Assembly: GCF_012911015.1 (NCBI RefSeq) | Contig: NZ_WVVV01000006.1 | Span: 150,830 to 214,829, forward strand | Direction: 5' to 3' | Source of the DNA: Chelativorans sp. ZYF759 | Lineage (GTDB): Bacteria > Pseudomonadota > Alphaproteobacteria > Rhizobiales > Rhizobiaceae | Length of the DNA: 64,000 bases | Made by a program: the position numbers and the translations under genes | Notes under the pieces: generated by a model | The model's database searches: none | What the model was told of the DNA's origin: nothing | Seen by the model: only the letters and a program-made list of their open reading frames with translations | Shown: positions 1 to 64,000 of the stretch, piece by piece | How the letters are laid out: each line of letters begins with the position of its first letter | Numbering within the stretch: position 1 is the stretch's first letter

Positions 1-43
1 GCGCGGTCGCATTGTGGTCGAGATAGACACGCCTGCCCGACAT
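1..43 (-). CDS. Cysteine desulfurase, N-terminal fragment (runs off the window)
   Basis: Only the first 14 codons are visible. On the minus strand, from the ATG at 43, they read MSGRRVYLDHNATA. The YLDHNATA start is the typical N-terminus of NifS/IscS/SufS-like PLP-dependent cysteine desulfurases, which take sulfur from cysteine for Fe-S assembly. A good ribosome site (GGAAGAAG) lies just upstream at about 49-56. The gene is divergent from the alpha/beta hydrolase gene. The rest, including the PLP lysine and active cysteine, is outside the window, so the subtype is unknown. Confidence 0.75.
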   Translation of the reverse strand, partial: MSGRRVYLDHNATA

Positions 44-298
44 CGTCTTCTTCCAAGGCCCTCTGGTGGCGGTTGCGGCCCAATGCGAATCAAGTACCGG
101 GCCGGAAGGCCTTTTTCCTTGAAATCGCAATGCCTGGCGTCCTATCTACCGGCATTGCCGAACGGGACGTCCTTGCACTTTCAGTTTTGAACCATTCTAA
201 ACTAGGTTTTATGGAGATGGCCGGTCCGCGTCAAGCCCGGACGGCCGCTCCGAGCCGATGCAAGTGCCGTTCCGTCGAGGCCGCAACTGGAGTTTTAC

Positions 299-973
299 AT
301 GCCCGAGGTCATTTTCACAGGTCCGGCCGGTCGGCTGGAAGGGCGTTATCAGCCCTCCACCGAGAAGAACGCGCCGATCGCCATCGTGCTGCACCCGCAT
401 CCGCAGTTCGGGGGCACGATGAACAACAAGATCATCTACGACCTCTTCTACATGTTCCAGAAGCGCAATTTCACCACGCTGCGTTTCAATTTCCGGGGCA
501 TCGGGCGCAGCCAGGGCGAGTTCGACCATGGCGCGGGCGAACTCTCCGACGCGGCGGCCGCGCTCGACTGGGTGCAGTCGCTGCACCCAGACTCCAAGAG
601 CTGCTGGGTGGCGGGCTATTCCTTCGGCGCCTGGATCGGCATGCAGCTCCTCATGCGTCGTCCCGAAATCGAGGGCTTCATCTCGATCGCGCCGCAGCCC
701 AACACCTATGATTTCTCCTTCCTGGCGCCCTGCCCGTCCTCCGGACTCATTATCCATGGCGACGCCGACAAGGTGGCACCAGCCAAGGACGTGCAGGTGC
801 TCGTCGACAAGCTGCACACGCAGAAGGGCATAACCATCACGCAGAAGACGCTGCCCGGCGCCAATCACTTCTTCTCCGACACCGCCGACATCCTGCTCGA
901 GGAATGCGCCGACTATCTCGACGCCCGCATGCGCGGCGAACTGGCTGAAGCCCGGCCGAAGAGGCTGCGGTAG
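299..973 (+). CDS. Alpha/beta hydrolase family protein
   Basis: A 224-residue cytosolic protein with the alpha/beta-hydrolase fold. The nucleophile elbow is GYSFG at 106-110 (Ser108), the likely acid is Asp157 in HGDAD, and the likely base is His190 in GANHFF. The early HPHPQFGGTMNN stretch (residues 32-43) is typical of the small hydrolase family often found beside Fe-S assembly genes in rhizobia, which fits the divergent cysteine desulfurase gene. There is no signal peptide or membrane segment. The substrate cannot be told from sequence. The ATG at 299 is the start that matches the conserved MPEVIFTGPAG-like opening. Confidence 0.85.
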   Translation: MPEVIFTGPAGRLEGRYQPSTEKNAPIAIVLHPHPQFGGTMNNKIIYDLFYMFQKRNFTTLRFNFRGIGRSQGEFDHGAGELSDAAAALDWVQSLHPDSKSCWVAGYSFGAWIGMQLLMRRPEIEGFISIAPQPNTYDFSFLAPCPSSGLIIHGDADKVAPAKDVQVLVDKLHTQKGITITQKTLPGANHFFSDTADILLEECADYLDARMRGELAEARPKRLR

Positions 974-1006
974 GCCAATCGGCGCGCAGCTGGCGAGACG
1001 GACAAG

Positions 1007-1759
1007 ATGACGGTCACGCACCAGGACGAACTGGACGGTCTTAAAAAGATCGGCCGCATCGTCGCCAACACCATGCACAGCATGGCGGCCGCGATGGAGC
1101 CTGGCATGACGACAGCCGAGCTCGACGAGATCGGTCGTGATCTTCTCGACCGGGAAGGCGCCGTCTCGGCGCCCCGGGCGACCTATGATTTTCCGGGCAC
1201 CACCTGTATCAGCGTCAATGAAGAGATTGCGCATGGCATCCCCGGCGAGCGCAAGATCGCCGCAGGGGATCTCGTCAACATCGATGTTTCTGCGTCGCTG
1301 AACGGCTATTTTGCCGATACCGGGGCCACGTTCGGCGTCGGGCCGGTGCGGCCGTCACTCGACCGGCTGTGCCGTGACGGGAAACGCGCGATGGAGATCG
1401 GCATCGCGCAGGTCGGCCATGACAAGCCGATCGCCGGCATCGGCAATGCCATCGGCAAGTTCGCGGCAAAGCGGGGCTACACGCTGATCCGGAACCTGGC
1501 CAGCCACGGCGTCGGCAAGGCGCTGCACGAATATCCGCAGGAGGTCGCGACCTGGCCGACCAGGAGCGACAGGCGACGGATGCACAACGGTCTCGTGCTG
1601 ACCGTCGAGCCATTCCTGTCGCGCGGCGGCATGTGGGCGACGTCGGGCGCCGATGACGAATGGACGCTCTACAGCGATCCGCCGGCACCTGTCGTGCAAT
1701 ATGAGCATACGGTCGTTGCGACACATCACGGTGCCATCATCGTCACGCTGCCGGGCTGA
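1007..1759 (+). CDS. map: Type I methionyl aminopeptidase
   Basis: A 250-residue enzyme that removes the initiator methionine from new proteins. The five metal ligands can be placed by comparison with E. coli MAP: Asp93 (NIDVSA), Asp104 (ADTGATF), His167 (SHGVG), Glu201 (EPFL) and Glu233 (EHT), with the substrate-contacting His76 in AHGIPG. The usual YCGHGIG motif is replaced by LASHGVG. There is also no N-terminal extension of the kind seen in the main rhizobial MAP, so this may be a second, more divergent copy. It lies 33 bases after the hydrolase gene, in the same direction, and converges on anmK. Confidence 0.9.
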   Translation: MTVTHQDELDGLKKIGRIVANTMHSMAAAMEPGMTTAELDEIGRDLLDREGAVSAPRATYDFPGTTCISVNEEIAHGIPGERKIAAGDLVNIDVSASLNGYFADTGATFGVGPVRPSLDRLCRDGKRAMEIGIAQVGHDKPIAGIGNAIGKFAAKRGYTLIRNLASHGVGKALHEYPQEVATWPTRSDRRRMHNGLVLTVEPFLSRGGMWATSGADDEWTLYSDPPAPVVQYEHTVVATHHGAIIVTLPG

Positions 1760-1790
1760 CAGCAGGCAGGCCGGCAAGGGGCTCGGCTGC

Positions 1791-2924
1791 TCATTTCTCC
1801 CCCGCTGGACGATGATAAACGCCGCCGCTGACCGGCCGCGAGCATGCCGTGGTCGTCGGCCAGGAGAGCGGCAGGCCTTCCTTCGCGCGCACCGCGAGAT
1901 AGGCCCAGGCCTCGGCTTCCATCGCGTCGCCGTCGAGCCCCGCATCCTCGGCCAGGATGACGGCTTCCTCGCCCGCGCCTTCGCGCAGATCGGCCAGGAT
2001 ATGCGGATTCTTGCGCCCGCCCCCGCAGAGAATCCAGAGTTTCGGCGGCTCCGGCATGTGCTCGGCCGCCTTCAGGATCGCCGCGGCCGACACGTTCGCC
2101 AGGGTGCGGGCACCATCGGCCAGATCCATCCCCTCGGCGTCCGCCAGCGTGAAGTCGTTGCGGTCGAGTGATTTCGGCCCGGTCCTGGCAAAGAACGGCT
2201 TGTCCAGATAGCGCGCGACGATCGTTTCAACGACACCGCCCTCGCTGGCGATCATGCCATCGGCATCGAAGGGGACGCCCCCCTCCCGTGCGACCCATTG
2301 GTCGATCAGCGCATTGCCCGGCCCTGAATCGAAGGCGACGGGATCGCCCGTCCGCGGCACGAAGGTGATGTTGGAAATGCCGCCAATATTGACGAAACAG
2401 ACCGGAAAGCGGCGCAGCCTTTCCGGCAGCGAACGCGCGAGCGCGGCATGATAGGCCGGTGCCAGCGGCGCGCCCTGCCCGCCATGCTCCATGTCGGCTG
2501 CGCGCATGTCCGAAACCACGGCGATGCCCGTCTCGCGCGCCAACAGCGCGCCGTCGCCGAGTTGCACCGTCACGCCCCGTTCTGGCCGGTGAAGGACGGT
2601 CTGGCCGTGAAAGCCGATCAGCTGCGGCTCGATTTCGGGATGGTCCGTGAGGAAGTCGCGCACCACCTCCGCATGGCGCCGCGTGATCTCGGTTTCCAAG
2701 CCCCCCAGATCGCCCGGCCGTTCGCCCCGCTGGCCGATTGCAGCGGCGTCCACCAGCGACGCCTCGATGCGGCGCCGGAAGCTTGCCTCATAGGGGGCGA
2801 ACCCGCCGGGCCCGCGCCGGACCGCGTCGCGGCCATCCGTCCACAAAACGGCGATGTCGATGCCGTCCATCGACGTACCGCTCATCAGCCCGACCGCGCA
2901 AATCTCCGGCAATGACGCCACCAT
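1791..2924 (-). CDS. anmK: Anhydro-N-acetylmuramic acid kinase
   Basis: A 377-residue cytosolic sugar kinase of the ASKHA fold that phosphorylates and opens 1,6-anhydro-MurNAc during cell-wall recycling to give MurNAc-6-phosphate. The ATP-binding GLMSGTSMDG motif lies at residues 12-21, followed by GFHGQTVLH (about 110) and a glycine-rich ILCGGGRKN stretch near the C-terminus. The length is usual for the family. It is divergent from tyrS, with about 90 bases between the two starts, as in many Hyphomicrobiales. Recycling also connects to the amidase and penicillin-binding genes elsewhere in the window, though no shared operon exists. Confidence 0.95.
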   Translation of the reverse strand: MVASLPEICAVGLMSGTSMDGIDIAVLWTDGRDAVRRGPGGFAPYEASFRRRIEASLVDAAAIGQRGERPGDLGGLETEITRRHAEVVRDFLTDHPEIEPQLIGFHGQTVLHRPERGVTVQLGDGALLARETGIAVVSDMRAADMEHGGQGAPLAPAYHAALARSLPERLRRFPVCFVNIGGISNITFVPRTGDPVAFDSGPGNALIDQWVAREGGVPFDADGMIASEGGVVETIVARYLDKPFFARTGPKSLDRNDFTLADAEGMDLADGARTLANVSAAAILKAAEHMPEPPKLWILCGGGRKNPHILADLREGAGEEAVILAEDAGLDGDAMEAEAWAYLAVRAKEGLPLSWPTTTACSRPVSGGVYHRPAGEK

Positions 2925-3013
2925 CCTTGTGATTCCGCCTCAAGCGATGCTAAAGCGCCGCGGTCGCGCGCGCCATGGGCCGCGCCTCTTCCTTCACGCG
3001 AAAGACAAAAGCG

Positions 3014-4267
3014 ATGTCCGCCTTCAAGTCCGATTTCCTCCGCATCCTGTCCGAGCGCGGTTTCATCCACCAGATGTCCGACGAGACCGGCCTCGACGAG
3101 CTTTTCGCCAAGGAGATCGTGACTGGCTATATCGGCTTCGATCCAACGGCGCCCAGTCTTCACGCCGGTGGCCTGATCCAGATCATGATGCTGCACTGGA
3201 TGCAGAAGACCGGTCACCGCCCGATCGCGCTGATGGGTGGCGGCACCGGCATGGTCGGCGATCCGTCCTTTAAGGACGAGGCGCGCAAGCTGATGACGCT
3301 GGAGACGATCGCCGACAACATCGCCTCCATCAAGCAGGTCTTCACCAACTACCTGACATTCGGCGAAGGCCCGCGAGACGCGCTGATGGTCGACAATGGC
3401 GAGTGGCTGCGCAAGCTGAACTATCTTGAGTTCCTGCGCGACGTCGGCGCGCATTTTTCGGTCAATCGCATGCTGTCCTTCGACAGCGTGAAGCTGAGGC
3501 TCGACAGGCAGCAATCGTTGTCCTTCCTCGAGTTCAACTACATGGTGCTTCAAGCCTACGATTTCGTGGAGCTGAACAAGCGCTACGGCACGCGATTGCA
3601 GATGGGCGGCTCGGACCAGTGGGGCAATATCATCAACGGCATCGATCTCGGCCACCGCATGGACACGCCGCAACTCTACGCGCTGACCTCGCCGCTTCTG
3701 ACGACCTCGTCGGGTGCCAAGATGGGCAAGTCGATGAACGGGGCGGTCTGGCTCAACCCCGACATGCTGTCGGCCTATGATTTCTGGCAATACTGGCGCA
3801 ACACCGAGGACGCCGACGTGGAGCGATTCCTGAAGCTCTACACGACCATGCCGATGGACGAGATCGCGCGGCTGGCGGTGCTTGGCGGCTCGGAGATCAA
3901 CGAGGCCAAGAAGGTATTGGCCACAGAGGTGACCGCCATGCTGCACGGGCGCGAGGCAGCCGAACAGGCTGCCGAAACGGCCCGCAAGACCTTCGAGGAA
4001 GGCGCATTGGCCGAGACGCTGCCGACCGTGACGGTGCCGGCGGCCGAGATCGAGGCCGGCCTCGGCGTGCTGTCGCTGTTCGTGGCCGCCGGGCTCGCCG
4101 CCTCCAACGGCGAGGCGCGCCGCCACGTCAAGGGCGGTGCGGTGCGCGTCAATGACGAGACCATCGAGGATGACCGGCGCATCGTGTCACGCGACGACCT
4201 GACCGCCGAGGGCGTCATCAAGCTCTCGCTCGGCCGCAAGAAGCACGTTCTGGTGCGGCCGGCCTGA
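3014..4267 (+). CDS. tyrS: Tyrosyl-tRNA synthetase
   Basis: A 417-residue class I aminoacyl-tRNA synthetase that charges tRNA-Tyr. The HIGH-type motif appears as HAGG at residues 50-53, the tyrosine pocket as YMVLQAYDF and GGSDQWGN (198-205), and the KMSKS loop as KMGKS at 236-240. An S4 RNA-binding domain occupies roughly residues 350-417. The frame is open from 2975, but family members start at [10 protein letters not shown], so the ATG at 3014 is preferred. The ribosome site in front of it is weak. The gene converges on the AsmA-like gene, with only 15 bases between the stops. Confidence 0.96.
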
Positions 4268-4282
4268 GGCAGAAGCGGGTTC

Positions 4283-7200
4283 TCAGTTGAACTCGAACAC
4301 AGAGCGGAAGATGCCGGGGGCGACGACGGAGAGCGGGTTGATCTGCAGTTGCGGTTCGCCCGCCTCCCCCGCCAGGCGGTAGGTGACGCCGATGAGGCCG
4401 CCATCACGGCCATTGCCCAGGATCTGGCCGACGAGCGGGATCTCGCCGAAAAGTCGGTTCAGCCCGTAGGCCGGCATGAAGGTCCCCGACATGTCCATGC
4501 GCCCATTGGCATCGTATAGAATGCCGCGGAAGGTGGTTCCGATATTGGGGCTGCGCAGCACGCCCCGTTCGACCGAAAGATAGCCCGGCCCCTTGCCGAG
4601 TTCGGCAAAGCCGCGATCGAAACGCACACGCGAGACATCGATCTGGCTGCGCAGGGCCTGGTTGAGCGAGCGATCGCCACCGGCCGGAGCGGTCGAGACG
4701 ATGGAGCCGAGGCGCGGTTCGTTGACGATCCAGAAATCGCGCGCGTCCACCGTCCCGCTCAACGGTCCGTCGGTCGGCCCGCTCATGGCCAGTTCGATAC
4801 TGCCGCCTTCCAGCTTCTCGTAGATGTCGAGGAAGCGCACCACCGCCCCCGCATCGTTGGACTGCATGGTCACGTTGCGCGTGCCGCCTACCGTGTCGTG
4901 GCGGAAATAGACCGGCGCACCGCCCGAGGTGATGGCGGAAAAGACGAGGTTGTCCACCAGGCTGCCCGTGCCGCTGTAGCTCAGCCGCACGTCGCGCAGG
5001 CTTTCGTCGTGGAAGCCATCGATCCTGTCGATACGCATCTCCACGGTGACGGGAACGCCCTCCACCGCCTCGCCACCCGGCTCCTCGTCCTGGGTGAGGT
5101 GCTTGATGAGAGCGCGCGCATCGAGGGAGCGTCCGGTGATGTCGACCTTGTAGCCGCCGCCGGCCCGCCCGATGTCCAGGGAAAACTCGTCGCCGCGGTT
5201 GAGGCGGACATTGGGAAACCGCGCGCCCTCCAGTTCTCCGTCGCGCAGGGCCAGCCTTCCACGAACCGCGAAGGTCTCGCCTTCCAGCGCGAAATTGTCG
5301 AGAACCATGCTGGCGTTGCTGGTGTCCATGACGAAGCTCGCCTTGGCCGGGATGCCCGCGCCCTTCGCCCAGCCCGCCCACGGGACCGTAAGGCGCGAAT
5401 TGCTGAGATCGATGCCGATCTCGCGCCGCTCGCCGCCACCCTGCATCTTCACGCTCGCCGCGCCCGAAAGGAAGGCAGCGAGGCCGGGAACGAACCTGTC
5501 GCGCGCCGTATCGTCGAGCCGAAGCGCGACCTCCTGAACCGACTCTCCCCCGCCCCCGCCCAGCGGCTCGACCAGGTAGACCGTGGCCGGCACGCCATCG
5601 AGCAGCGTTTCGGCGTCGATGACCACGCGGCCGGGCTCCACAAGGATGGAACCGGCCGCCTCGCTGACACGAAAGCCGTGTATGGGCCTGGCCAAATCGA
5701 GGTCACGATACTCCAGCACCACCATCCACTCCAGATCGTCGACCCGGACGCCTTCTCCCAGCGGGATGTCGGCCACGATCTTGCCCGATACGGACCCCTC
5801 GAAATCGGCCGGCTCGAAATCAATGTGATCGCCCGCGTTGATCGGGTCGTGACTCGCCAGTTCGAGGATTGCCGCGGCCTCTCCCGACACGTCGATGTCG
5901 AGCGCGCCCACAAGGGGCGTTCCCGGCGCGGCATCGATGCGCAGGGTGCCGCCGGTCGCCTGAACGGTCCGGCCGCTGGCCAGGTAGACCGTTCCGGATT
6001 CCAGCGCGACGTCGATCAAGCTGCCGTCGAACACGACACTGCCCACGCCGTCGCGTATGGCCGGCATGCGACGCGCGACATCGAAGCGCACGCGCTCGAC
6101 ATTGAAGGCGCCGGTGACTTCGCCGGCCACGAGCGGAACGCCGTCGTTCAACCGGCCAGGGGCCAGCGAAACGTCGACGCGGCCATGCACTATGCGTCCG
6201 CCGAAGAGATTTCGATGAGCCCATTCGCGCGCGCCATGGGCGGCGAGCCAGGGCCAGAGCTGCTTGGCACTGCCGACAGGGAAATCGGCCACCACCAGGT
6301 CCATCTCGATGCCCGGCGACCGTCCCTCGGACGCCAGGGTGATCAGCGCGCTACCCTTCACCTCGCCATCCGGGATGCGAACGGCGAACTGATCGATTGC
6401 GATTTGTTTGCCGTCGGCACTGAGACGTCCCGTCAAGCTCGCCAGTATATCGAGGGGCGGCTCCAGAGAGCCCTCCGGCGCGATGCGCGAGCCGTCGCTG
6501 ATCAGTTCAAAGCGATAACCCGGTGTGGCATCGGCTTCAGCCGGTACCGGCCCCACCGCGCCGTTAAATCGCCAAGCCGAGAGGCCATTGGTGACGTTCA
6601 ACCGCGAGATCTCGAACTTGTCGAGACCAGGCTCCACGAAACCGGCAAGCGAGACGCCGAAGCGCGCCTCCTCCCGCCGTCCCGCCGCAAAAAGCACATC
6701 GGCGGCACGAAGCGTCAAATTTACCCGACCAGAACCCGCCTCCCCCTCCCGCCCGTTGATGCCGATCACGAGCGCGCCGAGATCACGAAACAACCCGGAC
6801 CGGTCAGGCTCGGGGACCGCGTCCATCTCGGCCTTCACGGTGAACTCTCCGATCGGCTGGCCGTCGCCCGGCCGGTTCGCCTTGCCCGACAGGCGAATCT
6901 CGCGACCGTCGAAGACGAGCGCGGCCTCGATTTCCACCTCATGCGCGCCCGTCCGCCGAAGGCTGGCCTGCTCAACCGTGAGGCTGGGCTCGCCCTGCAC
7001 CAGAACCATCTCGACATTGCGCAGCCGCAGCCGGTCGGTGGCCGGCCCCTCGAGCGTGTCGATCAGATCGTGGAGCCGCGCGAACAGCGCCTCACCGAGA
7101 CGATCCGTATCGATGAGGCCGCGCTCGTCCATGAGGTCCGACAGGAAGCCTGGCGCCGCATCGTCGGTCAGGTCGATCCGGGCATCTGATATGGTCGCGT

Positions 7201-7648
7201 TGCCGAGTTCGAGCCGGCCGGCCAGCAAGGGCCAGGGGCGGATGGCGAAGGAGATGGCACCTGCCTCCAGGAAAGCCAGTTGCCGGTCCTCGTCGGTCAC
7301 CCGTGCCTCGTCGAGGCGTATGGCGAGAAGGGCGTTTTCGTCGAGCGTCAGTCCGGTCGCCCCGATATGGACGGAGACCGGCCTGTCCATGAGGGCCGAC
7401 AGCGTGCGTTCGGCCTGCTGTCTCAGCGTCTCGCCGCCGAAGAAGGAAAGCCCTGCAACCGCAACGGCCGCCAGCACCAGAAGAGCCGCCACGGGATAGA
7501 GGAAAAATCTCGTCCTTCGCCGACGCCTGCGCCCGACGCGGGGCGAGTGCACCGGCGAAGCGCTGACCGCCGAAGGCAGGCGGTCGAGATCGCTTATATC
7601 GTTGCGCCTGAAGCGAACCTTCTCGTGCGCAGCAGACCCTTCTCGCAC
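4283..7648 (-). CDS. AsmA-like / DUF3971 envelope protein with TamB-like beta repeats
   Basis: A very large protein (1121 residues from the GTG at 7648). A basic cytoplasmic segment is followed by one membrane helix (VAALLVLAAVAVAGLSFFGG region) and then a long beta-strand-rich periplasmic part. It carries a DUF3971 region and, at the C-terminus, an AsmA-like segment (YGLNRLFGEIPLVGQILG). Such proteins are thought to bridge the inner and outer membranes and to move phospholipid; the exact role here is inferred. The frame is open to an ATG at 7729, but that ATG has no ribosome site and would leave only 15 bases for two divergent promoters. The GTG at 7648 has GGGAGA just upstream. Confidence 0.8.
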   Translation of the reverse strand: MREGSAAHEKVRFRRNDISDLDRLPSAVSASPVHSPRVGRRRRRRTRFFLYPVAALLVLAAVAVAGLSFFGGETLRQQAERTLSALMDRPVSVHIGATGLTLDENALLAIRLDEARVTDEDRQLAFLEAGAISFAIRPWPLLAGRLELGNATISDARIDLTDDAAPGFLSDLMDERGLIDTDRLGEALFARLHDLIDTLEGPATDRLRLRNVEMVLVQGEPSLTVEQASLRRTGAHEVEIEAALVFDGREIRLSGKANRPGDGQPIGEFTVKAEMDAVPEPDRSGLFRDLGALVIGINGREGEAGSGRVNLTLRAADVLFAAGRREEARFGVSLAGFVEPGLDKFEISRLNVTNGLSAWRFNGAVGPVPAEADATPGYRFELISDGSRIAPEGSLEPPLDILASLTGRLSADGKQIAIDQFAVRIPDGEVKGSALITLASEGRSPGIEMDLVVADFPVGSAKQLWPWLAAHGAREWAHRNLFGGRIVHGRVDVSLAPGRLNDGVPLVAGEVTGAFNVERVRFDVARRMPAIRDGVGSVVFDGSLIDVALESGTVYLASGRTVQATGGTLRIDAAPGTPLVGALDIDVSGEAAAILELASHDPINAGDHIDFEPADFEGSVSGKIVADIPLGEGVRVDDLEWMVVLEYRDLDLARPIHGFRVSEAAGSILVEPGRVVIDAETLLDGVPATVYLVEPLGGGGGESVQEVALRLDDTARDRFVPGLAAFLSGAASVKMQGGGERREIGIDLSNSRLTVPWAGWAKGAGIPAKASFVMDTSNASMVLDNFALEGETFAVRGRLALRDGELEGARFPNVRLNRGDEFSLDIGRAGGGYKVDITGRSLDARALIKHLTQDEEPGGEAVEGVPVTVEMRIDRIDGFHDESLRDVRLSYSGTGSLVDNLVFSAITSGGAPVYFRHDTVGGTRNVTMQSNDAGAVVRFLDIYEKLEGGSIELAMSGPTDGPLSGTVDARDFWIVNEPRLGSIVSTAPAGGDRSLNQALRSQIDVSRVRFDRGFAELGKGPGYLSVERGVLRSPNIGTTFRGILYDANGRMDMSGTFMPAYGLNRLFGEIPLVGQILGNGRDGGLIGVTYRLAGEAGEPQLQINPLSVVAPGIFRSVFEFN

Positions 7649-7744
7649 CGCTCTCCCGATCTTTTCGCTCTGGCTTGATGGACGAATCCGTTCTCCATCA
7701 TATATCCCGTCGCGCTCTATAGTAACCATTAACGGGGTCGCATC

Positions 7745-8212
7745 ATGGCAGAACTATCGACGGGCTCTCAGGCGCCCGACTTCGAGCTTCCCGGCGACGG
7801 CGGATCGACCGTCTCGCTCTCCGCCCATGCCGGCAAGCCGGTCGTTCTCTTCTTCTATCCGAAGGACGACACCAGCGGCTGCACCGCCGAGGCCATCGAC
7901 TTTTCCCGCCTCAAGCCGGAATTCGACGCGGCCGGCATCGCGCTCATCGGCCTGTCGCCCGACAGCGTGAAGAGCCACGACAAGTTCAAGGCCAAACACG
8001 AATTGTCCGTGGCGCTTGCCGCCGACGAAACCAAGGCCACTCTCGAGGCCTATGGGGTGTGGGTGGAGAAGAGCATGTACGGCCGCAAATATATGGGCGT
8101 CGAGCGCTCGACATTCCTCATCGGCCCAGATGGCAATATTGCCGAAATCTGGCGCAAGGTGAAGGTGCCAGGCCATGCGGATGCGGTGCTCGAGACCGCC
8201 CGCAAGCTCTGA
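7745..8212 (+). CDS. bcp: Thioredoxin-dependent peroxiredoxin, Bcp family (1-Cys type)
   Basis: A 155-residue peroxiredoxin that reduces hydrogen and organic peroxides. The peroxidatic Cys46 sits in DDTSGCT. In many Bcp proteins a resolving cysteine lies five residues later (CTxEAC); here that position is isoleucine (CTAEAIDF). There is no other cysteine in the protein, so it should work as a 1-Cys enzyme that needs an outside thiol. Downstream landmarks are RSTFLIGPDG and the IWRKVKVPGHA tail. It is divergent from the AsmA-like gene and followed by a gap of about 260 bases. Confidence 0.95.
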   Translation: MAELSTGSQAPDFELPGDGGSTVSLSAHAGKPVVLFFYPKDDTSGCTAEAIDFSRLKPEFDAAGIALIGLSPDSVKSHDKFKAKHELSVALAADETKATLEAYGVWVEKSMYGRKYMGVERSTFLIGPDGNIAEIWRKVKVPGHADAVLETARKL

Positions 8213-8476
8213 AACCGGGAATTCCAAGGCCCGCGACGCATTACGGTCCCCCTGGCTAACTGTTCTTGGAGACCGTGATGTTGCGTGGGCTTGAACTCTA
8301 ATTCCTGAGCATTCCGATTCCGATCATCATCCTGCTGCTGCTCCTGTTCCAGGACGCCGGCTCGGTACCGACTCGCAGGCCCGCGCCGCGATACCGCGAG
8401 GCCCCTCAAAAGGCTTTATTAACCCTAACCATGTGTAATCAACCCTGCCTCAGCGACGGCCGGCAGGGAGTGGGAA
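8213..8476 (+). other. Gap with a stop-interrupted small hydrophobic reading frame
   Basis: This stretch lies between the peroxiredoxin and the M23 peptidase genes. An ATG at 8278 has a good ribosome site (TTGGAG, 8266-8271) but meets a TAA after seven codons (8299-8301). Right after the stop the same frame encodes a very hydrophobic stretch, FLSIPIPIIILLLLF (8302-8346). It could be a decayed small membrane protein, a leader peptide, or chance. No terminator was seen. Confidence 0.35.
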
Positions 8477-9763
8477 TTGGTCACGAATACCCCGCGGAAA
8501 GGCGTTTTCGGAAAGCGCACCGAACCGCACACCATCATCATCGCGCGCGGCGACGAAATCCGCCATTTCACCATCAGGCCATGGATCGCCGCGCTCGCGG
8601 GATCGGTGATCGCCGCCATGGCGATCGGCTATCTGTCGGCCACCACCTATCTCGTCCTGCGCGACGACCTCATCGGGGCGAACGATGCGCGCCAGGCCCG
8701 CATGCAGCAGGCCTACGAGGACCGCATTTCCATGCTGCGCGCGCAGGTCGACCGCATTACCAGCCGCCAGTTGCTCGACCAGCATCTCATGGAGACAAAG
8801 CTCTCCGAACTCATCGAGCGCCAGAGCCAGCTCACGCGCCGCCAGGGTCGTCTGGGGCCGATCATCGACCGACTGGCCGGCGAGGAGCCGGACATGCCGG
8901 AAACCATGCCCGCACCGGCCGAGCGTCCGGACCAGCGAGCCGAACTGCGGTCAGGTGGCGAGCGTTTCGAGATTCGCATCCCGGGCGCCGCCCCGTTAAT
9001 GACGGCCGGCAACGCCTACTGGCCAACCGCTCGCGCCAACCCGTTTGCCCTTCCGGCCGATGCGCATGAATCGGACCGGCTGTTCGTCGAGATCACCGAG
9101 TCGCTGGAAGAAATCGAAACCGAGCAGTTTCAGGGCATCGGGGCTCTGGCCACCAATGTCTGGCAGACGGTCGAGCAGGTCGCCGATGCGCTGGAGAGCA
9201 TCGGCCTGAAGTCGGCGACCGGCCCCGAAAGCAACGCAACCGGTGGGCCCCTCATCCCCATCAGCGGCTCCTCGGTCTTCGACGAAAGGGTCCGCGACCT
9301 CGACCAGGCGCTCGAAAACCTCGAAGCGATCAAGCGGCTCGCGCGCACCGCGCCGATCGCCAATCCAGCGCCCGGCCATTCCATCTCCAGCAATTTCGGG
9401 CCGCGTCGCGACCCGTTCATCGGCCGGCTGGCGCATCATTCCGGCATCGATTTCCGGGCCCCGCCCGGCGCCCCGATTCTGAGCGCGGGAGCCGGCACCG
9501 TCATCAGCGCGGGCTGGAACGGCGGTTATGGCCGCATGGTCGAGATCGACCACGGAAACGGGCTCACCACAAGATATGCGCATATGAGCCGGATTTCCGT
9601 CCACGAAGGTGACAGGATCGAGCCCGGCGCGATCATCGGGAAAGTCGGTTCAACCGGCCGTTCGACGGGCCCCCACCTGCATTTCGAGGTTCGACGTGGC
9701 GGCAGTGCGGTCGACCCCCGCCCTTTCCTGCGCGCCGGGCGCAAGGTCGCCGAACTGCTCTGA
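8477..9763 (+). CDS. Membrane-anchored M23 family metallopeptidase
   Basis: A 428-residue protein that probably cuts peptidoglycan cross-bridges or activates amidases in the periplasm. A cytoplasmic tail is followed by one membrane helix at 36-60, a coiled coil at about 65-130 and a linker. The C-terminal LytM/M23 domain (about 312-420) has zinc ligands His321 and Asp325 (HSGID) and His402 (HLHFE), so it should be active. The start is a TTG at 8477 with CAGGGAG upstream; no ATG fits. A strong hairpin terminator follows the stop. Confidence 0.88.
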   Translation: MVTNTPRKGVFGKRTEPHTIIIARGDEIRHFTIRPWIAALAGSVIAAMAIGYLSATTYLVLRDDLIGANDARQARMQQAYEDRISMLRAQVDRITSRQLLDQHLMETKLSELIERQSQLTRRQGRLGPIIDRLAGEEPDMPETMPAPAERPDQRAELRSGGERFEIRIPGAAPLMTAGNAYWPTARANPFALPADAHESDRLFVEITESLEEIETEQFQGIGALATNVWQTVEQVADALESIGLKSATGPESNATGGPLIPISGSSVFDERVRDLDQALENLEAIKRLARTAPIANPAPGHSISSNFGPRRDPFIGRLAHHSGIDFRAPPGAPILSAGAGTVISAGWNGGYGRMVEIDHGNGLTTRYAHMSRISVHEGDRIEPGAIIGKVGSTGRSTGPHLHFEVRRGGSAVDPRPFLRAGRKVAELL

Positions 9764-9791
9764 CTTTTTCGGTCCGGTATCTCCCCGCATG

Positions 9792-9823
9792 AAAAAACCC
9801 GGCGCCTGGGCGCCGGGTTTTTT
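9792..9823. terminator. Bidirectional intrinsic terminator between the M23 gene and rne
   Basis: A perfect inverted repeat: A6-CCCGGCGCC (9792-9806), a two-base centre, then GGCGCCGGG-T6 (9809-9823). The T run on one strand and the A run on the other make it a terminator in both directions, fitting the convergent stops at 9763 and 9849. Confidence 0.95.
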
Positions 9824-9848
9824 GTCGTTCAGCCTACAGGTCCGGCGA

Positions 9849-12626
9849 TCAGAAGAGGCTGCGCCGCTGCCACCAGCCGCTGCGCCGTTTCTCGGGCTCG
9901 ACGGGCTCCTCCGTATCGCCTGAAACGACCACCGGCTCGGGCGGGGCCTTTTGGGCCGGCTCAGGAGCGGCTTCGGGCTCGGGCTCGGGCGCAGGCTGGA
10001 CGGCGGGTTCCGGTGTCTGGTCGGCTTCCGGCGCAGGCTCGGATACGGCTTCCGCGGGTGCACCTGCATCCTGCTCGGCCTCCGGTTCGACCTTCTTGCG
10101 CCGCGGTGCGCGCTTGCGCTTGGGCTTCTCCTCGGCCTCCGGCGCGGCCTGAACCACCTCCGTGTTCGCCTCGGCAGTGACGGCTTCGGCCGGTGCGGCC
10201 TCGTCATCCGTCTTCTTGCGGCGCGAGGTGCGCTTGCGCTTGGGCTTCTCCTCGGCCTCGGGCTCGGCAAGCGCCCCTTCCGCGGCGGGAGTGGGATCGG
10301 GCAAGGCGGTTTCTTCGACGGCCCGCTGGGCGGAGAAGTCCTGCGCGGTGTCGGCCTCGCCGGTCACCTCGTGAACCGCATCCTCCCCGCTGACACCGTC
10401 ATCGTCGCCCGAGGGCGAATCCTGGCCCTCGACGGCGGCCTGCGCGTCCTGATCGCGGCGGTTGCGACGCCCGCCACGACGACCCCGGCGCCGCTTGCGC
10501 GGCTTGTCGCCATCGTCCTGACCATCGGCGGAGGCCTGTTCGGCCTGCTCGGCATCGTCGCCATCATCATCGTCTTCGTCGGCCAGCGTCCCGTTGTCGA
10601 GATCGCCCGCGGCGTCAGCGACCTGCCTGGCCTCGGAAGGCTGGTCGTCGCGGTCGCGCCCGCCCCGACGGCGGCGGCGGCGACGGCGCTTGCGCGACTG
10701 GCCGTCCTCGCGATCGGCTTCGGGCTGGCTTTCGTCAGCGGCCTGAACCTCGCTCTCGACGTCGTCGTCCTCCGGCTCTTCTTCCGCGACGAATGGCTCT
10801 TCCTCGATCTCGTCCACCCAGCTCGGCGTGTCGACCACGACGCGCGTGGAGATCTCGCCCTTGTGGATCACGTAATGCTGGCCACCCACGCCGTCATCGG
10901 CCTCGATGGTGATGCTGGGGCCGAAACGGGCTTCCAGCTCGACCAGGGTGGAGCGCTTGTGGTTGAGGATGTAGAGCGCGGTCGAAGCCGGCGTGTGCAC
11001 GATGATGTCGTTGCGCGCATCCTTCAGCAGATATTCCTCGATGGCGCGGATGACGAGCAGCGCGACGGAGGATTCGGAGCGGATGTGGCCGGTGCCGCCG
11101 CAATGCGGGCACGGCTGCATGGTGCTTTCCAGAACGCTGGCGCGGATGCGCTGGCGCGACATCTCCAGCAATCCGAAATGCGAGATACGGCCGACCTGGA
11201 TGCGGGCGCGGTCGTTCTTCAGGCAATCCTTGAGCTTCTTCTCGACCGCGCGGTTGTTGCGGTTCTCCTCCATGTCGATGAAATCGATCACGATGAGACC
11301 GGCAAGGTCGCGCAGGCGGAGCTGGCGAGCGACCTCCTCGGCCGCCTCCAGGTTGGTCTGAAGCGCCGTGTCCTCGATCGAATGCTCCTTGGTGGAGCGT
11401 CCGGAGTTGACGTCGATGGCGACGAGCGCCTCGGTCTGGTTGATGATGATGTAGCCGCCGGATTTCAGCGTCACCTGAGGATGCAGCATCTTGTCGAGCT
11501 GGGCCTCGATGCCGTTGCGCGCGAAGATCGGCACCTTGTCGCGATAGGGCTGGACCATCTTGGCATGGCTCGGCATCAGGAGGCGCATGAAGTCCTTGGC
11601 CTCGCGATAGCCCTCCTCGCCGGCGACCATGATCGCCTCGATGTCCTTGTTGTAGAGATCGCGCACGGAACGCTTGATGAGGCTGCCTTCCTCATAAACC
11701 AGCGCCGGGGCCGAGGATTCGAGCGTCAGATTGCGCACCGTCTCCCACATGCGCATCAGATATTCGTAGTCGCGCTTGATTTCGGCCTTGGTGCGGGTCT
11801 GGCCTGCGGTGCGCAGGATGACGCCCATGCCCTGCGGCACTTCGAGATCCTTGACGATATCCTTGAGGCGCTTGCGGTCCTGGATCGCGGTGATCTTGCG
11901 CGAAATGCCGCCACCGCGCGCCGTGTTGGGCATCAGCACGGAATAGCGGCCGGCCAGCGACAGATAGGTGGTCAGCGCGGCACCCTTGTTGCCGCGCTCT
12001 TCCTTGACGACCTGCACGAGCAGGATCTGGCGGCGCTTGATGACCTCCTGGATCTTGTAGTGCTTGCGCTGCGGCTTGCGGCGCGTCTGGGCTTCTTCCA
12101 GCGCGTCCTCCGCCCCAACATTCTCGACCTCGTCGTCGTCGGAGCCGTTGCCATTGTCGTGGCCGTCGTCGTGACCATTATCGGTCTCGCCGTCATCGTC
12201 GGCGTCTTCGGAGACGGTGTCGTCACCTTCCGCCGAAGCTGCCTTTTCCGACTGATCGCGCGAGCCGCGTCCCTTGCCGCGACGGCGCTTGCGGCCGCGG
12301 CCGTTCTCGTCGTCGCCGTCATCGTCGTCGGCGGCAGCCGCTTCGGCTTCCGCGCGAAGCAGTTCCTGCCGATCGGCGACGGGGATCTGGTAGTAGTCGG
12401 GGTGGATTTCGGAAAAGGCCAGGAAGCCGTGGCGATTGCCGCCATATTCGACGAAGGCCGCCTGGAGCGACGGCTCCACCCGCGTTACGCGGGCGAGATA
12501 TATATTGCCGCGAAGCTGCTTCTTGTCCTGTGATTCGAAATCGAATTCTTCAATCCGGTTGCCGCGAACGACGACGACCCGTGTTTCCTCCTGGTGGGAG
12601 GCGTCTATGAGCATTTTGTTGGGCAT
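9849..12626 (-). CDS. rne: Ribonuclease E
   Basis: A 925-residue endoribonuclease that leads mRNA decay and rRNA processing. Catalytic Asp405 (AIDVNSGRST) and Asp448 (IVIDFIDM) match E. coli D303 and D346. The zinc-link CPHC lies at 506-509. The S1 RNA-binding domain starts at about 36 but is split by a charged insert of about 100 residues (92-190, Asp/Glu and Arg/Lys rich). The C-terminal third is disordered, with a nine-residue arginine-rich run and alternating acidic and Lys/Arg blocks, as expected for a degradosome scaffold. The frame is open to 12725, but the family start MPNKMLIDASH fixes the ATG at 12626. Confidence 0.95.
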   Translation of the reverse strand: MPNKMLIDASHQEETRVVVVRGNRIEEFDFESQDKKQLRGNIYLARVTRVEPSLQAAFVEYGGNRHGFLAFSEIHPDYYQIPVADRQELLRAEAEAAAADDDDGDDENGRGRKRRRGKGRGSRDQSEKAASAEGDDTVSEDADDDGETDNGHDDGHDNGNGSDDDEVENVGAEDALEEAQTRRKPQRKHYKIQEVIKRRQILLVQVVKEERGNKGAALTTYLSLAGRYSVLMPNTARGGGISRKITAIQDRKRLKDIVKDLEVPQGMGVILRTAGQTRTKAEIKRDYEYLMRMWETVRNLTLESSAPALVYEEGSLIKRSVRDLYNKDIEAIMVAGEEGYREAKDFMRLLMPSHAKMVQPYRDKVPIFARNGIEAQLDKMLHPQVTLKSGGYIIINQTEALVAIDVNSGRSTKEHSIEDTALQTNLEAAEEVARQLRLRDLAGLIVIDFIDMEENRNNRAVEKKLKDCLKNDRARIQVGRISHFGLLEMSRQRIRASVLESTMQPCPHCGGTGHIRSESSVALLVIRAIEEYLLKDARNDIIVHTPASTALYILNHKRSTLVELEARFGPSITIEADDGVGGQHYVIHKGEISTRVVVDTPSWVDEIEEEPFVAEEEPEDDDVESEVQAADESQPEADREDGQSRKRRRRRRRRGGRDRDDQPSEARQVADAAGDLDNGTLADEDDDDGDDAEQAEQASADGQDDGDKPRKRRRGRRGGRRNRRDQDAQAAVEGQDSPSGDDDGVSGEDAVHEVTGEADTAQDFSAQRAVEETALPDPTPAAEGALAEPEAEEKPKRKRTSRRKKTDDEAAPAEAVTAEANTEVVQAAPEAEEKPKRKRAPRRKKVEPEAEQDAGAPAEAVSEPAPEADQTPEPAVQPAPEPEPEAAPEPAQKAPPEPVVVSGDTEEPVEPEKRRSGWWQRRSLF

Positions 12627-13219
12627 TATGCGTTGTCTCCCCGGCGCGGACAGACCAGGACAGGGACGCGGATACGCGTCGAGGACCTGGCGCACTGCGG
12701 GCGCCGGACAATGAAATGTCCGCAAGGGAGCGATACGTCATGGCCCGAGGGACCGCAGCCAATGTGGCGCGGAGCGGTTGGGGCTTTCGACTGACCACAT
12801 GGAGATCCATGAATGCCCTTGCGAAACCAATTGAACCTGGCCCGGCCATGCCGGACCGACTGATTGCTCGGTAACCGAGCCGGCGCGAGATGCCACTCCC
12901 CGCCTCTTTCCTCATACGAAGGGTTCCGCGTCACCGGAAACGCCTTGAAGAAACTCCTGGGGATCGCTGCCCATCTAGGCCCGATCGTCATGACATCCTG
13001 GAGCTTAAGCGACTTGCGCGAAGGGTTTCCGGGTACGATCGGACCTTGCCTGCATTGCAGCGGTCCTGCCTCGCTTTTATGATTTGACGCAATGCATGGC
13101 AACCCTGAATAAGGTCACCACCGAAGTGCGCGCTTGCAAGGGGTGGCGCGGAAAGGTTCGGTTAACCAAAGCCGGGCTACCTGTTCCAGCCGGGCGGCAA
13201 GAATAAACGCATCGACGGG
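12627..13219. other. 593-base divergent leader region between rne and amiC
   Basis: No convincing gene lies here. The left part would be the long 5' untranslated region of rne; long leaders are common for rne because RNase E often controls its own mRNA. The right part holds the amiC promoter (13055-13083). I could not identify a known rne leader fold by eye. Short overlapping reading frames on both strands have no good ribosome sites. Confidence 0.5.
13055..13083 (+). promoter_or_regulatory. Sigma70-like promoter for amiC
   Basis: TTGCAG (13055-13060), a 17-base spacer, then TATGAT (13078-13083). Both boxes are close to consensus with ideal spacing. Transcription would start near 13090 and leave a leader of about 130 bases before amiC. 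Confidence 0.6.
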
Positions 13220-14500
13220 GTGAATGCCGGCATGTCCATGACGGGCCACAGATCCAGCACACCGACCGTGAGCGGCGCCCCGCGCGACGTTTTGCGCCGT
13301 CTTGTGCTGGTGGTCGCGGCCATGCTGACGCTTGCCGCGGTTCCTGCCGCTTCCGCCGAGGGTGGTTCGCAGCTTGTCGCACAGGAACTGAGGATTGCCG
13401 GCGACGCGACCCGAGCGCGTCTTCTGCTGCGATTCGATTCCGAGCCGACACCGCGCTGGTTCCTCCTCAGGAATCCCCATCGCCTCGTCATCGACCTGCC
13501 GGAGACCGAATTCGATATCGAATCGGATCAGGTTCAGCCGCGCGGCCTCGTCTCGCGTTTCCAGCACGGCCGACTTGGTCCGGGCACGTCGCGGATCATC
13601 ATCTCGTCCGAGGGGCCCTTCACGGTCGACCATATCGAGGTGATGGAGAACAGCGATTCGCCGGGCCACCGGCTCGTGGTGGACCTGCTCGCCTCGTCCG
13701 ACCGCGAATTCGAGGAAGCGCTCGCCGAGCAGATCGCCACCACCGGATCCACCCAGTCGACCCCCAAGACCGACCGGCTTGGCGGCGGCGCCGTCGACCG
13801 GGAGGGCCGTCCCTTCGTCATCGTGCTCGATCCCGGCCATGGCGGCATCGACAGCGGCGCGGCGGGCACGAAGGGCACTCAGGAAAAGATGATCACGCTG
13901 GCTTTCGCGCTCGAACTGCGCGCCGCCCTGCAGCAGCTTGACGGGTACCAGATCTTCCTGACGCGGGACCGCGACCTATTCCTCACGCTGGACGAGCGGG
14001 TGCGAATCGCGCGCCAGCACGAGGCGGATCTCTTCATCTCCATTCATGCCGATTCCTACCGGCAGAGCGGCGTGCGCGGCGCCACCGTCTACACCATCTC
14101 CGACCGCCCCTCGGATGCCGAATCGGCGGCTACCGCCATCCGCGAGAACCTTTCCGATGCCATTGCCGGGATCGAGGTGGCCGAAAGCAAGGACGACGTC
14201 GCCGACATTCTGGTCGACCTGGTGCGGCGCGAGACACAGCGCTTCTCGATGCGATTCGCCCGCACGCTCGTCGGCAAGCTGTCGCAGCAGATCGATCTCA
14301 TCAACAACCCGCACCGTTTCGCGGGCTTCAAGGTGCTGCGGGCGCCCGACGTGCCCTCGGTGCTGCTGGAGCTGGGCTATCTCTCCAATCCGCAGGATGA
14401 GGAGCAGCTTCGCGACGCCGAATGGCGGGCCGGCGCGATCGACAGCGTGTTGACCGCCATCAAGGCTTTCTCACAGGGTCGCAACGGCTCCGATGGCTGA
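13220..14500 (+). CDS. amiC: N-acetylmuramoyl-L-alanine amidase (AMIN + Amidase_3)
   Basis: A 426-residue exported amidase that cuts the bond between MurNAc and the stem peptide, used to split daughter cells. A signal segment lies at about 25-46 (ending AASA), an AMIN localisation domain at about 50-155, and the zinc amidase domain from about 198. The zinc ligands are His207 (DPGHGG), Glu222 and His276 (SIHAD), with catalytic Glu384 (LLELGYLSN). The start may be the GTG at 13220 or the ATG at 13232 or 13238; all leave the signal peptide intact. It is followed 218 bases later by mrcA, another wall gene. Confidence 0.93.
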   Translation: MNAGMSMTGHRSSTPTVSGAPRDVLRRLVLVVAAMLTLAAVPAASAEGGSQLVAQELRIAGDATRARLLLRFDSEPTPRWFLLRNPHRLVIDLPETEFDIESDQVQPRGLVSRFQHGRLGPGTSRIIISSEGPFTVDHIEVMENSDSPGHRLVVDLLASSDREFEEALAEQIATTGSTQSTPKTDRLGGGAVDREGRPFVIVLDPGHGGIDSGAAGTKGTQEKMITLAFALELRAALQQLDGYQIFLTRDRDLFLTLDERVRIARQHEADLFISIHADSYRQSGVRGATVYTISDRPSDAESAATAIRENLSDAIAGIEVAESKDDVADILVDLVRRETQRFSMRFARTLVGKLSQQIDLINNPHRFAGFKVLRAPDVPSVLLELGYLSNPQDEEQLRDAEWRAGAIDSVLTAIKAFSQGRNGSDG

Positions 14501-14718
14501 TCCGGACCGCCGGTGGCGGCCGGGGCGCGTTGCAAGCCGACAACAGTTCATGGTTTAATTCGGCGTCGGAATCGGCAAAGGGTCTCGCCGCCGCAATTTG
14601 TCCATAACAGCGTTTCACGAGGTGCGTGTGAACAGCAAGCGCGGGCGGGTACCGGCGATTGCGCCTTATCCGCGAGCGGCTTATATGCCCCGACACTCGC
14701 GCATGAACTGGAGCGGGA

Positions 14719-17175
14719 ATGCTACGTCTCATCGGATATTTCTTCGGGATCGGTACCGTGCTGGCGCTCGTCGCAGCGGCAGGCGTCGTCCTCTACATAA
14801 ACGAGGTCTCGAAGGATCTGCCTGATTACGAGGTGCTCGCGAACTACGAGCCGCCCGTGACGACCCGCGTGCATGCTGCCGATGGCGCGCTGATGGCAGA
14901 GTTCGCGCGCGAAAGGCGCCTCTATCTTCCCGTGCAGGCCATTCCCGACCGCGTGAAGGCGGCGTTCCTTTCGGCCGAGGACAAGAACTTCTATACCCAT
15001 CCCGGCATCGACGTGCTGAGCAACGTTCGCGCGATCGTCACCAACGTGCAGAATTTCGGTTCGGGCCGCAGGCCGGTCGGCGCCTCGACCATCACGCAGC
15101 AGGTCGCCAAGAACTTCCTGCTCGATTCGAGCGTGACCTACGACCGCAAGGTTCGGGAGATGATCCTCTCGTTCCGCATCGAGAACGCCTATTCCAAGGA
15201 CCGCATCCTCGAGCTCTATCTCAACGAGATCTTCTTCGGACTTGGCGCCTACGGAATCGCCGGCGCGGCGCTCACCTATTTCGACAAATCGGTGAACGAG
15301 CTGACCCTGGCCGAGGCCGCCTATCTGGCCGCCCTTCCCCGTGGTCCGTCCAACTACCATCCCTTCCGCCACACCGACCGCGCCATCGAGCGCCGCAACT
15401 GGGTCATCGACCAGATGGTGGCAAACGGTTATGTGGAGCCCGACGAGGCGGCCAAGGCACAGGCCCTGCCGCTCGAGGTCTCCCCGCGTCGCACGGGCAC
15501 CTATCTCTTCGCGGGCGAGTATTTCACCGAAGACGTCCGCCGCGAACTCATCGCCCGCTATGGCGAGGACGCGCTCTATGGCGGTGGCCTGTCCGTGCGC
15601 ACCACGCTCGACCCCGACATGCAGCTCAAGGCGCGCAGCGCGCTCCATAACGGCTTCCTGCGGTACGACACGCTGCGCGGCTTCCGCGGGCCGGTGGAGA
15701 CGATCGACGCCTCGGGCGACTGGGGCGTGCCGCTGGGCGAGATCCGCGGTCTCTCCGACGTCCCCGAATGGCGCCTGGCGGTGGTACTGGAAGCTTCCTC
15801 CAGCGGCCTGACGCTCGGCCTCCAGCCGGAACGCCAGGCCTCCGGCGAACTGGTCGAGGCGCGCGAGACCGTCACGGTCGCCACCGACGACATGGAATGG
15901 GCGCTGCGCCACACCGTCAACGGACAGCGCGTACGCGCCAATTCGCCGGCCGAAGTGCTTGAACCGGGCGACGTCGTCTTTGTCGAAGCCAAGGACGATG
16001 GCGAAGGCTACCAGCTGCGCCAGATTCCGCAGGTCTCGGGCGGCATGGTAGCGATGGATCCCCATACCGGTCGCGTTCTGGCCATGGTGGGCGGCTTCTC
16101 CTTCGCGCAGTCGCAGTTCAACCGCGCCACGCAGGCCTTCCGCCAGCCCGGTTCCTCCTTCAAGCCGATCCTCTATGCCGCGGCACTCGACAATGGCTAC
16201 ACGCCGGCCTCCGTGGTCGACGATGCGCCCATCACCATCCGCATCGGAAACCAGGTATGGGAGCCGCGCAACTATGGCGGTGGCTTCGCCGGCCCCTCGA
16301 CGCTGCGCGCCGGCATCGAACGCTCGCGCAACCTGATGACGGTGCGGCTTGCAAACGACATGGGCATGAATCTCGTGGCCGAATATGCCGAGCGTTTCGG
16401 CGTCTACGACCGCATGCTGCCGGCGCTGGCCAACTCGCTCGGCTCGGGCGAGACCACGGTAATGCGCATGGTGTCGGCCTATTCGATCATGGCCAATGGT
16501 GGGCGTCACATCACGCCCTCGCTGATCGACCGCATCCAGGACCGCTACGGCAAGACCGTCTACCGGCACGACGAACGGCTCTGCCACGGCTGCAACGCCA
16601 ATGGCTGGGACGGCCAGGCCCTGCCGGAGCTGATCGACGAACGCGACCAGGTGCTCGATCCGATGACGGCCTACCAGATCACCTCGATGATGGAAGGTGT
16701 CGTGCAGCGCGGTACCGCCACCACGCTTGCCGAACTCGGTCACCCGATCGCCGGCAAGACGGGCACGACCAACGACGCCCGCGACGTCTGGTTCGTCGGC
16801 TACACGCCCGATCTCGTGGTCGGCCTCTATCTCGGTTTCGATCAGCCGCGCTCGCTGGGCAATGGCGCGACCGGCGGCGGGCTTGCCGCACCGATCTTCA
16901 AGGAGTTCATGGCCGAAGTTCTGGAAGGCAAGGAACCCGTCGCCTTCCGCGTGCCGGACGGCATGAACCGCATCGCCATCAACCGGACCACCGGCATGCG
17001 CGCCGGCCAGGGCGAGGAAGGCGTGATCATGGAAACCTTCAAGCCGGGCACGGGGCCTGCCGACAGCTACTGGGTCATCGGCCTCGGTTCGCTCGAAAAC
17101 GAGGAGCGCGCGAGAGAGATCTCGCCCCAGGCCAGCGATGCCATCCTGTCGGGATCCGGCGGCGGCCTTTACTGA
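14719..17175 (+). CDS. mrcA: Penicillin-binding protein 1A (glycosyltransferase/transpeptidase)
   Basis: An 818-residue bifunctional peptidoglycan synthase. An N-terminal membrane helix (about 5-27) anchors it. The GT51 domain has catalytic Glu87 in SAEDKNFYTHPG and the TITQQ motif near 124-128. The transpeptidase domain has Ser479 in SSFK, SRN at 536-538 and KTGT at 680-683, so both activities should be intact. An OB-like insert lies between the two domains (about 330-440). A CHGC pair at 622-625 is unusual in a periplasmic protein and could form a disulfide. The gene is followed by prfB 81 bases later. Confidence 0.96.
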   Translation: MLRLIGYFFGIGTVLALVAAAGVVLYINEVSKDLPDYEVLANYEPPVTTRVHAADGALMAEFARERRLYLPVQAIPDRVKAAFLSAEDKNFYTHPGIDVLSNVRAIVTNVQNFGSGRRPVGASTITQQVAKNFLLDSSVTYDRKVREMILSFRIENAYSKDRILELYLNEIFFGLGAYGIAGAALTYFDKSVNELTLAEAAYLAALPRGPSNYHPFRHTDRAIERRNWVIDQMVANGYVEPDEAAKAQALPLEVSPRRTGTYLFAGEYFTEDVRRELIARYGEDALYGGGLSVRTTLDPDMQLKARSALHNGFLRYDTLRGFRGPVETIDASGDWGVPLGEIRGLSDVPEWRLAVVLEASSSGLTLGLQPERQASGELVEARETVTVATDDMEWALRHTVNGQRVRANSPAEVLEPGDVVFVEAKDDGEGYQLRQIPQVSGGMVAMDPHTGRVLAMVGGFSFAQSQFNRATQAFRQPGSSFKPILYAAALDNGYTPASVVDDAPITIRIGNQVWEPRNYGGGFAGPSTLRAGIERSRNLMTVRLANDMGMNLVAEYAERFGVYDRMLPALANSLGSGETTVMRMVSAYSIMANGGRHITPSLIDRIQDRYGKTVYRHDERLCHGCNANGWDGQALPELIDERDQVLDPMTAYQITSMMEGVVQRGTATTLAELGHPIAGKTGTTNDARDVWFVGYTPDLVVGLYLGFDQPRSLGNGATGGGLAAPIFKEFMAEVLEGKEPVAFRVPDGMNRIAINRTTGMRAGQGEEGVIMETFKPGTGPADSYWVIGLGSLENEERAREISPQASDAILSGSGGGLY

Positions 17176-17256
17176 TCCGGCCTGCCTTTACACCCGGCGC
17201 GGGCCTCAATATGGTCCGCGCCGTTCTTCCAATTGCACCGATGGATTGTGACTGCC

Positions 17257-18385
17257 ATGCGCGCAGAGACGGAAATGCTTGTCGACGAAATCAAGCAGGC
17301 CATAAGCCTGCTGAGGAGGCATCTTTGACTGGGATCAGGCACTCAAGCGGCTCGATTACCTGAACGCTGAAGCCGAGAATCCCGACCTCTGGAACGATCC
17401 CGCCGAAGCCCAGAAGCTGATGCGCGAGCGCCAGTCGCTGGAAGACAATGTCAAGGCGATCCGCGGGCTCGAACAGGCGCTTGACGACAATGTCGGCCTG
17501 ATCGAGCTCGGCGAGGAGGAAGGCGACCAGTCCGTGGTCGCCGAAGCCGAGACGGCCATCCGCTCGCTCAAGGGCGAGATCGCGCAGCGCCAGATCCAGA
17601 CGCTCCTTTCGGGCGAGGCCGATTCCAACGACAGCTATTTGGAAGTCCACGCCGGTGCCGGCGGCACGGAGAGCCAGGACTGGGCCAACATGCTCTTGCG
17701 CATGTACACGCGCTGGGCCGAGAAGCGCGGCATGAAGGTCGAGGTCCTGGAGCTCCACGATGGCGAAGAAGCCGGCATCAAGTCGGCCACGATCCACATT
17801 AAGGGCCATAATGCCTATGGATGGCTGAAGACGGAATCGGGCGTGCACCGACTGGTGCGCATCTCGCCCTTCGATTCCAATGCGCGCCGTCACACGTCTT
17901 TTGCCAGCGTCTGGGTCTATCCCGTCATCGACGATTCGATCGAGATCGACGTGTCGGAAGCCGACGTGCGCATCGACACCTACCGTGCCTCGGGCGCGGG
18001 CGGCCAGCACGTCAACACGACCGATTCGGCCGTGCGCATCACGCATATCCCGTCAGGCATAGTGGTGGCCTGCCAGCAGGAGCGCTCGCAGCACAAGAAC
18101 CGTGCCAAGGCCTGGGACATGCTGCGCGCGCGGCTCTACGAGGCCGAACTGCAGCGCCGCGAGGAAGCCGCCAACGCGACCGCCTCGTCGAAGACCGACA
18201 TCGGCTGGGGCCACCAGATCCGCTCCTACGTGCTGCAGCCCTACCAGCTCGTGAAGGACCTGCGCACGGGCGTCGAGAACACCAGCCCGCAAAACGTGCT
18301 GGACGGCGATCTCGACGGCTTCATGGAGGCCTCGCTGTCGCAGAAGATCGAGGGCGCGGCCGAGCCGGTCGCCGATCTGGACTAG
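17257..18385 (+). CDS. prfB: Peptide chain release factor 2, with programmed +1 frameshift
   Basis: RF2 ends translation at UGA and UAA. The frame from the ATG at 17257 runs 23 codons to CTT TGA C (17323-17329); a +1 shift at CTT continues at GAC (17327) to the TAG at 18383, giving 375 residues. A strong internal ribosome-site-like GAGGAGG lies three bases before CTT, as in E. coli prfB. The stop-reading tripeptide SPF is at 203-205, and GGQ at 248-250 reaches the peptidyl-transferase centre. Both sit within two residues of their E. coli positions, which supports this start and the frameshift. A plain ORF call would start wrongly at 17420. Confidence 0.95.
17313..17328 (+). promoter_or_regulatory. 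prfB autoregulatory frameshift site
   Basis: GAGGAGG (17313-17319), a three-base spacer, slippery CTT (17323-17325) and in-frame TGA (17326-17328) followed by C. When RF2 is scarce, the ribosome pauses at UGA and slips +1 to make more RF2. All known elements are present. Confidence 0.95.
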
Positions 18386-18397
18386 AAAAGACGAATC

Positions 18398-18421
18398 GAA
18401 GCCGGGACTTGTCCCGGCTTC
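18398..18421. terminator. Hairpin between prfB and the aminotransferase gene
   Basis: A perfect 11-base stem, GAAGCCGGGAC (18398-18408) with GTCCCGGCTTC (18411-18421), closed by TT. It sits between convergent stops at 18385 and 18435. There is no long T run, so it is a weak intrinsic terminator or an mRNA 3' end stabiliser. Confidence 0.65.
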
Positions 18422-18434
18422 TTCGCATTCCGAT

Positions 18435-19586
18435 TCACGCTTTCAGCCATTCCTTCAGACGCGCCAGCGCTGTCTCGACGTCCTGCGGCGATCCCGCGTA
18501 GGAAAAGCGCATGTAGCGCGCGCCGTCGAAGGGATCGAAGTCGCGCCCAGGCGTCGCCGCGACACCTGCCTCGGCGAGCATCCGCCAGGCGAACTCCATG
18601 CTGTCGTTGCTGTGGGCCGACACGTCGCAATAGGCGTAGAAGGCGCCGTCCATGGGCGCAGCCAGCGGCAGGCCAAGGCGTGGCAGGCGATCCATCAGCA
18701 GCGCCCGGTTCGCCTCGTAGCGTCCGCGCACCGCCGACAGCTCCTCGTCGGCCGAAAAGGCGGCGACCGCCGCGCGTTGCGACAGTTCCGGCGCCGAGAT
18801 GTAGAGGCTCTGCTGCAGCCTCTCGACCTGGCGCACCAGCCATTCGGGCAACACCATCCAGCCGACGCGCCAGCCGGTCATGCAGTAATATTTGGAGAAA
18901 GAATTGATGACCACGACATCCTGCCCGAAGGACAGCGCGCTGACATCGGGCGCCACATAGTTCAGCCGGTGGTAAATCTCGTCGGAGATGACCGCGATGC
19001 CGTTTTCGCGCGCCGTCTCCACAAGTTCGCGCAGATCGTCGGCGGGGATCGTGGCGCCGGTCGGATTGGCGGGACTGGCGAAAAGCACCCCCTTGAGCGG
19101 CTTCTGGGCATGGGCGGCGAGCAGATGAGCGGCCGTCAGGTGCCCCTCGCCCGGATGGCCGATCTCGACGACGTCGAGCCCGAGCGCGCTCAGGATGTTG
19201 CGGTAGGCGGGATAGCCGGGAACGGTGATCGCCACCCGGTCGCCGGCCTCGAACATGCCGAGAAAGGCCAGATTGAAGCCGGCCGACGAGCCGGTCGTCA
19301 CCGCGATGCGCGAAACGGGGACCTCCAGACCGTAATGCGTTGCATAGTGGCCCGCGATTGCCTGGCGCAGTTCGAGAATGCCGAGCGCGTCGGTATAGCC
19401 AATGCTGCCTGCGGCCAGCGCCACTTCGGCCGCGCGGCGCACGGGAACGGGTGCCGCATCGCCAGGCTGGCCGACCGCCATGGAGACGATGTCCCGGCCC
19501 GCCGCGCGCAGCCGGTTGGCTTCGGCAAGCACATCCATGGCGTGGAACGGTTCGACCGCGCCGCGCCGCGAGAGAAAAGCTGTCAT
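18435..19586 (-). CDS. Class I/II PLP-dependent aminotransferase
   Basis: A 383-residue fold-type I aminotransferase of the aspartate/aromatic family. The PLP lysine is Lys232 in NSFSKYYCMTGWR. The NPTG loop lies at 174-177, the SDEIYHRLNY segment at 201-210, and the substrate-binding arginine would be in the C-terminal MRFSYAGS stretch. There is no signal peptide. The amino donor and acceptor cannot be told from sequence. The frame is open to 19655, but the alignment-like start MTAFLSRRGAVEPF at 19586 is preferred. It is divergent from the M48 protease gene. Confidence 0.85.
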   Translation of the reverse strand: MTAFLSRRGAVEPFHAMDVLAEANRLRAAGRDIVSMAVGQPGDAAPVPVRRAAEVALAAGSIGYTDALGILELRQAIAGHYATHYGLEVPVSRIAVTTGSSAGFNLAFLGMFEAGDRVAITVPGYPAYRNILSALGLDVVEIGHPGEGHLTAAHLLAAHAQKPLKGVLFASPANPTGATIPADDLRELVETARENGIAVISDEIYHRLNYVAPDVSALSFGQDVVVINSFSKYYCMTGWRVGWMVLPEWLVRQVERLQQSLYISAPELSQRAAVAAFSADEELSAVRGRYEANRALLMDRLPRLGLPLAAPMDGAFYAYCDVSAHSNDSMEFAWRMLAEAGVAATPGRDFDPFDGARYMRFSYAGSPQDVETALARLKEWLKA

Positions 19587-19720
19587 GAATGCTCCGGTGG
19601 ACCTGCCGCGGGGCCCCGCCCCGCCGCACAAATGCCCGATTGCTATGGGGATCACAAGTTACTGAAAGGCTCCGCCGCGCACTTTTCAAGTGCTGGGCCG
19701 TCAGATACGAGGTGCGTGTC

Positions 19721-21118
19721 ATGACGAAAGCGAAAACCGGGACGAGCATGATCGAGGGGCTGCTGCGCCGCGCCGGCCTTGCCTGCCTCGCGGCCAGCCT
19801 CTGCCTGCTCCCGGCCCCAGCCGAGGCGCAGCAGCGTTCCATTCCGGTGGTGCGCGATACCGAGATCGAAGCCCTGGTCCGCGACTATACGCGCCCGATC
19901 CTCGAGGCCGCCGGGCTGACGCGCTCGGGCGTCGAGATCATCCTCGTCAACAACAATTCATTCAATGCCTTCGTCGCCGGGCGGCGCATGTTCATCCACA
20001 CCGGCGCGCTGGCGGCCGCCGAGACACCCAACGAGATCATCGGCGTCATCGCGCATGAGGCGGGACACCTGGCCGGCGGCCATCAGGAGCGTCTGCGCGA
20101 GCAGCTCTCGCGCGCCGAGACGATGGCCGTGGTCGCGGCTCTGCTGGGCATGGGCGCGGGCGTCGCGGGGGCTGCCACCGGATCGGGCGGACTTGCCCAG
20201 GCGGGCGCGGGCATCGCGATCGGCGGCGGCGAGATGGCGCGGCGCGGCTTCCTCTCCTACCAGCGCAGCGAAGAGACGACCGCCGACCGGTCGGCCATCA
20301 CCTATCTGGAGCGCACCGGCCAGTCGGGGCGCGGCATGCTGCGCACCTTCGAGCGCTTCTCGGGAGCGCTGGCCCTTTCGGGGGCACGTGTCGATCCCTA
20401 CCAGCAGAGCCATCCCGCCCCACGCGAGCGCATCGTCGCCCTTCAGGATCTCGTGCGCGCAAGCCGCTACTACGAGCGTACGGATCCGCCGGAGCTGCAG
20501 CTGCGCCACGACATGGCGCGTGCCAAGATTGCCGCCTACACGATGGGCCATGGTGCGGTCCAGCGCATGTTCCGCGACAATATCCGCAGCCTGCCGGCGG
20601 CTTATGGCGACGCGATCCAGACCTATCTGTACGGCAATCCCGCGCAGGCCATCTCCAAGATCGACGCGCTGATCGCCCAGCAGCCCGGCAATCCCTATTT
20701 CCACGAGCTTCGGGGCCAGGCGCTCATCCGCGCCAACAGGCCGACGGAGGCGATCGATTCGCTGTCGCGCGCGGTGCAGAACGTGCGCGGCAACAGCGGG
20801 CTGATGCGGGTCGGGCTGGGCCAGGCCCTGGTTGCCATCGGCACGCCTGACGCGCTTGCCCGCGCGGTGCGCGAATTGCGGGCGGGCCTCGATGCGGCGC
20901 CGGAATTCGCCAGCGGCTGGGAATCGCTTGCCCAGGCCTATGGCATGCAGGGCGAGGTGGCGCAGGCCGAGCTTGCCACCGCCGAGAGCCACTTCCATCG
21001 CGGCGCCATTCGCGACGCGAAAATCTTCGCCGCCCGCGCCCAGCAGCGACTGGCGAACGGCTCGCCCGGCTGGGTCAGGGCACAGGACATCATCAACTTC
21101 CGCGAACCGGGCCGCTGA
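19721..21118 (+). CDS. M48 family metalloprotease with TPR tail (BepA-like)
   Basis: A 465-residue exported zinc protease. The signal peptide ends near PAEAQQ (residue 36). The zinc site is HEAGH at 112-116, with the third ligand expected in the SEETTADRSAI region. The C-terminal half (about 310-455) is alpha-helical with tetratricopeptide-like repeats. This is the layout of BepA/YfgC, which checks and degrades stalled outer-membrane proteins. The ATG at 19721 places the signal peptide properly; the frame is open further upstream. A DsbA-like gene follows 32 bases later, so the two periplasmic quality-control genes probably form an operon. Confidence 0.88.
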   Translation: MTKAKTGTSMIEGLLRRAGLACLAASLCLLPAPAEAQQRSIPVVRDTEIEALVRDYTRPILEAAGLTRSGVEIILVNNNSFNAFVAGRRMFIHTGALAAAETPNEIIGVIAHEAGHLAGGHQERLREQLSRAETMAVVAALLGMGAGVAGAATGSGGLAQAGAGIAIGGGEMARRGFLSYQRSEETTADRSAITYLERTGQSGRGMLRTFERFSGALALSGARVDPYQQSHPAPRERIVALQDLVRASRYYERTDPPELQLRHDMARAKIAAYTMGHGAVQRMFRDNIRSLPAAYGDAIQTYLYGNPAQAISKIDALIAQQPGNPYFHELRGQALIRANRPTEAIDSLSRAVQNVRGNSGLMRVGLGQALVAIGTPDALARAVRELRAGLDAAPEFASGWESLAQAYGMQGEVAQAELATAESHFHRGAIRDAKIFAARAQQRLANGSPGWVRAQDIINFREPGR

Positions 21119-21150
21119 CGGCGTCGGAGCGGCAATCAGGGTACAAATAC

Positions 21151-21951
21151 ATGGGCAAGGCAATTGCGGTCGGCGTCGTGGGGCTGGTCATCTCCGCCAT
21201 CATGCTGGGCATGGGCTTCATGGCGGGCAGAGGCGACACCGCCGCGGTCGGCCCGGCGCCGATGGCGCTGGAGCGCAGCGGCCAGATCGATCGCGAGGGC
21301 GTCGAGGCGATCGTCTACGACTTTCTCATCAACAATCCCGAAGTCATGCTCGACGTCCAGTCCGCGCTGGAGGCGCGCGAGCAGGAGAACCGCACGACCG
21401 CTGCCCGTAACGCCATTTCCCAGCTGAGCGGCGACATCTTCAACGCGTCTCTCGACGGTGTCATCGGCAACCCTGAGGGCGACGTGACGATCGTGGAATT
21501 CTTCGATTACAATTGCGGTTTCTGCAAACGCGCGATGGAAGACATGGACGCGGTCATCGCCGCCGATCCCAATGTGCGCTTCGTGCTCAAGGAATTTCCG
21601 ATCCTCGGACCGGATTCTCAGGCCGCTCATGTCGTGTCCAAGGCTTTCAACTCGCTTCATCCGGAGAACTACGCCGATTTCCACCGCCAGCTGATGAGCA
21701 TCGACGGGCGCGCCAACGAAGCCGCCGCGATCCGCGTCGCGCTCCAGAACGGAGCCGATGAGGCCGAGCTGCGCCAGGCCATGCAGGACCCCTCGCTCGG
21801 CGACGCTTTCGAGCGCACCTACACGCTGGCCAACCGGCTTTCGATTACCGGCACCCCCTCCTATGTGATCGGCGAAGACGTCGTGTTTGGCGCCCAGGGC
21901 GCGAGCGTCCTGTTCGATCGGGTCGAGGAGGCGCGCTCCGCCACCCAGTAG
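21151..21951 (+). CDS. DsbA family thiol-disulfide protein
   Basis: A 266-residue periplasmic or membrane-anchored thioredoxin-fold protein. An N-terminal hydrophobic helix (about 4-26) has no clear cleavage site. A helical leader region is followed by the DsbA-like domain with active site CGFC (122-125) in FFDYNCGFCKRAM. The cis-proline loop is ITGTPSYVIG near residue 235. The layout resembles Com1/ScsC-like proteins, which can act as disulfide isomerases as well as oxidases. It probably shares an operon with the M48 protease. Direction of redox activity cannot be told from sequence. Confidence 0.88.
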   Translation: MGKAIAVGVVGLVISAIMLGMGFMAGRGDTAAVGPAPMALERSGQIDREGVEAIVYDFLINNPEVMLDVQSALEAREQENRTTAARNAISQLSGDIFNASLDGVIGNPEGDVTIVEFFDYNCGFCKRAMEDMDAVIAADPNVRFVLKEFPILGPDSQAAHVVSKAFNSLHPENYADFHRQLMSIDGRANEAAAIRVALQNGADEAELRQAMQDPSLGDAFERTYTLANRLSITGTPSYVIGEDVVFGAQGASVLFDRVEEARSATQ

Positions 21952-22016
21952 CGGCCAAGGGGGTCGTTTCCAGTGAATTGCGGCCCTCGAACAGCCGTCA
22001 GGCAGGTGCCAAGCCA

Positions 22017-22044
22017 TTGCGTTGCGCGCCATGCAGACTATAGA
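22017..22044 (+). promoter_or_regulatory. Sigma70-like promoter of the aroQ-accB-accC run
   Basis: TTGCGT (22017-22022), 16-base spacer, TATAGA (22039-22044). A start near 22051 leaves a leader of about 33 bases before the aroQ ATG. No terminator separates aroQ, accB, accC, aat and sixA, so this may drive all five. Confidence 0.55.
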
Positions 22045-22083
22045 GGGTGCTGCACGACACGGCCCCGGCCCTGGATATATTGA

Positions 22084-22536
22084 ATGGCAAAACCGGTCTA
22101 CGTCCTGAACGGCCCCAACCTGAACATGCTCGGCAAGCGTGAGCCGCAGACCTATGGGAACACGACGCTGGACGGTATCGAGCAGCTCTGCCGGCGCGCC
22201 GGCGAGAAAATCGGCCTGACGATCGATTTCCGCCAGACCAACCATGAGGGTGTTCTGGTGGACTGGGTTCAGGAAGCGGGCGAGAAATCCGCCGGCATCG
22301 TCATCAATCCGGGTGCCTATGGCCACACGTCGATTGCCCTCCACGACGCCATTCGCGCCGTCGCGCCGCTCAAGGTCGTGGAAGTGCACATCTCCAACAT
22401 CCATGCGCGCGAGACCTTCCGCCACAGATCGATGATCGCGCCGGCCGCCGCCGGCATGATCTGCGGTCTCGGTCCGCAGGGCTACGCCATGGCGCTGCAA
22501 GCATTTTCGGCCTCGGACGAGGCGCAGGAGCGATAG
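22084..22536 (+). CDS. aroQ: Type II 3-dehydroquinate dehydratase
   Basis: A 150-residue dodecameric-type dehydroquinase, third step of the shikimate pathway to aromatic amino acids. The flexible-lid tyrosine is Tyr24 (REPQTYG), the NPGAYGHTS loop lies at 75-83, and the catalytic Glu100-His102 pair lies in [11 protein letters not shown]. The length is usual. It is 14 bases before accB; the aroQ-accB-accC order is widely conserved in alphaproteobacteria and other Gram-negatives. Confidence 0.97.
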
Positions 22537-22550
22537 GGACAGACCTACCC

Positions 22551-23018
22551 ATGACAAGCAAGAAACCCGCCGTCGACCAGCAGCTCATCCGCGACCTCGC
22601 GCATATTCTCGACGAGACCAACCTGACCGAGATCGAGGTCGAGCAGGATGCGATGCGCATCCGCGTGTCGCGGCAGTCTTCCGGCGGACCCGTCCACTAC
22701 GCCCCGCCACCTGCAGCGGCGCCCGCCAGCGCGTCCGTTCAGCCGGCAGCCGCCGCCGAGACGGCTGCCGCTTCCGACAGGGCGCGCAACACCGTGCCCT
22801 CGCCGATGGTGGGCACGGCCTACCTGGCCCCGTCTCCCGATGCCAAGCCGTTCATCGAGGTGGGCCAGAGCGTCAAGGAAGGCCAGACGCTGCTCATCAT
22901 CGAAGCGATGAAGACGATGAACCAGATCCCCTCCCCGCGCTCCGGCACCGTGACCGCGATCCTGTGCGAGGACGCCCAGCCCGTCGAATTCGGCGAGCCG
23001 CTGGTGGTCATCGAATAG
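22551..23018 (+). CDS. accB: Biotin carboxyl carrier protein of acetyl-CoA carboxylase
   Basis: A 155-residue carrier that holds the biotin for acetyl-CoA carboxylation, the first step of fatty-acid synthesis. The N-terminal helical domain (1-42) is joined by an Ala/Pro-rich linker (about 45-80) to the biotinyl domain. Biotin is attached to Lys121 in EAMKTMN, and the domain keeps the thumb-like insert near residues 91-101. It is 15 bases upstream of accC. Confidence 0.97.
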
Positions 23019-23033
23019 GGATCGGGGCAATCG

Positions 23034-24377
23034 ATGTTTCAGAAAATCCTCATTGCCAATCGCGGTGAAATCGCGCTGCGCGTCCTGCGCGCCGCACGCG
23101 AGCTCGGCATCAAGACGGTGGCCGTGCATTCGACCGCCGATGCCGAGGCCATGCATGTCAGGCTCGCCGACGAGAGCGTCTGCATCGGCCCCCCCGCCTC
23201 GCGCGACAGCTATCTCAACATCCACCAGATCGTGGCGGCCTGCGAGATCACCGGCGCCGACGCCATCCATCCGGGCTACGGTTTCCTGTCGGAGAACGCC
23301 AAGTTCGCCGAAATCCTGGAAGCCCACGACATCACCTTCATCGGTCCGCGCGCCCAGCACATCCGTATCATGGGCGATAAGATCGAGGCCAAGAAGACGG
23401 CCAAGCGCCTCGGCATCCCCGTGGTGCCGGGGTCGGAAGGCGCCGTTACCGAGGAAAGCGAGGCGCTGAAGATCGCCGCGGAGATCGGGTATCCCGTCAT
23501 CGTGAAGGCGGCAGCCGGCGGCGGCGGTCGCGGCATGAAGGTGGCCCGCTCCGAAGAGGAGATGCGCGTCGCGCTCGGCACGGCACGTTCCGAAGCCGGC
23601 GCTGCCTTCGGTGACGACGCGGTCTATATCGAGAAATACCTGTCCAAGCCGCGCCACATCGAGATCCAGGTGATGGGCGACGGCGAGGGCCAGGCCATTC
23701 ATCTCGGCGAGCGCGACTGCTCGCTGCAGCGGCGCCACCAGAAGGTGTGGGAAGAGGCCTTCTCGCCCGCCCTCAACGCCTCCGAGCGCCAGCGCATCGG
23801 CGAGATCTGTTCCAAGGCGGTTGCCGATCTCGGCTATTCGGGCGCCGGCACGATCGAGTTCCTCTACGAGGATGGCGAGTTCTACTTCATCGAGATGAAC
23901 ACGCGCCTGCAGGTCGAGCATCCGGTGACCGAAGCGATCACCGGCATCGACCTCGTGCATGAACAGATCCGCATCGCGTCGGGCGGCGGCCTTTCGGTGC
24001 GCCAGCAAGATGTCAGCTTCGAGGGCCATGCCATCGAGTGTCGCATCAATGCCGAGGACCCGCGTACCTTCACGCCTTCGCCCGGGACCGTGACGCATTT
24101 CCACACGCCCGGCGGGCTGGGCATCCGCGTCGATTCGGCGGTCTATTCGGGCTACAAGATCCCGCCCTATTACGACAGCCTGATCGGCAAGCTGATCGTG
24201 CACGGGCGCAATCGGGTCGAATGCATGATGCGCCTGCGCCGCGCGCTCGACGAATTCGTTGTCGACGGCATCAACACGACGCTGCCCCTGTTCCGCGAAC
24301 TCGTCGGCAACATTGACATCGCCAATGGCGATTACGACATCCACTGGCTGGAGAAACATCTCGCAGCCAAGGGCTGA
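23034..24377 (+). CDS. accC: Biotin carboxylase subunit of acetyl-CoA carboxylase
   Basis: A 447-residue ATP-grasp enzyme that carboxylates the biotin on AccB using bicarbonate and ATP. It begins [16 protein letters not shown], the standard N-terminus. The glycine-rich ATP loop [10 protein letters not shown] lies at about 160-169, [13 protein letters not shown] at about 198-210, and the biotin/bicarbonate-site segment [14 protein letters not shown] at about 287-300. The length is normal. It is the third gene of the aroQ run, and aat follows 19 bases later. Confidence 0.97.
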
Positions 24378-24396
24378 AGTCCTGACGGAACAACAC

Positions 24397-25008
24397 ATGT
24401 CGCGACCGCTCGCGCCCGGACAGCGGATACCGCCTGACCTCCTGCTTCGCGCCTACGCGACGGGCGTGTTTCCCATGGCCGAGAGCCAGGACGATACGGA
24501 GGTATTCTGGGTGCGCCCGGAAGAACGCGGCATCATCCCGCTCGATCGCTTCCATGTGCCGAAGAGCCTCGCCAAGAAGATCAGGCAGCGACCCTTCGAC
24601 ATCCGCTTCGACAGCGATTTCGCCGGCGTCATCGAGGGCTGCGCCGAGACGCGCTTGGGCCGGACAAGCACATGGATCAACCAGCCGATCCGCCAGGCCT
24701 ACCGGGCGCTCTTCGAACGTGGCAATTGCCACACGGTCGAAGCCTGGCAGGACGGACGTCTCGTGGGCGGGCTCTATGGGGTCACGCTGGGCCGGGCCTT
24801 CTTCGGCGAAAGCATGTTCGCGCGCGAGCGCGACGCCTCCAAGATCTGCCTGGCGCATCTCGTCGAGCGCCTGAAGGAGCGCGGATTCATCCTTCTCGAC
24901 ACGCAGTTCACCACCGATCATCTCAAACGCTTCGGAGCCATCGACGTGCCGCGCGCGCGCTACGAGACGCTTCTGGAGGAGGCGCTGCAAGGTGCCGCGG
25001 AGTTCTGA
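24397..25008 (+). CDS. aat: Leucyl/phenylalanyl-tRNA--protein transferase
   Basis: A 203-residue N-end-rule enzyme that adds Leu or Phe from tRNA to proteins with N-terminal Arg or Lys, marking them for ClpAP. Family signatures are [14 protein letters not shown] (about 16-29), [13 protein letters not shown] (about 38-50) and FFGESMF with [13 protein letters not shown] near the C-terminus. The frame is open upstream inside accC, but the ATG at 24397 gives the normal length. The stop is followed after two bases by the sixA start. Confidence 0.95.
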
Positions 25009-25010
25009 CA

Positions 25011-25523
25011 ATGGCCAGCCGCCTTCTCCTGATGCGCCACGCCAAGGCGCGCTGGCCGAGCCCGGGTTCGGACGATTTCGACCGTCCACTGACCGATATC
25101 GGCATCCAGGAAGCCCGCTCCATGGCCGATATGATCGAGGCGGCGGGCCTGCGTCCCGATCTGGTGCTCTGCTCGGGCGCAAGACGCTGCCGCGAGACCT
25201 GGCAGCAACTGTCCAACTCGATCGAGGTGGAGGCGGTCGAGTATGACGATGCGCTTTATTCGAACGATGCGGCTGGCTATCTCGACCATGTACGCCTGCA
25301 CGGCGCGGCGGGCACCCTGCTTGTCATCGGCCACAACCCGATGACGGAGGAACTGGCGATGGCGCTGACCTCGGACCGCACCGGGGCGGCGCCCTCGGCA
25401 CTGGCGGGCGGGTTTCCGACCGCGGCCCTGGCGGTGATCGAGACGGCAGGGGCGCTTTCGGAGCTCAGGCCCTCGGGCGCACGGCTCGAGGCCTTCATCA
25501 CGCCGCGCGAACACGCCGACTGA
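25011..25523 (+). CDS. sixA: SixA-type histidine phosphatase family protein
   Basis: A 170-residue protein of the phosphoglycerate-mutase-like histidine phosphatase superfamily. The catalytic RHA motif at 9-11 (LLMRHAKARWP) holds the phospho-accepting His10, and the second catalytic His108 lies in VIGHNPM. The small size and SixA-like opening suggest a protein phosphohistidine phosphatase, perhaps acting on phosphotransfer or PTS proteins, but the substrate is inferred. The start ATG at 25011 lies two bases after the aat stop, so translation is probably coupled. A terminator follows. Confidence 0.85.
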   Translation: MASRLLLMRHAKARWPSPGSDDFDRPLTDIGIQEARSMADMIEAAGLRPDLVLCSGARRCRETWQQLSNSIEVEAVEYDDALYSNDAAGYLDHVRLHGAAGTLLVIGHNPMTEELAMALTSDRTGAAPSALAGGFPTAALAVIETAGALSELRPSGARLEAFITPREHAD

Positions 25524-25539
25524 CGTCCAGACGCGAAAG

Positions 25540-25570
25540 CCCCGCCGGGCGACCTGCACCGGCGGGGTTT
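25540..25570 (+). terminator. Intrinsic terminator after sixA
   Basis: Nine-base stem CCCCGCCGG (25540-25548) with CCGGCGGGG (25559-25567), a ten-base loop, then TTT. It lies between the convergent sixA and sugar dehydrogenase stops. Confidence 0.85.
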
Positions 25571-25593
25571 GTGGCTGTCATTTCCGCAATTGG

Positions 25594-26784
25594 TCAGTCT
25601 GAGGCGGGCACCAGACGCACCAGCGGCGCGTTGGAATCGTCGATCAGCACATAAAGATAGCCATTGTCCGGACCCACGGCGACGTCACGGATGCGCCAGC
25701 CTTCGCCATCCAGCAACCGCTCCTCCATCTCCACTTCCATGCCGTTGACGCTGAAGTGGCCGAGATACTGGTGCGCGAGATTGCCCATGAACATGTTGCC
25801 CTGCCAGCCCTCGAAGGCATCGCCATCATAGAAGGTCAGGCCCGAGGGCGGGAAGCCTTCCGGATGATCCGACTCCCACCAGTAGACAGGATCGACGGTG
25901 TCGGCGACTTCCGGCGGGGTCGGCGCGAATCGCTCACCCGTGCGGTAGTCCACGCCCCAGGTCGCGATCGGCCAGCCGAAATTGCCGCCGCCCTGGATGA
26001 CGTTGATCTCGTCGCCATTGTTCTCGCCGTGCTCGTTCTGCCAGAGCTCGCCCGTCTCTGGATGGAACGCCAGGCCCTGCGGGTTGCGGTGGCCGTAGGA
26101 CCAGATCGTGTCGCGGGCTTCCTCGACGTCCACGAAGGGATTGTCCTCCGGCACCGACCCGTCAGCCTCCAGGCGATGGATCTTGCCGAGGTCGCCGGTC
26201 AGATCCTGCGCATAGTGCTGCGGCCCGAAATCCTTGGACTGGCGGTCGCCGACGGAGAAATAGACACGGTTGTCGCTATCGAAGGCGATGCGGGAGCCAT
26301 AGTGGCCCTGGCCGGCATCGTCGAAAGGCTCTGCCACGAACAGTTCTTCCAGATCGCTCAGTTCGAGGGCATCAATGTCGAGGCGGGCGCGGCCGATATA
26401 GGTCGAGCTCTGACCATCGTCATTGATGCCCGACCAGGCCATGTAGAGCCAGTTCTCGTCGGCGAAATCGGGGTAGAGCGCGATGTCGAGCAGGCCGCCC
26501 TGCCCTTGCGCATGAATGTCGGGCAACCCCGAAATCTCCTCGACCTCACCGCTGTCGCGGTCGACCAGCTTGAGACGTCCAGGCCGCTCGCTGACCAGCA
26601 GGCGCCCGTCTTCCGGCACGAAGGCCATGCCCCAGGCATTGTCAAAGCCCTCGGCCACGGTCTCGATCTCGTAGGCCGATTCTTCCTGCGCGTGCGCACC
26701 GGGAACGGCGAAGGCGACGGCCAGCGCGAGAGCACTTGCGGTGAGGGTGAAATCGGCGCGGATGCGGCGCGTGCGTGCGAGCAT
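25594..26784 (-). CDS. PQQ-dependent soluble sugar (aldose) dehydrogenase family protein
   Basis: A 396-residue exported six-bladed beta-propeller of the GdhB/YliI family, which oxidises sugars with PQQ and feeds electrons to the respiratory chain. The signal peptide ends near GAHAQEE. Landmarks are WGMAFVPEDGRLLVSERPG, QGGLLDIALYPDF, GHYGSRIAFD (likely catalytic His), SYGHRNPQGLAFHP and NEHGENNGDEIN (calcium/PQQ site). The protein is strongly acidic. The ATG at 26784 has AGGAGAAG seven bases upstream; the frame runs open to 26868 without support. A candidate sigma-EcfG promoter lies just upstream. Confidence 0.9.
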   Translation of the reverse strand: MLARTRRIRADFTLTASALALAVAFAVPGAHAQEESAYEIETVAEGFDNAWGMAFVPEDGRLLVSERPGRLKLVDRDSGEVEEISGLPDIHAQGQGGLLDIALYPDFADENWLYMAWSGINDDGQSSTYIGRARLDIDALELSDLEELFVAEPFDDAGQGHYGSRIAFDSDNRVYFSVGDRQSKDFGPQHYAQDLTGDLGKIHRLEADGSVPEDNPFVDVEEARDTIWSYGHRNPQGLAFHPETGELWQNEHGENNGDEINVIQGGGNFGWPIATWGVDYRTGERFAPTPPEVADTVDPVYWWESDHPEGFPPSGLTFYDGDAFEGWQGNMFMGNLAHQYLGHFSVNGMEVEMEERLLDGEGWRIRDVAVGPDNGYLYVLIDDSNAPLVRLVPASD

Positions 26785-26819
26785 GATCTTCTCCTGTTGC
26801 GATGGGATGTCCCTTGGGC

Positions 26820-26844
26820 AACCCATCCGTGTCGCCCCGGTTCC
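26820..26844 (-). promoter_or_regulatory. Candidate sigma-EcfG promoter of the sugar dehydrogenase gene
   Basis: On the minus strand, GGAAC (26844-26840), 17 bases, then GTT (26822-26820). This matches the general-stress consensus GGAAC-N16/17-GTT. The start would be near 26813, about 30 bases before the ATG at 26784. Confidence 0.55.
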
Positions 26845-26949
26845 GCAAAAAGCGCGTAGCCCGATCACGTCCGCTTGAATCGATCGCCTTAACCGGTCCG
26901 CAATTGAACGAAGGCTAAGGAGTCGCAGCGATGCGATTCGGAGGCGGGG

Positions 26950-27528
26950 TTGGCGAGATTCGGAAAGGCAGGCAGCAAGCCGCGCGGCTCACGAAAGCCG
27001 ACGCAGCGGCGTAGCCCTCCGCGGCGGTTCCGCTACGGGCTGCAACAGATTTCGCGCGATTTCGGAATCGTCGCGGCGGCAGCCTTCATCGGTTTCGGCC
27101 TGGCCTATTCCTGGCAGCCGCAGTCGGAACGCGCCGGCCTGCCGCAAACCGACAGTCATCTGGTGGCCTATGCGCCGGCGCGCGATTTCCCGATCTGCGG
27201 CTCGGGCCAACGGGTCAATTGCGTGGTCGACGGCGACACTTTCTGGTTCGACGGGGAACGAGTCCGGATCGCCGATATCGACGCACCGGAAATCTCGCGC
27301 CCCGAATGCAGCCGCGAGGCCGAACTCGGGCGTCGGTCCACCCAGCGCCTGCAGGCACTGCTCAATGAGGGCCCGTTCGAACTGCGCCGCCAAGGCAGCC
27401 GCGACCGCGACGTCTACGGACGGCTGCTGCGCACCGTGCACCGCGACGGCGGCTCGCTGGGGGATGTGCTCGTGAACGAAGGTCTTGCCCGGCACTGGCG
27501 CGGGCGCTCCGAGCGGTGGTGCGGCTAG
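26950..27528 (+). CDS. Membrane-anchored thermonuclease (SNase-like) family protein
   Basis: A 192-residue protein. A very basic cytoplasmic N-terminus (about 1-35) is followed by one hydrophobic helix (IVAAAAFIGFGLAYSW, about 40-55) and a staphylococcal-nuclease-like OB domain. It keeps VVDGDTFWFDGERVRIADIDAPE (calcium-binding Asp residues and the catalytic Arg region) and DRDVYGRLL. Four cysteines (two near CGSGQRVNC) suggest disulfides in the periplasm. Nuclease activity is plausible but unproven. The start is a TTG at 26950; a closer ATG at 26931 is in another frame and soon stops. Confidence 0.78.
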   Translation: MARFGKAGSKPRGSRKPTQRRSPPRRFRYGLQQISRDFGIVAAAAFIGFGLAYSWQPQSERAGLPQTDSHLVAYAPARDFPICGSGQRVNCVVDGDTFWFDGERVRIADIDAPEISRPECSREAELGRRSTQRLQALLNEGPFELRRQGSRDRDVYGRLLRTVHRDGGSLGDVLVNEGLARHWRGRSERWCG

Positions 27529-27552
27529 GACGACAAAAGCCCGCCCGTCGCG

Positions 27553-28866
27553 TCAGGCGGCGCGTTCGATGCGGATAACCTGCGGCTTGTCGATCAGGTG
27601 TCCGTCGCCGGTGATCTTCTCGACCGCCTTGCGCACCGAGGCCTCCATGGTCTCATGCGTGACCAGGATCACCGTCTTCACATCGGGCGTGTTCTGGCCA
27701 TTGGCGTGCTGGACGATGGATTCCAGCGAAATGTTGTTTTCCGCCATGCGCTTGGCGACAGCCGCGAAGACGCCGGCGCGGTCGCGCACCGACAGGCGGA
27801 TGAAATAGCCCCCCTCGTGGCTGCGCATGCGCGCACGCTTGTAGGGCGCCAGTTCGCGCACCGGCCGTCCGAAGACCGGACCGTGCTGGAAGCCCGGCCG
27901 GCTCTTGGCGATGTCGGCCAGATCGCCGATTACGGACGAGGCGGTCGCGTCGCCGCCCGCCCCCGGTCCCGAAAGCAGCAACTCGCCCAGCGTGTCGGTC
28001 TCGATCGCCACCGCATTCGTAACGCCATGAACCTGCGCGATCACCGATGACATCGGCACCATGGTCGGGTGGACACGCTGCTCAATGCCGGTCTCGGTGC
28101 GCAGCGCCACGCCGAGCAGCTTGATGCGGTAGCCGAGTTCGCCCGCCGCCTTGATGTCTGCCTGGGTGATGTTGGAGATGCCTTCCAGATAGATGTCGTC
28201 GGGCGAGATCTTGGTGCCGAAGGCGAGGCTCGTCAGAATGGCGAGCTTGTGGGCGGTGTCCTGGCCCTCGATATCGAAGGTCGGGTCCGCCTCGGCATAG
28301 CCCAGCCGCTGGGCGTCCGCCAGGCACTCGGCGAAATCCATCTTCTCGGCTTCCATGCGGGTGAGGATGTAGTTGCAGGTGCCGTTGAGGATGCCGTAGA
28401 CGCGGCTGATCGTATTGGCCGCCATCGCCTCGCGCATGGTCTTGATGATCGGGATGCCGCCGGCCACCGCCGCCTCGTAATTGAGGAGCACGCCCTTCTT
28501 CTCGGCGATCTCCGCCAGCGCCAGACCCTGGCTGGCGAGCAGCGCCTTGTTGGCAGTCACCACGTGACGGCCGGCCTTGAGCGCCGCCTTCACGCAGGCC
28601 ATGGCGGGGCCGTTATCGCCGCCGATCAGCTCGACCAGCACGTCGATCCCGGCTTTCTCGGCCATCTCGGCGGCGTCGTCGTACCATTCGATGCCGGACA
28701 GATCGATGCCGCGGTCGCGGCTCCTGTCGCGCGCGCTGACGGCGGTGACGACGATCGGACGCCCGCATTGCCGGGTGAGTTCGTCCGACTTGGCGGCGAG
28801 AATTCGGACGACGGATGAGCCGACCGTACCAAGGCCGGCAACGCCGACGCGCAACGCTTCACTCAT
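27553..28866 (-). CDS. hom: Homoserine dehydrogenase
   Basis: A 437-residue enzyme that reduces aspartate semialdehyde to homoserine, the branch to threonine and methionine. The NAD(P) fold opens with VGVAGLGTVGSSVV (8-21). The substrate and catalytic region includes VVTANKALLA, NYEAAVAGGIPII, GILNGTCNYILT and GYAEADPTFDIEG. The C-terminal part (about 350-430) is an ACT domain, which usually gives threonine feedback. It is 35 bases downstream of an AlaC-like aminotransferase gene in the same direction. Confidence 0.97.
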   Translation of the reverse strand: MSEALRVGVAGLGTVGSSVVRILAAKSDELTRQCGRPIVVTAVSARDRSRDRGIDLSGIEWYDDAAEMAEKAGIDVLVELIGGDNGPAMACVKAALKAGRHVVTANKALLASQGLALAEIAEKKGVLLNYEAAVAGGIPIIKTMREAMAANTISRVYGILNGTCNYILTRMEAEKMDFAECLADAQRLGYAEADPTFDIEGQDTAHKLAILTSLAFGTKISPDDIYLEGISNITQADIKAAGELGYRIKLLGVALRTETGIEQRVHPTMVPMSSVIAQVHGVTNAVAIETDTLGELLLSGPGAGGDATASSVIGDLADIAKSRPGFQHGPVFGRPVRELAPYKRARMRSHEGGYFIRLSVRDRAGVFAAVAKRMAENNISLESIVQHANGQNTPDVKTVILVTHETMEASVRKAVEKITGDGHLIDKPQVIRIERAA

Positions 28867-28901
28867 GTTCCGGGATGCCCCCTGTCCGTAGCTTCTCGGC
28901 C

Positions 28902-30119
28902 TCAGCGCCGCGCGCCGAGCGCCACGACGTTGTCGGGCTTCGACTGCGTGTCGGCGAGGAACCGCTTGATGTTGCGCGCCGCCTGGCGGATGCGGTGCTC
29001 GTTCTCGACCAGCGCCACGCGCACGAAATCATCGCCGTGTTCGCCGAAACCGATGCCCGGCGCAACCGCCACATGGGCCTTTTCCACCAGGAGCTTGGAG
29101 AATTCGAGCGAGCCGATTTCCCTGAACTGATCGGGGATCGGCGCCCAGGCAAACATCGTGGCTGCAGGTGCCGGGATCTGCCAGCCGGCGCGGCCGAAGG
29201 CTTCGACCATGACATCGCGGCGGCGATGATAGATCGACCTTACCTCTGCGATGTCTGTGCCATCGCCGTTCAGCGCGGCGGTGGCGGCGACCTGGATCGG
29301 CGTGAAGGCACCGTAGTCGAGATAGGACTTCACCCGCGCAAGCGCCGCAATCAGCCGCTCGTTGCCGACCGCAAAGCCCATCCGCCAGCCTGGCATCGAA
29401 AAGGTCTTCGACATGGACGTGAACTCGACGGCGATGTCGATGGCGCCGGGCACCTGAAGGATCGAGGGCGGCGGCTCGCTGCCGAAATAGATCTCGGCAT
29501 AGGCGAGATCGGACAGGATGATGATGTCGTTGCGGCGCGCATAGGCGACCACGTCCTTGTAGAAATCCAGCGAGGCGACATAGGCCGTCGGATTGGACGG
29601 GTAGTTCATGATCAGCGCGAGCGGCTTTGGGATCGAATGGCGCACGGCACGCTCAAGCGCGGGGATGAAGCCGTCATCGGGCTCCACCTGCATGGACCGG
29701 ATGACGCCCCCCGACATGATGAAGCCGAAGGCATGGATCGGATAGGTCGGGTTGGGACACAGGATGACGTCGCCCGGCGCGGTGATCGCCTGGGCCATGT
29801 TGGCGAAGCCTTCCTTGGAGCCCAGCGTGGCGACCACCTGACAGTCGGCATCGAGCTTCACGCCGAACCGGCGCTCGTAATAGCGCGCCTGCGCACGACG
29901 CAGACCGGGGATGCCGCGCGAGGAAGAATAACGGTGCGTGCGCGGGTCGCGCACCACGTCCACCAGCTTGTCCACGATGGCCTGGGGCGTGGGAAGGTCG
30001 GGATTGCCCATGCCGAGATCGATGATATCGGCGCCTTCGGCGCGCGCGGCGGCCTTCAGCCGGTTGACCTGCTCGAAAACGTATGGCGGCAGCCTGCGAA
30101 CCTTGTGAAACTCTTCCAT
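28902..30119 (-). CDS. AlaC-like PLP-dependent aminotransferase
   Basis: A 405-residue fold-type I aminotransferase of the alanine / LL-diaminopimelate-like group. The start MEEFHKVRRLPPYVF matches rhizobial homologues, so the ATG at 30119 is taken although the frame is open to 30296. The PLP lysine is in EFTSMSKTFSMPGWRMG (about 240). Other marks are DLGMGNPDLPTP, HRYSSSRGIPGLR and NYPSNPTAYVA. In many Hyphomicrobiales this gene sits directly before hom, as here. It likely makes alanine or valine from glutamate; the exact substrate is inferred. Confidence 0.9.
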   Translation of the reverse strand: MEEFHKVRRLPPYVFEQVNRLKAAARAEGADIIDLGMGNPDLPTPQAIVDKLVDVVRDPRTHRYSSSRGIPGLRRAQARYYERRFGVKLDADCQVVATLGSKEGFANMAQAITAPGDVILCPNPTYPIHAFGFIMSGGVIRSMQVEPDDGFIPALERAVRHSIPKPLALIMNYPSNPTAYVASLDFYKDVVAYARRNDIIILSDLAYAEIYFGSEPPPSILQVPGAIDIAVEFTSMSKTFSMPGWRMGFAVGNERLIAALARVKSYLDYGAFTPIQVAATAALNGDGTDIAEVRSIYHRRRDVMVEAFGRAGWQIPAPAATMFAWAPIPDQFREIGSLEFSKLLVEKAHVAVAPGIGFGEHGDDFVRVALVENEHRIRQAARNIKRFLADTQSKPDNVVALGARR

Positions 30120-30201
30120 GGCGCTTTTCCCGAGGCAAGCGCCGCTCCTGGCCGACGGCGCGCCCGCGCTATACACCCATTCGCGGAGTCGGTCGATAGG
30201 C

Positions 30202-30660
30202 CTAGCGGCCCTCGATCCGGCGCAGCGTGTCGCGCTCGCGTTGGCGGGCATCGCGACGCATCTGCTGGGGGTCCGGCGCCGCGCGGGCCGGAGCATCCGC
30301 CCCCCGGTTGAGGCGCTGGCGGGCGGACTCCAGCTCGCTGGTCTTCTCCCGTCGCTCCGCCTCCGTCAGTTGATCGTTGGCGGTCGGCGGCCGGATATTG
30401 AGGTTCGGGTAGCCGCCCCGCGTCGTCGGACGCGGCGGCAAGGTCTCGGCTCCGTAGGCTGGCGGCGCGTCGGTCGGCCGAGGCAGCCCCTCCGGGCCGG
30501 CATCCGCCAGCGTGCCTTGTGCAGGGGCGCTGGAGGCGGGCGCGCTTTCCGCCGTGGCGGGCAGCGTGTCTTCAAGACGCATGGTGGTGCAGCCCGATGC
30601 GAGCCAAAGGGCTGGCATGAGCGCGATCAATGCATATGTCGGACTGGAGAATAATGATGG
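30202..30660 (-). CDS. Small proline-rich lipoprotein of unknown function
   Basis: A 152-residue predicted lipoprotein. A hydrophobic signal is followed by a lipobox LASGC with Cys25, so the ATG at 30660 is preferred over the ATG at 30738, which would push the signal peptide far into the protein. The mature part is rich in Ala, Pro and Thr (about 30-100). A charged helical tail (about 105-150) is rich in Arg and Glu. No known domain was recognised. It lies divergent from phaC and in line with the aminotransferase-hom pair. Confidence 0.65.
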   Translation of the reverse strand, partial: PSLFSSPTYALIALMPALWLASGCTTMRLEDTLPATAESAPASSAPAQGTLADAGPEGLPRPTDAPPAYGAETLPPRPTTRGGYPNLNIRPPTANDQLTEAERREKTSELESARQRLNRGADAPARAAPDPQQMRRDARQRERDTLRRIEGR

Positions 30661-30764
30661 CATGCGGCAATTCCGATCGGCCGGCTCGAGTAGCGCTGGT
30701 TCAACCGCAATGAAGCTGCCATGATATTGTGTCAACACGTGGCTCGCCGGGAGGAAGCAGTCAG

Positions 30765-32615
30765 ATGTCCAAGACGAGTGACCATGACAAGGTCGAAAAG
30801 CCTTCCGCGGGAAAGCAGGAGGCCGTCATCAGCCAGGTCGAGGAATACATCGTCAAGGATCCCGAACGCTTTGCGCTGAACCTCGCGCGGATGATCGAGG
30901 AAGCCGGCAAGGCCGCGGCGGCATGGGCCAAGCCGCGCGAAAAGGGCGAGGTGCGCGACACCGTCGCCGAGCCGATGGCCGACATGGTCAAGACCTTCTC
31001 CAAGCTCACCGAATACTGGCTGTCGGACCCCTCGCGCGCGCTCGAAGCCCAGACAAGACTTTATTCCGGCTACATGGACGTGTGGGCGCGCGCGGTGAAG
31101 CGCGCCAGCGGCGAAGAGATCGCGGAAGAACAGCCGCAGGGCAAGCCCGACAAGCGCTTCCAGGACCCCGAATGGAGCCGCAACGCCTTTTTCGACTTCC
31201 TGCGCCAGACCTATGCGGTCACGTCGAAATGGGCGAGCGACCTTGTCGAGCACGCCGATGGGCTGGACGAGCACACGCGCCACAAGGCGCGTTTCTACGT
31301 GAAGCAGGTCTCCGACGCCGTTTCGCCCTCCAACTTCCTGCTCACCAATCCCGAACTCTTCCGCGAGACGGTGGCGAGCAGCGGCGAGAACCTGGTGCGC
31401 GGCATGCGCATGCTGGCCGAGGACATCTCGGCCGGCAAGGGCGACCTCAAGCTGCGTCAGTCGGACGTGTCGAGCTTCGAGGTCGGCCGCAACATCGCTA
31501 CCACGCCCGGCAAGGTCATCGCCCGCAGCGAGCTGGCCGAGATCATCCAGTACGAGCCCTCGACCGAGAAGGTGCTGAAGCGCCCGCTCCTGATCTGTCC
31601 GCCCTGGATCAACAAATTCTACATCCTCGATCTCAACGAGCAGAAATCCTTCATCCGCTGGGCGGTTTCGCAGGGCCAGACGGTGTTCGTGATCTCTTGG
31701 ATCAACCCCGATGAACGCCACGGTCGCAAGGACTGGGAAGCCTATATCCGCGAGGGGCTGCAGTTCGGGCTGGACGTTGTGGAGACGGCGACGGGCGAGC
31801 GAGAGGTCAACGCGATCGGCTATTGCGTCGGCGGCACGCTGCTGGCGGCCGCGCTGGCGCTGATGGCTCAGGAAGGCGACGACCGCATCAAGTCGGCAAC
31901 GCTCTTCACCACCCAGGTCGACTTCACCTATGCCGGCGACCTGAAGGTCTTCGTCGACGAGGAGCAGATCGCGGCCCTGGAAAACGCCATGAACGAGCGC
32001 GGCTATCTCGACGGCAACAAGATGGCCACCGCCTTCAACATGCTTCGCTCGGGCGATCTCATCTGGCCGTATATCGTCAACAACTACGTGCGCGGGCGCG
32101 ACCCGATGCCCTTCGACCTGCTCTACTGGAATTCCGATTCGACCCGCATGACGGCGGCCAATCATTCCTTCTACCTGCGCAATTGCTACATGGACAACAC
32201 ACTGTCGGCCGGGCGCATGGAACTGGCGGGGCGAAAGATCTCGCTCGCCGACGTGAAGATACCGATCTACAACCTGTCGGCACGCGAGGACCATATCGCG
32301 CCGGCGCGTTCGGCCTTTCTCGGCAGCCATTTCTTCGGCGGCAAGGTCGATTTCGTCATGGCGGGTTCCGGCCACATCGCGGGCGTCGTCAACCCGCCCT
32401 CCTCCGGCAAGTACCAATACTGGACCGGCGGCAAGCCGGAGGGCGACTTCGACGCCTGGGTGGGCAAGGCCAAGGAACATCCGGGTTCGTGGTGGCCGCA
32501 CTGGCAGGCCTGGATCGAGAAGCAGGACAAGCGCCGCGTCGAGGCGCGCAAGGTTGGCGCAAGCACACCCGTGCTATGCGATGCTCCGGGCGAATATGTG
32601 CGCGCCCGGGTCTGA
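30765..32615 (+). CDS. phaC: Class I poly(3-hydroxyalkanoate) synthase
   Basis: A 616-residue enzyme that polymerises 3-hydroxyacyl-CoA into storage granules. The lipase-box-like GYCVGG holds catalytic Cys354, with Asp509 (REDHIAP) and His537 (GSGHIAG). This triad and length match class I synthases. The N-terminal 200 residues form the helical domain usual in this class. The ATG at 30765 follows GGGAGGAAG. No phasin or phaA/phaB gene is in the window, so those must lie elsewhere. A small lipoprotein gene is divergent. Confidence 0.96.
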
Positions 32616-32728
32616 TCCGTTGCTCGGCTTCGAGGTGCTCCACATTGCTACCATGAAGTCGCCTCATTTGGTTAATAGCCGTTGAGTTGCGGTTTGCGGC
32701 AAGATTGTTTACGTCTTGTCGCGGGTCA

Positions 32729-32764
32729 GGGGACGATATTCGCGCGGGGGACGATTTCCGCGCA
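32729..32764. repeat. Two 18-base tandem repeats upstream of the M15-like gene
   Basis: GGGGACGATATTCGCGCG (32729-32746) is followed at once by GGGGACGATTTCCGCGCA (32747-32764), with 15 of 18 bases the same. They end 30 bases before the TTG start. They may be a regulator site or a small duplication. Confidence 0.5.
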
Positions 32765-32794
32765 GTTGACCACAGCTACCGAAGGGGATGCGTT

Positions 32795-33922
32795 TTGTCA
32801 GGAGAGGGTTCGCGCCGTACCGGCGTCCGAACAATTGCCGCCACAACCGCGCTTTTGAGTGTGCTTCTGGCATCCTGCGCTTCGACGGGAGACGGTGATT
32901 CGCTGTTCGGGTTCAACCCCACGGCAACGGGTCCCGCAAGTTCGACCGACTTCTCTCGCCCCACCATCAATTCCGCAGCTTCCGCTGCGCCCGTCTTCGA
33001 CTTCGACGAGGACGATCCCTCCCTCCCCGACGCGATGACCGATCTGCCGCCGACGCGCGAGCGTGTTGCCGCCCAGGACGTGGCAGCAGCCGGGACAGAT
33101 GGCGCGCCAGCCGATGCGCAGGAAACCGCAGAGGCCGCGCCGGCCGCCGCCGAGGAGACCCAGCCAGACGCGCAGCCGCAGGTCGCAGCCGCCGCCGACG
33201 AACGGTTTGCGGACGCAGTCGAAACGCCCGCCGCCCCTGCCGCCCCGGCGAGCCAACCCGAGGGACGCGGCTTCCTCTCCGCCTTCTTCTCGCCCCAGCC
33301 CTCCGACGCCGGCGAGCGCGCCGCCGCCGCTTCCTCCCGCCCGACGGCGCAGACGCAGTCGCGCCCGCAGGTCGTCGCTGCTGCCCCCGCCAATCCCGGC
33401 GCCGGCGCCTCCTCGCGCCCCGCGCCGATGAGCGGCGAGGCGCTGCCCGGCGTGCGCCAGGGCTCGCTCTTCGGCATCAGCCAGCGTTCCAGCGTCGACG
33501 ATGACGGCGCGGCCAACCCGCCCGGCAGCTACCGGGTCGCTTCCGCGGCCCCCGGTCTCGCACGGCTCGCGCCGAACGGCCTCCTGACCCAGACCGAGCG
33601 CGTCGACGTCAACTGCCTTCAGCCGGCCCTGGTGCGCAAGCTCAACCAGATCGAGAATCATTTCGGCCGCCGCGTGGTGGTCACCTCCGGCTATCGCAGC
33701 CCGCCGGCCAACCGGCGCGCGCGCGGGGCCAGCAATTCGCTGCACATGTATTGTGCGGCAGCCGACATCCAGATCGAGGGCGTCAGCAAGACGCAACTGG
33801 CCGATTACGTGCGCAACATGCCGGGTCGTGGTGGGGTGGGTACCTATTGCCACACCGAATCCGTGCATGTGGACATCGGCCCCGAGCGCGACTGGAACTG
33901 GCGCTGCCGCCGCCGCAACTAG
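32795..33922 (+). CDS. M15/DUF882-like (YcbK-type) peptidase-fold lipoprotein with long disordered linker
   Basis: A 375-residue predicted lipoprotein: signal segment, lipobox VLLASC, then a low-complexity Ala/Pro/Glu stretch of over 200 residues, and a compact C-terminal domain. That domain keeps the metal-site pattern of D-Ala-D-Ala carboxypeptidase-like folds: SGYRSPPANR, NSLHMYCAAADI (His and Asp) and ESVHVDIG (His), so metal binding is likely and a role in cell-wall metabolism probable. Four cysteines may form disulfides. The TTG at 32795 has AGGGGA upstream; the longer open frame from 32687 has no ribosome site and would displace the signal. Confidence 0.8.
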   Translation: MSGEGSRRTGVRTIAATTALLSVLLASCASTGDGDSLFGFNPTATGPASSTDFSRPTINSAASAAPVFDFDEDDPSLPDAMTDLPPTRERVAAQDVAAAGTDGAPADAQETAEAAPAAAEETQPDAQPQVAAAADERFADAVETPAAPAAPASQPEGRGFLSAFFSPQPSDAGERAAAASSRPTAQTQSRPQVVAAAPANPGAGASSRPAPMSGEALPGVRQGSLFGISQRSSVDDDGAANPPGSYRVASAAPGLARLAPNGLLTQTERVDVNCLQPALVRKLNQIENHFGRRVVVTSGYRSPPANRRARGASNSLHMYCAAADIQIEGVSKTQLADYVRNMPGRGGVGTYCHTESVHVDIGPERDWNWRCRRRN

Positions 33923-33999
33923 GCGGTTTCATTTTTCCTCGAAATCGTCCTTACATGGCTTGCCGTCTCCCGCGGGGATCACTATAACCCGCCTCGCAC

Positions 34000-34075
34000 G
34001 CGCCCATCGTCTAGCGGTCTAGGACGCCGCCCTTTCACGGCGGAAACACGGGTTCGAGTCCCGTTGGGCGTGCCA
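34000..34075 (+). tRNA. tRNA-Glu (anticodon TTC)
   Basis: 76 bases forming a full cloverleaf. The acceptor GCGCCCA pairs with TGGGCGT, the anticodon stem is CCGCC/GGCGG with loop CTTTCAC (anticodon 34034-34036), the T arm is CGGGTTCGAGTCCCG, and CCA is encoded. No second copy of its 3' end was noticed nearby, so there is no sign of an integrated element. Confidence 0.97.
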
Positions 34076-34172
34076 TGCATTTCAGGCGTCTCGGTCGCCT
34101 GCCCTGCCCCGATCATTCAGAGTATCCAGATCGATGCCCCGTTGCGCATCCGATCCTTCTTCTCCAGGGCCG

Positions 34173-34197
34173 GGAACCTTCGGCACCCTGTATGGTT
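34173..34197 (+). promoter_or_regulatory. Candidate sigma-EcfG promoter of the NepR-like ORF
   Basis: GGAAC (34173-34177), 17 bases, GTT (34195-34197). It fits the alphaproteobacterial general-stress consensus. A start near 34204 leaves a leader of about 50 bases before the ATG at 34256. Confidence 0.5.
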
Positions 34198-34255
34198 GCG
34201 ACTGTGAAACGGGCGGCCGCCGCTTTGGCAAAGGCCGTGCCACGGTACCTGAATC

Positions 34256-34438
34256 ATGAGTCACTTCTCCGACCGGGATGCCAATGGATCGGCGCTTCGC
34301 AGCCAGATCTCCAAGGCATCCTTTCGTTCCTCCCTCCAGTCGTCGTCACTGTTCCGACCGCTCGAGGAGACCCCCGACCGGCTACGCGATCTTCTGCGCG
34401 AGCTGGAGGAAGTCGAAAGCCAAAACCGGCGTTCGTGA
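34256..34438 (+). CDS. 60-residue protein with NepR-like C-terminus
   Basis: A small charged protein. Its last third, LEETPDRLRDLLRELEEVES, resembles the C-terminal helix of NepR anti-sigma factors (consensus like PVPDRFLDLLRQLEEAE), which hold the general-stress sigma factor EcfG. The first NepR helix with its IGRQLR-like motif is not clear, so it may be a divergent paralogue or a chance likeness. A stop codon just before the ATG rules out a longer form. The ribosome site is weak. In favour are the GGAAC-N17-GTT promoter upstream and the nearby stress operon and HisKA_2 kinases. Confidence 0.5.
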   Translation: MSHFSDRDANGSALRSQISKASFRSSLQSSSLFRPLEETPDRLRDLLRELEEVESQNRRS

Positions 34439-34775
34439 GAGAATCGGTCCCTGCTGCTTCAAGCAGCGAGTTCGGGGCGGGTTGGGAGCGTCGCTCGTCT
34501 ATCTGATCCGGCCGCGCGGTGCTTCGCTGCGGAGCGAGAAGGCTTTTCTTCCCATCGCCACCATCCAAACCTAGCCAGTTCGATCGCGTGAAACCGCAAG
34601 GGACGCCTCGGCGCATCGACAGCCCGGCGCAGAGACAGGCCGGCGCAGATTGCGCGAGATGGATACGTGAAGGATGCCGCGATCCGGACATGCGGGAGAG
34701 CGGGTCGGCTTCTGCCGTGAACGACCTGTTGTCGCCCGTGGGGGCGAGGCCGGGCTGGCCCGGCCTCGCCATTCA
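34439..34775. other. Gap between the NepR-like ORF and the DUF3618 gene
   Basis: No gene is supported. It holds a short palindrome GCTGCTTCAAGCAGC soon after the NepR-like stop, and the terminator-like hairpin at 34743-34770. Overlapping reading frames on both strands have no ribosome sites or recognisable motifs. Confidence 0.5.
34743..34770 (-). terminator. Terminator-like hairpin after the stress operon
   Basis: Perfect 12-base stem GGCGAGGCCGGG (34743-34754) with CCCGGCCTCGCC (34759-34770) and a four-base loop, six bases past the stop of the DUF3618 gene. It lacks a T run, so it may act as a stabilising 3' end. Confidence 0.6.
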
Positions 34776-35792
34776 TCAGCCGCGACCGGGCGTCGGCTTG
34801 TAGCCGTCGGTCTTGCGATCGACCGAGCGCTCGGCATCGTCCACCGCGCGATGGACGGATTCCTTGGTCTTGGATCCCGCCGCCGCAGCAACGTCGGCAA
34901 CTTTTCCCGCCACCGGCTTCTCGCCAGGCATCAGGCCCTGGCGATCGGCCTCGTCACGCGCCGCGCCATAGGCCTCGCCCGCAATATCCTTGGCCTTCTC
35001 GACGCCGCCCGACATTGCGGATTTGGCCTCCTTGCGGAGATCCTGGGCGGTCTGGCCGAAGGCGTCCTGCTCGGGACGCGTCACCGGCACCATGGCGCCG
35101 ATGGCGGCACCGACCGCCAGGCCCAGGGCGCCCACCACCAAGGGCTCGCGCTCGATGGCTTCCAGGAACGAGGACTTCACGCGCTCGCCCATATCGGCAC
35201 CGGCATGGGCGGCACTTGCCACCTGCTCACCAACTCCTTCGCCCAGATCGTGCAGGGAGCGGCTGACCGCATCGGAGGCCGATCCCATCGCATCGCCGGC
35301 GGTTGCGGTGGCGGAGGCAGCGGCGTCGCCGACCCGATGCGCGGCGGAAGCGGCTGCCCCCTTGGCCCGGGCGGCACTGTCGCCGATCGCGGAGCCCTGG
35401 GAACCCTTGGCCGTATCGCCGCTGGGACGATCCATATGCGGCCCGGTCCCGGCAGCCGCAGCGGACGACGGCGGCGGCATGGAAACGCCCTGCCCGGTGC
35501 GGGGCGGCACGGCGCCGGCCCGGGGACCAGGATTGGCATGGCCGGGGCCAGACCCCATCATCAGCCACGCCAGACCGCCCCCGACGAGGGCGAGGGCCAG
35601 CGGATTGTCGCGGACCTGATGCTTCAGATTGGCGACGAGCTGGTTGACGTCGCCCTCCTTGAAGTAGTCGACGACCTCATCCATCAACTGGCCGGGAGAC
35701 ATCTTGGCCTTCAGGTGATCCGCGGTATCGGCGATGTCCGCACGCACACGTTCGGCATCGCGTTCGAGTGTCGAGGTGGATTTCTCGTTCAT
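34776..35792 (-). CDS. DUF3618 domain membrane-associated stress protein
   Basis: A 338-residue protein. The N-terminus (TLERDAERVRADIADTADHL) is a DUF3618 domain, found in envelope-associated proteins of alphaproteobacteria and actinobacteria. One hydrophobic stretch lies at about 64-80 and another at about 225-245 (PLVVGALGLAVGAAIGAMVP). The rest is rich in Ala, Gly and Lys, like desiccation-type or YqjD/ElaB-type proteins. It overlaps the upstream holin-like gene by four bases (ATGA), so the two are translationally coupled. Function is unknown; a role in membrane stress is inferred from its neighbours and the upstream stress promoter. Confidence 0.75.
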   Translation of the reverse strand: MNEKSTSTLERDAERVRADIADTADHLKAKMSPGQLMDEVVDYFKEGDVNQLVANLKHQVRDNPLALALVGGGLAWLMMGSGPGHANPGPRAGAVPPRTGQGVSMPPPSSAAAAGTGPHMDRPSGDTAKGSQGSAIGDSAARAKGAAASAAHRVGDAAASATATAGDAMGSASDAVSRSLHDLGEGVGEQVASAAHAGADMGERVKSSFLEAIEREPLVVGALGLAVGAAIGAMVPVTRPEQDAFGQTAQDLRKEAKSAMSGGVEKAKDIAGEAYGAARDEADRQGLMPGEKPVAGKVADVAAAAGSKTKESVHRAVDDAERSVDRKTDGYKPTPGRG

Positions 35793-36184
35793 CGGGTCTG
35801 CTCCTTGGCAAGCTGGGCATCCTTGCTCAGCTGGTCGGCGGTGCGCGAAGGCGCCAGTTCGGAAGGCGACATGTTGGAGGTTCCCCGCTTCACCAGCAGG
35901 GCACCGATGATGGCAATGACGATACCGACCGCCAGCGAGGCCCAGCCCACGCCGAGACCGAGCTCGGCAAGGCCGACGACCAGTGCCTGAAGCAGGATCA
36001 GCAGAGCCGCCAGCAGAAGCACCGCCCCTGCGACGATCTCCATGGCTCCGGCGCCTGCACGGTGCGCGCTTTCGCGAAGTTCGCTGCGCAACAGGCTGCT
36101 TTCCGTGCGTACCAGGGTCGACAGCTGCTGCACGAGATCCGAGATCAGCTGGGCTATCGATCGATTGTCCTTGTCGGGCGTCAT
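35789..36184 (-). CDS. Phage-holin-like (Phage_holin_3_6/YqjE-type) membrane protein
   Basis: A 131-residue integral membrane protein. A helical charged N-terminus (SIAQLISDLVQQLSTLVRTE) is followed by two membrane helices (about 47-75 and 80-97) and a charged tail. This pattern matches the holin-like family that accompanies DUF3618 and YqjD-type genes in many non-phage genomes. No phage genes are near, so a cellular stress role is more likely than lysis. It overlaps both neighbours by four bases, forming a coupled three-gene operon. Confidence 0.75.
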   Translation of the reverse strand: MTPDKDNRSIAQLISDLVQQLSTLVRTESSLLRSELRESAHRAGAGAMEIVAGAVLLLAALLILLQALVVGLAELGLGVGWASLAVGIVIAIIGALLVKRGTSNMSPSELAPSRTADQLSKDAQLAKEQTR

Positions 36185-36777
36185 CGCTTGTTCCCTCCCT
36201 GCGTGGACGATGGTGTCGCCGCCGATGCCGATGGCTGGCTCGCCGGCCGTTCGGACGCGCTTGGCGACGCGCCGCTAGCCGGGGAACCGGCAGCCGGGGC
36301 CGGTCCCGCGACGGCAAAGCGGCTGAGGGCGAAGCCCGCGAGCAGGGAGCCGGCGACAAAGCCCACCGGATTCTGGCGGCCGAACTGGCGCACGCTGTCG
36401 AGCAATTCCGTGGTCGACTTGCCGTGCAGCGAGCGCGACAGGGTTTCCAGGCCCGAGGCGGCATGCGTCACCATCTCGGCGGCGGGGCCGGAATGGCCCT
36501 TCCTCAGTTCCGCGCTGGCGGCGCTGAGGGCGTCGGCGAAGACGTCCATGTGGTCGGCAGTCGCGTCCTTTACCTTTTCGGCCTGCTCCTCGGCGAAGTG
36601 CCGCACCTCCTCGCCTACCGCTTCGGCCTCCCTGGAAGCGGAAGCGGCGGCCTGTCGTGCCGCGCCGGAAGCGGTGTCGGCCTCCGTGCGCAGACGGTTC
36701 TTTGCCGCTTCCTCGTCCTGTTTCCTGGGAACCGGGTTGCGAGTGGTGCCTCCACCCGACGGATCATTGCTGTTCAT
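36181..36777 (-). CDS. Nutrient-deprivation-induced-like protein
   Basis: A 198-residue protein resembling rhizobial nutrient-deprivation-induced proteins. A long charged, Ala-rich amphipathic helix (about 20-75, with EEVRHFAEEQAEKVKD) is followed by a conserved part with LETLSRSLHGKSTTELLDSV, the motif RQNPVGFVAGSLLAGFALSRF (about 133-153, partly hydrophobic), and a Ser/Pro/Ala tail. It is the first gene of the three-gene operon, with AGGAGA before the ATG and a candidate sigma-EcfG promoter about 115 bases upstream. Molecular function is unknown. Confidence 0.7.
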   Translation of the reverse strand: MNSNDPSGGGTTRNPVPRKQDEEAAKNRLRTEADTASGAARQAAASASREAEAVGEEVRHFAEEQAEKVKDATADHMDVFADALSAASAELRKGHSGPAAEMVTHAASGLETLSRSLHGKSTTELLDSVRQFGRQNPVGFVAGSLLAGFALSRFAVAGPAPAAGSPASGASPSASERPASQPSASAATPSSTQGGNKR

Positions 36778-37129
36778 CCTATTCTCTCCTGCAAGATGCT
36801 GAACTCACGCGATTGCCTGGCCTCGTCCCGGGCTTCAGGAGCCAAGAGGGGAACGTGGGACCGTTTTCCTCGTCGCCGTCCTTCGCGCCTAACAAGCTCG
36901 ATCCCCGGACGTTCCGAACGGTTTCGCGCCGCGGCCGATTTGCGCGACCATCGCTGCACTCGCCGTGAGCGACCGATGACAGCGGCGGCGTTTCACCGAC
37001 TTCGCGGCGCGCCGTTGCGGTCCTGACGCATCCGTGAGTGAACAGGCTGACAAAAGGGCGGCCGGTCACCCTGTCGAGGTTGCAACCCGGCGCGATTGCC
37101 AATAGCAGTGTGCCGCAACGTCAAAGATC
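36778..37129. other. Divergent control region between the stress operon and the Cache kinase
   Basis: 352 bases without a supported gene. It holds the minus-strand GGAAC-N17-GTT promoter at 36891-36915. A second GGAAC on the plus strand (36850-36854) has no proper partner box. No clear promoter for the kinase gene was seen. Confidence 0.5.
36891..36915 (-). promoter_or_regulatory. Candidate sigma-EcfG promoter of the three-gene stress operon
   Basis: On the minus strand, GGAAC (36915-36911), 17 bases, GTT (36893-36891). It fits the general-stress consensus and lies about 115 bases before the first gene, whose rhizobial relatives are starvation-induced. Confidence 0.6.
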
Positions 37130-38749
37130 ATGGCCGGGTCCACCCGGCCGACCGCAGGAAATCATCAAGGGCCCGGCTTGGCAGCCTCGACCGAACAGCG
37201 GAGAACCCCTCGCGCCCTCACCTACACGGTGGGGCTGATGGGTGTGATCGTGGCGCTGTTCGCCATCATGCTGGGCGTCATCGTCGAGCGGGAATGGTCT
37301 GATGCCAGCGCGCGTGCCGACGCACGCGCCGAGGCCGCCGCCCAGGTCGTGGCGACCAATGCGCTGTGGATCAACGAACTCTCCCGTCAGGCGCTCGCCC
37401 GCGTGGACGAGGTCCTCGGCAACGACATCGAGGCCAATGCATTCCTGGCCTCCAGCCTCGTCATCGACGCGGTCGACGATCTGCCAGGCACCGTTTTCGC
37501 CTATGTCATCGCGGCCGACGGGCGGACGCTCTTTTCCACCGATCCCGACATCCAGGAGATCGATATCACCGACCGACCCTATTTTTCCGAGCCGGCGGCC
37601 GGCGCGGACTGGTATCTGTCGAACCTCATGGTCAGCCGGTTGAGCGGCGACCAGATCTTCGTCTTCAGCCGGCGCCTCGAGCGCAACGGCCAATTCGCCG
37701 GCGTCGCGGTGATCTCCTTCAGCGCCGATATCCTGGCCGATGCCTGGGCCTCGCTGGATCTCGACCGCAACTCGGCGGTGGTGCTGTTTCGCAATGACGG
37801 CCGGCTGATCGCGCGCTATCCGATGATCGAGATCAACGACGAACTTCCCGACCGGGAATTCTACGCGGAATATCTGTCGGGCTCCGAGAGCGGCACGGTC
37901 AGGACGGTCTCGCCGCTCGATGGGGTCGAGCGGGTGATCAGCTACCGGGGCGTTCCGGGCAGCAACATCGTCGCCGCCTCCGCGATTGACCTGGAGACCG
38001 CACTCGCGCCGGCGTGGCGGGGGATCATGCTGATCCTGGTCCTGTCCATGCCCGCGATCGCGTCGCTGGCTTTCGCGCTGTGGTGGATCGCCAGCCTCAT
38101 CAATCGCGACCAGCGGACCAAGCGGCAGCTCATCGAAACCGTCGAGCACAACCAGATGCTCGTCCGCGACACCCATCACCGCGTGAAGAACAATCTCCAG
38201 GCGATCATGTCGATGATCCGGATGCATCGCCTGCCCGCCGACATCAAGATGGACCTGCAGGCACGCATCGCCGCCATGTCGGCCGTTCACGAGCATCTCT
38301 ACCGCCTCGACCGCTTCGTCGAGGTCGATGCGGCCGAGTTGCTGCCGGCACTGGTCCGGCGGCTTCTGGCGGGCGATACACGGCAGATCGAGGTGAATTA
38401 CGATGTCGACAACATCCTGATCGACCACGACCATGCGACCTCGCTGGCGCTGGTGGTCTGCGAGGTCGTCACCAACACGCTGAAATACGCATTCGAGCGC
38501 AACCGAACCGGAACGATCCGGCTCTCCTTGAAGCCCCTGCCGGAGGGCGGCGCCCGCCTGGTCATCACCGATGATGGGCGAGGCTTCGATCCCGAGGCCC
38601 ACACGCAGGGGCTCGGCATGAAGCTCATATCGGCGATGATGCGCCAGCTCGGTGGCTCGTCCAGCTACTGCATGGAGGGCGGCGCCGTCTTCGAAGCCTA
38701 TATCGGCCCCGAAAGCCTCGTCGGCCCGCACGAAGTCCCTGACGACTGA
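37130..38749 (+). CDS. Cache-domain HisKA_2-type sensor histidine kinase
   Basis: A 539-residue membrane sensor. Two membrane helices (about 31-53 and 299-323) flank a periplasmic Cache-like (PDC) sensor with AYVIAADGRTLFSTDP and DRPYFSEP motifs. The cytoplasmic part has the HisKA_2 box DTHHRVKNNLQAIMSM with phospho-accepting His350, an N box around EVVTNTLKYAF and a G box ITDDGRGFDPE. HisKA_2 and HWE kinases often signal to PhyR in the general stress response; no partner response regulator is adjacent. The ATG at 37130 is used, but a TTG at 37178 is possible. Confidence 0.88.
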   Translation: MAGSTRPTAGNHQGPGLAASTEQRRTPRALTYTVGLMGVIVALFAIMLGVIVEREWSDASARADARAEAAAQVVATNALWINELSRQALARVDEVLGNDIEANAFLASSLVIDAVDDLPGTVFAYVIAADGRTLFSTDPDIQEIDITDRPYFSEPAAGADWYLSNLMVSRLSGDQIFVFSRRLERNGQFAGVAVISFSADILADAWASLDLDRNSAVVLFRNDGRLIARYPMIEINDELPDREFYAEYLSGSESGTVRTVSPLDGVERVISYRGVPGSNIVAASAIDLETALAPAWRGIMLILVLSMPAIASLAFALWWIASLINRDQRTKRQLIETVEHNQMLVRDTHHRVKNNLQAIMSMIRMHRLPADIKMDLQARIAAMSAVHEHLYRLDRFVEVDAAELLPALVRRLLAGDTRQIEVNYDVDNILIDHDHATSLALVVCEVVTNTLKYAFERNRTGTIRLSLKPLPEGGARLVITDDGRGFDPEAHTQGLGMKLISAMMRQLGGSSSYCMEGGAVFEAYIGPESLVGPHEVPDD

Positions 38750-38776
38750 TACCGCGAAAATCGACCGAGGCCGATC

Positions 38777-40927
38777 TCAGTTCGGACGGTCGATCGGGGC
38801 AACCAGCACGGCGTTGGTGCCGGGTCGGTTATCCAGGTAGTCGAGCGTGCCGCCCAGCTGCGACACAAGCACCTCGATCATTCGACTGCCGAAGCCGCGG
38901 CCCGTCGACTTGCGGCCGCCACCCTGGTCAATGACACAAAGCCGCATGCCATCGTCATCGTCGGCCAGCACGACGCGCAGCGGGCCAGCCGCACCGCCAT
39001 AGGCGTATTTGTTGGCGTTGATCACGAGTTCCGTCAGGATCAGTCCGAGCGAGACGGCGCGGTCGGTCTTGATCATGATCGGTTCGAGATCGCGCACCAC
39101 GGACGCGTTCCATTCGGGCCCCAGCGAGGTGAGGAGGTCGTCCAGCAGCTCGTCGACATAGCGGGCGGCATCCACGATCTCGAGCTGGTCGGAACTGTAG
39201 AGCCGGCGGTGGACAAGCGACACGGCGGCGATGCGCCGCCTCGCCTCGGCGATCGCCGCCGAGACCTCGTCGTTGCCCGCCCCGCTCGCCTGCAGCGCCA
39301 GGAAGCTCGAGACGAGCTGAAGGCTGTTCTGGACGCGGTGGTTGACCTCGCGCAGGAGGAAATCTTTCTCGCGCAGGAGAATGTCCTTCTGGTCCAGCGT
39401 GTCCAGCAGCTGCCGGTTCAGGTCCTGGATGCGCCGGTTCTGCCAGACATTCGTCACCGTATGGCGCAGGCGCCCGGCGGCCTCGATCTCGGGCATGGTC
39501 CAGCGGCGCGAGCGCCCGCGCACGATCTCGCTCCAGGCGTCGAAACTCGCCCGCGGCGTCAAGATGTCGGTCGCGGACGCGGTCGCCTTGTGCGGGTTGC
39601 CCGCCCATTTGACGACCTCGACCTTCTCGGCACGGAACCACATGACGACCCAGGGCTCGCTGGCCGAGAGCGTGATCGCAAGAAGCCCGGCGGCCAGGGC
39701 GGCGTCGGCGTGCGGCATACCGATGTCACGCGCCAGCCGCGAGGAGGAAAAGACCGGGTGCCCATGATCGAGGATGGAGCCGGCGATGGCGCGGACCGTC
39801 TGTTCTGTCGGGCATTCGCCGCCCGACACGAAATCCCTGCCGCGCAGGACCGCAACGCCATCGGCGTCCAGCATCCGCATGATCTCGCCCAGATGGTTCG
39901 AAATCGCTTCGTCGAGCGTGCCCTCGCGCGAGAGCAGCGCCACGATGTCGTCCTCGAAAGTGCGCAGCCGCACGCGCTCGCGATAGGTGTCGGTTTCCTC
40001 GCGCGCCTTGATCTGGCGCGCAAGCGCGCCTGCCAGCACCCTGCACGCGATGCGCACGCCCGCCGGCATCAGGCGCGGCTTTGCATTGTGGCAGGCGATG
40101 AGCCCCCACAGGCCGCCATCGCGCACGATGGACACCGAGGCCGAGGCTCCGACGCCCATGTTCTTCATGTATTGCAGGTGGATCGGTGAAACACTGCGCA
40201 ACACCGAATCGCTCATATCGAGACTAGCGCCATCGTCCTCCAGCGCCGGTTGCAGCGGCGCGGGACGATAGGTGATGTCCGGAATGCACCGTACCAGATT
40301 GCGAACATAAAGCTCGCGCGCCTGGCGCGGAATGTCGGTGGCGGGGAAGTGATGGTTCAGGAAGGAATGATCGTCTTCCCGCTTGTCCTCGGCCAGGACA
40401 ACGCCGGCACCGTCTTCCAGGAAGCGGTAGATCATCACGCGATCGAAGCCGCACAGGAGCCGGAATTCGACGGCAGCCACCTCGCAAAGCTGCTTGATCG
40501 ATCCCGCCCGCTCGAACGCGATCGAAGCGCGCTCGAGCTGGTGCAGCCGGTCGGCGGTCTCGTCCTGCGCCGGCGCGTGCTCCACCTCGACGATGAGGAC
40601 ATCCTCTGAGCGCGAGAATGACAGGTCGACGGGCCGGTCGGAATGGGGCAGAGACACGGAGAAGGCAACTTCCTGCGGAACGGCCGCACCGGGGGCCGCG
40701 ACTTGCTGCCAGGTTTCGCCGAAAAGCTCGGCCGCAAGCCGCCCTATCGTATCGCTGACACCCAGGAAGAGCCCGGTGTCGCCGGCCTGGTGACGCACGA
40801 TCCCGGAATCGAGGTCGACGACCAGCATCGCCCCGTGTGGCTGTATGGCACCCGGCAGGTGTATCGGCTCGCGGTCGCATGCCGTCAGGTCGAGGGATTC
40901 AGGCTGATTCAATTCGCGTCTCCGCAT
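38777..40927 (-). CDS. bphP: Bacteriophytochrome with HisKA_2-type kinase module
   Basis: A 716-residue red/far-red photoreceptor kinase. Order: PAS with biliverdin-binding Cys17 (TACDREPIHLPGAIQPHG), GAF with PATDIP (Asp198), His250 and His280 (pairing with D. radiodurans His260 and His290), PHY with PRASF tongue motif (458-462), then a HisKA_2 kinase with His530 in REVNHRVQNSLQ and an ATPase domain. All key chromophore residues are present. No response regulator is fused or adjacent. It overlaps the upstream heme oxygenase gene by 19 bases, and faces the Cache kinase gene tail to tail. Confidence 0.95.
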   Translation of the reverse strand: MRRRELNQPESLDLTACDREPIHLPGAIQPHGAMLVVDLDSGIVRHQAGDTGLFLGVSDTIGRLAAELFGETWQQVAAPGAAVPQEVAFSVSLPHSDRPVDLSFSRSEDVLIVEVEHAPAQDETADRLHQLERASIAFERAGSIKQLCEVAAVEFRLLCGFDRVMIYRFLEDGAGVVLAEDKREDDHSFLNHHFPATDIPRQARELYVRNLVRCIPDITYRPAPLQPALEDDGASLDMSDSVLRSVSPIHLQYMKNMGVGASASVSIVRDGGLWGLIACHNAKPRLMPAGVRIACRVLAGALARQIKAREETDTYRERVRLRTFEDDIVALLSREGTLDEAISNHLGEIMRMLDADGVAVLRGRDFVSGGECPTEQTVRAIAGSILDHGHPVFSSSRLARDIGMPHADAALAAGLLAITLSASEPWVVMWFRAEKVEVVKWAGNPHKATASATDILTPRASFDAWSEIVRGRSRRWTMPEIEAAGRLRHTVTNVWQNRRIQDLNRQLLDTLDQKDILLREKDFLLREVNHRVQNSLQLVSSFLALQASGAGNDEVSAAIAEARRRIAAVSLVHRRLYSSDQLEIVDAARYVDELLDDLLTSLGPEWNASVVRDLEPIMIKTDRAVSLGLILTELVINANKYAYGGAAGPLRVVLADDDDGMRLCVIDQGGGRKSTGRGFGSRMIEVLVSQLGGTLDYLDNRPGTNAVLVAPIDRPN

Positions 40928-41445
40928 AGCACGTATTCTGCATGCCGAAACGCGGTCACGGCCCCGCGGCAGGCCATCTCAAGCGCGTGCGAATCCCTGC
41001 CGATCTCGGCGTCGGCGGCGCTCAGGAAGCGGTTCCACATGAGGCCGGATTGCGAACCATAAGGATGAAGAAAGGCGAATTCTGGCCGCTCCTCCGCATT
41101 TTGCCGCAACCTCTTGAGGATGACATTGCCACCGAGAGTCGCGCCTTCAACGACGTAGAGCATACCCAGCCCCTCGGCCACGCATGACGGTTCGGGGAAG
41201 TCGATCCAGATCCAGCCCTCGGCGTGAGGGGCGAGCAGATCGCCGCGCGTCCGCCGCGCCATTTCCAGCGCCTGGATATGGCCGAGCGACCGTCCCAGCA
41301 CGATGTCGGCCGGCAAGTGAAAGGAGGCATAGCGGCGGATTGTCCGCGCACGACTCGAAGCATCACTCAGCAAAGCAATGGCGTCGAAGCGTTCTTCAAG
41401 GCGCTGATGGAGCTGTCGGGTGGCAGCGCGTAGATCGTCGATCAT
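40909..41445 (-). CDS. bphO: Heme oxygenase (biliverdin-forming)
   Basis: A 178-residue heme oxygenase-like protein that opens heme to biliverdin, the chromophore of the phytochrome made from the next gene. The proximal heme ligand is His13 in TRQLHQRLEERF. The distal helix glycine region is EGATLGGNVILKRL. The size matches BphO proteins. GGGAACGA lies close before the ATG. The bphO-bphP order with a short overlap lets pigment and receptor be made together. Confidence 0.93.
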   Translation of the reverse strand: MIDDLRAATRQLHQRLEERFDAIALLSDASSRARTIRRYASFHLPADIVLGRSLGHIQALEMARRTRGDLLAPHAEGWIWIDFPEPSCVAEGLGMLYVVEGATLGGNVILKRLRQNAEERPEFAFLHPYGSQSGLMWNRFLSAADAEIGRDSHALEMACRGAVTAFRHAEYVLCGDAN

Positions 41446-41555
41446 TCGTTCCCTGTGGCGACCCGAATAAGCCCGCCGACTCTTCCGGTAACGCCGAGAT
41501 TCCTAGCAGCGCAGAGCTTGCGCCGCCAGACCGCTGCATTGGATTAATGAACTGG

Positions 41556-41711
41556 TCAGTAGATGACGAAAAGAAGGACGCCCAGCACCAACAAGGCCGC
41601 AAGCGACGCTATGAGAATCTTGGCGATCCGGCCCTCTCCCACGACACGGCCCTGGCGTGCCTCGGTCTTGTCCAGTTTCGGTGCTGGGTTGCCCTTGTCG
41701 TGATGTGCCAT
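41556..41711 (-). CDS. 51-residue single-pass membrane protein (short ORF)
   Basis: From the ATG at 41711 the minus strand reads a Lys/His-rich cytoplasmic start (MAHHDKGNPAPKLDKTEARQ), a short basic link, and one membrane helix ending LVLGVLLFVIY at the stop. An AAAGGA ribosome site lies eight bases before the ATG. The layout, a charged head and a C-terminal tail anchor, is that of small stress-induced membrane proteins. A GGAAC-N18-TT element lies 33 bases upstream. It is shorter than usual ORF limits. Function is unknown. Confidence 0.65.
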   Translation of the reverse strand: MAHHDKGNPAPKLDKTEARQGRVVGEGRIAKILIASLAALLVLGVLLFVIY

Positions 41712-41743
41712 GTATGCGTCCTTTCCCAAGCTGCCGTGTTTTC

Positions 41744-41768
41744 AATTCGCGGCACGCGGAAATGTTCC
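41744..41768 (-). promoter_or_regulatory. Weak candidate sigma-EcfG promoter of the 51-residue protein
   Basis: Minus strand GGAAC (41768-41764), 18 bases, TT (41745-41744). It fits the looser rhizobial RpoE2 form GGAAC-N18/19-TT but lacks the G of GTT. The ATG is only 33 bases downstream. Confidence 0.35.
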
Positions 41769-41803
41769 GCAATGCGGCACACGTCGCCCGAACGAGGATA
41801 TGC

Positions 41804-42586
41804 ATGGCCGGCCGACATGGAATGATATGGCGACTGTCTGGCGCGCTTCTGCTGGCGCTGGCTGCCGCTTCGCCGAGCAGGGGCGAGACCCACTGCCGAC
41901 AGATCGAATTCGAGGAAAACAGCTACGCGGTCTGCAGCCTGGACCCGAGGCAGACCAGCATCGAATTGCATTGGCGCAACGGAGAGGGCGCCCCCCACCG
42001 CAGCTTTTCGGCGCTGGCCGGTGCGCTTGCCGATGAAGGTGCGGAACTCTCCTTCGCCATGAATGGCGGCATGTTCCAGACAGACTTCACCCCGGTGGGG
42101 CTGCATGTCGAGCGGGGCGTGGAGCTTCGCCCGCTCAACCGCTATGACCCTCCCGCCGAACTTCGCCCGGTTCCCAATTTCTACAAGAAGCCCAACGGCG
42201 TCTTTTTCGTCACGCCGACCGGCGCCGGCGTGGTGACGTCGGAACAATACCGCAGCCAGTCGCCAGAAGTGCTTCATGCCACTCAGTCGGGGCCGATGCT
42301 GGTCATCGAGGGCGACCTCCACCCTGCCCTCATCGAAGGCTCGCGCGACCGCACCTGGCGGACGGGCGTGGGCGTCTCGGACGATGGTCTCGTCCATTTC
42401 GCCATCAGCCTTGCCCACGTCAATTTTCACGATTTCGCCCGGCTGTTCCGGGATGGGTTGGCCAGCGACAACGCGCTCTTTCTCGATGGTGGCCGCGGCA
42501 CCGGCCTTTATGCGCCCGAGCTCGGCCGCAACGATTTCTCCTGGCACGGGGGTTTTGGCCCGATCATCGGCGCCGTGCAGCGCTGA
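41804..42586 (+). CDS. Phosphodiester glycosidase family (DUF2233) protein
   Basis: A 260-residue exported protein. The signal peptide ends near ASPSRGETHC. The body follows the DUF2233/NAGPA-like fold: FAMNGGMFQTDFTPVGLHVE, YKKPNGVFFV, ATQSGPMLV, RTWRTGVGVSDDG and the glycine-rich NALFLDGGRGTGLY. Relatives remove sugar caps through a phosphodiester bond; the target here is unknown but is likely in the periplasm. The ATG at 41804 follows AACGAGGA; the frame is open further upstream. It converges on the unknown 238-residue gene. Confidence 0.85.
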   Translation: MAGRHGMIWRLSGALLLALAAASPSRGETHCRQIEFEENSYAVCSLDPRQTSIELHWRNGEGAPHRSFSALAGALADEGAELSFAMNGGMFQTDFTPVGLHVERGVELRPLNRYDPPAELRPVPNFYKKPNGVFFVTPTGAGVVTSEQYRSQSPEVLHATQSGPMLVIEGDLHPALIEGSRDRTWRTGVGVSDDGLVHFAISLAHVNFHDFARLFRDGLASDNALFLDGGRGTGLYAPELGRNDFSWHGGFGPIIGAVQR

Positions 42587-42601
42587 GCCGCAGTTGCCGG
42601 T

Positions 42602-43318
42602 TCAGTGACGGACTTCGTCGCCGACGCGCTCCACAATCGCCTGGGAGTCGACATGGGTGGCGAAGGCGCGGCGAATCTCCTGCCAGTGGAAGCGCACCGA
42701 ATTGAGGACAATCTCCTCGTCGAGCCGCTTCAGCTCGTCTGCGATCGGCGCCCATTTCAGGACGCTTTTCGGGCTTTCGGTGAAGGCGGCTTCCTTGTCT
42801 CCGATGGCCAGCCAGTGGGTGCGGGCGATCCGGTCCCGCAGCTGGCGCGCATGGGCGCGGAAATCCGGCCCGGCGTCTCCCGGCAGACCCGCGCGCCCCA
42901 GTATCTCGTCCACCAGAGCGACCATCATCGCCGCCACCCTGTCGGCTTCGCGCGGATGGTTCTGGGCAACGCGCGACCCCGAATAAGCCGCGAGATCACC
43001 CACGCAATCGAGCCAGATCTGCCATTTGGCGCGATTGATGCCGACCACGAAGACATCGTCGTCGAAGAGTTCCGGATAGCGCATGCCCATGCGGGTGCGC
43101 AGGTAGCCGTAGAGCGAGGTCTGCGCCATGTAGCTGGCGCGCGACTCGATGAAATGCGCCAGCGCCTCCGGCGTGTCGATGGGGCCCATCCGCGCCGCAT
43201 CGCCGAGCCCGAAATAGCTGCGCAACATCGAGAAGAGTTCACGCGGTCGCAACGCGTCGAGCGAAAAGCGCGCGCCTGAATTCTGTTGGCGTCTGACGAT
43301 CCGGGGCGTGCGTGTCAT
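42602..43318 (-). CDS. Conserved-looking protein of unknown function
   Basis: A 238-residue, mostly helical soluble protein with no signal peptide or membrane helix. I do not recognise a domain. Features include many Arg residues, a stretch ESRASYMAQTSLYGYLRTRMG (about 60-80), the aromatic NRAKWQIWLDC region and a C-terminal charged helix. The ATG at 43318 is preferred because AGGAGG lies upstream; the frame is open to 43378. It ends the leftward run of genes after ATP12. Confidence 0.6.
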   Translation of the reverse strand: MTRTPRIVRRQQNSGARFSLDALRPRELFSMLRSYFGLGDAARMGPIDTPEALAHFIESRASYMAQTSLYGYLRTRMGMRYPELFDDDVFVVGINRAKWQIWLDCVGDLAAYSGSRVAQNHPREADRVAAMMVALVDEILGRAGLPGDAGPDFRAHARQLRDRIARTHWLAIGDKEAAFTESPKSVLKWAPIADELKRLDEEIVLNSVRFHWQEIRRAFATHVDSQAIVERVGDEVRH

Positions 43319-43413
43319 CAAGTGATGGCCTCCTCCCGGCCGTCCTTCAGCTGGCGGCAATCCTGCGTCAGCCAGCATGCGCTTGGCAAGACGAATCGCC
43401 TCCTACCTTCGCA

Positions 43414-44199
43414 CTAGAGAGCCTCGAGCAGACGTGCCGCACCGACCATGTCGCGATGCTTCGAGGCCCGCAGCGCCATGGCCTCGGCATCCTCGCCCCA
43501 CTGCTCGATGGTCCAGTCCTCGTCGACATGGGCGGCGGTCCACGCTTCCTCAACCGTGAGTTCGCCCATATCGACCGCAAGCGCGATCAGGGCGGAGCCC
43601 GTCAGGGACGTGATGACATGCAACGCGGCGAGGCGAAAAGGTTCGCGGCGTGCATTCAGGTGGACGCCGATGGCGGCGATCGACTCGCGTGGCTGGTCGA
43701 CATGCATGACGCCCTCGGCCAGAACCATACGCGCCGACAGTACCGATCTCGCCCAGTCCACCACCCGATCCCAGCATTCCGCCTGGCGCGCCAGGAGGCC
43801 TTCCGGACCATCGGCGCGGTAGCAGACGAGATCGCACGAGGCGTAGCGCAGAATGTCCTCCAGAACGGCCTGCGGGTCCTGCGCGACGCCGTCCAGTGCC
43901 GTGTTGGCGAGCCGCAGCACCGGCATGCCGGGTATGTCGAGCAGTTCGCCCTGGGCGGCGAATTCAGCGGCGACGAGCGCCGCGGCGGCCTCGGTCGGCA
44001 GCGCAAGGAAAGCGCGGCCCGGCGTGCGGACGGGCTTGCCGTCGAGAAGCACGCGGAAGCCGTCGTCGGCCTCGGCCATCTCGACCTGGCTGTAGAAGCG
44101 CTTGGGCCGCGGCTGGCGCATCTGGGCGCGGGCGCGTTCCATCGGGTTTTCGTGCGACACGAATTGCCCTGCTTCGAGATCATTGAGAAGTTCGCGCAT
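43414..44199 (-). CDS. ATP12 family F1-ATPase assembly chaperone
   Basis: A 261-residue protein of the ATP12 family, which holds the ATP synthase alpha subunit before assembly; the family occurs in mitochondria and alphaproteobacteria. Signatures are RPKRFYSQVEM, FRVLLDGKPVRTPGR, LALPTEAAAALVAAEF, ASCDLVCYRADGPEGLLARQ and the C-terminal EEAWTAAHVDEDWTIEQWGEDAEA. It is cytosolic. It follows the DMT transporter gene by 12 bases. In many rhizobia it lies near a pseudouridine synthase gene, as here. Confidence 0.93.
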   Translation of the reverse strand: MRELLNDLEAGQFVSHENPMERARAQMRQPRPKRFYSQVEMAEADDGFRVLLDGKPVRTPGRAFLALPTEAAAALVAAEFAAQGELLDIPGMPVLRLANTALDGVAQDPQAVLEDILRYASCDLVCYRADGPEGLLARQAECWDRVVDWARSVLSARMVLAEGVMHVDQPRESIAAIGVHLNARREPFRLAALHVITSLTGSALIALAVDMGELTVEEAWTAAHVDEDWTIEQWGEDAEAMALRASKHRDMVGAARLLEAL

Positions 44200-44211
44200 G
44201 AGATGGTGCCC

Positions 44212-45132
44212 CTAGCCTGGCTGGACGCGTCTGGCTGGACGGTTGACGAGCAGAAGTCCGGCGGCAATCAGCCCCAGCGCGATGAATATGTTCATCGACA
44301 GCGGCTCGTTCAACAGGAGGCCGCCCAGTATGACCCCGTGCACGGGGCTGAGGAAGGTGAAGGAGGTCAGCCCCGAGGCCGGGTAGCGTCGCACCAGCCA
44401 GAACCACAGGAGATAGGTGAAGGAGACGATGAAGACCGCCTGCAGAAGCAGCGAGCCCGTGGACAGGAGGCCAGGATCGCGCAGGACCGGACCACCCAGC
44501 GGGATCAGCGGGATCACCATCAGTCCGGACACCACGAGCTGGTAGAGAAGCGTCTTTTCAGGCCTTGCGGTGGCCAGCCGCGTGGCCTTGATGACGATGG
44601 TGGTCGCCCCCCACAGCATGCCCGCGCCCAGGCAGATCAGGTCGCCGGTCAATGCGGAAGCATCCGGCAGGCTCAGCTCGTCGGAAAAGACGAGCGCGAC
44701 GCCTGCAAAGGCGAGCGCCACGCCCACGAGCCGGATCGGTGTGATCTTCTCGCCGAGAAAGAAGTGAGCGCCGAGCAGCACCCAGAACGGCATGGTGTTG
44801 ATCATCAGCGTCCCACGCGCGGCGGTGGTGAGATCGAGGCCGATGAAGATGAGCGCGAATTCCGCGCCGAAGAGCAGGCCCACGATCGTGCCAGAGATCA
44901 GCGTCCCATCCTTCTCGAACAGCCTGATGCCCCGGAAATGGCACCAGGCGAAGACGATGAGGGCGGCCATCGCGGAACGCGCGAAGGTCAGGAAGATCGG
45001 GCTGTAGCCTTCGGTCGAGACCTTGATGAGAACCTGGTTGAAGCCCCATGCGAAGGTCAGCACGAGCATCATGCCGACGGCCAGCGTATCGATCTGGTCT
45101 CGCTTTTCGAAGACCGACAGGGGCTGGTTCAA
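44212..45132 (-). CDS. DMT superfamily (EamA) transporter
   Basis: A 306-residue inner-membrane protein with about ten helices in two EamA repeats. Typical parts are FAWGFNQVLIK in the first helix, TAARGTLMINTMPFWVLLGAHFFLGE at the end of repeat one and SPVHGVILGGLLLNEPLS near the end of repeat two. Members export amino acids, nucleobases or other small metabolites; the substrate is not readable. It overlaps the RluA-type synthase gene by four bases (ATGA), so the two are co-translated. Confidence 0.88.
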   Translation of the reverse strand: MNQPLSVFEKRDQIDTLAVGMMLVLTFAWGFNQVLIKVSTEGYSPIFLTFARSAMAALIVFAWCHFRGIRLFEKDGTLISGTIVGLLFGAEFALIFIGLDLTTAARGTLMINTMPFWVLLGAHFFLGEKITPIRLVGVALAFAGVALVFSDELSLPDASALTGDLICLGAGMLWGATTIVIKATRLATARPEKTLLYQLVVSGLMVIPLIPLGGPVLRDPGLLSTGSLLLQAVFIVSFTYLLWFWLVRRYPASGLTSFTFLSPVHGVILGGLLLNEPLSMNIFIALGLIAAGLLLVNRPARRVQPG

Positions 45133-46115
45133 CCGTCGTCCTCCGCCGCCGCCTCGTCGAAGCCGAGGAGGTTCCAGCTCTGGCGCATATGCGGTGGCAG
45201 CGGCGCAGAGACGTTAATCGAGCCCTTGTCGGGATGCGGGATCACGATCCGGCGCGCGTGGAGGTGAAGCCTGTTCTGGAGGCCGCCGGGGAAATCCCAG
45301 TTCTGGTCGGCCTCGAAATATTTCGGGTCGCCGATGATCGGGCAGCCGATATAGGCGGCATGCACGCGCAGCTGGTGGGTACGGCCCGTATAGGGTTCCA
45401 TTTCCAGCCAGGAGAGATTCTGACCCGCCTGCTCCACGACACGGTAGAAGGAGACGGCATGGTCGGCTCCTTTCTCGCCGTGATTGGCGACCCGCATGCG
45501 GTCGCCGTCCGGGGTCGGCTCCTTGATGAGCCAGGTGGAGATCTTGCCCTCGCGCTGCTTGGGCACGCCCTTGACCAGTGCCCAGTAGGTCTTCTTCGTC
45601 TCGCGCTTCTTGAAGGATTCGGCGAGCTTCATGGCCGCCAGCCGCGAACGGGCAACGACGAGCACGCCGGACGTATCGCGGTCGAGCCGGTGGACGAGCC
45701 GCGGCTTCTCACCCTTCTTGTTGCGCCAGGCCTCAAGCATGGAATCGACCGAGCGCACCACACCCGAGCCGCCCTGGACGGCAAGGCCCGAGGGCTTGTC
45801 GAAGACCAGCACCTTGTCATCCTCGTAAAGCAGAATGCGCGACAGGACGTCGCCATCCTCGACGCCGCGCATCGTGCGCGCGGTGACCGGCGCGCCCGAT
45901 TTGCGATCGACCGCCAGCGGAGGGATGCGCATGAGCTGGCCGGCCTGAACGCGGGTGTCGGACTTTGCGCGGCCGCCATCCAGCCGGATCTGGCCGGAGC
46001 GCAGCAGCTTCTGGAGCGGACCAAAACCGAGGCCGGGATAATGCTGCTTGAACCATCGGTCCAGCCGCATCCCGTCCTCGTCGGGTTCAATCTTGATCTG
46101 TTCGACGCCTGCCAT
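45129..46115 (-). CDS. RluA/RluC family pseudouridine synthase
   Basis: A 328-residue RNA-modifying enzyme. An N-terminal S4 domain (about 15-65) is followed by the RluA catalytic domain with Asp145 in HRLDRDTSG. Other motifs are VFDKPSGLAVQGG and EPYTGRTHQLRVH. RluC-type specificity for 23S rRNA is likely but cannot be separated from RluD-type by eye. The ATG at 46115 opens the family start MAGVEQIKIEPDEDGMRLDRW; the frame is open far upstream with no support. It is coupled to the downstream transporter gene. Confidence 0.9.
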   Translation of the reverse strand: MAGVEQIKIEPDEDGMRLDRWFKQHYPGLGFGPLQKLLRSGQIRLDGGRAKSDTRVQAGQLMRIPPLAVDRKSGAPVTARTMRGVEDGDVLSRILLYEDDKVLVFDKPSGLAVQGGSGVVRSVDSMLEAWRNKKGEKPRLVHRLDRDTSGVLVVARSRLAAMKLAESFKKRETKKTYWALVKGVPKQREGKISTWLIKEPTPDGDRMRVANHGEKGADHAVSFYRVVEQAGQNLSWLEMEPYTGRTHQLRVHAAYIGCPIIGDPKYFEADQNWDFPGGLQNRLHLHARRIVIPHPDKGSINVSAPLPPHMRQSWNLLGFDEAAAEDDG

Positions 46116-46191
46116 GGGACTTCCGCATGTTGATGGGCGGGCAATAGCACCCACGGCAGCGCGTTGCGAGACGAAATGGCGGATTTTGCCA

Positions 46192-47031
46192 CTATTCGGC
46201 CGGCGACGAGGAAAACCAGAAATCATGGTAGATCGCCGTGGCGGTGTCGTCGGGCGGGCGGTCGCGGGAGAGCCAGAGCGAGCGCGTGGCAGCCGCGTCG
46301 TGCCGGCTCGGTGCGCGCAGGGCGATCTGGTCGTCAGACGCGCCGATGCAAGGGATGAACCAGGCGGGAGAGAAGATGTCGACGGCAAAACCCGTCGCGC
46401 GGCGCGTGACGAGCAGCGCCAGCCCCACATCGGCCGTCGGCCGCCATGGAAAAACGAGCCGGCCGCCGGGATTCAGCGCTTCCAGCCAGGCGAGCGGCGG
46501 CGCGACGACCCCGGCATTGACGTAGATGATGCCGGCTTGGGGCATGTCCGAGGTCACCGCATCTCCTGCCCTGACCTCGGCGTTGTCGATGGCTGCGAGG
46601 TTTTGGCTTGCCGCCTGCGCCAGATGCGGCTCGATCTCGTAGGCGAAGACCTTGCCGCCGGGCGAAACGAGCCTGGCGAGGATCGCCGTGTAGTAGCCCA
46701 TTCCCGCCCCGACATGCACCACCGTCTCGCCCGGTTGCGGGCGCACCTTGCCAATCCAGGCGGCGTGAAGGGTCGGCTGGCCGTTGTTGATGCCCTTGGC
46801 GACATCGAGGGCCACGAGGACGTCGCGGTAGAGATCGGCGGGCTCGGTCGACCGATGGAAGGCTGCAAGACCGGGATCGATCAGTAACCAGGGTGGCGGC
46901 GGCAGATAATCCTCGCGCGGCGTGGCCAGCACGGCTTCCTCGAAGCGCGGGTCGTCCCACGCCGCCATCTCGGCCATCCGGCGGGCGAAGGCGCGGCGTG
47001 CCTCCTCCAGCGCTGCGGGTTCATCTGGCAT
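46192..47031 (-). CDS. Protein-L-isoaspartate O-methyltransferase-like methyltransferase
   Basis: A 279-residue SAM-dependent methyltransferase. The SAM motif I is VVHVGAGMGYYTAILA (about 104-119), motif II is near GIIYVNAGV, and the N-terminal substrate part with ATPREDYLPPPPWLL recalls PIMT proteins. The PIMT active-site loop is not well conserved, so repair of isoaspartyl residues is uncertain. It lies 36 bases after rarA in the same direction and about 76 bases before the pseudouridine synthase gene. Confidence 0.8.
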   Translation of the reverse strand: MPDEPAALEEARRAFARRMAEMAAWDDPRFEEAVLATPREDYLPPPPWLLIDPGLAAFHRSTEPADLYRDVLVALDVAKGINNGQPTLHAAWIGKVRPQPGETVVHVGAGMGYYTAILARLVSPGGKVFAYEIEPHLAQAASQNLAAIDNAEVRAGDAVTSDMPQAGIIYVNAGVVAPPLAWLEALNPGGRLVFPWRPTADVGLALLVTRRATGFAVDIFSPAWFIPCIGASDDQIALRAPSRHDAAATRSLWLSRDRPPDDTATAIYHDFWFSSSPAE

Positions 47032-47067
47032 GGCGTTGCTCCTCCGCTTCGCGTGCGGCCGGCGGCG

Positions 47068-48384
47068 TCAGTTCCCTCCCCGCTCCCGCCTCAGCTTTGC
47101 CCAATAATCGATCCGCTTGCGGATCTCGCGCTCGAAACCGCGTTCGGGCGGATCGTAGAAGGTCCTGCGGCCCATGGCTTCCGGAAAATAGTCCTGGCCT
47201 GAGAAGGCATCGGGAGCGTCGTGATCATATTCGTAGCCGCCACCATAGCCTTCCGACTTCATCAGCTTGGTCGGCGCGTTGAGGATGTGTTTTGGCGGAA
47301 GGAGCGACCCATGTTCCTTGGCGGCGCGCATCGCGGCCTTGAAGGCGACATAGACCGCGTTCGATTTCGGCGCCGTCGCCAGATAGACGCAGGCCTCGGC
47401 CAGCGCCAGCTCGCCCTCGGGCGAGCCCAGATAATCATAGGCGTCCTTGGCGGCGTTGGCGATGACCAGCGCCTGGGGGTCGGCCAGGCCGATATCCTCC
47501 GATGCCATGCGCACCAGCCGTCGCCCGAGAAAGAGCGGGTCCTCGCCAGCGTCGAACATACGCGCCAGATAGTAGAGCGCGGCATCCGGGTCGGAGCCAC
47601 GCACCGCCTTGTGCAGGGCGGAGATGAGGTTGTAGTGCCCGTCCTGGCCCTTGTCGTAGACCGGCGCACGGCGCTGGACGATGCGCTGCAGGCCCTCGGC
47701 ATCGAATGTCTCGCCCGCAGAAGCCGAGCGCCACACCTCCTCGGCCAGCGTCAGCGCGGCTCGTCCGTCACCATCGGCCATGCGCACCAGAACCGCGCGC
47801 GCCTCCTCGTCGAGCGGCAGCGCCCTGCCCTCGGTCTCCTCGGCGCGGTCGAGCAGCTTGCGGATCGCCGCCTCGTCGAGGGATGCGAAGGTCAGCACAC
47901 GGGCGCGCGACAGCAGCGCGGCATTGAGCTCGAAGGACGGGTTCTCCGTGGTCGCGCCAACAAGGATGACGGTGCCGTCCTCCATCACCGGCAGGAAGGA
48001 ATCCTGCTGGGCGCGGTTGAAACGGTGGATCTCGTCGACGAAAAGCAGCGTCTGGCGCCCCTGGGAACGGCGCAGCCTTGCTGCCTCGAAGACCTTCTTG
48101 AGATCGGCGACCCCGGAGAAGATCGCCGAAATCTGTTCGAAGGCGAGTTCGGTCTCGCCCGCCAGCAGTCGCGCGACCGTCGTCTTGCCGGTGCCGGGCG
48201 GACCCCAGAAGATCATCGACCCCAGCGAGCCCGAGGCAATCATGCGCGTCAGCGCGCCCTCCGCTCCCGTCAGCCGTTCCTGCCCCACCACTTCGGCCAG
48301 CGAGCGCGGGCGAAGCCTGTCGGCCAGCGGACGCCCCTTTTCGGGGCGGGCCGGCGTGTCGTCGGATTGGAACAGATCTGCCAT
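47068..48384 (-). CDS. rarA: Replication-associated recombination protein A (AAA+ ATPase)
   Basis: A 438-residue AAA+ protein related to clamp loaders that acts at stalled replication forks. Walker A is GPPGTGKTT at 61-69 and Walker B is LLFVDEIHRFN (about 114-124). The sensor region is VGATTENPSFELNAAL, and the C-terminal MgsA tetramer domain (about 260-430) includes DPDAALYYLARM and HRT-like conserved blocks. The length is usual. It lies seven bases downstream of the degP-like gene, an order common in Hyphomicrobiales. Confidence 0.95.
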   Translation of the reverse strand: MADLFQSDDTPARPEKGRPLADRLRPRSLAEVVGQERLTGAEGALTRMIASGSLGSMIFWGPPGTGKTTVARLLAGETELAFEQISAIFSGVADLKKVFEAARLRRSQGRQTLLFVDEIHRFNRAQQDSFLPVMEDGTVILVGATTENPSFELNAALLSRARVLTFASLDEAAIRKLLDRAEETEGRALPLDEEARAVLVRMADGDGRAALTLAEEVWRSASAGETFDAEGLQRIVQRRAPVYDKGQDGHYNLISALHKAVRGSDPDAALYYLARMFDAGEDPLFLGRRLVRMASEDIGLADPQALVIANAAKDAYDYLGSPEGELALAEACVYLATAPKSNAVYVAFKAAMRAAKEHGSLLPPKHILNAPTKLMKSEGYGGGYEYDHDAPDAFSGQDYFPEAMGRRTFYDPPERGFEREIRKRIDYWAKLRRERGGN

Positions 48385-48391
48385 CGCGCGG

Positions 48392-49852
48392 TCAGTAGAG
48401 CATGCGCTGGCGGATCAGCCGGCCATCGCGCTCGACGGTGAACATCCACTGGCGTGTCGGCTGGCCCGCCACCTGACGCAGCGCCTCGGCGGAATCGATC
48501 CGGAAGCCGTTGACCTCGCGCACGATGTCGCGCGGGCGCAGACCGAGTTCCGCGGCCGGCGAGTTGCGCGCGACATCGACGACCGCGACACCGGTCATGT
48601 CGGTCCGCAGCCGCAGACGCTGCGCGAGCCTCGGCGAGAGTTCGGCCACGCGGGCGCCCGAGAAGGGGCTGCGTCCGTCGATCGTCACCTCCGCGCCGCC
48701 ATCGGGCGCACGCGCCAGTTCGAAGGCGACCTCCTTGCGCTCGCCGCGCGACAAAACGCCCAGCCGCGCCGACGCGCCAATCGGCTGGGTGGCAAGGCGA
48801 TAGCCCAGCGCATCGGGATGCTCGATCATCGCCCCGTTCATGGACAAAACGACGTCGCCGGACCGAAGTCCCGCGCCGTGGGCAGGACCGCCGTCCACCA
48901 CGCTGGTGACCAGCGCGCCCAGCGGCCGGTCGAGGCCCAACGCCTCGGCCTCCTGCGGGCCGACCTGCTGGAAACTCGCGCCGACATAGGGGCGCTCGAA
49001 ATAGTCGTCGCCGCGCAGGGCGGCTTCGAGCACGGCGCGCGCCATGTTGGAGGGGATGGCGAAACCGATGCCGACAGAACCGCCTGTCTGGCTGTAGATC
49101 GCGGTGTTGATGCCGATGACTTCACCATTCATCGCCACCAGCGCACCGCCGGAATTACCGGGATTGATCGCCGCATCGGTCTGGATGAAAAAGCCGAAAT
49201 CGGTGACGCCGATATGCGAGCGGGCCAGGCCCGAGACGATGCCGCTGGTCGTGGTCTGGCCGACGCCGAACGGATTGCCAATGGCGAGCACCAGGTCGCC
49301 CACCTCCAGCGCGTCGGAATCCCCCAGTTCCACGATCGGGAACGGGCCGTCGGCTTCAAGCTTCAGCACCGCCAGATCGAGCGATTCGTCGGTGAGCAGG
49401 ATCTCGGTCTGGTATTCGCGCCCGTCATGCAGCGCGACGCGCACTTCGTCGGCATTGCGGATGACGTGGTGGTTGGTGATGACGACGCCGCTTTGCTCGA
49501 CCAGCACACCCGAACCGAGCGAGGATTCGACCCGCGGCGGCATCTGGCGGCCGAAAAAGAACTGTTCGAAAAACGGATCGCCCGCGAAAGGCGAGCGCTG
49601 CTGCATCTGCTGGGTCGCGTAGACATTCACCACCGCAGGCGCCGTCTGGCGCACCAGCGGCGCGAAGGAAAGCTGCATCTGGCTGGCGCTGAAGGGCACG
49701 CGGCGCGATTCCGCCTGTTCTGGCGTACCGCGCAGGAGCCCTTCCAGCAGCGGACCGAGCGGCCCCTGCTCGGCAATCGCATTCACCGGCCCCAACACGA
49801 GAGCCACCGCCAGCGCCAGGCGAGGCGCCACAAACCGGAATGACCGTTCCAT
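48392..49852 (-). CDS. DegP/Do family periplasmic serine protease
   Basis: A 486-residue exported protease/chaperone. The signal peptide ends near AIAEQ. The triad is His129 (ITNHHV), Asp159 (ESLDLAVLKL) and Ser234 (PGNSGG). Two PDZ domains follow, roughly 280-370 and 390-480. The layout is that of HtrA/DegP proteins, which clear misfolded periplasmic proteins. It starts the leftward run with rarA. The M48/DsbA pair near 20-22 kb serves a similar quality-control field, but there is no physical link. Confidence 0.93.
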   Translation of the reverse strand: MERSFRFVAPRLALAVALVLGPVNAIAEQGPLGPLLEGLLRGTPEQAESRRVPFSASQMQLSFAPLVRQTAPAVVNVYATQQMQQRSPFAGDPFFEQFFFGRQMPPRVESSLGSGVLVEQSGVVITNHHVIRNADEVRVALHDGREYQTEILLTDESLDLAVLKLEADGPFPIVELGDSDALEVGDLVLAIGNPFGVGQTTTSGIVSGLARSHIGVTDFGFFIQTDAAINPGNSGGALVAMNGEVIGINTAIYSQTGGSVGIGFAIPSNMARAVLEAALRGDDYFERPYVGASFQQVGPQEAEALGLDRPLGALVTSVVDGGPAHGAGLRSGDVVLSMNGAMIEHPDALGYRLATQPIGASARLGVLSRGERKEVAFELARAPDGGAEVTIDGRSPFSGARVAELSPRLAQRLRLRTDMTGVAVVDVARNSPAAELGLRPRDIVREVNGFRIDSAEALRQVAGQPTRQWMFTVERDGRLIRQRMLY

Positions 49853-49938
49853 TCAAGATTCCCTCAAGCCGAACCGGCGCCAATCTGCGCTGCGATTGTG
49901 CAAATTGAAAGGCCGCCGGATCATGCTCCCGACATGAC

Positions 49939-49960
49939 AAAAGGCCCCGCAGGGCCTTTT
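49939..49960 (-). terminator. Intrinsic terminator after tig
   Basis: AAAAGGCCC (49939-49947) pairs with GGGCCTTTT (49952-49960) around a four-base loop. On the minus strand it ends the tig transcript in a T run; it would also work on the plus strand. Confidence 0.9.
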
Positions 49961-49987
49961 GAGTAAGCGTATGGAAAGTGCCGGGGA

Positions 49988-51442
49988 TCAGGCCTCGGCC
50001 GTATCCTCGGCATCATCCTTCTTGGCGGCCTTCTTCTTGGCCGGTGCCTTCTTCTTGGCGGCCTTCTTGTCGTCGGAAGCCTCGGCCTTGGTCTCGGCCT
50101 CGTCCTCATCGTCGGCCATCAGCTCGTCGCGGGTGACCTTCTGGTCGGTCACCTTGACCTCGTTCATCAGGTGATCGACGACCTTTTCCTCGAAGAGCGG
50201 CGCGCGGATGCTGGCGAGCGCCCCCGGATTGCTGCGGAAGTGCTCATAGACCTGCTGCTGCTGGTTCTGCGGGTAGCGGCGGATGGTCTCGACAAGCGCG
50301 CGCTGCATCTCGTCGTCGGTGACCTGCACGCCAGCCTTCTCGCCGATCTCGGCGAGAACCAGCCCGAGGCGCACGCGACGCTCCGCCAGGCGCTGATACT
50401 CGGTGCGGGCCTCTTCCTCGGTCGTGTCTTCGTCCTCGAAGCTGCGGCCGGCCTGGTCGAGATCGCGGGTGACCTGCGTCCAGATGTTCTGGAACTCGGC
50501 TTCGACCAGCTTGGAGGGGGCCTCGAACTTGTAGGCCTCGTCCAGCGCGTCGAGCAGTTGGCGCTTGGCTTTCTGTCGGGTGACCGAGCCGAACTGGTTC
50601 TCGATCTGGCCACGCACGATCTCGCGCAGCTTGTCAGCCGATTCCACGCCGAGCGTCTGTGCAAGCTCGTCATTGATCTCGAGTTCGCCGGGAGCGGCGA
50701 CTTCCTTGACCTTGACGTCGAAGACAGCCTCGCGGCCCGCCAGATGCGTGGCGGCATACTCCTCCGGGAAGGTGACCTTGACCTGGCGGTCCTCGCCGGC
50801 CGAGGCGCCGATCAGCTGGTCCTCGAAGCCTTCGATGAACTGGTAGGAACCCAGCACAAGGTGCGAGTCCTCGGCGGCGCCGCCGTCGAACGGCTCGCCG
50901 TCGATCTTGCCGAGATAGTCGATGGTGACGCGGTCGCCCTTGGCGGCCTTGCCCTTCTTGGTCTCGTAGCTGCGCGCGGAATCGGCGATGCGGTTGACCT
51001 GCTCGTCGACGTCGGCGTCCGGCACGTCAAAAACCTGACGGGTGACCTCGATTCCGGAAAGATCCTTGAGCTCGATCGCCGGGATGACCTCGTAGTCGAG
51101 CGAGAACTCGAAATCGGCCTTCCCCTCGAGAACCTTCTCGGCTTCCTTCTCGTCCTCGGTCATCTGGATATCGGGCTGCATGGCCGGCTTCTCGCCGCGC
51201 TCCTCGATGATCGACCGGGTCGAATCGGTGATGATCTCGTTGACGACTTCGGCCATGAAGGACCGGCCGTACATCTTGCGCAGATGCTGGACGGGAACCT
51301 TGCCCGGGCGGAAGCCATTCAGCTTCACCTTGTCCTTGGCCTCGTAAAGGCGGGTCTGGAGGCGTGCTTCCAGATCGCTGGCCGGCACGGTCACCTTGAT
51401 CTGGCGCTTCAGCCCGGAGTTCACCGTTTCGGTTACCTGCAT
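49988..51442 (-). CDS. tig: Trigger factor
   Basis: A 484-residue ribosome-bound chaperone and prolyl isomerase. It begins [20 protein letters not shown] and carries the ribosome-docking signature NGFRPGKVP (about 48-56). The FKBP-type PPIase domain is at about 160-250 ([20 protein letters not shown]), followed by the helical substrate-binding arms. The C-terminal 60 residues are a Lys/Ala/Asp-rich tail typical of alphaproteobacteria. The start at 51442 is the family start; seven more codons upstream (51463) are open. A tRNA-Leu gene lies about 80 bases upstream. Confidence 0.96.
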
Positions 51443-51521
51443 CTTCAAACCTTTTCTTGCCACGGCGCCGATGAACCATGCTCGGTTCGGCGCGAGAAAC
51501 TTCTGCCGCGGGGGTGGTCGA

Positions 51522-51606
51522 TGGTGCGGGTGAAAGGACTTGAACCTTCACGACTTGCGTCACAGGAACCTAAATCCTGCGTGTCTACCAATTCCACCAC
51601 ACCCGC
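51522..51606 (-). tRNA. tRNA-Leu (anticodon TAG)
   Basis: 85 bases, class II tRNA with long variable arm. On the minus strand the acceptor GCGGGTG pairs with CACCCGC, the anticodon stem CAGGA/TCCTG holds loop TTTAGGT with anticodon TAG (plus-strand 51570-51572), the T arm carries GTTCAAGTC, and the end is CCA. It closely resembles E. coli leuW. Confidence 0.96.
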
Positions 51607-51723
51607 TTCTCGGGCCATCGGGCCCATGAAAGCGGCGGTTCTATATCACCAGCATGCCGGCGATCAAAGCCTTTGTGCCTGTTGAGCCGCTTTTTTTGGC
51701 GAAATGCGGGCGCCCGGCCGCCA

Positions 51724-52299
51724 TCAGTACCACGGTTCGGCGTAGAGGAGGCGATCCCCGTCGTGAAGCGAACGGATCTGGGCGGCTCCGGAGGACGCAA
51801 CGGCAGCCCTGATGACGAAGTCGCGTTCGAGGATGCCGCGCTCGATTTCCAGTCCCTCGCCTTCCGGGACGTAGTAGCGCTCGATGCCGTATTCCACGAA
51901 ACTCGGACCGAAACGCGACCAGTAGCTGATGCGGCCCCGCAGGTCGACCTCGCCCGGCTGGCGCTCCGCCGCCGGCGGCGCATCCAGGCGCGCCATGACC
52001 GGCTGGTGGAAGCCGTCCGCATCCGGTGCCAGACGCACGAAGACATCGCGCGGCCCGGTCTCCATCGCCTCGGATTCCGGCTCGTCGAAGAGTTCCGGCT
52101 GCAGCAGCGAGATGGTGTAGGAGAGGATGACGTAGTCCCCGCGCAGAAGGTCGCGCGGATCGACCGGCTCGACCTTCAGCACGATCTCCGTGCCGTCGCG
52201 CAGGATGGCTGCCCTTCCCGCGATCATGGTGACAAGGATGCCGATCTGGATGGCGGCAACGGCCAGTGCGCCGAGAATGAGATAACGTCCCCTTGTCAT
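51724..52299 (-). CDS. GDYXXLXY domain membrane protein
   Basis: A 191-residue protein. An N-terminal membrane helix (about 6-27) is followed by a beta-rich domain with the family motif GDYVILSY (about 54-61), after VDPRDLLR, and a second conserved part RYYVPEGEGLEIE. Such proteins almost always sit next to DUF2157 genes, as here: it overlaps the DUF2157 gene by four bases (ATGA). The frame is open upstream inside that gene, but the ATG at 52299 is right for the coupled start. Function is unknown. Confidence 0.85.
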   Translation of the reverse strand: MTRGRYLILGALAVAAIQIGILVTMIAGRAAILRDGTEIVLKVEPVDPRDLLRGDYVILSYTISLLQPELFDEPESEAMETGPRDVFVRLAPDADGFHQPVMARLDAPPAAERQPGEVDLRGRISYWSRFGPSFVEYGIERYYVPEGEGLEIERGILERDFVIRAAVASSGAAQIRSLHDGDRLLYAEPWY

Positions 52300-53402
52300 G
52301 CGGCGACCTCCCCTCCGTCGCGCGGCCCGGCCAGGCGCCGTTCGAGCCGCCGCACCACCCAGGCCAGCAGGGCGAGACCGAGCCCGGCCAGCAGGAGCAC
52401 GCCCGCCGTGCCGAGCATGGTGCCCAGCAGGACCAGATAGACATAGCACAGTTCGACCGCGAAGGCCGCATAGGCGAGCCACCGCAGGCCGCGATTGTCG
52501 CGGCCGGCAACCAGCAGCGCGCCTGCCACTCCCGCAAGTGTCAGGAGCACGAGCAGGAAATGCAGCCCGTCATCGGCATAGAGAACATGCAGCATCGCCA
52601 TTCCCGACAGGAAGTGGACCAGCCCATGCAGCGAAGGTTTGCCGCCGAGCCCGAGCCTGGCGGCCATGGGCAGGGAGGTACGCTCTGCCGCAAACAGCGT
52701 GCCGGCCAGAACCAGCACCAGCATCGGCACCAGCGCCGTCTCGGTGTTGAAATAGGCGATCCAGGAAAAGAAGACCAATACCAGCGACAGCAGATGGCGG
52801 GCGGGATGGCTGCCGGTCCACAACGACACCGCCCACAGCCCCGCCGCCAGCAGGAGCCAGAGATAGGGGATGGCGTCCGTGCGCACGAAAAGATCCGCCG
52901 TCATCAACAGCCAGACCCCGGACAGAAGCACGGCGCCGATCGTCAACGGGCTGCAACGCAGGAGGATGGCGGCCAAGACCGTTCCCGCGAGCCAGGTCAG
53001 GATCGCGTCGGCCTCGTCACCCGACATGTGGTACATCTGCGCGACCAGCGCGATCGACCCGCCAAAGGCAATCGCGGCGACCAGCCAGGCCGCTTCGCCG
53101 AAAACTGCGTGATCGCGCAGCTTCAGCACCGATCCGCCGACATAGCCGACCAGGATGAGGGCCATCAGCAGCCCGACCCGGACCAGCCTGGGTATGGCCT
53201 CCCAGTTGGCTGCGACGAGAAGCAGAACGGCCGCGCCGACCAGTATCCCGCCCATCATCGCAAAGATGGCCGGAAAGCTGATCCGGCTGCGCGCATGCGC
53301 CTCGATGTCGAGCGCCAGCCTTTCGGCCGTGCCGGCATCGATCAGACCGTCGGCGGTCCAGCGCGCGATCTCGTTCTTCACACGTTCGGCGTAGCTCGCC
53401 AT
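52296..53402 (-). CDS. DUF2157 domain integral membrane protein
   Basis: A 368-residue protein. A soluble N-terminal helix-rich stretch (about 1-40, with WTADGLIDAGTAERL) is the usual DUF2157 head, followed by about ten to twelve membrane helices starting at FAMMGGILVGAAVLLLVAANW. The tail is Arg-rich. The GDYXXLXY partner is encoded directly downstream. The pair is widespread in bacteria but of unknown role. It is divergent from the DUF1127 gene. Confidence 0.85.
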   Translation of the reverse strand: MASYAERVKNEIARWTADGLIDAGTAERLALDIEAHARSRISFPAIFAMMGGILVGAAVLLLVAANWEAIPRLVRVGLLMALILVGYVGGSVLKLRDHAVFGEAAWLVAAIAFGGSIALVAQMYHMSGDEADAILTWLAGTVLAAILLRCSPLTIGAVLLSGVWLLMTADLFVRTDAIPYLWLLLAAGLWAVSLWTGSHPARHLLSLVLVFFSWIAYFNTETALVPMLVLVLAGTLFAAERTSLPMAARLGLGGKPSLHGLVHFLSGMAMLHVLYADDGLHFLLVLLTLAGVAGALLVAGRDNRGLRWLAYAAFAVELCYVYLVLLGTMLGTAGVLLLAGLGLALLAWVVRRLERRLAGPRDGGEVAA

Positions 53403-53466
53403 CCCCGTTCATCCCACCCCTTCGCCCGGTCCGAGCGGCCCCCGCGGCCTCACCACTTTTCCGCCA

Positions 53467-53481
53467 TTGTGCATTGCACAA
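53467..53481. promoter_or_regulatory. Perfect LysR-type palindrome upstream of DUF1127
   Basis: TTGTGCATTGCACAA is a perfect 7-1-7 inverted repeat containing a T-N11-A core, the pattern of LysR-family sites. It lies 105 bases before the DUF1127 ATG and about 65 bases from the divergent DUF2157 start, so it could control either. The regulator is not in the window. Confidence 0.5.
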
Positions 53482-53586
53482 AACGCAATGGTGCTATGCA
53501 AACTCAAATCTACCGGAAACCCCGCTGCGCGCCTATCTTCCAGTCATCACGAACGACGAAAAACACGTACGAAACGAGCAAGAACA

Positions 53587-53727
53587 ATGAACCTGATCCG
53601 CAATTATCGCAACTGGCGCCGCTACCGCGAGACCGTGACCGAGCTGAGCCGCCTGTCCAACCGCGAACTGAACGACCTCGGCATCAACCGCGGCGACATT
53701 CCCTTCGTCGCCCGCAAGTCGGTCTAA
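53587..53727 (+). CDS. DUF1127 (YjiS-like) small arginine-rich protein
   Basis: A 46-residue DUF1127 protein, MNLIRNYRNWRRYRE onwards, with the typical LSRLSNRELNDLGINRGDIPF core. These arginine-rich proteins are RNA- or stress-linked in alphaproteobacteria; in Rhodobacter a DUF1127 protein (CcaF1) is encoded just upstream of CcsR small RNAs and binds RNA. The same order is seen here, with three hairpins starting nine bases after the stop. The ribosome site is weak. A palindrome lies upstream. The frame is open to 53467 but DUF1127 starts at 53587. Confidence 0.88.
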   Translation: MNLIRNYRNWRRYRETVTELSRLSNRELNDLGINRGDIPFVARKSV

Positions 53728-53735
53728 TTCCTCTT

Positions 53736-53767
53736 CGACGAGGCCTACCTCCTCCCAGGCCCCGTCG
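53736..53767 (+). ncRNA. Cuckoo/CcsR-like hairpin 1
   Basis: Arms CGACGAGGCCT (53736-53746) and AGGCCCCGTCG (53757-53767) form 10 pairs with one A-C mismatch. The loop is ACCTCCTCCC with the exact CCTCCTCCC motif at 53748-53756. CcsR (cuckoo) RNAs show this anti-Shine-Dalgarno-like loop downstream of DUF1127 genes. Confidence 0.85.
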
Positions 53768-53772
53768 ATCAA

Positions 53773-53804
53773 GATCGGCGACTACCTCCTCCCAGTCGCC
53801 GATC
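53773..53804 (+). ncRNA. Cuckoo/CcsR-like hairpin 2
   Basis: Arms GATCGGCGACT (53773-53783) and AGTCGCCGATC (53794-53804) pair perfectly over 11 bases. The loop is again ACCTCCTCCC (CCTCCTCCC at 53785-53793). The stem sequence differs from hairpin 1 while the loop is unchanged. Confidence 0.88.
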
Positions 53805-53811
53805 ATCGAAA

Positions 53812-53847
53812 CGACACCCGCCGGACCTCCTCCCCCGGCGGGTGTTG
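53812..53847 (+). ncRNA. Cuckoo/CcsR-like hairpin 3
   Basis: Arms CGACACCCGCCGG (53812-53824) and CCGGCGGGTGTTG (53835-53847) form 13 pairs including one G-T. The loop is ACCTCCTCCC (CCTCCTCCC at 53826-53834). As the strongest and last stem it may also end the transcript, though it lacks a T run. Confidence 0.85.
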
Positions 53848-53872
53848 TGATTCAAGGGCCTGCCCAGGCGCC

Positions 53873-54481
53873 TCAGCTGCCGCCGAGAAATCCCTCGCCC
53901 AGCCATTGAGACATCGGCTTTATCTGCGGTGCCGCGCCGCCCGGCCCATACCAGCCATCAACAGACCAGCGCTCGCCCGTACCCGTCTCGCGGATGACCG
54001 CCGTGGCGTGGAAATAGCGGCCGTCGACGATTGCGCCGCGGGTGACGTTCGTTTCCACCACGTGATGACGCAACAGGCCGATTTCGGCGAGATAGAGAAG
54101 CAGCGAACGCGTGTTGGTCGAGACGTCGATGCAGTCCATCTGCCCGACCTGGCCGGTCTGCGCGATGTTCGACCTGGCTTCGTCGCGCACGCCGATCACC
54201 TCGGTGGAGCGCTCCTCGAAATGCTGGACGGCCCGCGCGATCGCGGCGCGCTCCTGTGCGGGGCCTGGACTTCCGGCCTCCATGATCCGTGTCAGCGTGG
54301 CCCGATCGGCCGCGCCCATGTCGAGCCTTGTGGTGTTGCGGCAGTCGAACCCGTGGCAGACATGGATGCGCGCGGCATCGACCCGCGCGATTTCGCCGTG
54401 GAAATTCGACGAGGCGGACGTGCAGGCGGCGACGCCGAAGACGAGCAACGGCAGCAGAAGTGACGGAGACCCCAGACCCAT
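53873..54481 (-). CDS. Lipoprotein with transglutaminase-like Cys-His-Asp pattern
   Basis: A 202-residue predicted lipoprotein; the lipobox is VAAC with Cys20. The mature part has paired cysteines in [11 protein letters not shown] possible catalytic set follows: Cys in [17 protein letters not shown], His in [10 protein letters not shown] and Asp in WSVDGWYG. The order Cys-His-Asp and the helix after the cysteine recall transglutaminase-like cysteine peptidases. The family was not recognised and activity is inferred. It is convergent with the DUF1127-cuckoo unit and divergent from trmFO. Confidence 0.7.
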
Positions 54482-54565
54482 GACATTCCCTTACGCCACG
54501 CCCGCACATGCCACAAGCGGCGCCCCCGCATTGCAAAGCCATGCCGCCCGTTCTATCTCCGCGCC

Positions 54566-55990
54566 ATGAGCATCAAACCCGTTCACGTCATCGGCGGCGG
54601 TCTCGCCGGTTCGGAAGCTGCCTGGCAGATCGCCGAGGCCGGCGTCCCCGTCATCCTGCACGAAATGCGCCCCGTGCGCGGCACCGAGGTGCACAAGAGC
54701 GACGGCCTGGCCGAACTTGTCTGCTCCAATTCCTTCCGCTCCGACGACGCCGAGACAAACGCGGTCGGCCTGCTCCACGCCGAGATGCGGCTGGCCCGTT
54801 CGCTGATCATGTCGAGCGGCGACGCCAACCAGGTGCCGGCTGGCGGCGCGCTTGCCGTCGACCGCGAAGCGTTTTCCGCCGCCGTCACGGCGCGCCTGGA
54901 AAGCCATCCGCTGGTTTCGATCACGCGCGAAGAAGTCGCCGGCCTGCCGCCCGCAAGCTGGGATCAGGCGATCATCGCTACCGGACCCCTGACGGCGCCT
55001 TCGCTGGCGCAGGCCATCGCCGAGGCGACCGGCGCAGAAGCGCTAGCTTTCTTCGACGCCATCGCCCCCATCGTGCATTTCGACACGATCGACATGAACG
55101 TCGCGTGGTTCCAGTCGCGTTACGACAAGGTCGGGCCCGGCGGCACGGGCAAGGACTACATCAACTGCCCGATGGACAAGGCGCAGTACGAGGCCTTCAT
55201 CCAGGCGCTGATCGACGGCGACAAGACGGCCTTCCGCGAATTCGAGGGCACGCCCTATTTCGACGGATGCCTGCCGATCGAGATCATGGCCGAACGCGGA
55301 CCCGAGACGCTGCGCCACGGCCCGATGAAGCCCATGGGGCTGACCAATGCGCATAATCCGTCAGTGAAGGCTTACGCCGTGGTGCAACTGCGGCAGGACA
55401 ATGCATTGGGCACGCTCTACAATATGGTGGGGTTCCAGACGAAGCTCAAATATGGCGAGCAGGTGCGCATCTTCCGCAGCATTCCGGGGCTGGAGAATGC
55501 CGAGTTCGCGCGATTGGGCGGACTGCACCGCAACACCTACATCAACTCGCCACAACTGCTCGACGGCTCTCTGCAGCTCAAGGGTCGCGCCGGCCTGCGC
55601 TTTGCCGGGCAGATCACGGGCTGCGAGGGCTATGTGGAGAGCGCGGCCATCGGCCTGCTTGCGGGACGGTTCGCGGCCGCCGAGCGCCTTGGGCAGGCCC
55701 TCCCCCTGCCGCCGGCGACCACCGCCTTTGGCGCGCTGCTCGGCCACATTACCGGCGGTCACCTGTCGTCTGAGGACGAGCCCGGCAAACGCTCCTTTCA
55801 GCCGATGAACATCAATTTCGGCCTGTTTCCCCCGCTCGAACCCGGCACGCAGATCAAGCCGGCGGACTGGGAAGGCCGCTTCCGCGGCAAGGATAAATCG
55901 CAGGCCAAGAAGAAGGCCGTCTCCGCCCGCGCGCTGGCCGACTGCCGCGCCTGGATCGGGACGGATCGGCCCGCGCAGGCCGCCGAATAG
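54566..55990 (+). CDS. trmFO: Folate-dependent tRNA m5U54 methyltransferase TrmFO
   Basis: A 474-residue flavoprotein that makes ribothymidine at position 54 of tRNA using methylene-tetrahydrofolate and FADH2. The FAD site is [14 protein letters not shown] (7-20). Catalytic Cys53 (VCSNSFRSD) and Cys235 (FDGCLPIE) match B. subtilis Cys53 and Cys226. The C-terminal FAD motif is [18 protein letters not shown]. Most Gram-negatives use TrmA instead, but alphaproteobacteria such as rhizobia have TrmFO. The start at 54566 gives the normal length. Confidence 0.96.
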
Positions 55991-56054
55991 GCCGCCTGAC
56001 CTTTACCCAGCGTCATCTTCGCCTTAGGGTTGCCGTACAACCTGGGAGGCAATC

Positions 56055-56642
56055 TTGCTCGATCGAATGACAACCGGCGTCGCCATCGCCGGCATCATCT
56101 TCCTTGGCGCCTGCACCTCGACCGTCGGCCAGCTGCAGGAAATGGGTGACCGCAACTACATGCGATATGCGGTCGGCAAGCCCTACCAGGAGGTGGCAAG
56201 CCTCAACCCGATGACCTTCGAAAGCCTGACCACTGGCGGCAATACGGCCTATGGCCCGATCATCGGCGCCTACCGGCTGGAGAACGGCGACCGCGTCTAC
56301 CGCCACGCCGCCAACATCCAGTCATCGGAATCGACCGTCGATGTCGGGATCATCATGCAGAGAAGCGAGGTCGAGACGCGCCACCGGCTGGCTTATTTCC
56401 GCGTCGGCGCGGACGGGCTCGTATCGGACTGGGCGACGGGCACCTTGCCCGGGGAGCACATCGGCTGCACGGCCTATGCCGCCGGCATCTTCCAGCGTTG
56501 CAGCTCCGAGATGGAAATCCGCCAGAGCATGGCGGTCTACGATTCGCTGGTCCAGACCTCGGGCGGGCAGCCGCTGTCGTCCTGGGGCGCGAATGTCGGC
56601 GAGATCGAGCCGGGCAGCGCCGAGATGATCAGCTCCAACTGA
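56055..56642 (+). CDS. Lipoprotein of unknown function
   Basis: A 195-residue predicted lipoprotein. The lipobox is FLGAC with Cys20. The TTG at 56055 has GGGAGG six bases upstream; the ATG at 56067 is 18 bases away and less well placed. The mature part has GGNTAYGPIIGAYRLENGDRVYRHA and a CTAYAAGIFQRC pair that could form a disulfide. No known domain was recognised. It follows trmFO by 64 bases and converges on the acyltransferase gene. Confidence 0.7.
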   Translation: MLDRMTTGVAIAGIIFLGACTSTVGQLQEMGDRNYMRYAVGKPYQEVASLNPMTFESLTTGGNTAYGPIIGAYRLENGDRVYRHAANIQSSESTVDVGIIMQRSEVETRHRLAYFRVGADGLVSDWATGTLPGEHIGCTAYAAGIFQRCSSEMEIRQSMAVYDSLVQTSGGQPLSSWGANVGEIEPGSAEMISSN

Positions 56643-56658
56643 GCAGCTATCCCAGCGT

Positions 56659-57573
56659 TTAGCCAGGAGCGCTGCCGCGGTCGATACGGCGCGGCGCGGG
56701 CCAGCGCGGCGGCAGCCAGCGGCGCGCGGCGGTCAGCCTCTCGCCGGTGTCGAGCGCAAAAACGGCCTGCCGCAGATGCCCGATCAGTTCGTTGCGATCG
56801 CGGAAGGCCGCGAGTTCCTCCTGCTCCATGATGCGTCCGATATGCATGTCGATGGTCTTTCCGGAGAGTTTCGCGAATTCGTGGATGAGAAGCGAGGTGC
56901 GCACGGTCGGTGACAGCCGGCTTGCGAGATGAAACAGCGCGCCGTTCTGGCCCCTGAAATGGACGGGCAGGACCGCAGCCTTGCCTTCCTGGATCAGTCG
57001 CGCGGGAAAGAGCTTCCAGGGCAGATCCTCGGCAGGTCCGAAGCCGCGTGGCGCGGTGGCGACGCCGCCCGCCGGGAACACGACGATCGTGACCCCTTCG
57101 CGCAGGAGTTTGAGCGCCTCGTGGCGCACGGCCATGTTGCGCTTGATGGCGTCCCGCGTTTCGGAAAAATCGACCGGCAGGGCGTAGTCCGCCATCTCGC
57201 TCACCCGCAGGAGATCGGCGTGGATCATCACCCGGAACGGCCGCCCGAGCGATTCGGCGAGCGAGAGGACGGCGATGCCGTCGCCGATGCCGAAGGGGTG
57301 GTTGGCCACGATGACAAGGGGATCGCCGGGTGCAGGGACCGCGCAGGCACCGGTCCGGCGCACCTTCAGGTCGATCAGTTCCAGCATGCGGGCGAAGACC
57401 CGCTCGCCCGTGGGGAAGATTTCGCTGCGCCACTGCTCGTAGAGCCCGGCAAAGCGGTCGCGGCCGGCCAGCGCCTCGACGCCGCGGATAAAGGCGCGCA
57501 CGGCAGGCGGCTGGCTGTCATTGGCATAGGACAGTTCGGGGAACCGTCGCCTGGTCTTGAAGGGAACGAGCAT
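56659..57573 (-). CDS. Lysophospholipid acyltransferase family (PlsC-like) protein
   Basis: A 304-residue protein with a PlsC-type domain. The acyltransferase HX4D-like motif is NHPFGIGDG (about 90-98). The second block is VVFPAGGVATAPRG (about 167-180), in the place of the usual FPEGTRS, and the third is VLPVHFRGQNG. Members move acyl chains to lipid precursors or to ornithine-type lipids; the exact acceptor is unknown. The ATG at 57573 is preferred; the frame is open to 57714, but that would run into thrS. Confidence 0.8.
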   Translation of the reverse strand: MLVPFKTRRRFPELSYANDSQPPAVRAFIRGVEALAGRDRFAGLYEQWRSEIFPTGERVFARMLELIDLKVRRTGACAVPAPGDPLVIVANHPFGIGDGIAVLSLAESLGRPFRVMIHADLLRVSEMADYALPVDFSETRDAIKRNMAVRHEALKLLREGVTIVVFPAGGVATAPRGFGPAEDLPWKLFPARLIQEGKAAVLPVHFRGQNGALFHLASRLSPTVRTSLLIHEFAKLSGKTIDMHIGRIMEQEELAAFRDRNELIGHLRQAVFALDTGERLTAARRWLPPRWPAPRRIDRGSAPG

Positions 57574-57643
57574 GGTCCAGCCATGCCCGAGTCGGATGAC
57601 AGGCTGATGAAGCCGGCGGCGGAGGCCGCCGCCGGCCGCACCG

Positions 57644-59623
57644 TCACTCGGCGGCGAATTCGAGTTCGCGGCGCACGACGTCTGGTGGCGTCGCCTCCTC
57701 CACCAAGGCGGCAATGGCCTCGTCGAGCGTCATGGAGACCTGGTCGCGCGAGCCCAGACGACGGATGTTGACGGAGCCTTCCTCCGCCTCGCGGCGGCCG
57801 CACACGATGATGACCGGCACCTTGGTCAGCGAGTGTTCGCGGACCTTGTAGTTGATCTTCTCGTTGCGCAGATCGGTCTCGACGACCAGACCCGCGCGCT
57901 TCAGCTTTGCGGCGACCTTGCTGGCGTAGCCGTCAGCCTCCTCGGAGATGGTAGCGACGACCACCTGCAGCGGGGCGAACCACAGCGGGAAATGGCCCGA
58001 GAAATTCTCCATCAGGATGCCGAGGAAGCGCTCCATGGAGCCGCAGATGGCGCGGTGGATCATCACCGGTTGCTTCTTCTCGGAATCCTTGCCGATGTAG
58101 AACGCGCCGAAGCGTTCCGGCAGGTTGAAGTCGACCTGCGTCGTACCGCACTGCCATTCGCGCCCGATGGCATCACGCAGCGTGTATTCGAATTTGGGGC
58201 CGTAGAACGTGCCCTCGCCTTCGTTGATGCCGATCTTGATGCGGTTGTCGTCGCGCGCCATCTTTTCCAGCGACCGCCGCAGGATGTTTTCCGCGTGGTC
58301 CCACATCGCATCGGTGCCGACCCGCTTTTCGGGACGCGTGGCGAGCTTGACCACGACCTCGTCGAACCCGAAATCCTTGTAGACCGACATCATGAGGTCG
58401 TTGATCTTGAGGATCTCGGCCTCCAGCTGGTCTTCCGTGCAGAAGACATGCGCATCGTCCTGCGTGAAGCCGCGCACGCGCATCAGCCCATGCAGCGAGC
58501 CGGAGGGCTCGTAGCGATGCACTGCGCCGAATTCGGCAAGGCGGACGGGCAGTTCGCGGTAGGACTTGAGGCCATGCTTGAAGAGCTGCACATGGCCGGG
58601 GCAGTTCATCGGCTTCAGCGCGAAGACGCGTTTGTCCTCGGCGTCCTCGCCGGCCGACTGCACGGCGAACATGTTTTCCTTGTACCAGCCCCAGTGACCG
58701 GATGTCTCCCACAGGCCGTGATCGAGCACCTGGGGCGCATTGACCTCCTCATAGTCGCCGTCGAGCCGGCGGCGCATGTAGGAGGTCAGCGTCTGGAACA
58801 TGCGCCAGCCCTTGGCGTGCCAGAAGACCACGCCCGGCCCCTCCTCCTGGAAGTGGAACAGGTCCATCTCGCGGCCGAGCCGGCGGTGGTCGCGCTTCTC
58901 GGCTTCTTCCAGCATGTGGAGATACTGGTCGAGCTGGGCCTGTTCGGCCCAGGCCGTGCCGTAGATACGCGTCAGCATCGGGTTGTTGGAATCGCCGCGC
59001 CAATAGGCGCCGGCCACTCGCATCAGCTTGAAGGCGTTGCCGACCTGGCCGGTGGCGGCCATGTGCGGGCCGCGGCAGAGATCGAACCACTCGCCCTGGC
59101 GGTAGATCTTGAGGTCCTGATCTTCGGGAATGGCGTCGATCAGCTCGACCTTGTATGTCTCGCCCTTGTCCTCGAAGACCTTCCTGGCATCGTCCCGCGA
59201 CCACACTTCCTTGGTGAAGGGCGCGTTGCGGCCGATGATCTCGCGCATCTTCTTCTCGATGACCGGCAGGTCCTCGGGCGTGAAGGGTTTTTCGCGGGCG
59301 AAATCGTAATAGAAGCCGTTTTCGATGACCGGGCCGATGGTGACCTGGGTGCCCGGCCACAATTCCTGCACGGCCTCCGCCATCACATGGGCGGCGTCGT
59401 GGCGGATCAGTTCGAGCGCGCGCGGATCGTCGCGCAGCACTATCTCGATCCCGCCCGAGCGCTCCAGCGGATCGCCGAGATCGCGCAAGGTGCCGTCGAG
59501 CGCGTAGGCGACAGCCTTCTTGGCGAGCGATTTGGAGATCGAGGCGGCGAGTTCGGCACCGGTGGTGGCGGCGTCATAGTCGCGAACGGAGCCGTCGGGA
59601 AATGTGAGGGAAACCTGGGACAT
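57644..59623 (-). CDS. thrS: Threonyl-tRNA synthetase
   Basis: A 659-residue class II synthetase. An N-terminal TGS domain (1-60) is followed by the editing domain with [15 protein letters not shown] and the later HMAATGQVG region, then the catalytic core with [26 protein letters not shown], the zinc-ligand Cys in that block, [10 protein letters not shown]-like motif 2 and motif 3 near [15 protein letters not shown]. The anticodon-binding domain ends the protein. No leader regulator site was seen in the 98 bases upstream. Confidence 0.97.
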
Positions 59624-59721
59624 GATCTTTCTCCTATCCAGTCCCGCCTACGAGCGCGGGTGGTGTTCGACGGCGCTGCATCTAGCTGCTTTGGCCGTCG
59701 AGGTAAAGACGAGGTCGCCGG

Positions 59722-62700
59722 TCAGCCGAGTTTCGCGATGGCCTCCTCCATCTCGCCGCGTACGCGCTCGGCCGCCTCTTCCTTGACCGGGCCGTAGCCG
59801 CGGATCTGCATGGGGCCTGCGCAAATGGCCGCGATCGCGTCAGCGTTTGCCGGCGTCAGCCTCTCCAGGCAGGTTTCCAACACGTCCTCGTACCAGCCGA
59901 TCAGGGCGCGCTCCATCTTTCGCTCGGCGGTGTAGCCGAAGGGATCGAAGGCCGTGCCGCGCAAGCGCTTCAACCGGGCGAGAAGGCCGAAAGGCGCGCG
60001 TATCCAGGGACCGAAAGCGCGCTTCAGCGGCCGGCCCCTGGCATCCGTTCCCGTATTCAGCATGGGCGGGGCTAGATGATGGACGAGGCGGAAGCCCTCC
60101 TCGAACTCTTCACCCAGCCGCGCCTCGAAGCCGGTCTGTGTGTGGAGCCGCGCGACCTCATACTCGTCCTTGTAGGCCATCAGCTTGAACAGCGAGCGGG
60201 CCACGGCTTCGCTGATGTTTTCCGATCCGACCGATGCCTCCGCCGCGCGGACGCGGTCGACCGACCGGCGATAGCGCTCGGCCCAGGCCGCATCCTGGTA
60301 GTCGGCCAGGAAGGCCGCGCGCCGCGTGACGATCTCGTCCAGCGTGCGCGCCTTGGGGACTTCCGGCTCCAGCATGGCGCGCAGGCGCTCGGGATGGGTG
60401 GCGGCCACGCGACCCAGCAGGAAGGCGCGGTGGTTGGCCTCGATGGCGACGCCGTTGAGCTCGATCGCTTGGCGCAGCGATGCCAGCCCCACCGGGACCA
60501 GCCCCTTCTGCCAGGCAAAGCCCAGCATCATGACGTTGGCGAAGACCGCGTCGCCCATCAGCTTTTCAGACAGGCGGTTGGCATCGAAGGCCGACACGTT
60601 TTCTCTACCCGCGGCCTTCTCGATGTCGGCCAGCCGGTCGGCGGTCCTCAAGCTCGCATCGCGGACGCGCACGATATCGCCGGTGGGCATTTCGGCGAGG
60701 TTCACGGCCGCCTTCATGCCCGGCCGATAGGCAGAAGAGGCCTTTGGCGAGGACGAGACAACGATGTCGCAACCGATCAGCGCGTCGGCCGCGCCCTGGT
60801 CGATGCGGACCTGGTTGATGTGCTCGGGCGCGGGTGCCAGGCGGACATAGGAGAGGACCGGGCCGAATTTCTGCGCAAAGCCCGTGAAATCCAGCACCGT
60901 GGCGCCCTTGGCCTCCAGATGGGCTGCCATGGTCACGAGCTGGCCGACCGTGATGACGCCGGTGCCGCCGACGCCGGTGATCAGCAGATCGTAGCTTTCC
61001 CTGATTTCCGGCCTCTCCGGCTCGGGAAGATCGGCGGCAAGGGCTGCCAGGTCGAACTCCACGCCCGTCTTCTTTTTGCGCGTCACGCCTTCCACCGTGA
61101 CGAAGCTCGGGCAGAAGCCGTCGAGGCAGGAGAAATCCTTGTTGCAGGTGGACTGGTTGATGCGGCGCTTGGTGCCGAATTCGGTCTCGACGGGTTCCAC
61201 CGACAGGCAGTTGGACGCCACCGAGCAGTCGCCGCAGCCTTCGCAGACGAGTTCGTTGATGACCACGAAACGTTTCGGGTCCTCCGCCGTGCCGCGCTTG
61301 CGGCGCCGACGCTTTTCCGTCGCGCAGGCCTGCTCGTAGATCAAGACGCTGACGCCTGGCACCTCGCGCAATTCGCGCTGCAGCGCGTCCATCTCGCGGC
61401 GATGATGGACGGTGGTGCCGGCCGGGAAATCCTGCTGGGCGAATTTTTCGGGGTGATCGGAGACCAGCGCGATGCGCTCCACCCCTTCCGAGCGGCAGAT
61501 GTGGGCGATGGCATGCACGCTGACCGGCCCGTCGACCGGCTGGCCGCCCGTCATGGCGACGGCGTCGTTGTAGAGGATCTTGTAGGTGATGTTGGCTTTT
61601 GCCGCGATCGCCTGGCGGATTGCCATCGAGCCGGAATGATACCAGGTGCCCTCGCCCAGATTCTGGAACACGTGGTTCCTGCCGGTGAAGATCGAGGAGG
61701 CCGCCCAATTCACTCCCTCGCCACCCATCTGGATCAGCGAGGTGGTCTCGCGGTCCATCCAGCTCGCCATGAAATGGCAACCGATGCCGGCCAGCGCCTT
61801 CGAGCCTTCCGGCACGCGGGTCGAGGTGTTGTGCGGGCAGCCGGAGCAGAAATAGGGCGTACGGGTGGCGCCCGATACCTGGATGGAGACCGGATCATTG
61901 GAAAGGATGCGCTCGGCCCGCTCGACAAAGCCCTGGCCCGGGAAGATGCCGTCGAGGCGCCGGGCCACGATCGCCACCAGCTGGCGTGGCGAGAGCTCGC
62001 CGGTCCACGGCACCAGCCGCTCGCCCTTCTCGTCGCGCTTGCCCACCATGCGTTCGGGCTTGTCGCCCGGCCAGTCGTAGAAATATTCCTTGAACTGGCT
62101 CTCGATGATGCCGCGCTTCTCCTCGATCACCAGCACCTCGCGCTTGCCGCGCACGAAACGAAGCGCATCGCGGCGCGCCAGCGGCCAGACCATGCCGACC
62201 TTGTAGATATCGATGCCGAGTTCGCGGCATTCCTTCTCGCCGATGCCGAGCAGCCTCAGCGCCTCCATCAGGTCGAGATGGCCCTTGCCGGTCGTGACGA
62301 TGCCGAAGCGGGCATTGTCGACATTGTAGATGTGGCGGTCGATCGGGTTGGCGTCGGCGAAGGCGAAGACGGCATGCTTCTTGTCCTCCATCCGCTCCTC
62401 GATCTGCGGACCGGGGAGGTCCGGCCAGCGATAATGGAGCCCGCCGGGCGGCGGCGTGAAGTCGGGCGCCTCGAAAACGCGGTCGGGCCGCAATTCGACG
62501 GAGGCGGCCGATTCGACCGTCTCCGACACCGCCTTGAAGCCGACCCACATGCCCGAAAAGCGCGACAGCGCGTAGCCATATTCGCCGAACTCCAGATACT
62601 CGGCCACGGTTGCGGGGTTCAGCGTCGGCATGAACCAGGCCATGAAGGCCACGTCCGACTGGTGCGGCATTGACGACGACACGCAGCCATGGTCGTCGCC

Positions 62701-63153
62701 GGCCACCACCAGCACGCCGCCATGTGGCGAGGATCCGTAGGCATTTCCATGCTTGAGCGCGTCGCCGGCGCGGTCGACGCCAGGGCCCTTGCCGTACCAC
62801 ATGGAAAAGACGCCCTGGACCGTACGCTCGGGATTGGTCTCGACCTGTTGAGAACCGAGCACGGCGGTGGCGGCCAGATCCTCGTTGACGGCCGGCAGGA
62901 ACTCGATGCGATTATCCGCGATCAGCTTCTTGGCACGCCACAGTTCGAGATCGACGCCGCCCAGCGGCGAGCCGCGATAGCCCGACACGAAGCCGGCCGT
63001 CTCCAGCCCCGCCGCGCGATCGCGGCGCGCCTGGTCGACGAGGACGCGCACCAGCGCCTGCGTGCCAGTCATGAAGACGCGGCCCGAGGCGCGGTCGTAG
63101 CGGTCCTCCAGCCGGTAGCGGGCGGAATCGCGAATGGGCTCGTGTCGGGTCAT
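59722..63153 (-). CDS. Fused indolepyruvate ferredoxin oxidoreductase
   Basis: A 1143-residue single-chain 2-oxoacid:ferredoxin oxidoreductase that oxidises aryl pyruvates (from Trp, Phe, Tyr) to aryl-acetyl-CoA. Order: pyrimidine-binding part (1-420), ThDP domain with YFCSGCPHNTST and GIGCHFMASWMDRETTSLIQMGGEG, [4Fe-4S] region CEGCGDCSVASNC plus CNKDFSCLDGFCP (about 640-690), then the gamma domain opening ITGVGGTGVITVGQL. All four parts of the fused form are present. An Lrp/AsnC regulator gene is divergent, likely its control gene. Confidence 0.95.
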   Translation of the reverse strand: MTRHEPIRDSARYRLEDRYDRASGRVFMTGTQALVRVLVDQARRDRAAGLETAGFVSGYRGSPLGGVDLELWRAKKLIADNRIEFLPAVNEDLAATAVLGSQQVETNPERTVQGVFSMWYGKGPGVDRAGDALKHGNAYGSSPHGGVLVVAGDDHGCVSSSMPHQSDVAFMAWFMPTLNPATVAEYLEFGEYGYALSRFSGMWVGFKAVSETVESAASVELRPDRVFEAPDFTPPPGGLHYRWPDLPGPQIEERMEDKKHAVFAFADANPIDRHIYNVDNARFGIVTTGKGHLDLMEALRLLGIGEKECRELGIDIYKVGMVWPLARRDALRFVRGKREVLVIEEKRGIIESQFKEYFYDWPGDKPERMVGKRDEKGERLVPWTGELSPRQLVAIVARRLDGIFPGQGFVERAERILSNDPVSIQVSGATRTPYFCSGCPHNTSTRVPEGSKALAGIGCHFMASWMDRETTSLIQMGGEGVNWAASSIFTGRNHVFQNLGEGTWYHSGSMAIRQAIAAKANITYKILYNDAVAMTGGQPVDGPVSVHAIAHICRSEGVERIALVSDHPEKFAQQDFPAGTTVHHRREMDALQRELREVPGVSVLIYEQACATEKRRRRKRGTAEDPKRFVVINELVCEGCGDCSVASNCLSVEPVETEFGTKRRINQSTCNKDFSCLDGFCPSFVTVEGVTRKKKTGVEFDLAALAADLPEPERPEIRESYDLLITGVGGTGVITVGQLVTMAAHLEAKGATVLDFTGFAQKFGPVLSYVRLAPAPEHINQVRIDQGAADALIGCDIVVSSSPKASSAYRPGMKAAVNLAEMPTGDIVRVRDASLRTADRLADIEKAAGRENVSAFDANRLSEKLMGDAVFANVMMLGFAWQKGLVPVGLASLRQAIELNGVAIEANHRAFLLGRVAATHPERLRAMLEPEVPKARTLDEIVTRRAAFLADYQDAAWAERYRRSVDRVRAAEASVGSENISEAVARSLFKLMAYKDEYEVARLHTQTGFEARLGEEFEEGFRLVHHLAPPMLNTGTDARGRPLKRAFGPWIRAPFGLLARLKRLRGTAFDPFGYTAERKMERALIGWYEDVLETCLERLTPANADAIAAICAGPMQIRGYGPVKEEAAERVRGEMEEAIAKLG

Positions 63154-63299
63154 GGCAGGCCTCCCTGATGCAGCCGGGATTCTACCTTAGCCGGGGCGGA
63201 ATATCCTGCCACAATCGCCTCCACGGCGGCGACCCGCGGCAGGGTCTTTCGCAGACGGGCGCTTCGGCGCATAATCCTGCCAAAGGCAACGGGAAGCCC

Positions 63300-63758
63300 A
63301 TGATGATCGAAGACCAGGACCGTCGCATCCTGCGCGCCCTGCAGGAAGATGGACGCATTTCCAACCAGGATCTGGCCGAACGCGTCGGCATGTCGGCCTC
63401 GGCCTGCTGGCGGCGGGTGCGCGCCCTGGAGGAGGCCGGCATCCTCCAGGGCTACACGGCAAGGATTGATCCGCCGGCGGCAGGGCTCACTTTCCACGCC
63501 GTGCTGCATGTGACGCTGACGCGCCACGAGGAGGCCCATGTCGAGACCTTCATCCGCGAGGTGGGCGCGCGGCCGGAGGTGATCGAGTGCTTTGCCACCA
63601 CCGGCGAGGCAGATTACCATTTGCGCGTGCTCTGCGCCGATCTCGACGCCTACAACCAGCTCTTGGAGGGCTTTCTGTTCCGCCTGCCGGGCATAGCGAC
63701 GGTGCGCACCAATCTCGTCTTGAAGGAGATCAAGCGCGCCGCCGGCCTGCCGCTCTGA
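63300..63758 (+). CDS. Lrp/AsnC family transcription regulator
   Basis: A 152-residue regulator. The winged helix-turn-helix (about 5-55) has DQDRRILRALQEDGRISNQDLAERVGMSASACWRRVRALEEAG. The RAM ligand domain follows (about 65-148) with the FHAVLHVTLTRHEEAHVETF segment. The ATG at 63300 follows GGGAAG; the frame is open upstream to 63168. Divergent placement from the ior gene, with 146 bases between, suggests it senses an amino acid or aryl pyruvate and controls that gene. Confidence 0.92.
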   Translation: MMIEDQDRRILRALQEDGRISNQDLAERVGMSASACWRRVRALEEAGILQGYTARIDPPAAGLTFHAVLHVTLTRHEEAHVETFIREVGARPEVIECFATTGEADYHLRVLCADLDAYNQLLEGFLFRLPGIATVRTNLVLKEIKRAAGLPL

Positions 63759-63761
63759 GGC

Positions 63762-63998
63762 TCAGTGATGCGGGCCGGGCGCGCGGTGCCGGGCGCCGGC
63801 GATCGAGCGTCTGATGACCCACATCAGGCCGCTGCCGGTCAGCATGCCGAGCAGATAGATGGCGATGATGACGACGGCCAGCGGGGCGCGCAGCGAAAAG
63901 CCCAGAAAGGCGACGGTGACGGTTTCAAGATTCTGCAGGGCAAGCAGCGCCAGAATGACCACCAGCAACGCCACGATACCGGAATAGACCCACCGCAT
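63762..63998 (-). CDS. LapA/DUF1049 domain small membrane protein
   Basis: A 78-residue protein with two membrane helices. The LapA signature is LALLALQNLETVTVAFLGFSLRAPLAVVIIAIYLLGMLTG. The ATG at 63998 is two bases from the window edge, so the ribosome site is not visible. It lies tail to tail with the Lrp gene, three bases apart. LapA-type proteins are linked to lipopolysaccharide assembly, but the role here is unknown. Confidence 0.85.
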   Translation of the reverse strand: MRWVYSGIVALLVVILALLALQNLETVTVAFLGFSLRAPLAVVIIAIYLLGMLTGSGLMWVIRRSIAGARHRAPGPHH

Positions 63999-64000
63999 GT

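What the first reader, a model, noticed from the sequence alone, without database searches (positions are those of the whole stretch)
53728..53850. Three tandem cuckoo/CcsR-type hairpins with identical CCTCCTCCC loops after a DUF1127 gene
Seen: three stems in 112 bases with different arms but the same ten-base loop ACCTCCTCCC, nine bases after the DUF1127 stop. Constant loops with varied, compensated stems mean selection on RNA structure. Known: CcsR (cuckoo) RNAs of Rhodobacter carry this motif, lie downstream of a DUF1127 gene and respond to stress. Inference: this is a cuckoo unit of the same type in a rhizobial-like genome; the loop could bind purine-rich ribosome sites.
Basis: partly seen in the sequence, partly recalled or inferred. 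Interest (0 to 1): 0.85.

Follow-up and report, generated by a model that had tools for sequence, protein, structure and literature searches.

The report
Small protein with built-in regulatory RNAs
A tiny protein gene is followed by three RNA hairpins that mimic the ribosome's own mRNA-binding sequence, a known bacterial gene-silencing RNA family, and both appear to be switched on together by one oxidative-stress regulator.

Summary
Window 53735-53848 holds three strong hairpins with the same ten-base loop ACCTCCTCCC, just after a 46-aa DUF1127 gene (53587-53727). The stretch is a full-length match to Rfam ar14 (99.2 bits, cut-off 58.8). ar14 is the family of the anti-Shine-Dalgarno sRNA NfeR1, and DUF1127 plus CcsR-like RNA is the published "CIN1" arrangement, so this is a new member of a known kind.

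What I add is the control region. Upstream of the DUF1127 gene lies a site close to the motifs reported for the LysR regulator LsrB/VtlR, at a fixed distance from the -10 box. The core TGCA-N6-GCA is present in 39 of 42 non-redundant DUF1127 genes that head a DUF1127-ar14 operon. In 36 of those 39 the -10 core lies 57 or 58 nt on (control ORFs carrying the core: 0 of 32). The genome's second ar14 copy, which has no DUF1127, has the same core and spacing, and the genome encodes an LsrB homologue. Best reading: an LsrB-activated transcript makes a small DUF1127 protein and an anti-SD sRNA that silences mRNAs. Expression, processing and targets are inferred.

The parts
53475..53500 (+). LsrB/VtlR-type operator: TGCA-N6-GCAA at 53475-53488 and CAATGGTGCTATGCA at 53486-53500
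   Evidence: published motifs TGCA-N6-GCAT (PMC10746234) and CAATGCAGCCATGCA (PMC12595884); the window has 7 of 8 and 12 of 15 letters respectively
53533..53538 (+). -10 element CTATCT, 58 nt after the start of the TGCA core; transcription start inferred near 53545; no clear -35
   Evidence: the sigma-70 consensus scan found no promoter here
53587..53727 (+). DUF1127 gene, 46 aa, short type
   Evidence: Pfam PF06568 E 1.8e-17
53730..53850 (+). ar14 / cuckoo sRNA unit, three hairpins
   Evidence: Rfam RF02344 99.2 bits, model 1-123 of 123
53735..53768 (+). hairpin 1, loop ACCTCCTCCC 53747-53756
53773..53804 (+). hairpin 2, loop ACCTCCTCCC 53784-53793
53811..53848 (+). hairpin 3 (14 pairs), loop ACCTCCTCCC 53825-53834; most stable of the three, probable 3' end of the transcript (inferred), no strong U-tract
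   Evidence: terminator scan 0 hits

Best explanation
This is a bipartite LsrB/VtlR-activated operon. LsrB, a redox-responsive LysR-type activator with a homologue elsewhere in this genome, binds about 57-70 nt upstream of the start site and recruits sigma-70 polymerase (inferred). One transcript of about 300 nt then encodes a 46-aa DUF1127 protein and carries an ar14 RNA as its 3' end (inferred). The RNA part is released or used in place as an anti-Shine-Dalgarno sRNA. Its three equivalent CCUCCUCCC loops pair with purine-rich ribosome-binding sites of mRNAs and block translation (shown for the family member NfeR1, inferred here). The DUF1127 protein acts alongside, either as an RNA-binding maturation helper as CcaF1 does in Rhodobacter or by binding a partner protein as the Agrobacterium short DUF1127 proteins do (both from papers, untested here).
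For: RNA: full-length ar14 match; fold z -8.43; compensatory changes; 296 hairpins. Protein: PF06568. Pairing in one transcript: in 47 cases (not made non-redundant) where a loop cluster starts within 120 nt of a DUF1127 stop, the distance from stop to first loop word is 20-33 nt in 43 and 51-98 nt in four. Synteny: of 80 trmFO loci, 70 have a DUF1127, 56 a loop cluster, 55 both, 26 in operon form. Control: VtlR motif with up to 3 mismatches upstream of 31 of 42 non-redundant operon-heading DUF1127 genes, against 1 of 420 shuffles and 25 of 711 other ORFs; TGCA-N6-GCA in 39 of 42, against 48 of 711 control ORFs on either strand; -10 core at 57 or 58 nt in 36 of those 39, against 0 of 32 controls with the core and about 2% of shuffles. 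DUF1127 copies internal to a tandem pair (0 of 10) and ar14 copies following another ar14 (0 of 7) have no site, as one promoter per operon predicts. In this genome the 16-mer GCAWDGSTGCYATGCA has 3 exact places in 4.68 Mb (9 with up to one mismatch; backward control 0), two of the three at the ar14 loci C73 and C38; the 16-mer was written from those two promoters and their relatives, so this shows rarity, not an independent find. C38 has the same 58-nt spacing. LsrB homologue beside an AbcR (ar15) RNA: best PDB match 9hh1, 456 bits, next 116; 9hh1 is the LsrB structure of the A. tumefaciens paper PMC11975290 (passage). In four named genomes, all 7 DUF1127 genes that head an ar14 operon carry the VtlR motif (<=3 mismatches), against 2 of 16 DUF1127 matches without loops; one further copy is internal to a tandem pair.
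Against: No RNA or binding data. The sequences compared are related and were chosen by trmFO similarity or by best ar14 score, so conservation is partly descent and choice, although site and spacing are kept where the flanks differ. The window's own site is imperfect (GCAA for GCAT; 3 of 15 letters off the Brucella motif). No -35 was recognised. Of the 42 operon heads, 3 lack the core and 11 fail the 15-mer at 3 mismatches. Of 54 non-redundant standalone ar14, only 7 match the 15-mer at <=3 mismatches and 22 have the exact TGCA-N6-GCAT on either strand. The third ar14 of this genome (C86) has neither site nor adjacent DUF1127. DUF1127 genes without ar14 carry the site too (13 of 89 for the 15-mer, 35 of 89 for the core), so the site is not specific to the operon form. 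There is no strong terminator. A search for full complements of the loop near start codons gave 11 places against 2 for the backward pattern, and two of the 11 are the antisense strand of one ar14, so the target set is not established.
Confidence: 0.78

Rival explanations
1. A Rhodobacter-like CcsR unit in the strict sense: transcribed from an RpoH-type stress promoter and matured by RNase E with the DUF1127 protein.
For: Same gene order as described for ccaF1-CcsR1-4 (PMC10253847, passages; PMC8625941, passages).
Against: The upstream region carries the LsrB-type core at the family's fixed spacing, and there is no TTG at 16-19 nt before the -10 (read). A formal RpoH model was not run. The RNA matches ar14 end to end.
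Confidence: 0.1
2. The hairpins act in cis only, as a 3' stabiliser or terminator of the DUF1127 mRNA, and do not regulate other mRNAs.
For: They follow the ORF directly and the last hairpin is very stable.
Against: A terminator needs neither three units nor an invariant loop. The loop is kept while stems change, and the same kind of RNA occurs without a DUF1127 gene in front, at C38 and in 54 non-redundant cases in all (no DUF1127 end within 320 nt upstream, no loop word within 160 nt).
Confidence: 0.05
3. The RNA is a general titrator of SD sequences or of another RNA partner rather than a specific mRNA silencer.
For: Three identical loops per RNA and three RNAs over the cut-off in this genome; the loop shares ACCTCCT with the recalled 16S end.
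Against: NfeR1 silences defined mRNAs such as ntrB through these seeds (PMC10746234, passages).
Confidence: 0.07

Closest known systems
ar14 family (Rfam RF02344), NfeR1 of Sinorhizobium meliloti
   Same: Three hairpins with CCUCCUCCC in each loop and variable stems; LsrB-type site at the matching distance from the start. A conserved 29-nt stretch upstream of NfeR1 homologues of Sinorhizobium, Rhizobium, Agrobacterium and Brucella was already reported (PMC10746234, passage). Loop clusters lie upstream of trmFO also in Sinorhizobium (L042, L050, L054); that one of them is NfeR1 was not checked.
   Different: NfeR1 is described as a transcript with its own promoter; here the RNA follows DUF1127 with only 7 bases between. 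The NtrC site reported for NfeR1 (TGC-N11-GCA, -116 to -101) is not seen at that position in the window (by eye).
CcsR1-4 / ccaF1 (cuckoo RNAs, CIN1 locus) of Rhodobacter sphaeroides
   Same: DUF1127 gene directly followed by CcsR-like RNAs; the shared anti-SD word is recalled, not compared here.
   Different: ccaF1 encodes 71 aa and is driven by RpoHI/RpoHII (PMC10253847, passages); here 46 aa and an LsrB-type promoter.
VtlR-activated DUF1127 genes of Brucella, and atu1667 of Agrobacterium
   Same: Short DUF1127 protein (Brucella), VtlR motif upstream (PMC12595884, PMC7486931, passages).
   Different: The passages read treat them as protein genes; here, and in three Brucella/Ochrobactrum-type genomes, an ar14 RNA follows.
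AbcR (ar15) sRNAs
   Same: Anti-SD sRNA; LsrB/VtlR control reported (PMC10746234, PMC7486931, passages).
   Different: Different Rfam family; this genome has its own AbcR beside the LsrB homologue.

Membership tests
ar14 (RF02344) | score above the family's gathering cut-off over the whole model | tested here: met
   99.2 against 58.8 bits, positions 1-123
ar14 (RF02344) | three hairpins with CCUCCUCCC unpaired in each loop | tested here: met
ar14 (RF02344) | expressed as an sRNA | not testable with these tools
   no RNA data
Cuckoo / CIN1 locus (DUF1127 + CcsR-like RNA) | DUF1127 gene immediately upstream on the same strand | tested here: met
   53587-53727, PF06568 E 1.8e-17
Cuckoo / CIN1 locus (DUF1127 + CcsR-like RNA) | co-transcription and processing by RNase E | not testable with these tools
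   no RNA data
CcsR of Rhodobacter | RpoHI/RpoHII promoter | tested here: inconclusive
   no TTG at 16-19 nt before the -10 on reading; no formal model run
LsrB/VtlR regulon | TGCA-N6-GCAT / CAATGCAGCCATGCA site upstream | tested here: met
   imperfectly: 7 of 8 letters and 12 of 15 letters; 58-nt spacing to the -10, as in 32 of 39 operon heads with the core, the window included
LsrB/VtlR regulon | regulator present in the genome | tested here: met
   L123:1850-2770, best match 9hh1 456 bits
LsrB/VtlR regulon | binding, and loss of expression without LsrB | not testable with these tools
   needs experiment

The most novel reading that the evidence does not exclude
Across the Hyphomicrobiales a core output of the redox regulator LsrB/VtlR is not 'small proteins' plus separate sRNAs but a single module, DUF1127 protein plus anti-Shine-Dalgarno RNA under one promoter of fixed geometry. 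Several DUF1127 genes reported as VtlR targets would then be carriers of hidden cuckoo RNAs, so past work that altered only the reading frames would have missed the RNA arm. NfeR1 would be the same module after the protein and RNA came under separate copies of the promoter.
Probability: 0.5. Interest if true: 0.62.

Novelty: new member of a known kind. Interest (0 to 1): 0.42.

Why it matters
Three literatures (LsrB-NfeR1 in Sinorhizobium, VtlR-DUF1127 in Brucella and Agrobacterium, DUF1127-CcsR in Rhodobacter) describe parts that lie together in this one locus. By the term counts of searches, no held paper listed there contains a regulator name (LsrB or VtlR), DUF1127 and one of the RNA terms searched (NfeR1, ar14, cuckoo) together. 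If the promoter assignment holds, the RNAs become candidates for the part of the LsrB/VtlR phenotype that its known targets do not explain, and the DUF1127-RNA link becomes testable in harmless rhizobia.

Tried and rejected
RpoH-type promoter: not seen on reading the sequence, not modelled. Sigma-70 and terminator consensus scans: nothing in 53400-53900. The two other CCTCCTCCC copies of the window (6667, 43329) do not form the open-loop hairpin. The copy at 43329 is, on the other strand, GGGAGGAGG-N10-ATG and could be read as a target, but the ORF there has an earlier ATG (42602-43378), so I do not claim it. A search for full loop complements near ATG gave 11 places against 2 for the backward control; two of the 11 lie on the antisense strand of one ar14, and of the other nine loci three gave no ORF of 40 aa or more. 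Too weak for a target list. RNAalifold did not recover hairpin 1 because arms of different length were misaligned. Weak ar14 hits below the cut-off in this genome: L004 with one loop word, L005 which is the AbcR locus, L006 with a weak score and not identified further; not counted as copies. Structure prediction was not used.

Full report
What is there. The window carries, on the + strand, a 46-aa DUF1127 gene at 53587-53727 (PF06568, E 1.8e-17) and, 7 bases after its stop codon, three hairpins at 53735-53768, 53773-53804 and 53811-53848. Each has the ten-base loop ACCTCCTCCC. Rfam's ar14 model matches 53730-53850 over all 123 positions with 99.2 bits, against a cut-off of 58.8. The fold has z = -8.43, and the loop word is over-represented in the window (5 against 0.73 expected).

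Selection on structure. I collected 296 distinct loop-centred 41-mers from clusters of two or more loop words in L001-L122 (L007-L013, which repeat the window genome's loci or DUF1127 hits, left out). In 98% the loop is open and closed by a stem, against 16% with shuffled flanks; flanking positions are 28-60% conserved, while the loop itself was the search word and so is fixed by choice. In an alignment of 23 hand-picked units (22 behind DUF1127, one standalone), 16 of 22 predicted pairs, all in hairpins 2 and 3, have changes on both sides that keep the pair.

Where it occurs. RF02344 was found in 45 of 61 genomes (own plus 60 relatives) at E <= 0.001, and over the cut-off in 37. The window's genome has three copies over the cut-off: this one; C38:26266-26384, standing alone after a sulfhydrylase-like gene; and C86:45297-45412, beside a phasin-like gene (both neighbours named by eye only). 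There are two DUF1127 genes in the genome, this one and one about 2.8 kb from the C86 copy. Of the 80, 70 have DUF1127, 56 a loop cluster, 55 both, and 26 the operon form with loop 1 within 120 nt of the stop; some loci are cut short by contig ends. The neighbourhood is therefore conserved, in two layouts: operon (for example Mesorhizobium, Phyllobacterium, Brucella-type, this window) and split (Sinorhizobium, Rhizobium), where RNA and protein genes lie some hundred bases apart.

How it is switched on. Published work gives two motifs. For NfeR1 it is TGCA-N6-GCAT at about -72 to -60, bound by LsrB and needed for activity (PMC10746234, passages read). For Brucella it is CAATGCAGCCATGCA as the VtlR motif (PMC12595884, passages). 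PMC7486931 calls the Brucella VtlR an orthologue of a rhizobial LysR regulator (passage); that this is LsrB is my reading of it. I used these outside motifs as tests. The 15-mer with up to 3 mismatches occurs in the 160 nt upstream of 31 of 42 non-redundant (85% identity) DUF1127 genes that head an operon with ar14. The comparison classes are: 0 of 10 internal DUF1127, 0 of 7 following ar14, 13 of 89 DUF1127 without ar14, 7 of 54 standalone ar14, 25 of 711 other ORFs, and 1 of 420 shuffles of the operon heads. The exact TGCA-N6-GCAT on either strand is in 27 of 42, 0 of 10, 0 of 7, 35 of 89, 22 of 54 and 30 of 711 respectively; shortened to TGCA-N6-GCA it is in 39 of 42 and 48 of 711. One row of 224 was dropped for lack of upstream sequence (the first cluster of L014).

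Geometry. The distance from the TGCA core to a -10 core (NTANNT) is 57 or 58 nt in 36 of 39 operon heads that carry the core, 13 of 17 standalone ar14 and 29 of 35 DUF1127 without ar14 (core on the forward strand). It is so in 0 of 32 control ORFs that carry the core and in about 2% of shuffles. In the window the core is at 53475 and the -10 (CTATCT) at 53533, spacing 58. At C38 it is TGCAAAAAACGCAT and CTAGAT, spacing 58. With a start 7 nt after the -10, the core lies at -70 to -57, about where LsrB was mapped at NfeR1. The 16-mer GCAWDGSTGCYATGCA has three exact places in the 4.68-Mb genome: these two and one at C70. No -35 consensus is seen, which suits an activator-dependent promoter but is not proof.

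The regulator. The genome's AbcR (ar15, 44.9 bits, cut-off 40) lies beside a LysR-family gene (Pfam HTH_1 and LysR_substrate). Its best solved relative is 9hh1 with 456 bits, next best 116; 9HH1 is the LsrB structure deposited with the A. tumefaciens paper PMC11975290 (passage), which calls LsrB redox-responsive in its title.

A discriminating check. In four named genomes (Brucella rhizosphaerae, Ochrobactrum sp. CGA5, Brucella endophytica, Mesorhizobium jarvisii) I looked at all 24 DUF1127 matches (23 over the Pfam cut-off). Eight have CCTCCTCCC words within 260 nt after the stop. One of these is the internal member of a tandem pair and has no site. The other seven all carry the VtlR motif with 3 or fewer mismatches, and ar14 was confirmed by Rfam in each of these loci. 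Of the 16 without loops, two carry the motif at that level. B. rhizosphaerae and Ochrobactrum sp. each have three motif-bearing DUF1127 genes, two of the three with ar14, which recalls the three VtlR-activated DUF1127 genes reported in B. abortus and B. melitensis; that they are the same genes is inference, since classical Brucella genomes were not examined.

What it does. For NfeR1 the three seeds are redundant and silence ntrB and transporter mRNAs at the start region (PMC10746234, passages). The loop here is the same word. I take silencing by SD occlusion as the mechanism by homology. The role of DUF1127 is open: CcaF1 binds RNA and helps CcsR maturation (PMC10253847, PMC8625941, passages), while short DUF1127 proteins act on PhoR by protein contact (PMC12501420, passages). 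The 46-aa length here resembles the short type.

Known or new. The RNA family, its loop, its association with DUF1127, a conserved stretch upstream of NfeR1 homologues in several genera, and LsrB control of one member are all in print. New here, as far as searches show for the held library, is that the DUF1127-ar14 unit as a whole sits behind an LsrB/VtlR-type promoter of fixed geometry. That library lacks most subscription papers. The 2015 cuckoo-family paper and the 2021 CcaF1 paper were not held, and the original NfeR1 and B. abortus VtlR papers were not read, so the point may be made there.

Noticed in passing
L126:1501-1622 (G000:C70:239620): The only other exact place of the 16-mer box in the genome lies about 50 nt upstream of a sul1 RNA (RF03058, 79 bits). 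No check of a -10 at the ar14 spacing was made there, so it may be unrelated.
   Followed up: partly
L128:1501-1516: A one-mismatch copy of the box, inside a longer inverted repeat of GCATGG/CCATGC, lies just upstream of a gene that looks by eye like the pyruvate dehydrogenase E1 alpha gene.
   Followed up: no
L151:1168-1803 (Brucella endophytica): An AbcR-type ar15 RNA, a VtlR-boxed DUF1127 gene and an ar14 RNA lie in a row within 650 nt.
   Followed up: no
L133 (G000:C79:13642): Proteins that look by eye like bacteriochlorophyll synthesis subunits (BchF/N/B-like): the organism may be a phototroph.
   Followed up: no
L087, L120 and L122: Four successive ar14-like clusters follow one DUF1127 gene (L087 is an Aurantimonas, the others unnamed); L022 Pseudaminobacter and L024 Mesorhizobium jarvisii have three.
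   Followed up: no
window 43316-43337: GGGAGGAGG-N10-ATG on the minus strand, a full complement of the loop word in front of an in-frame ATG, but the ORF also has an earlier ATG.
   Followed up: partly
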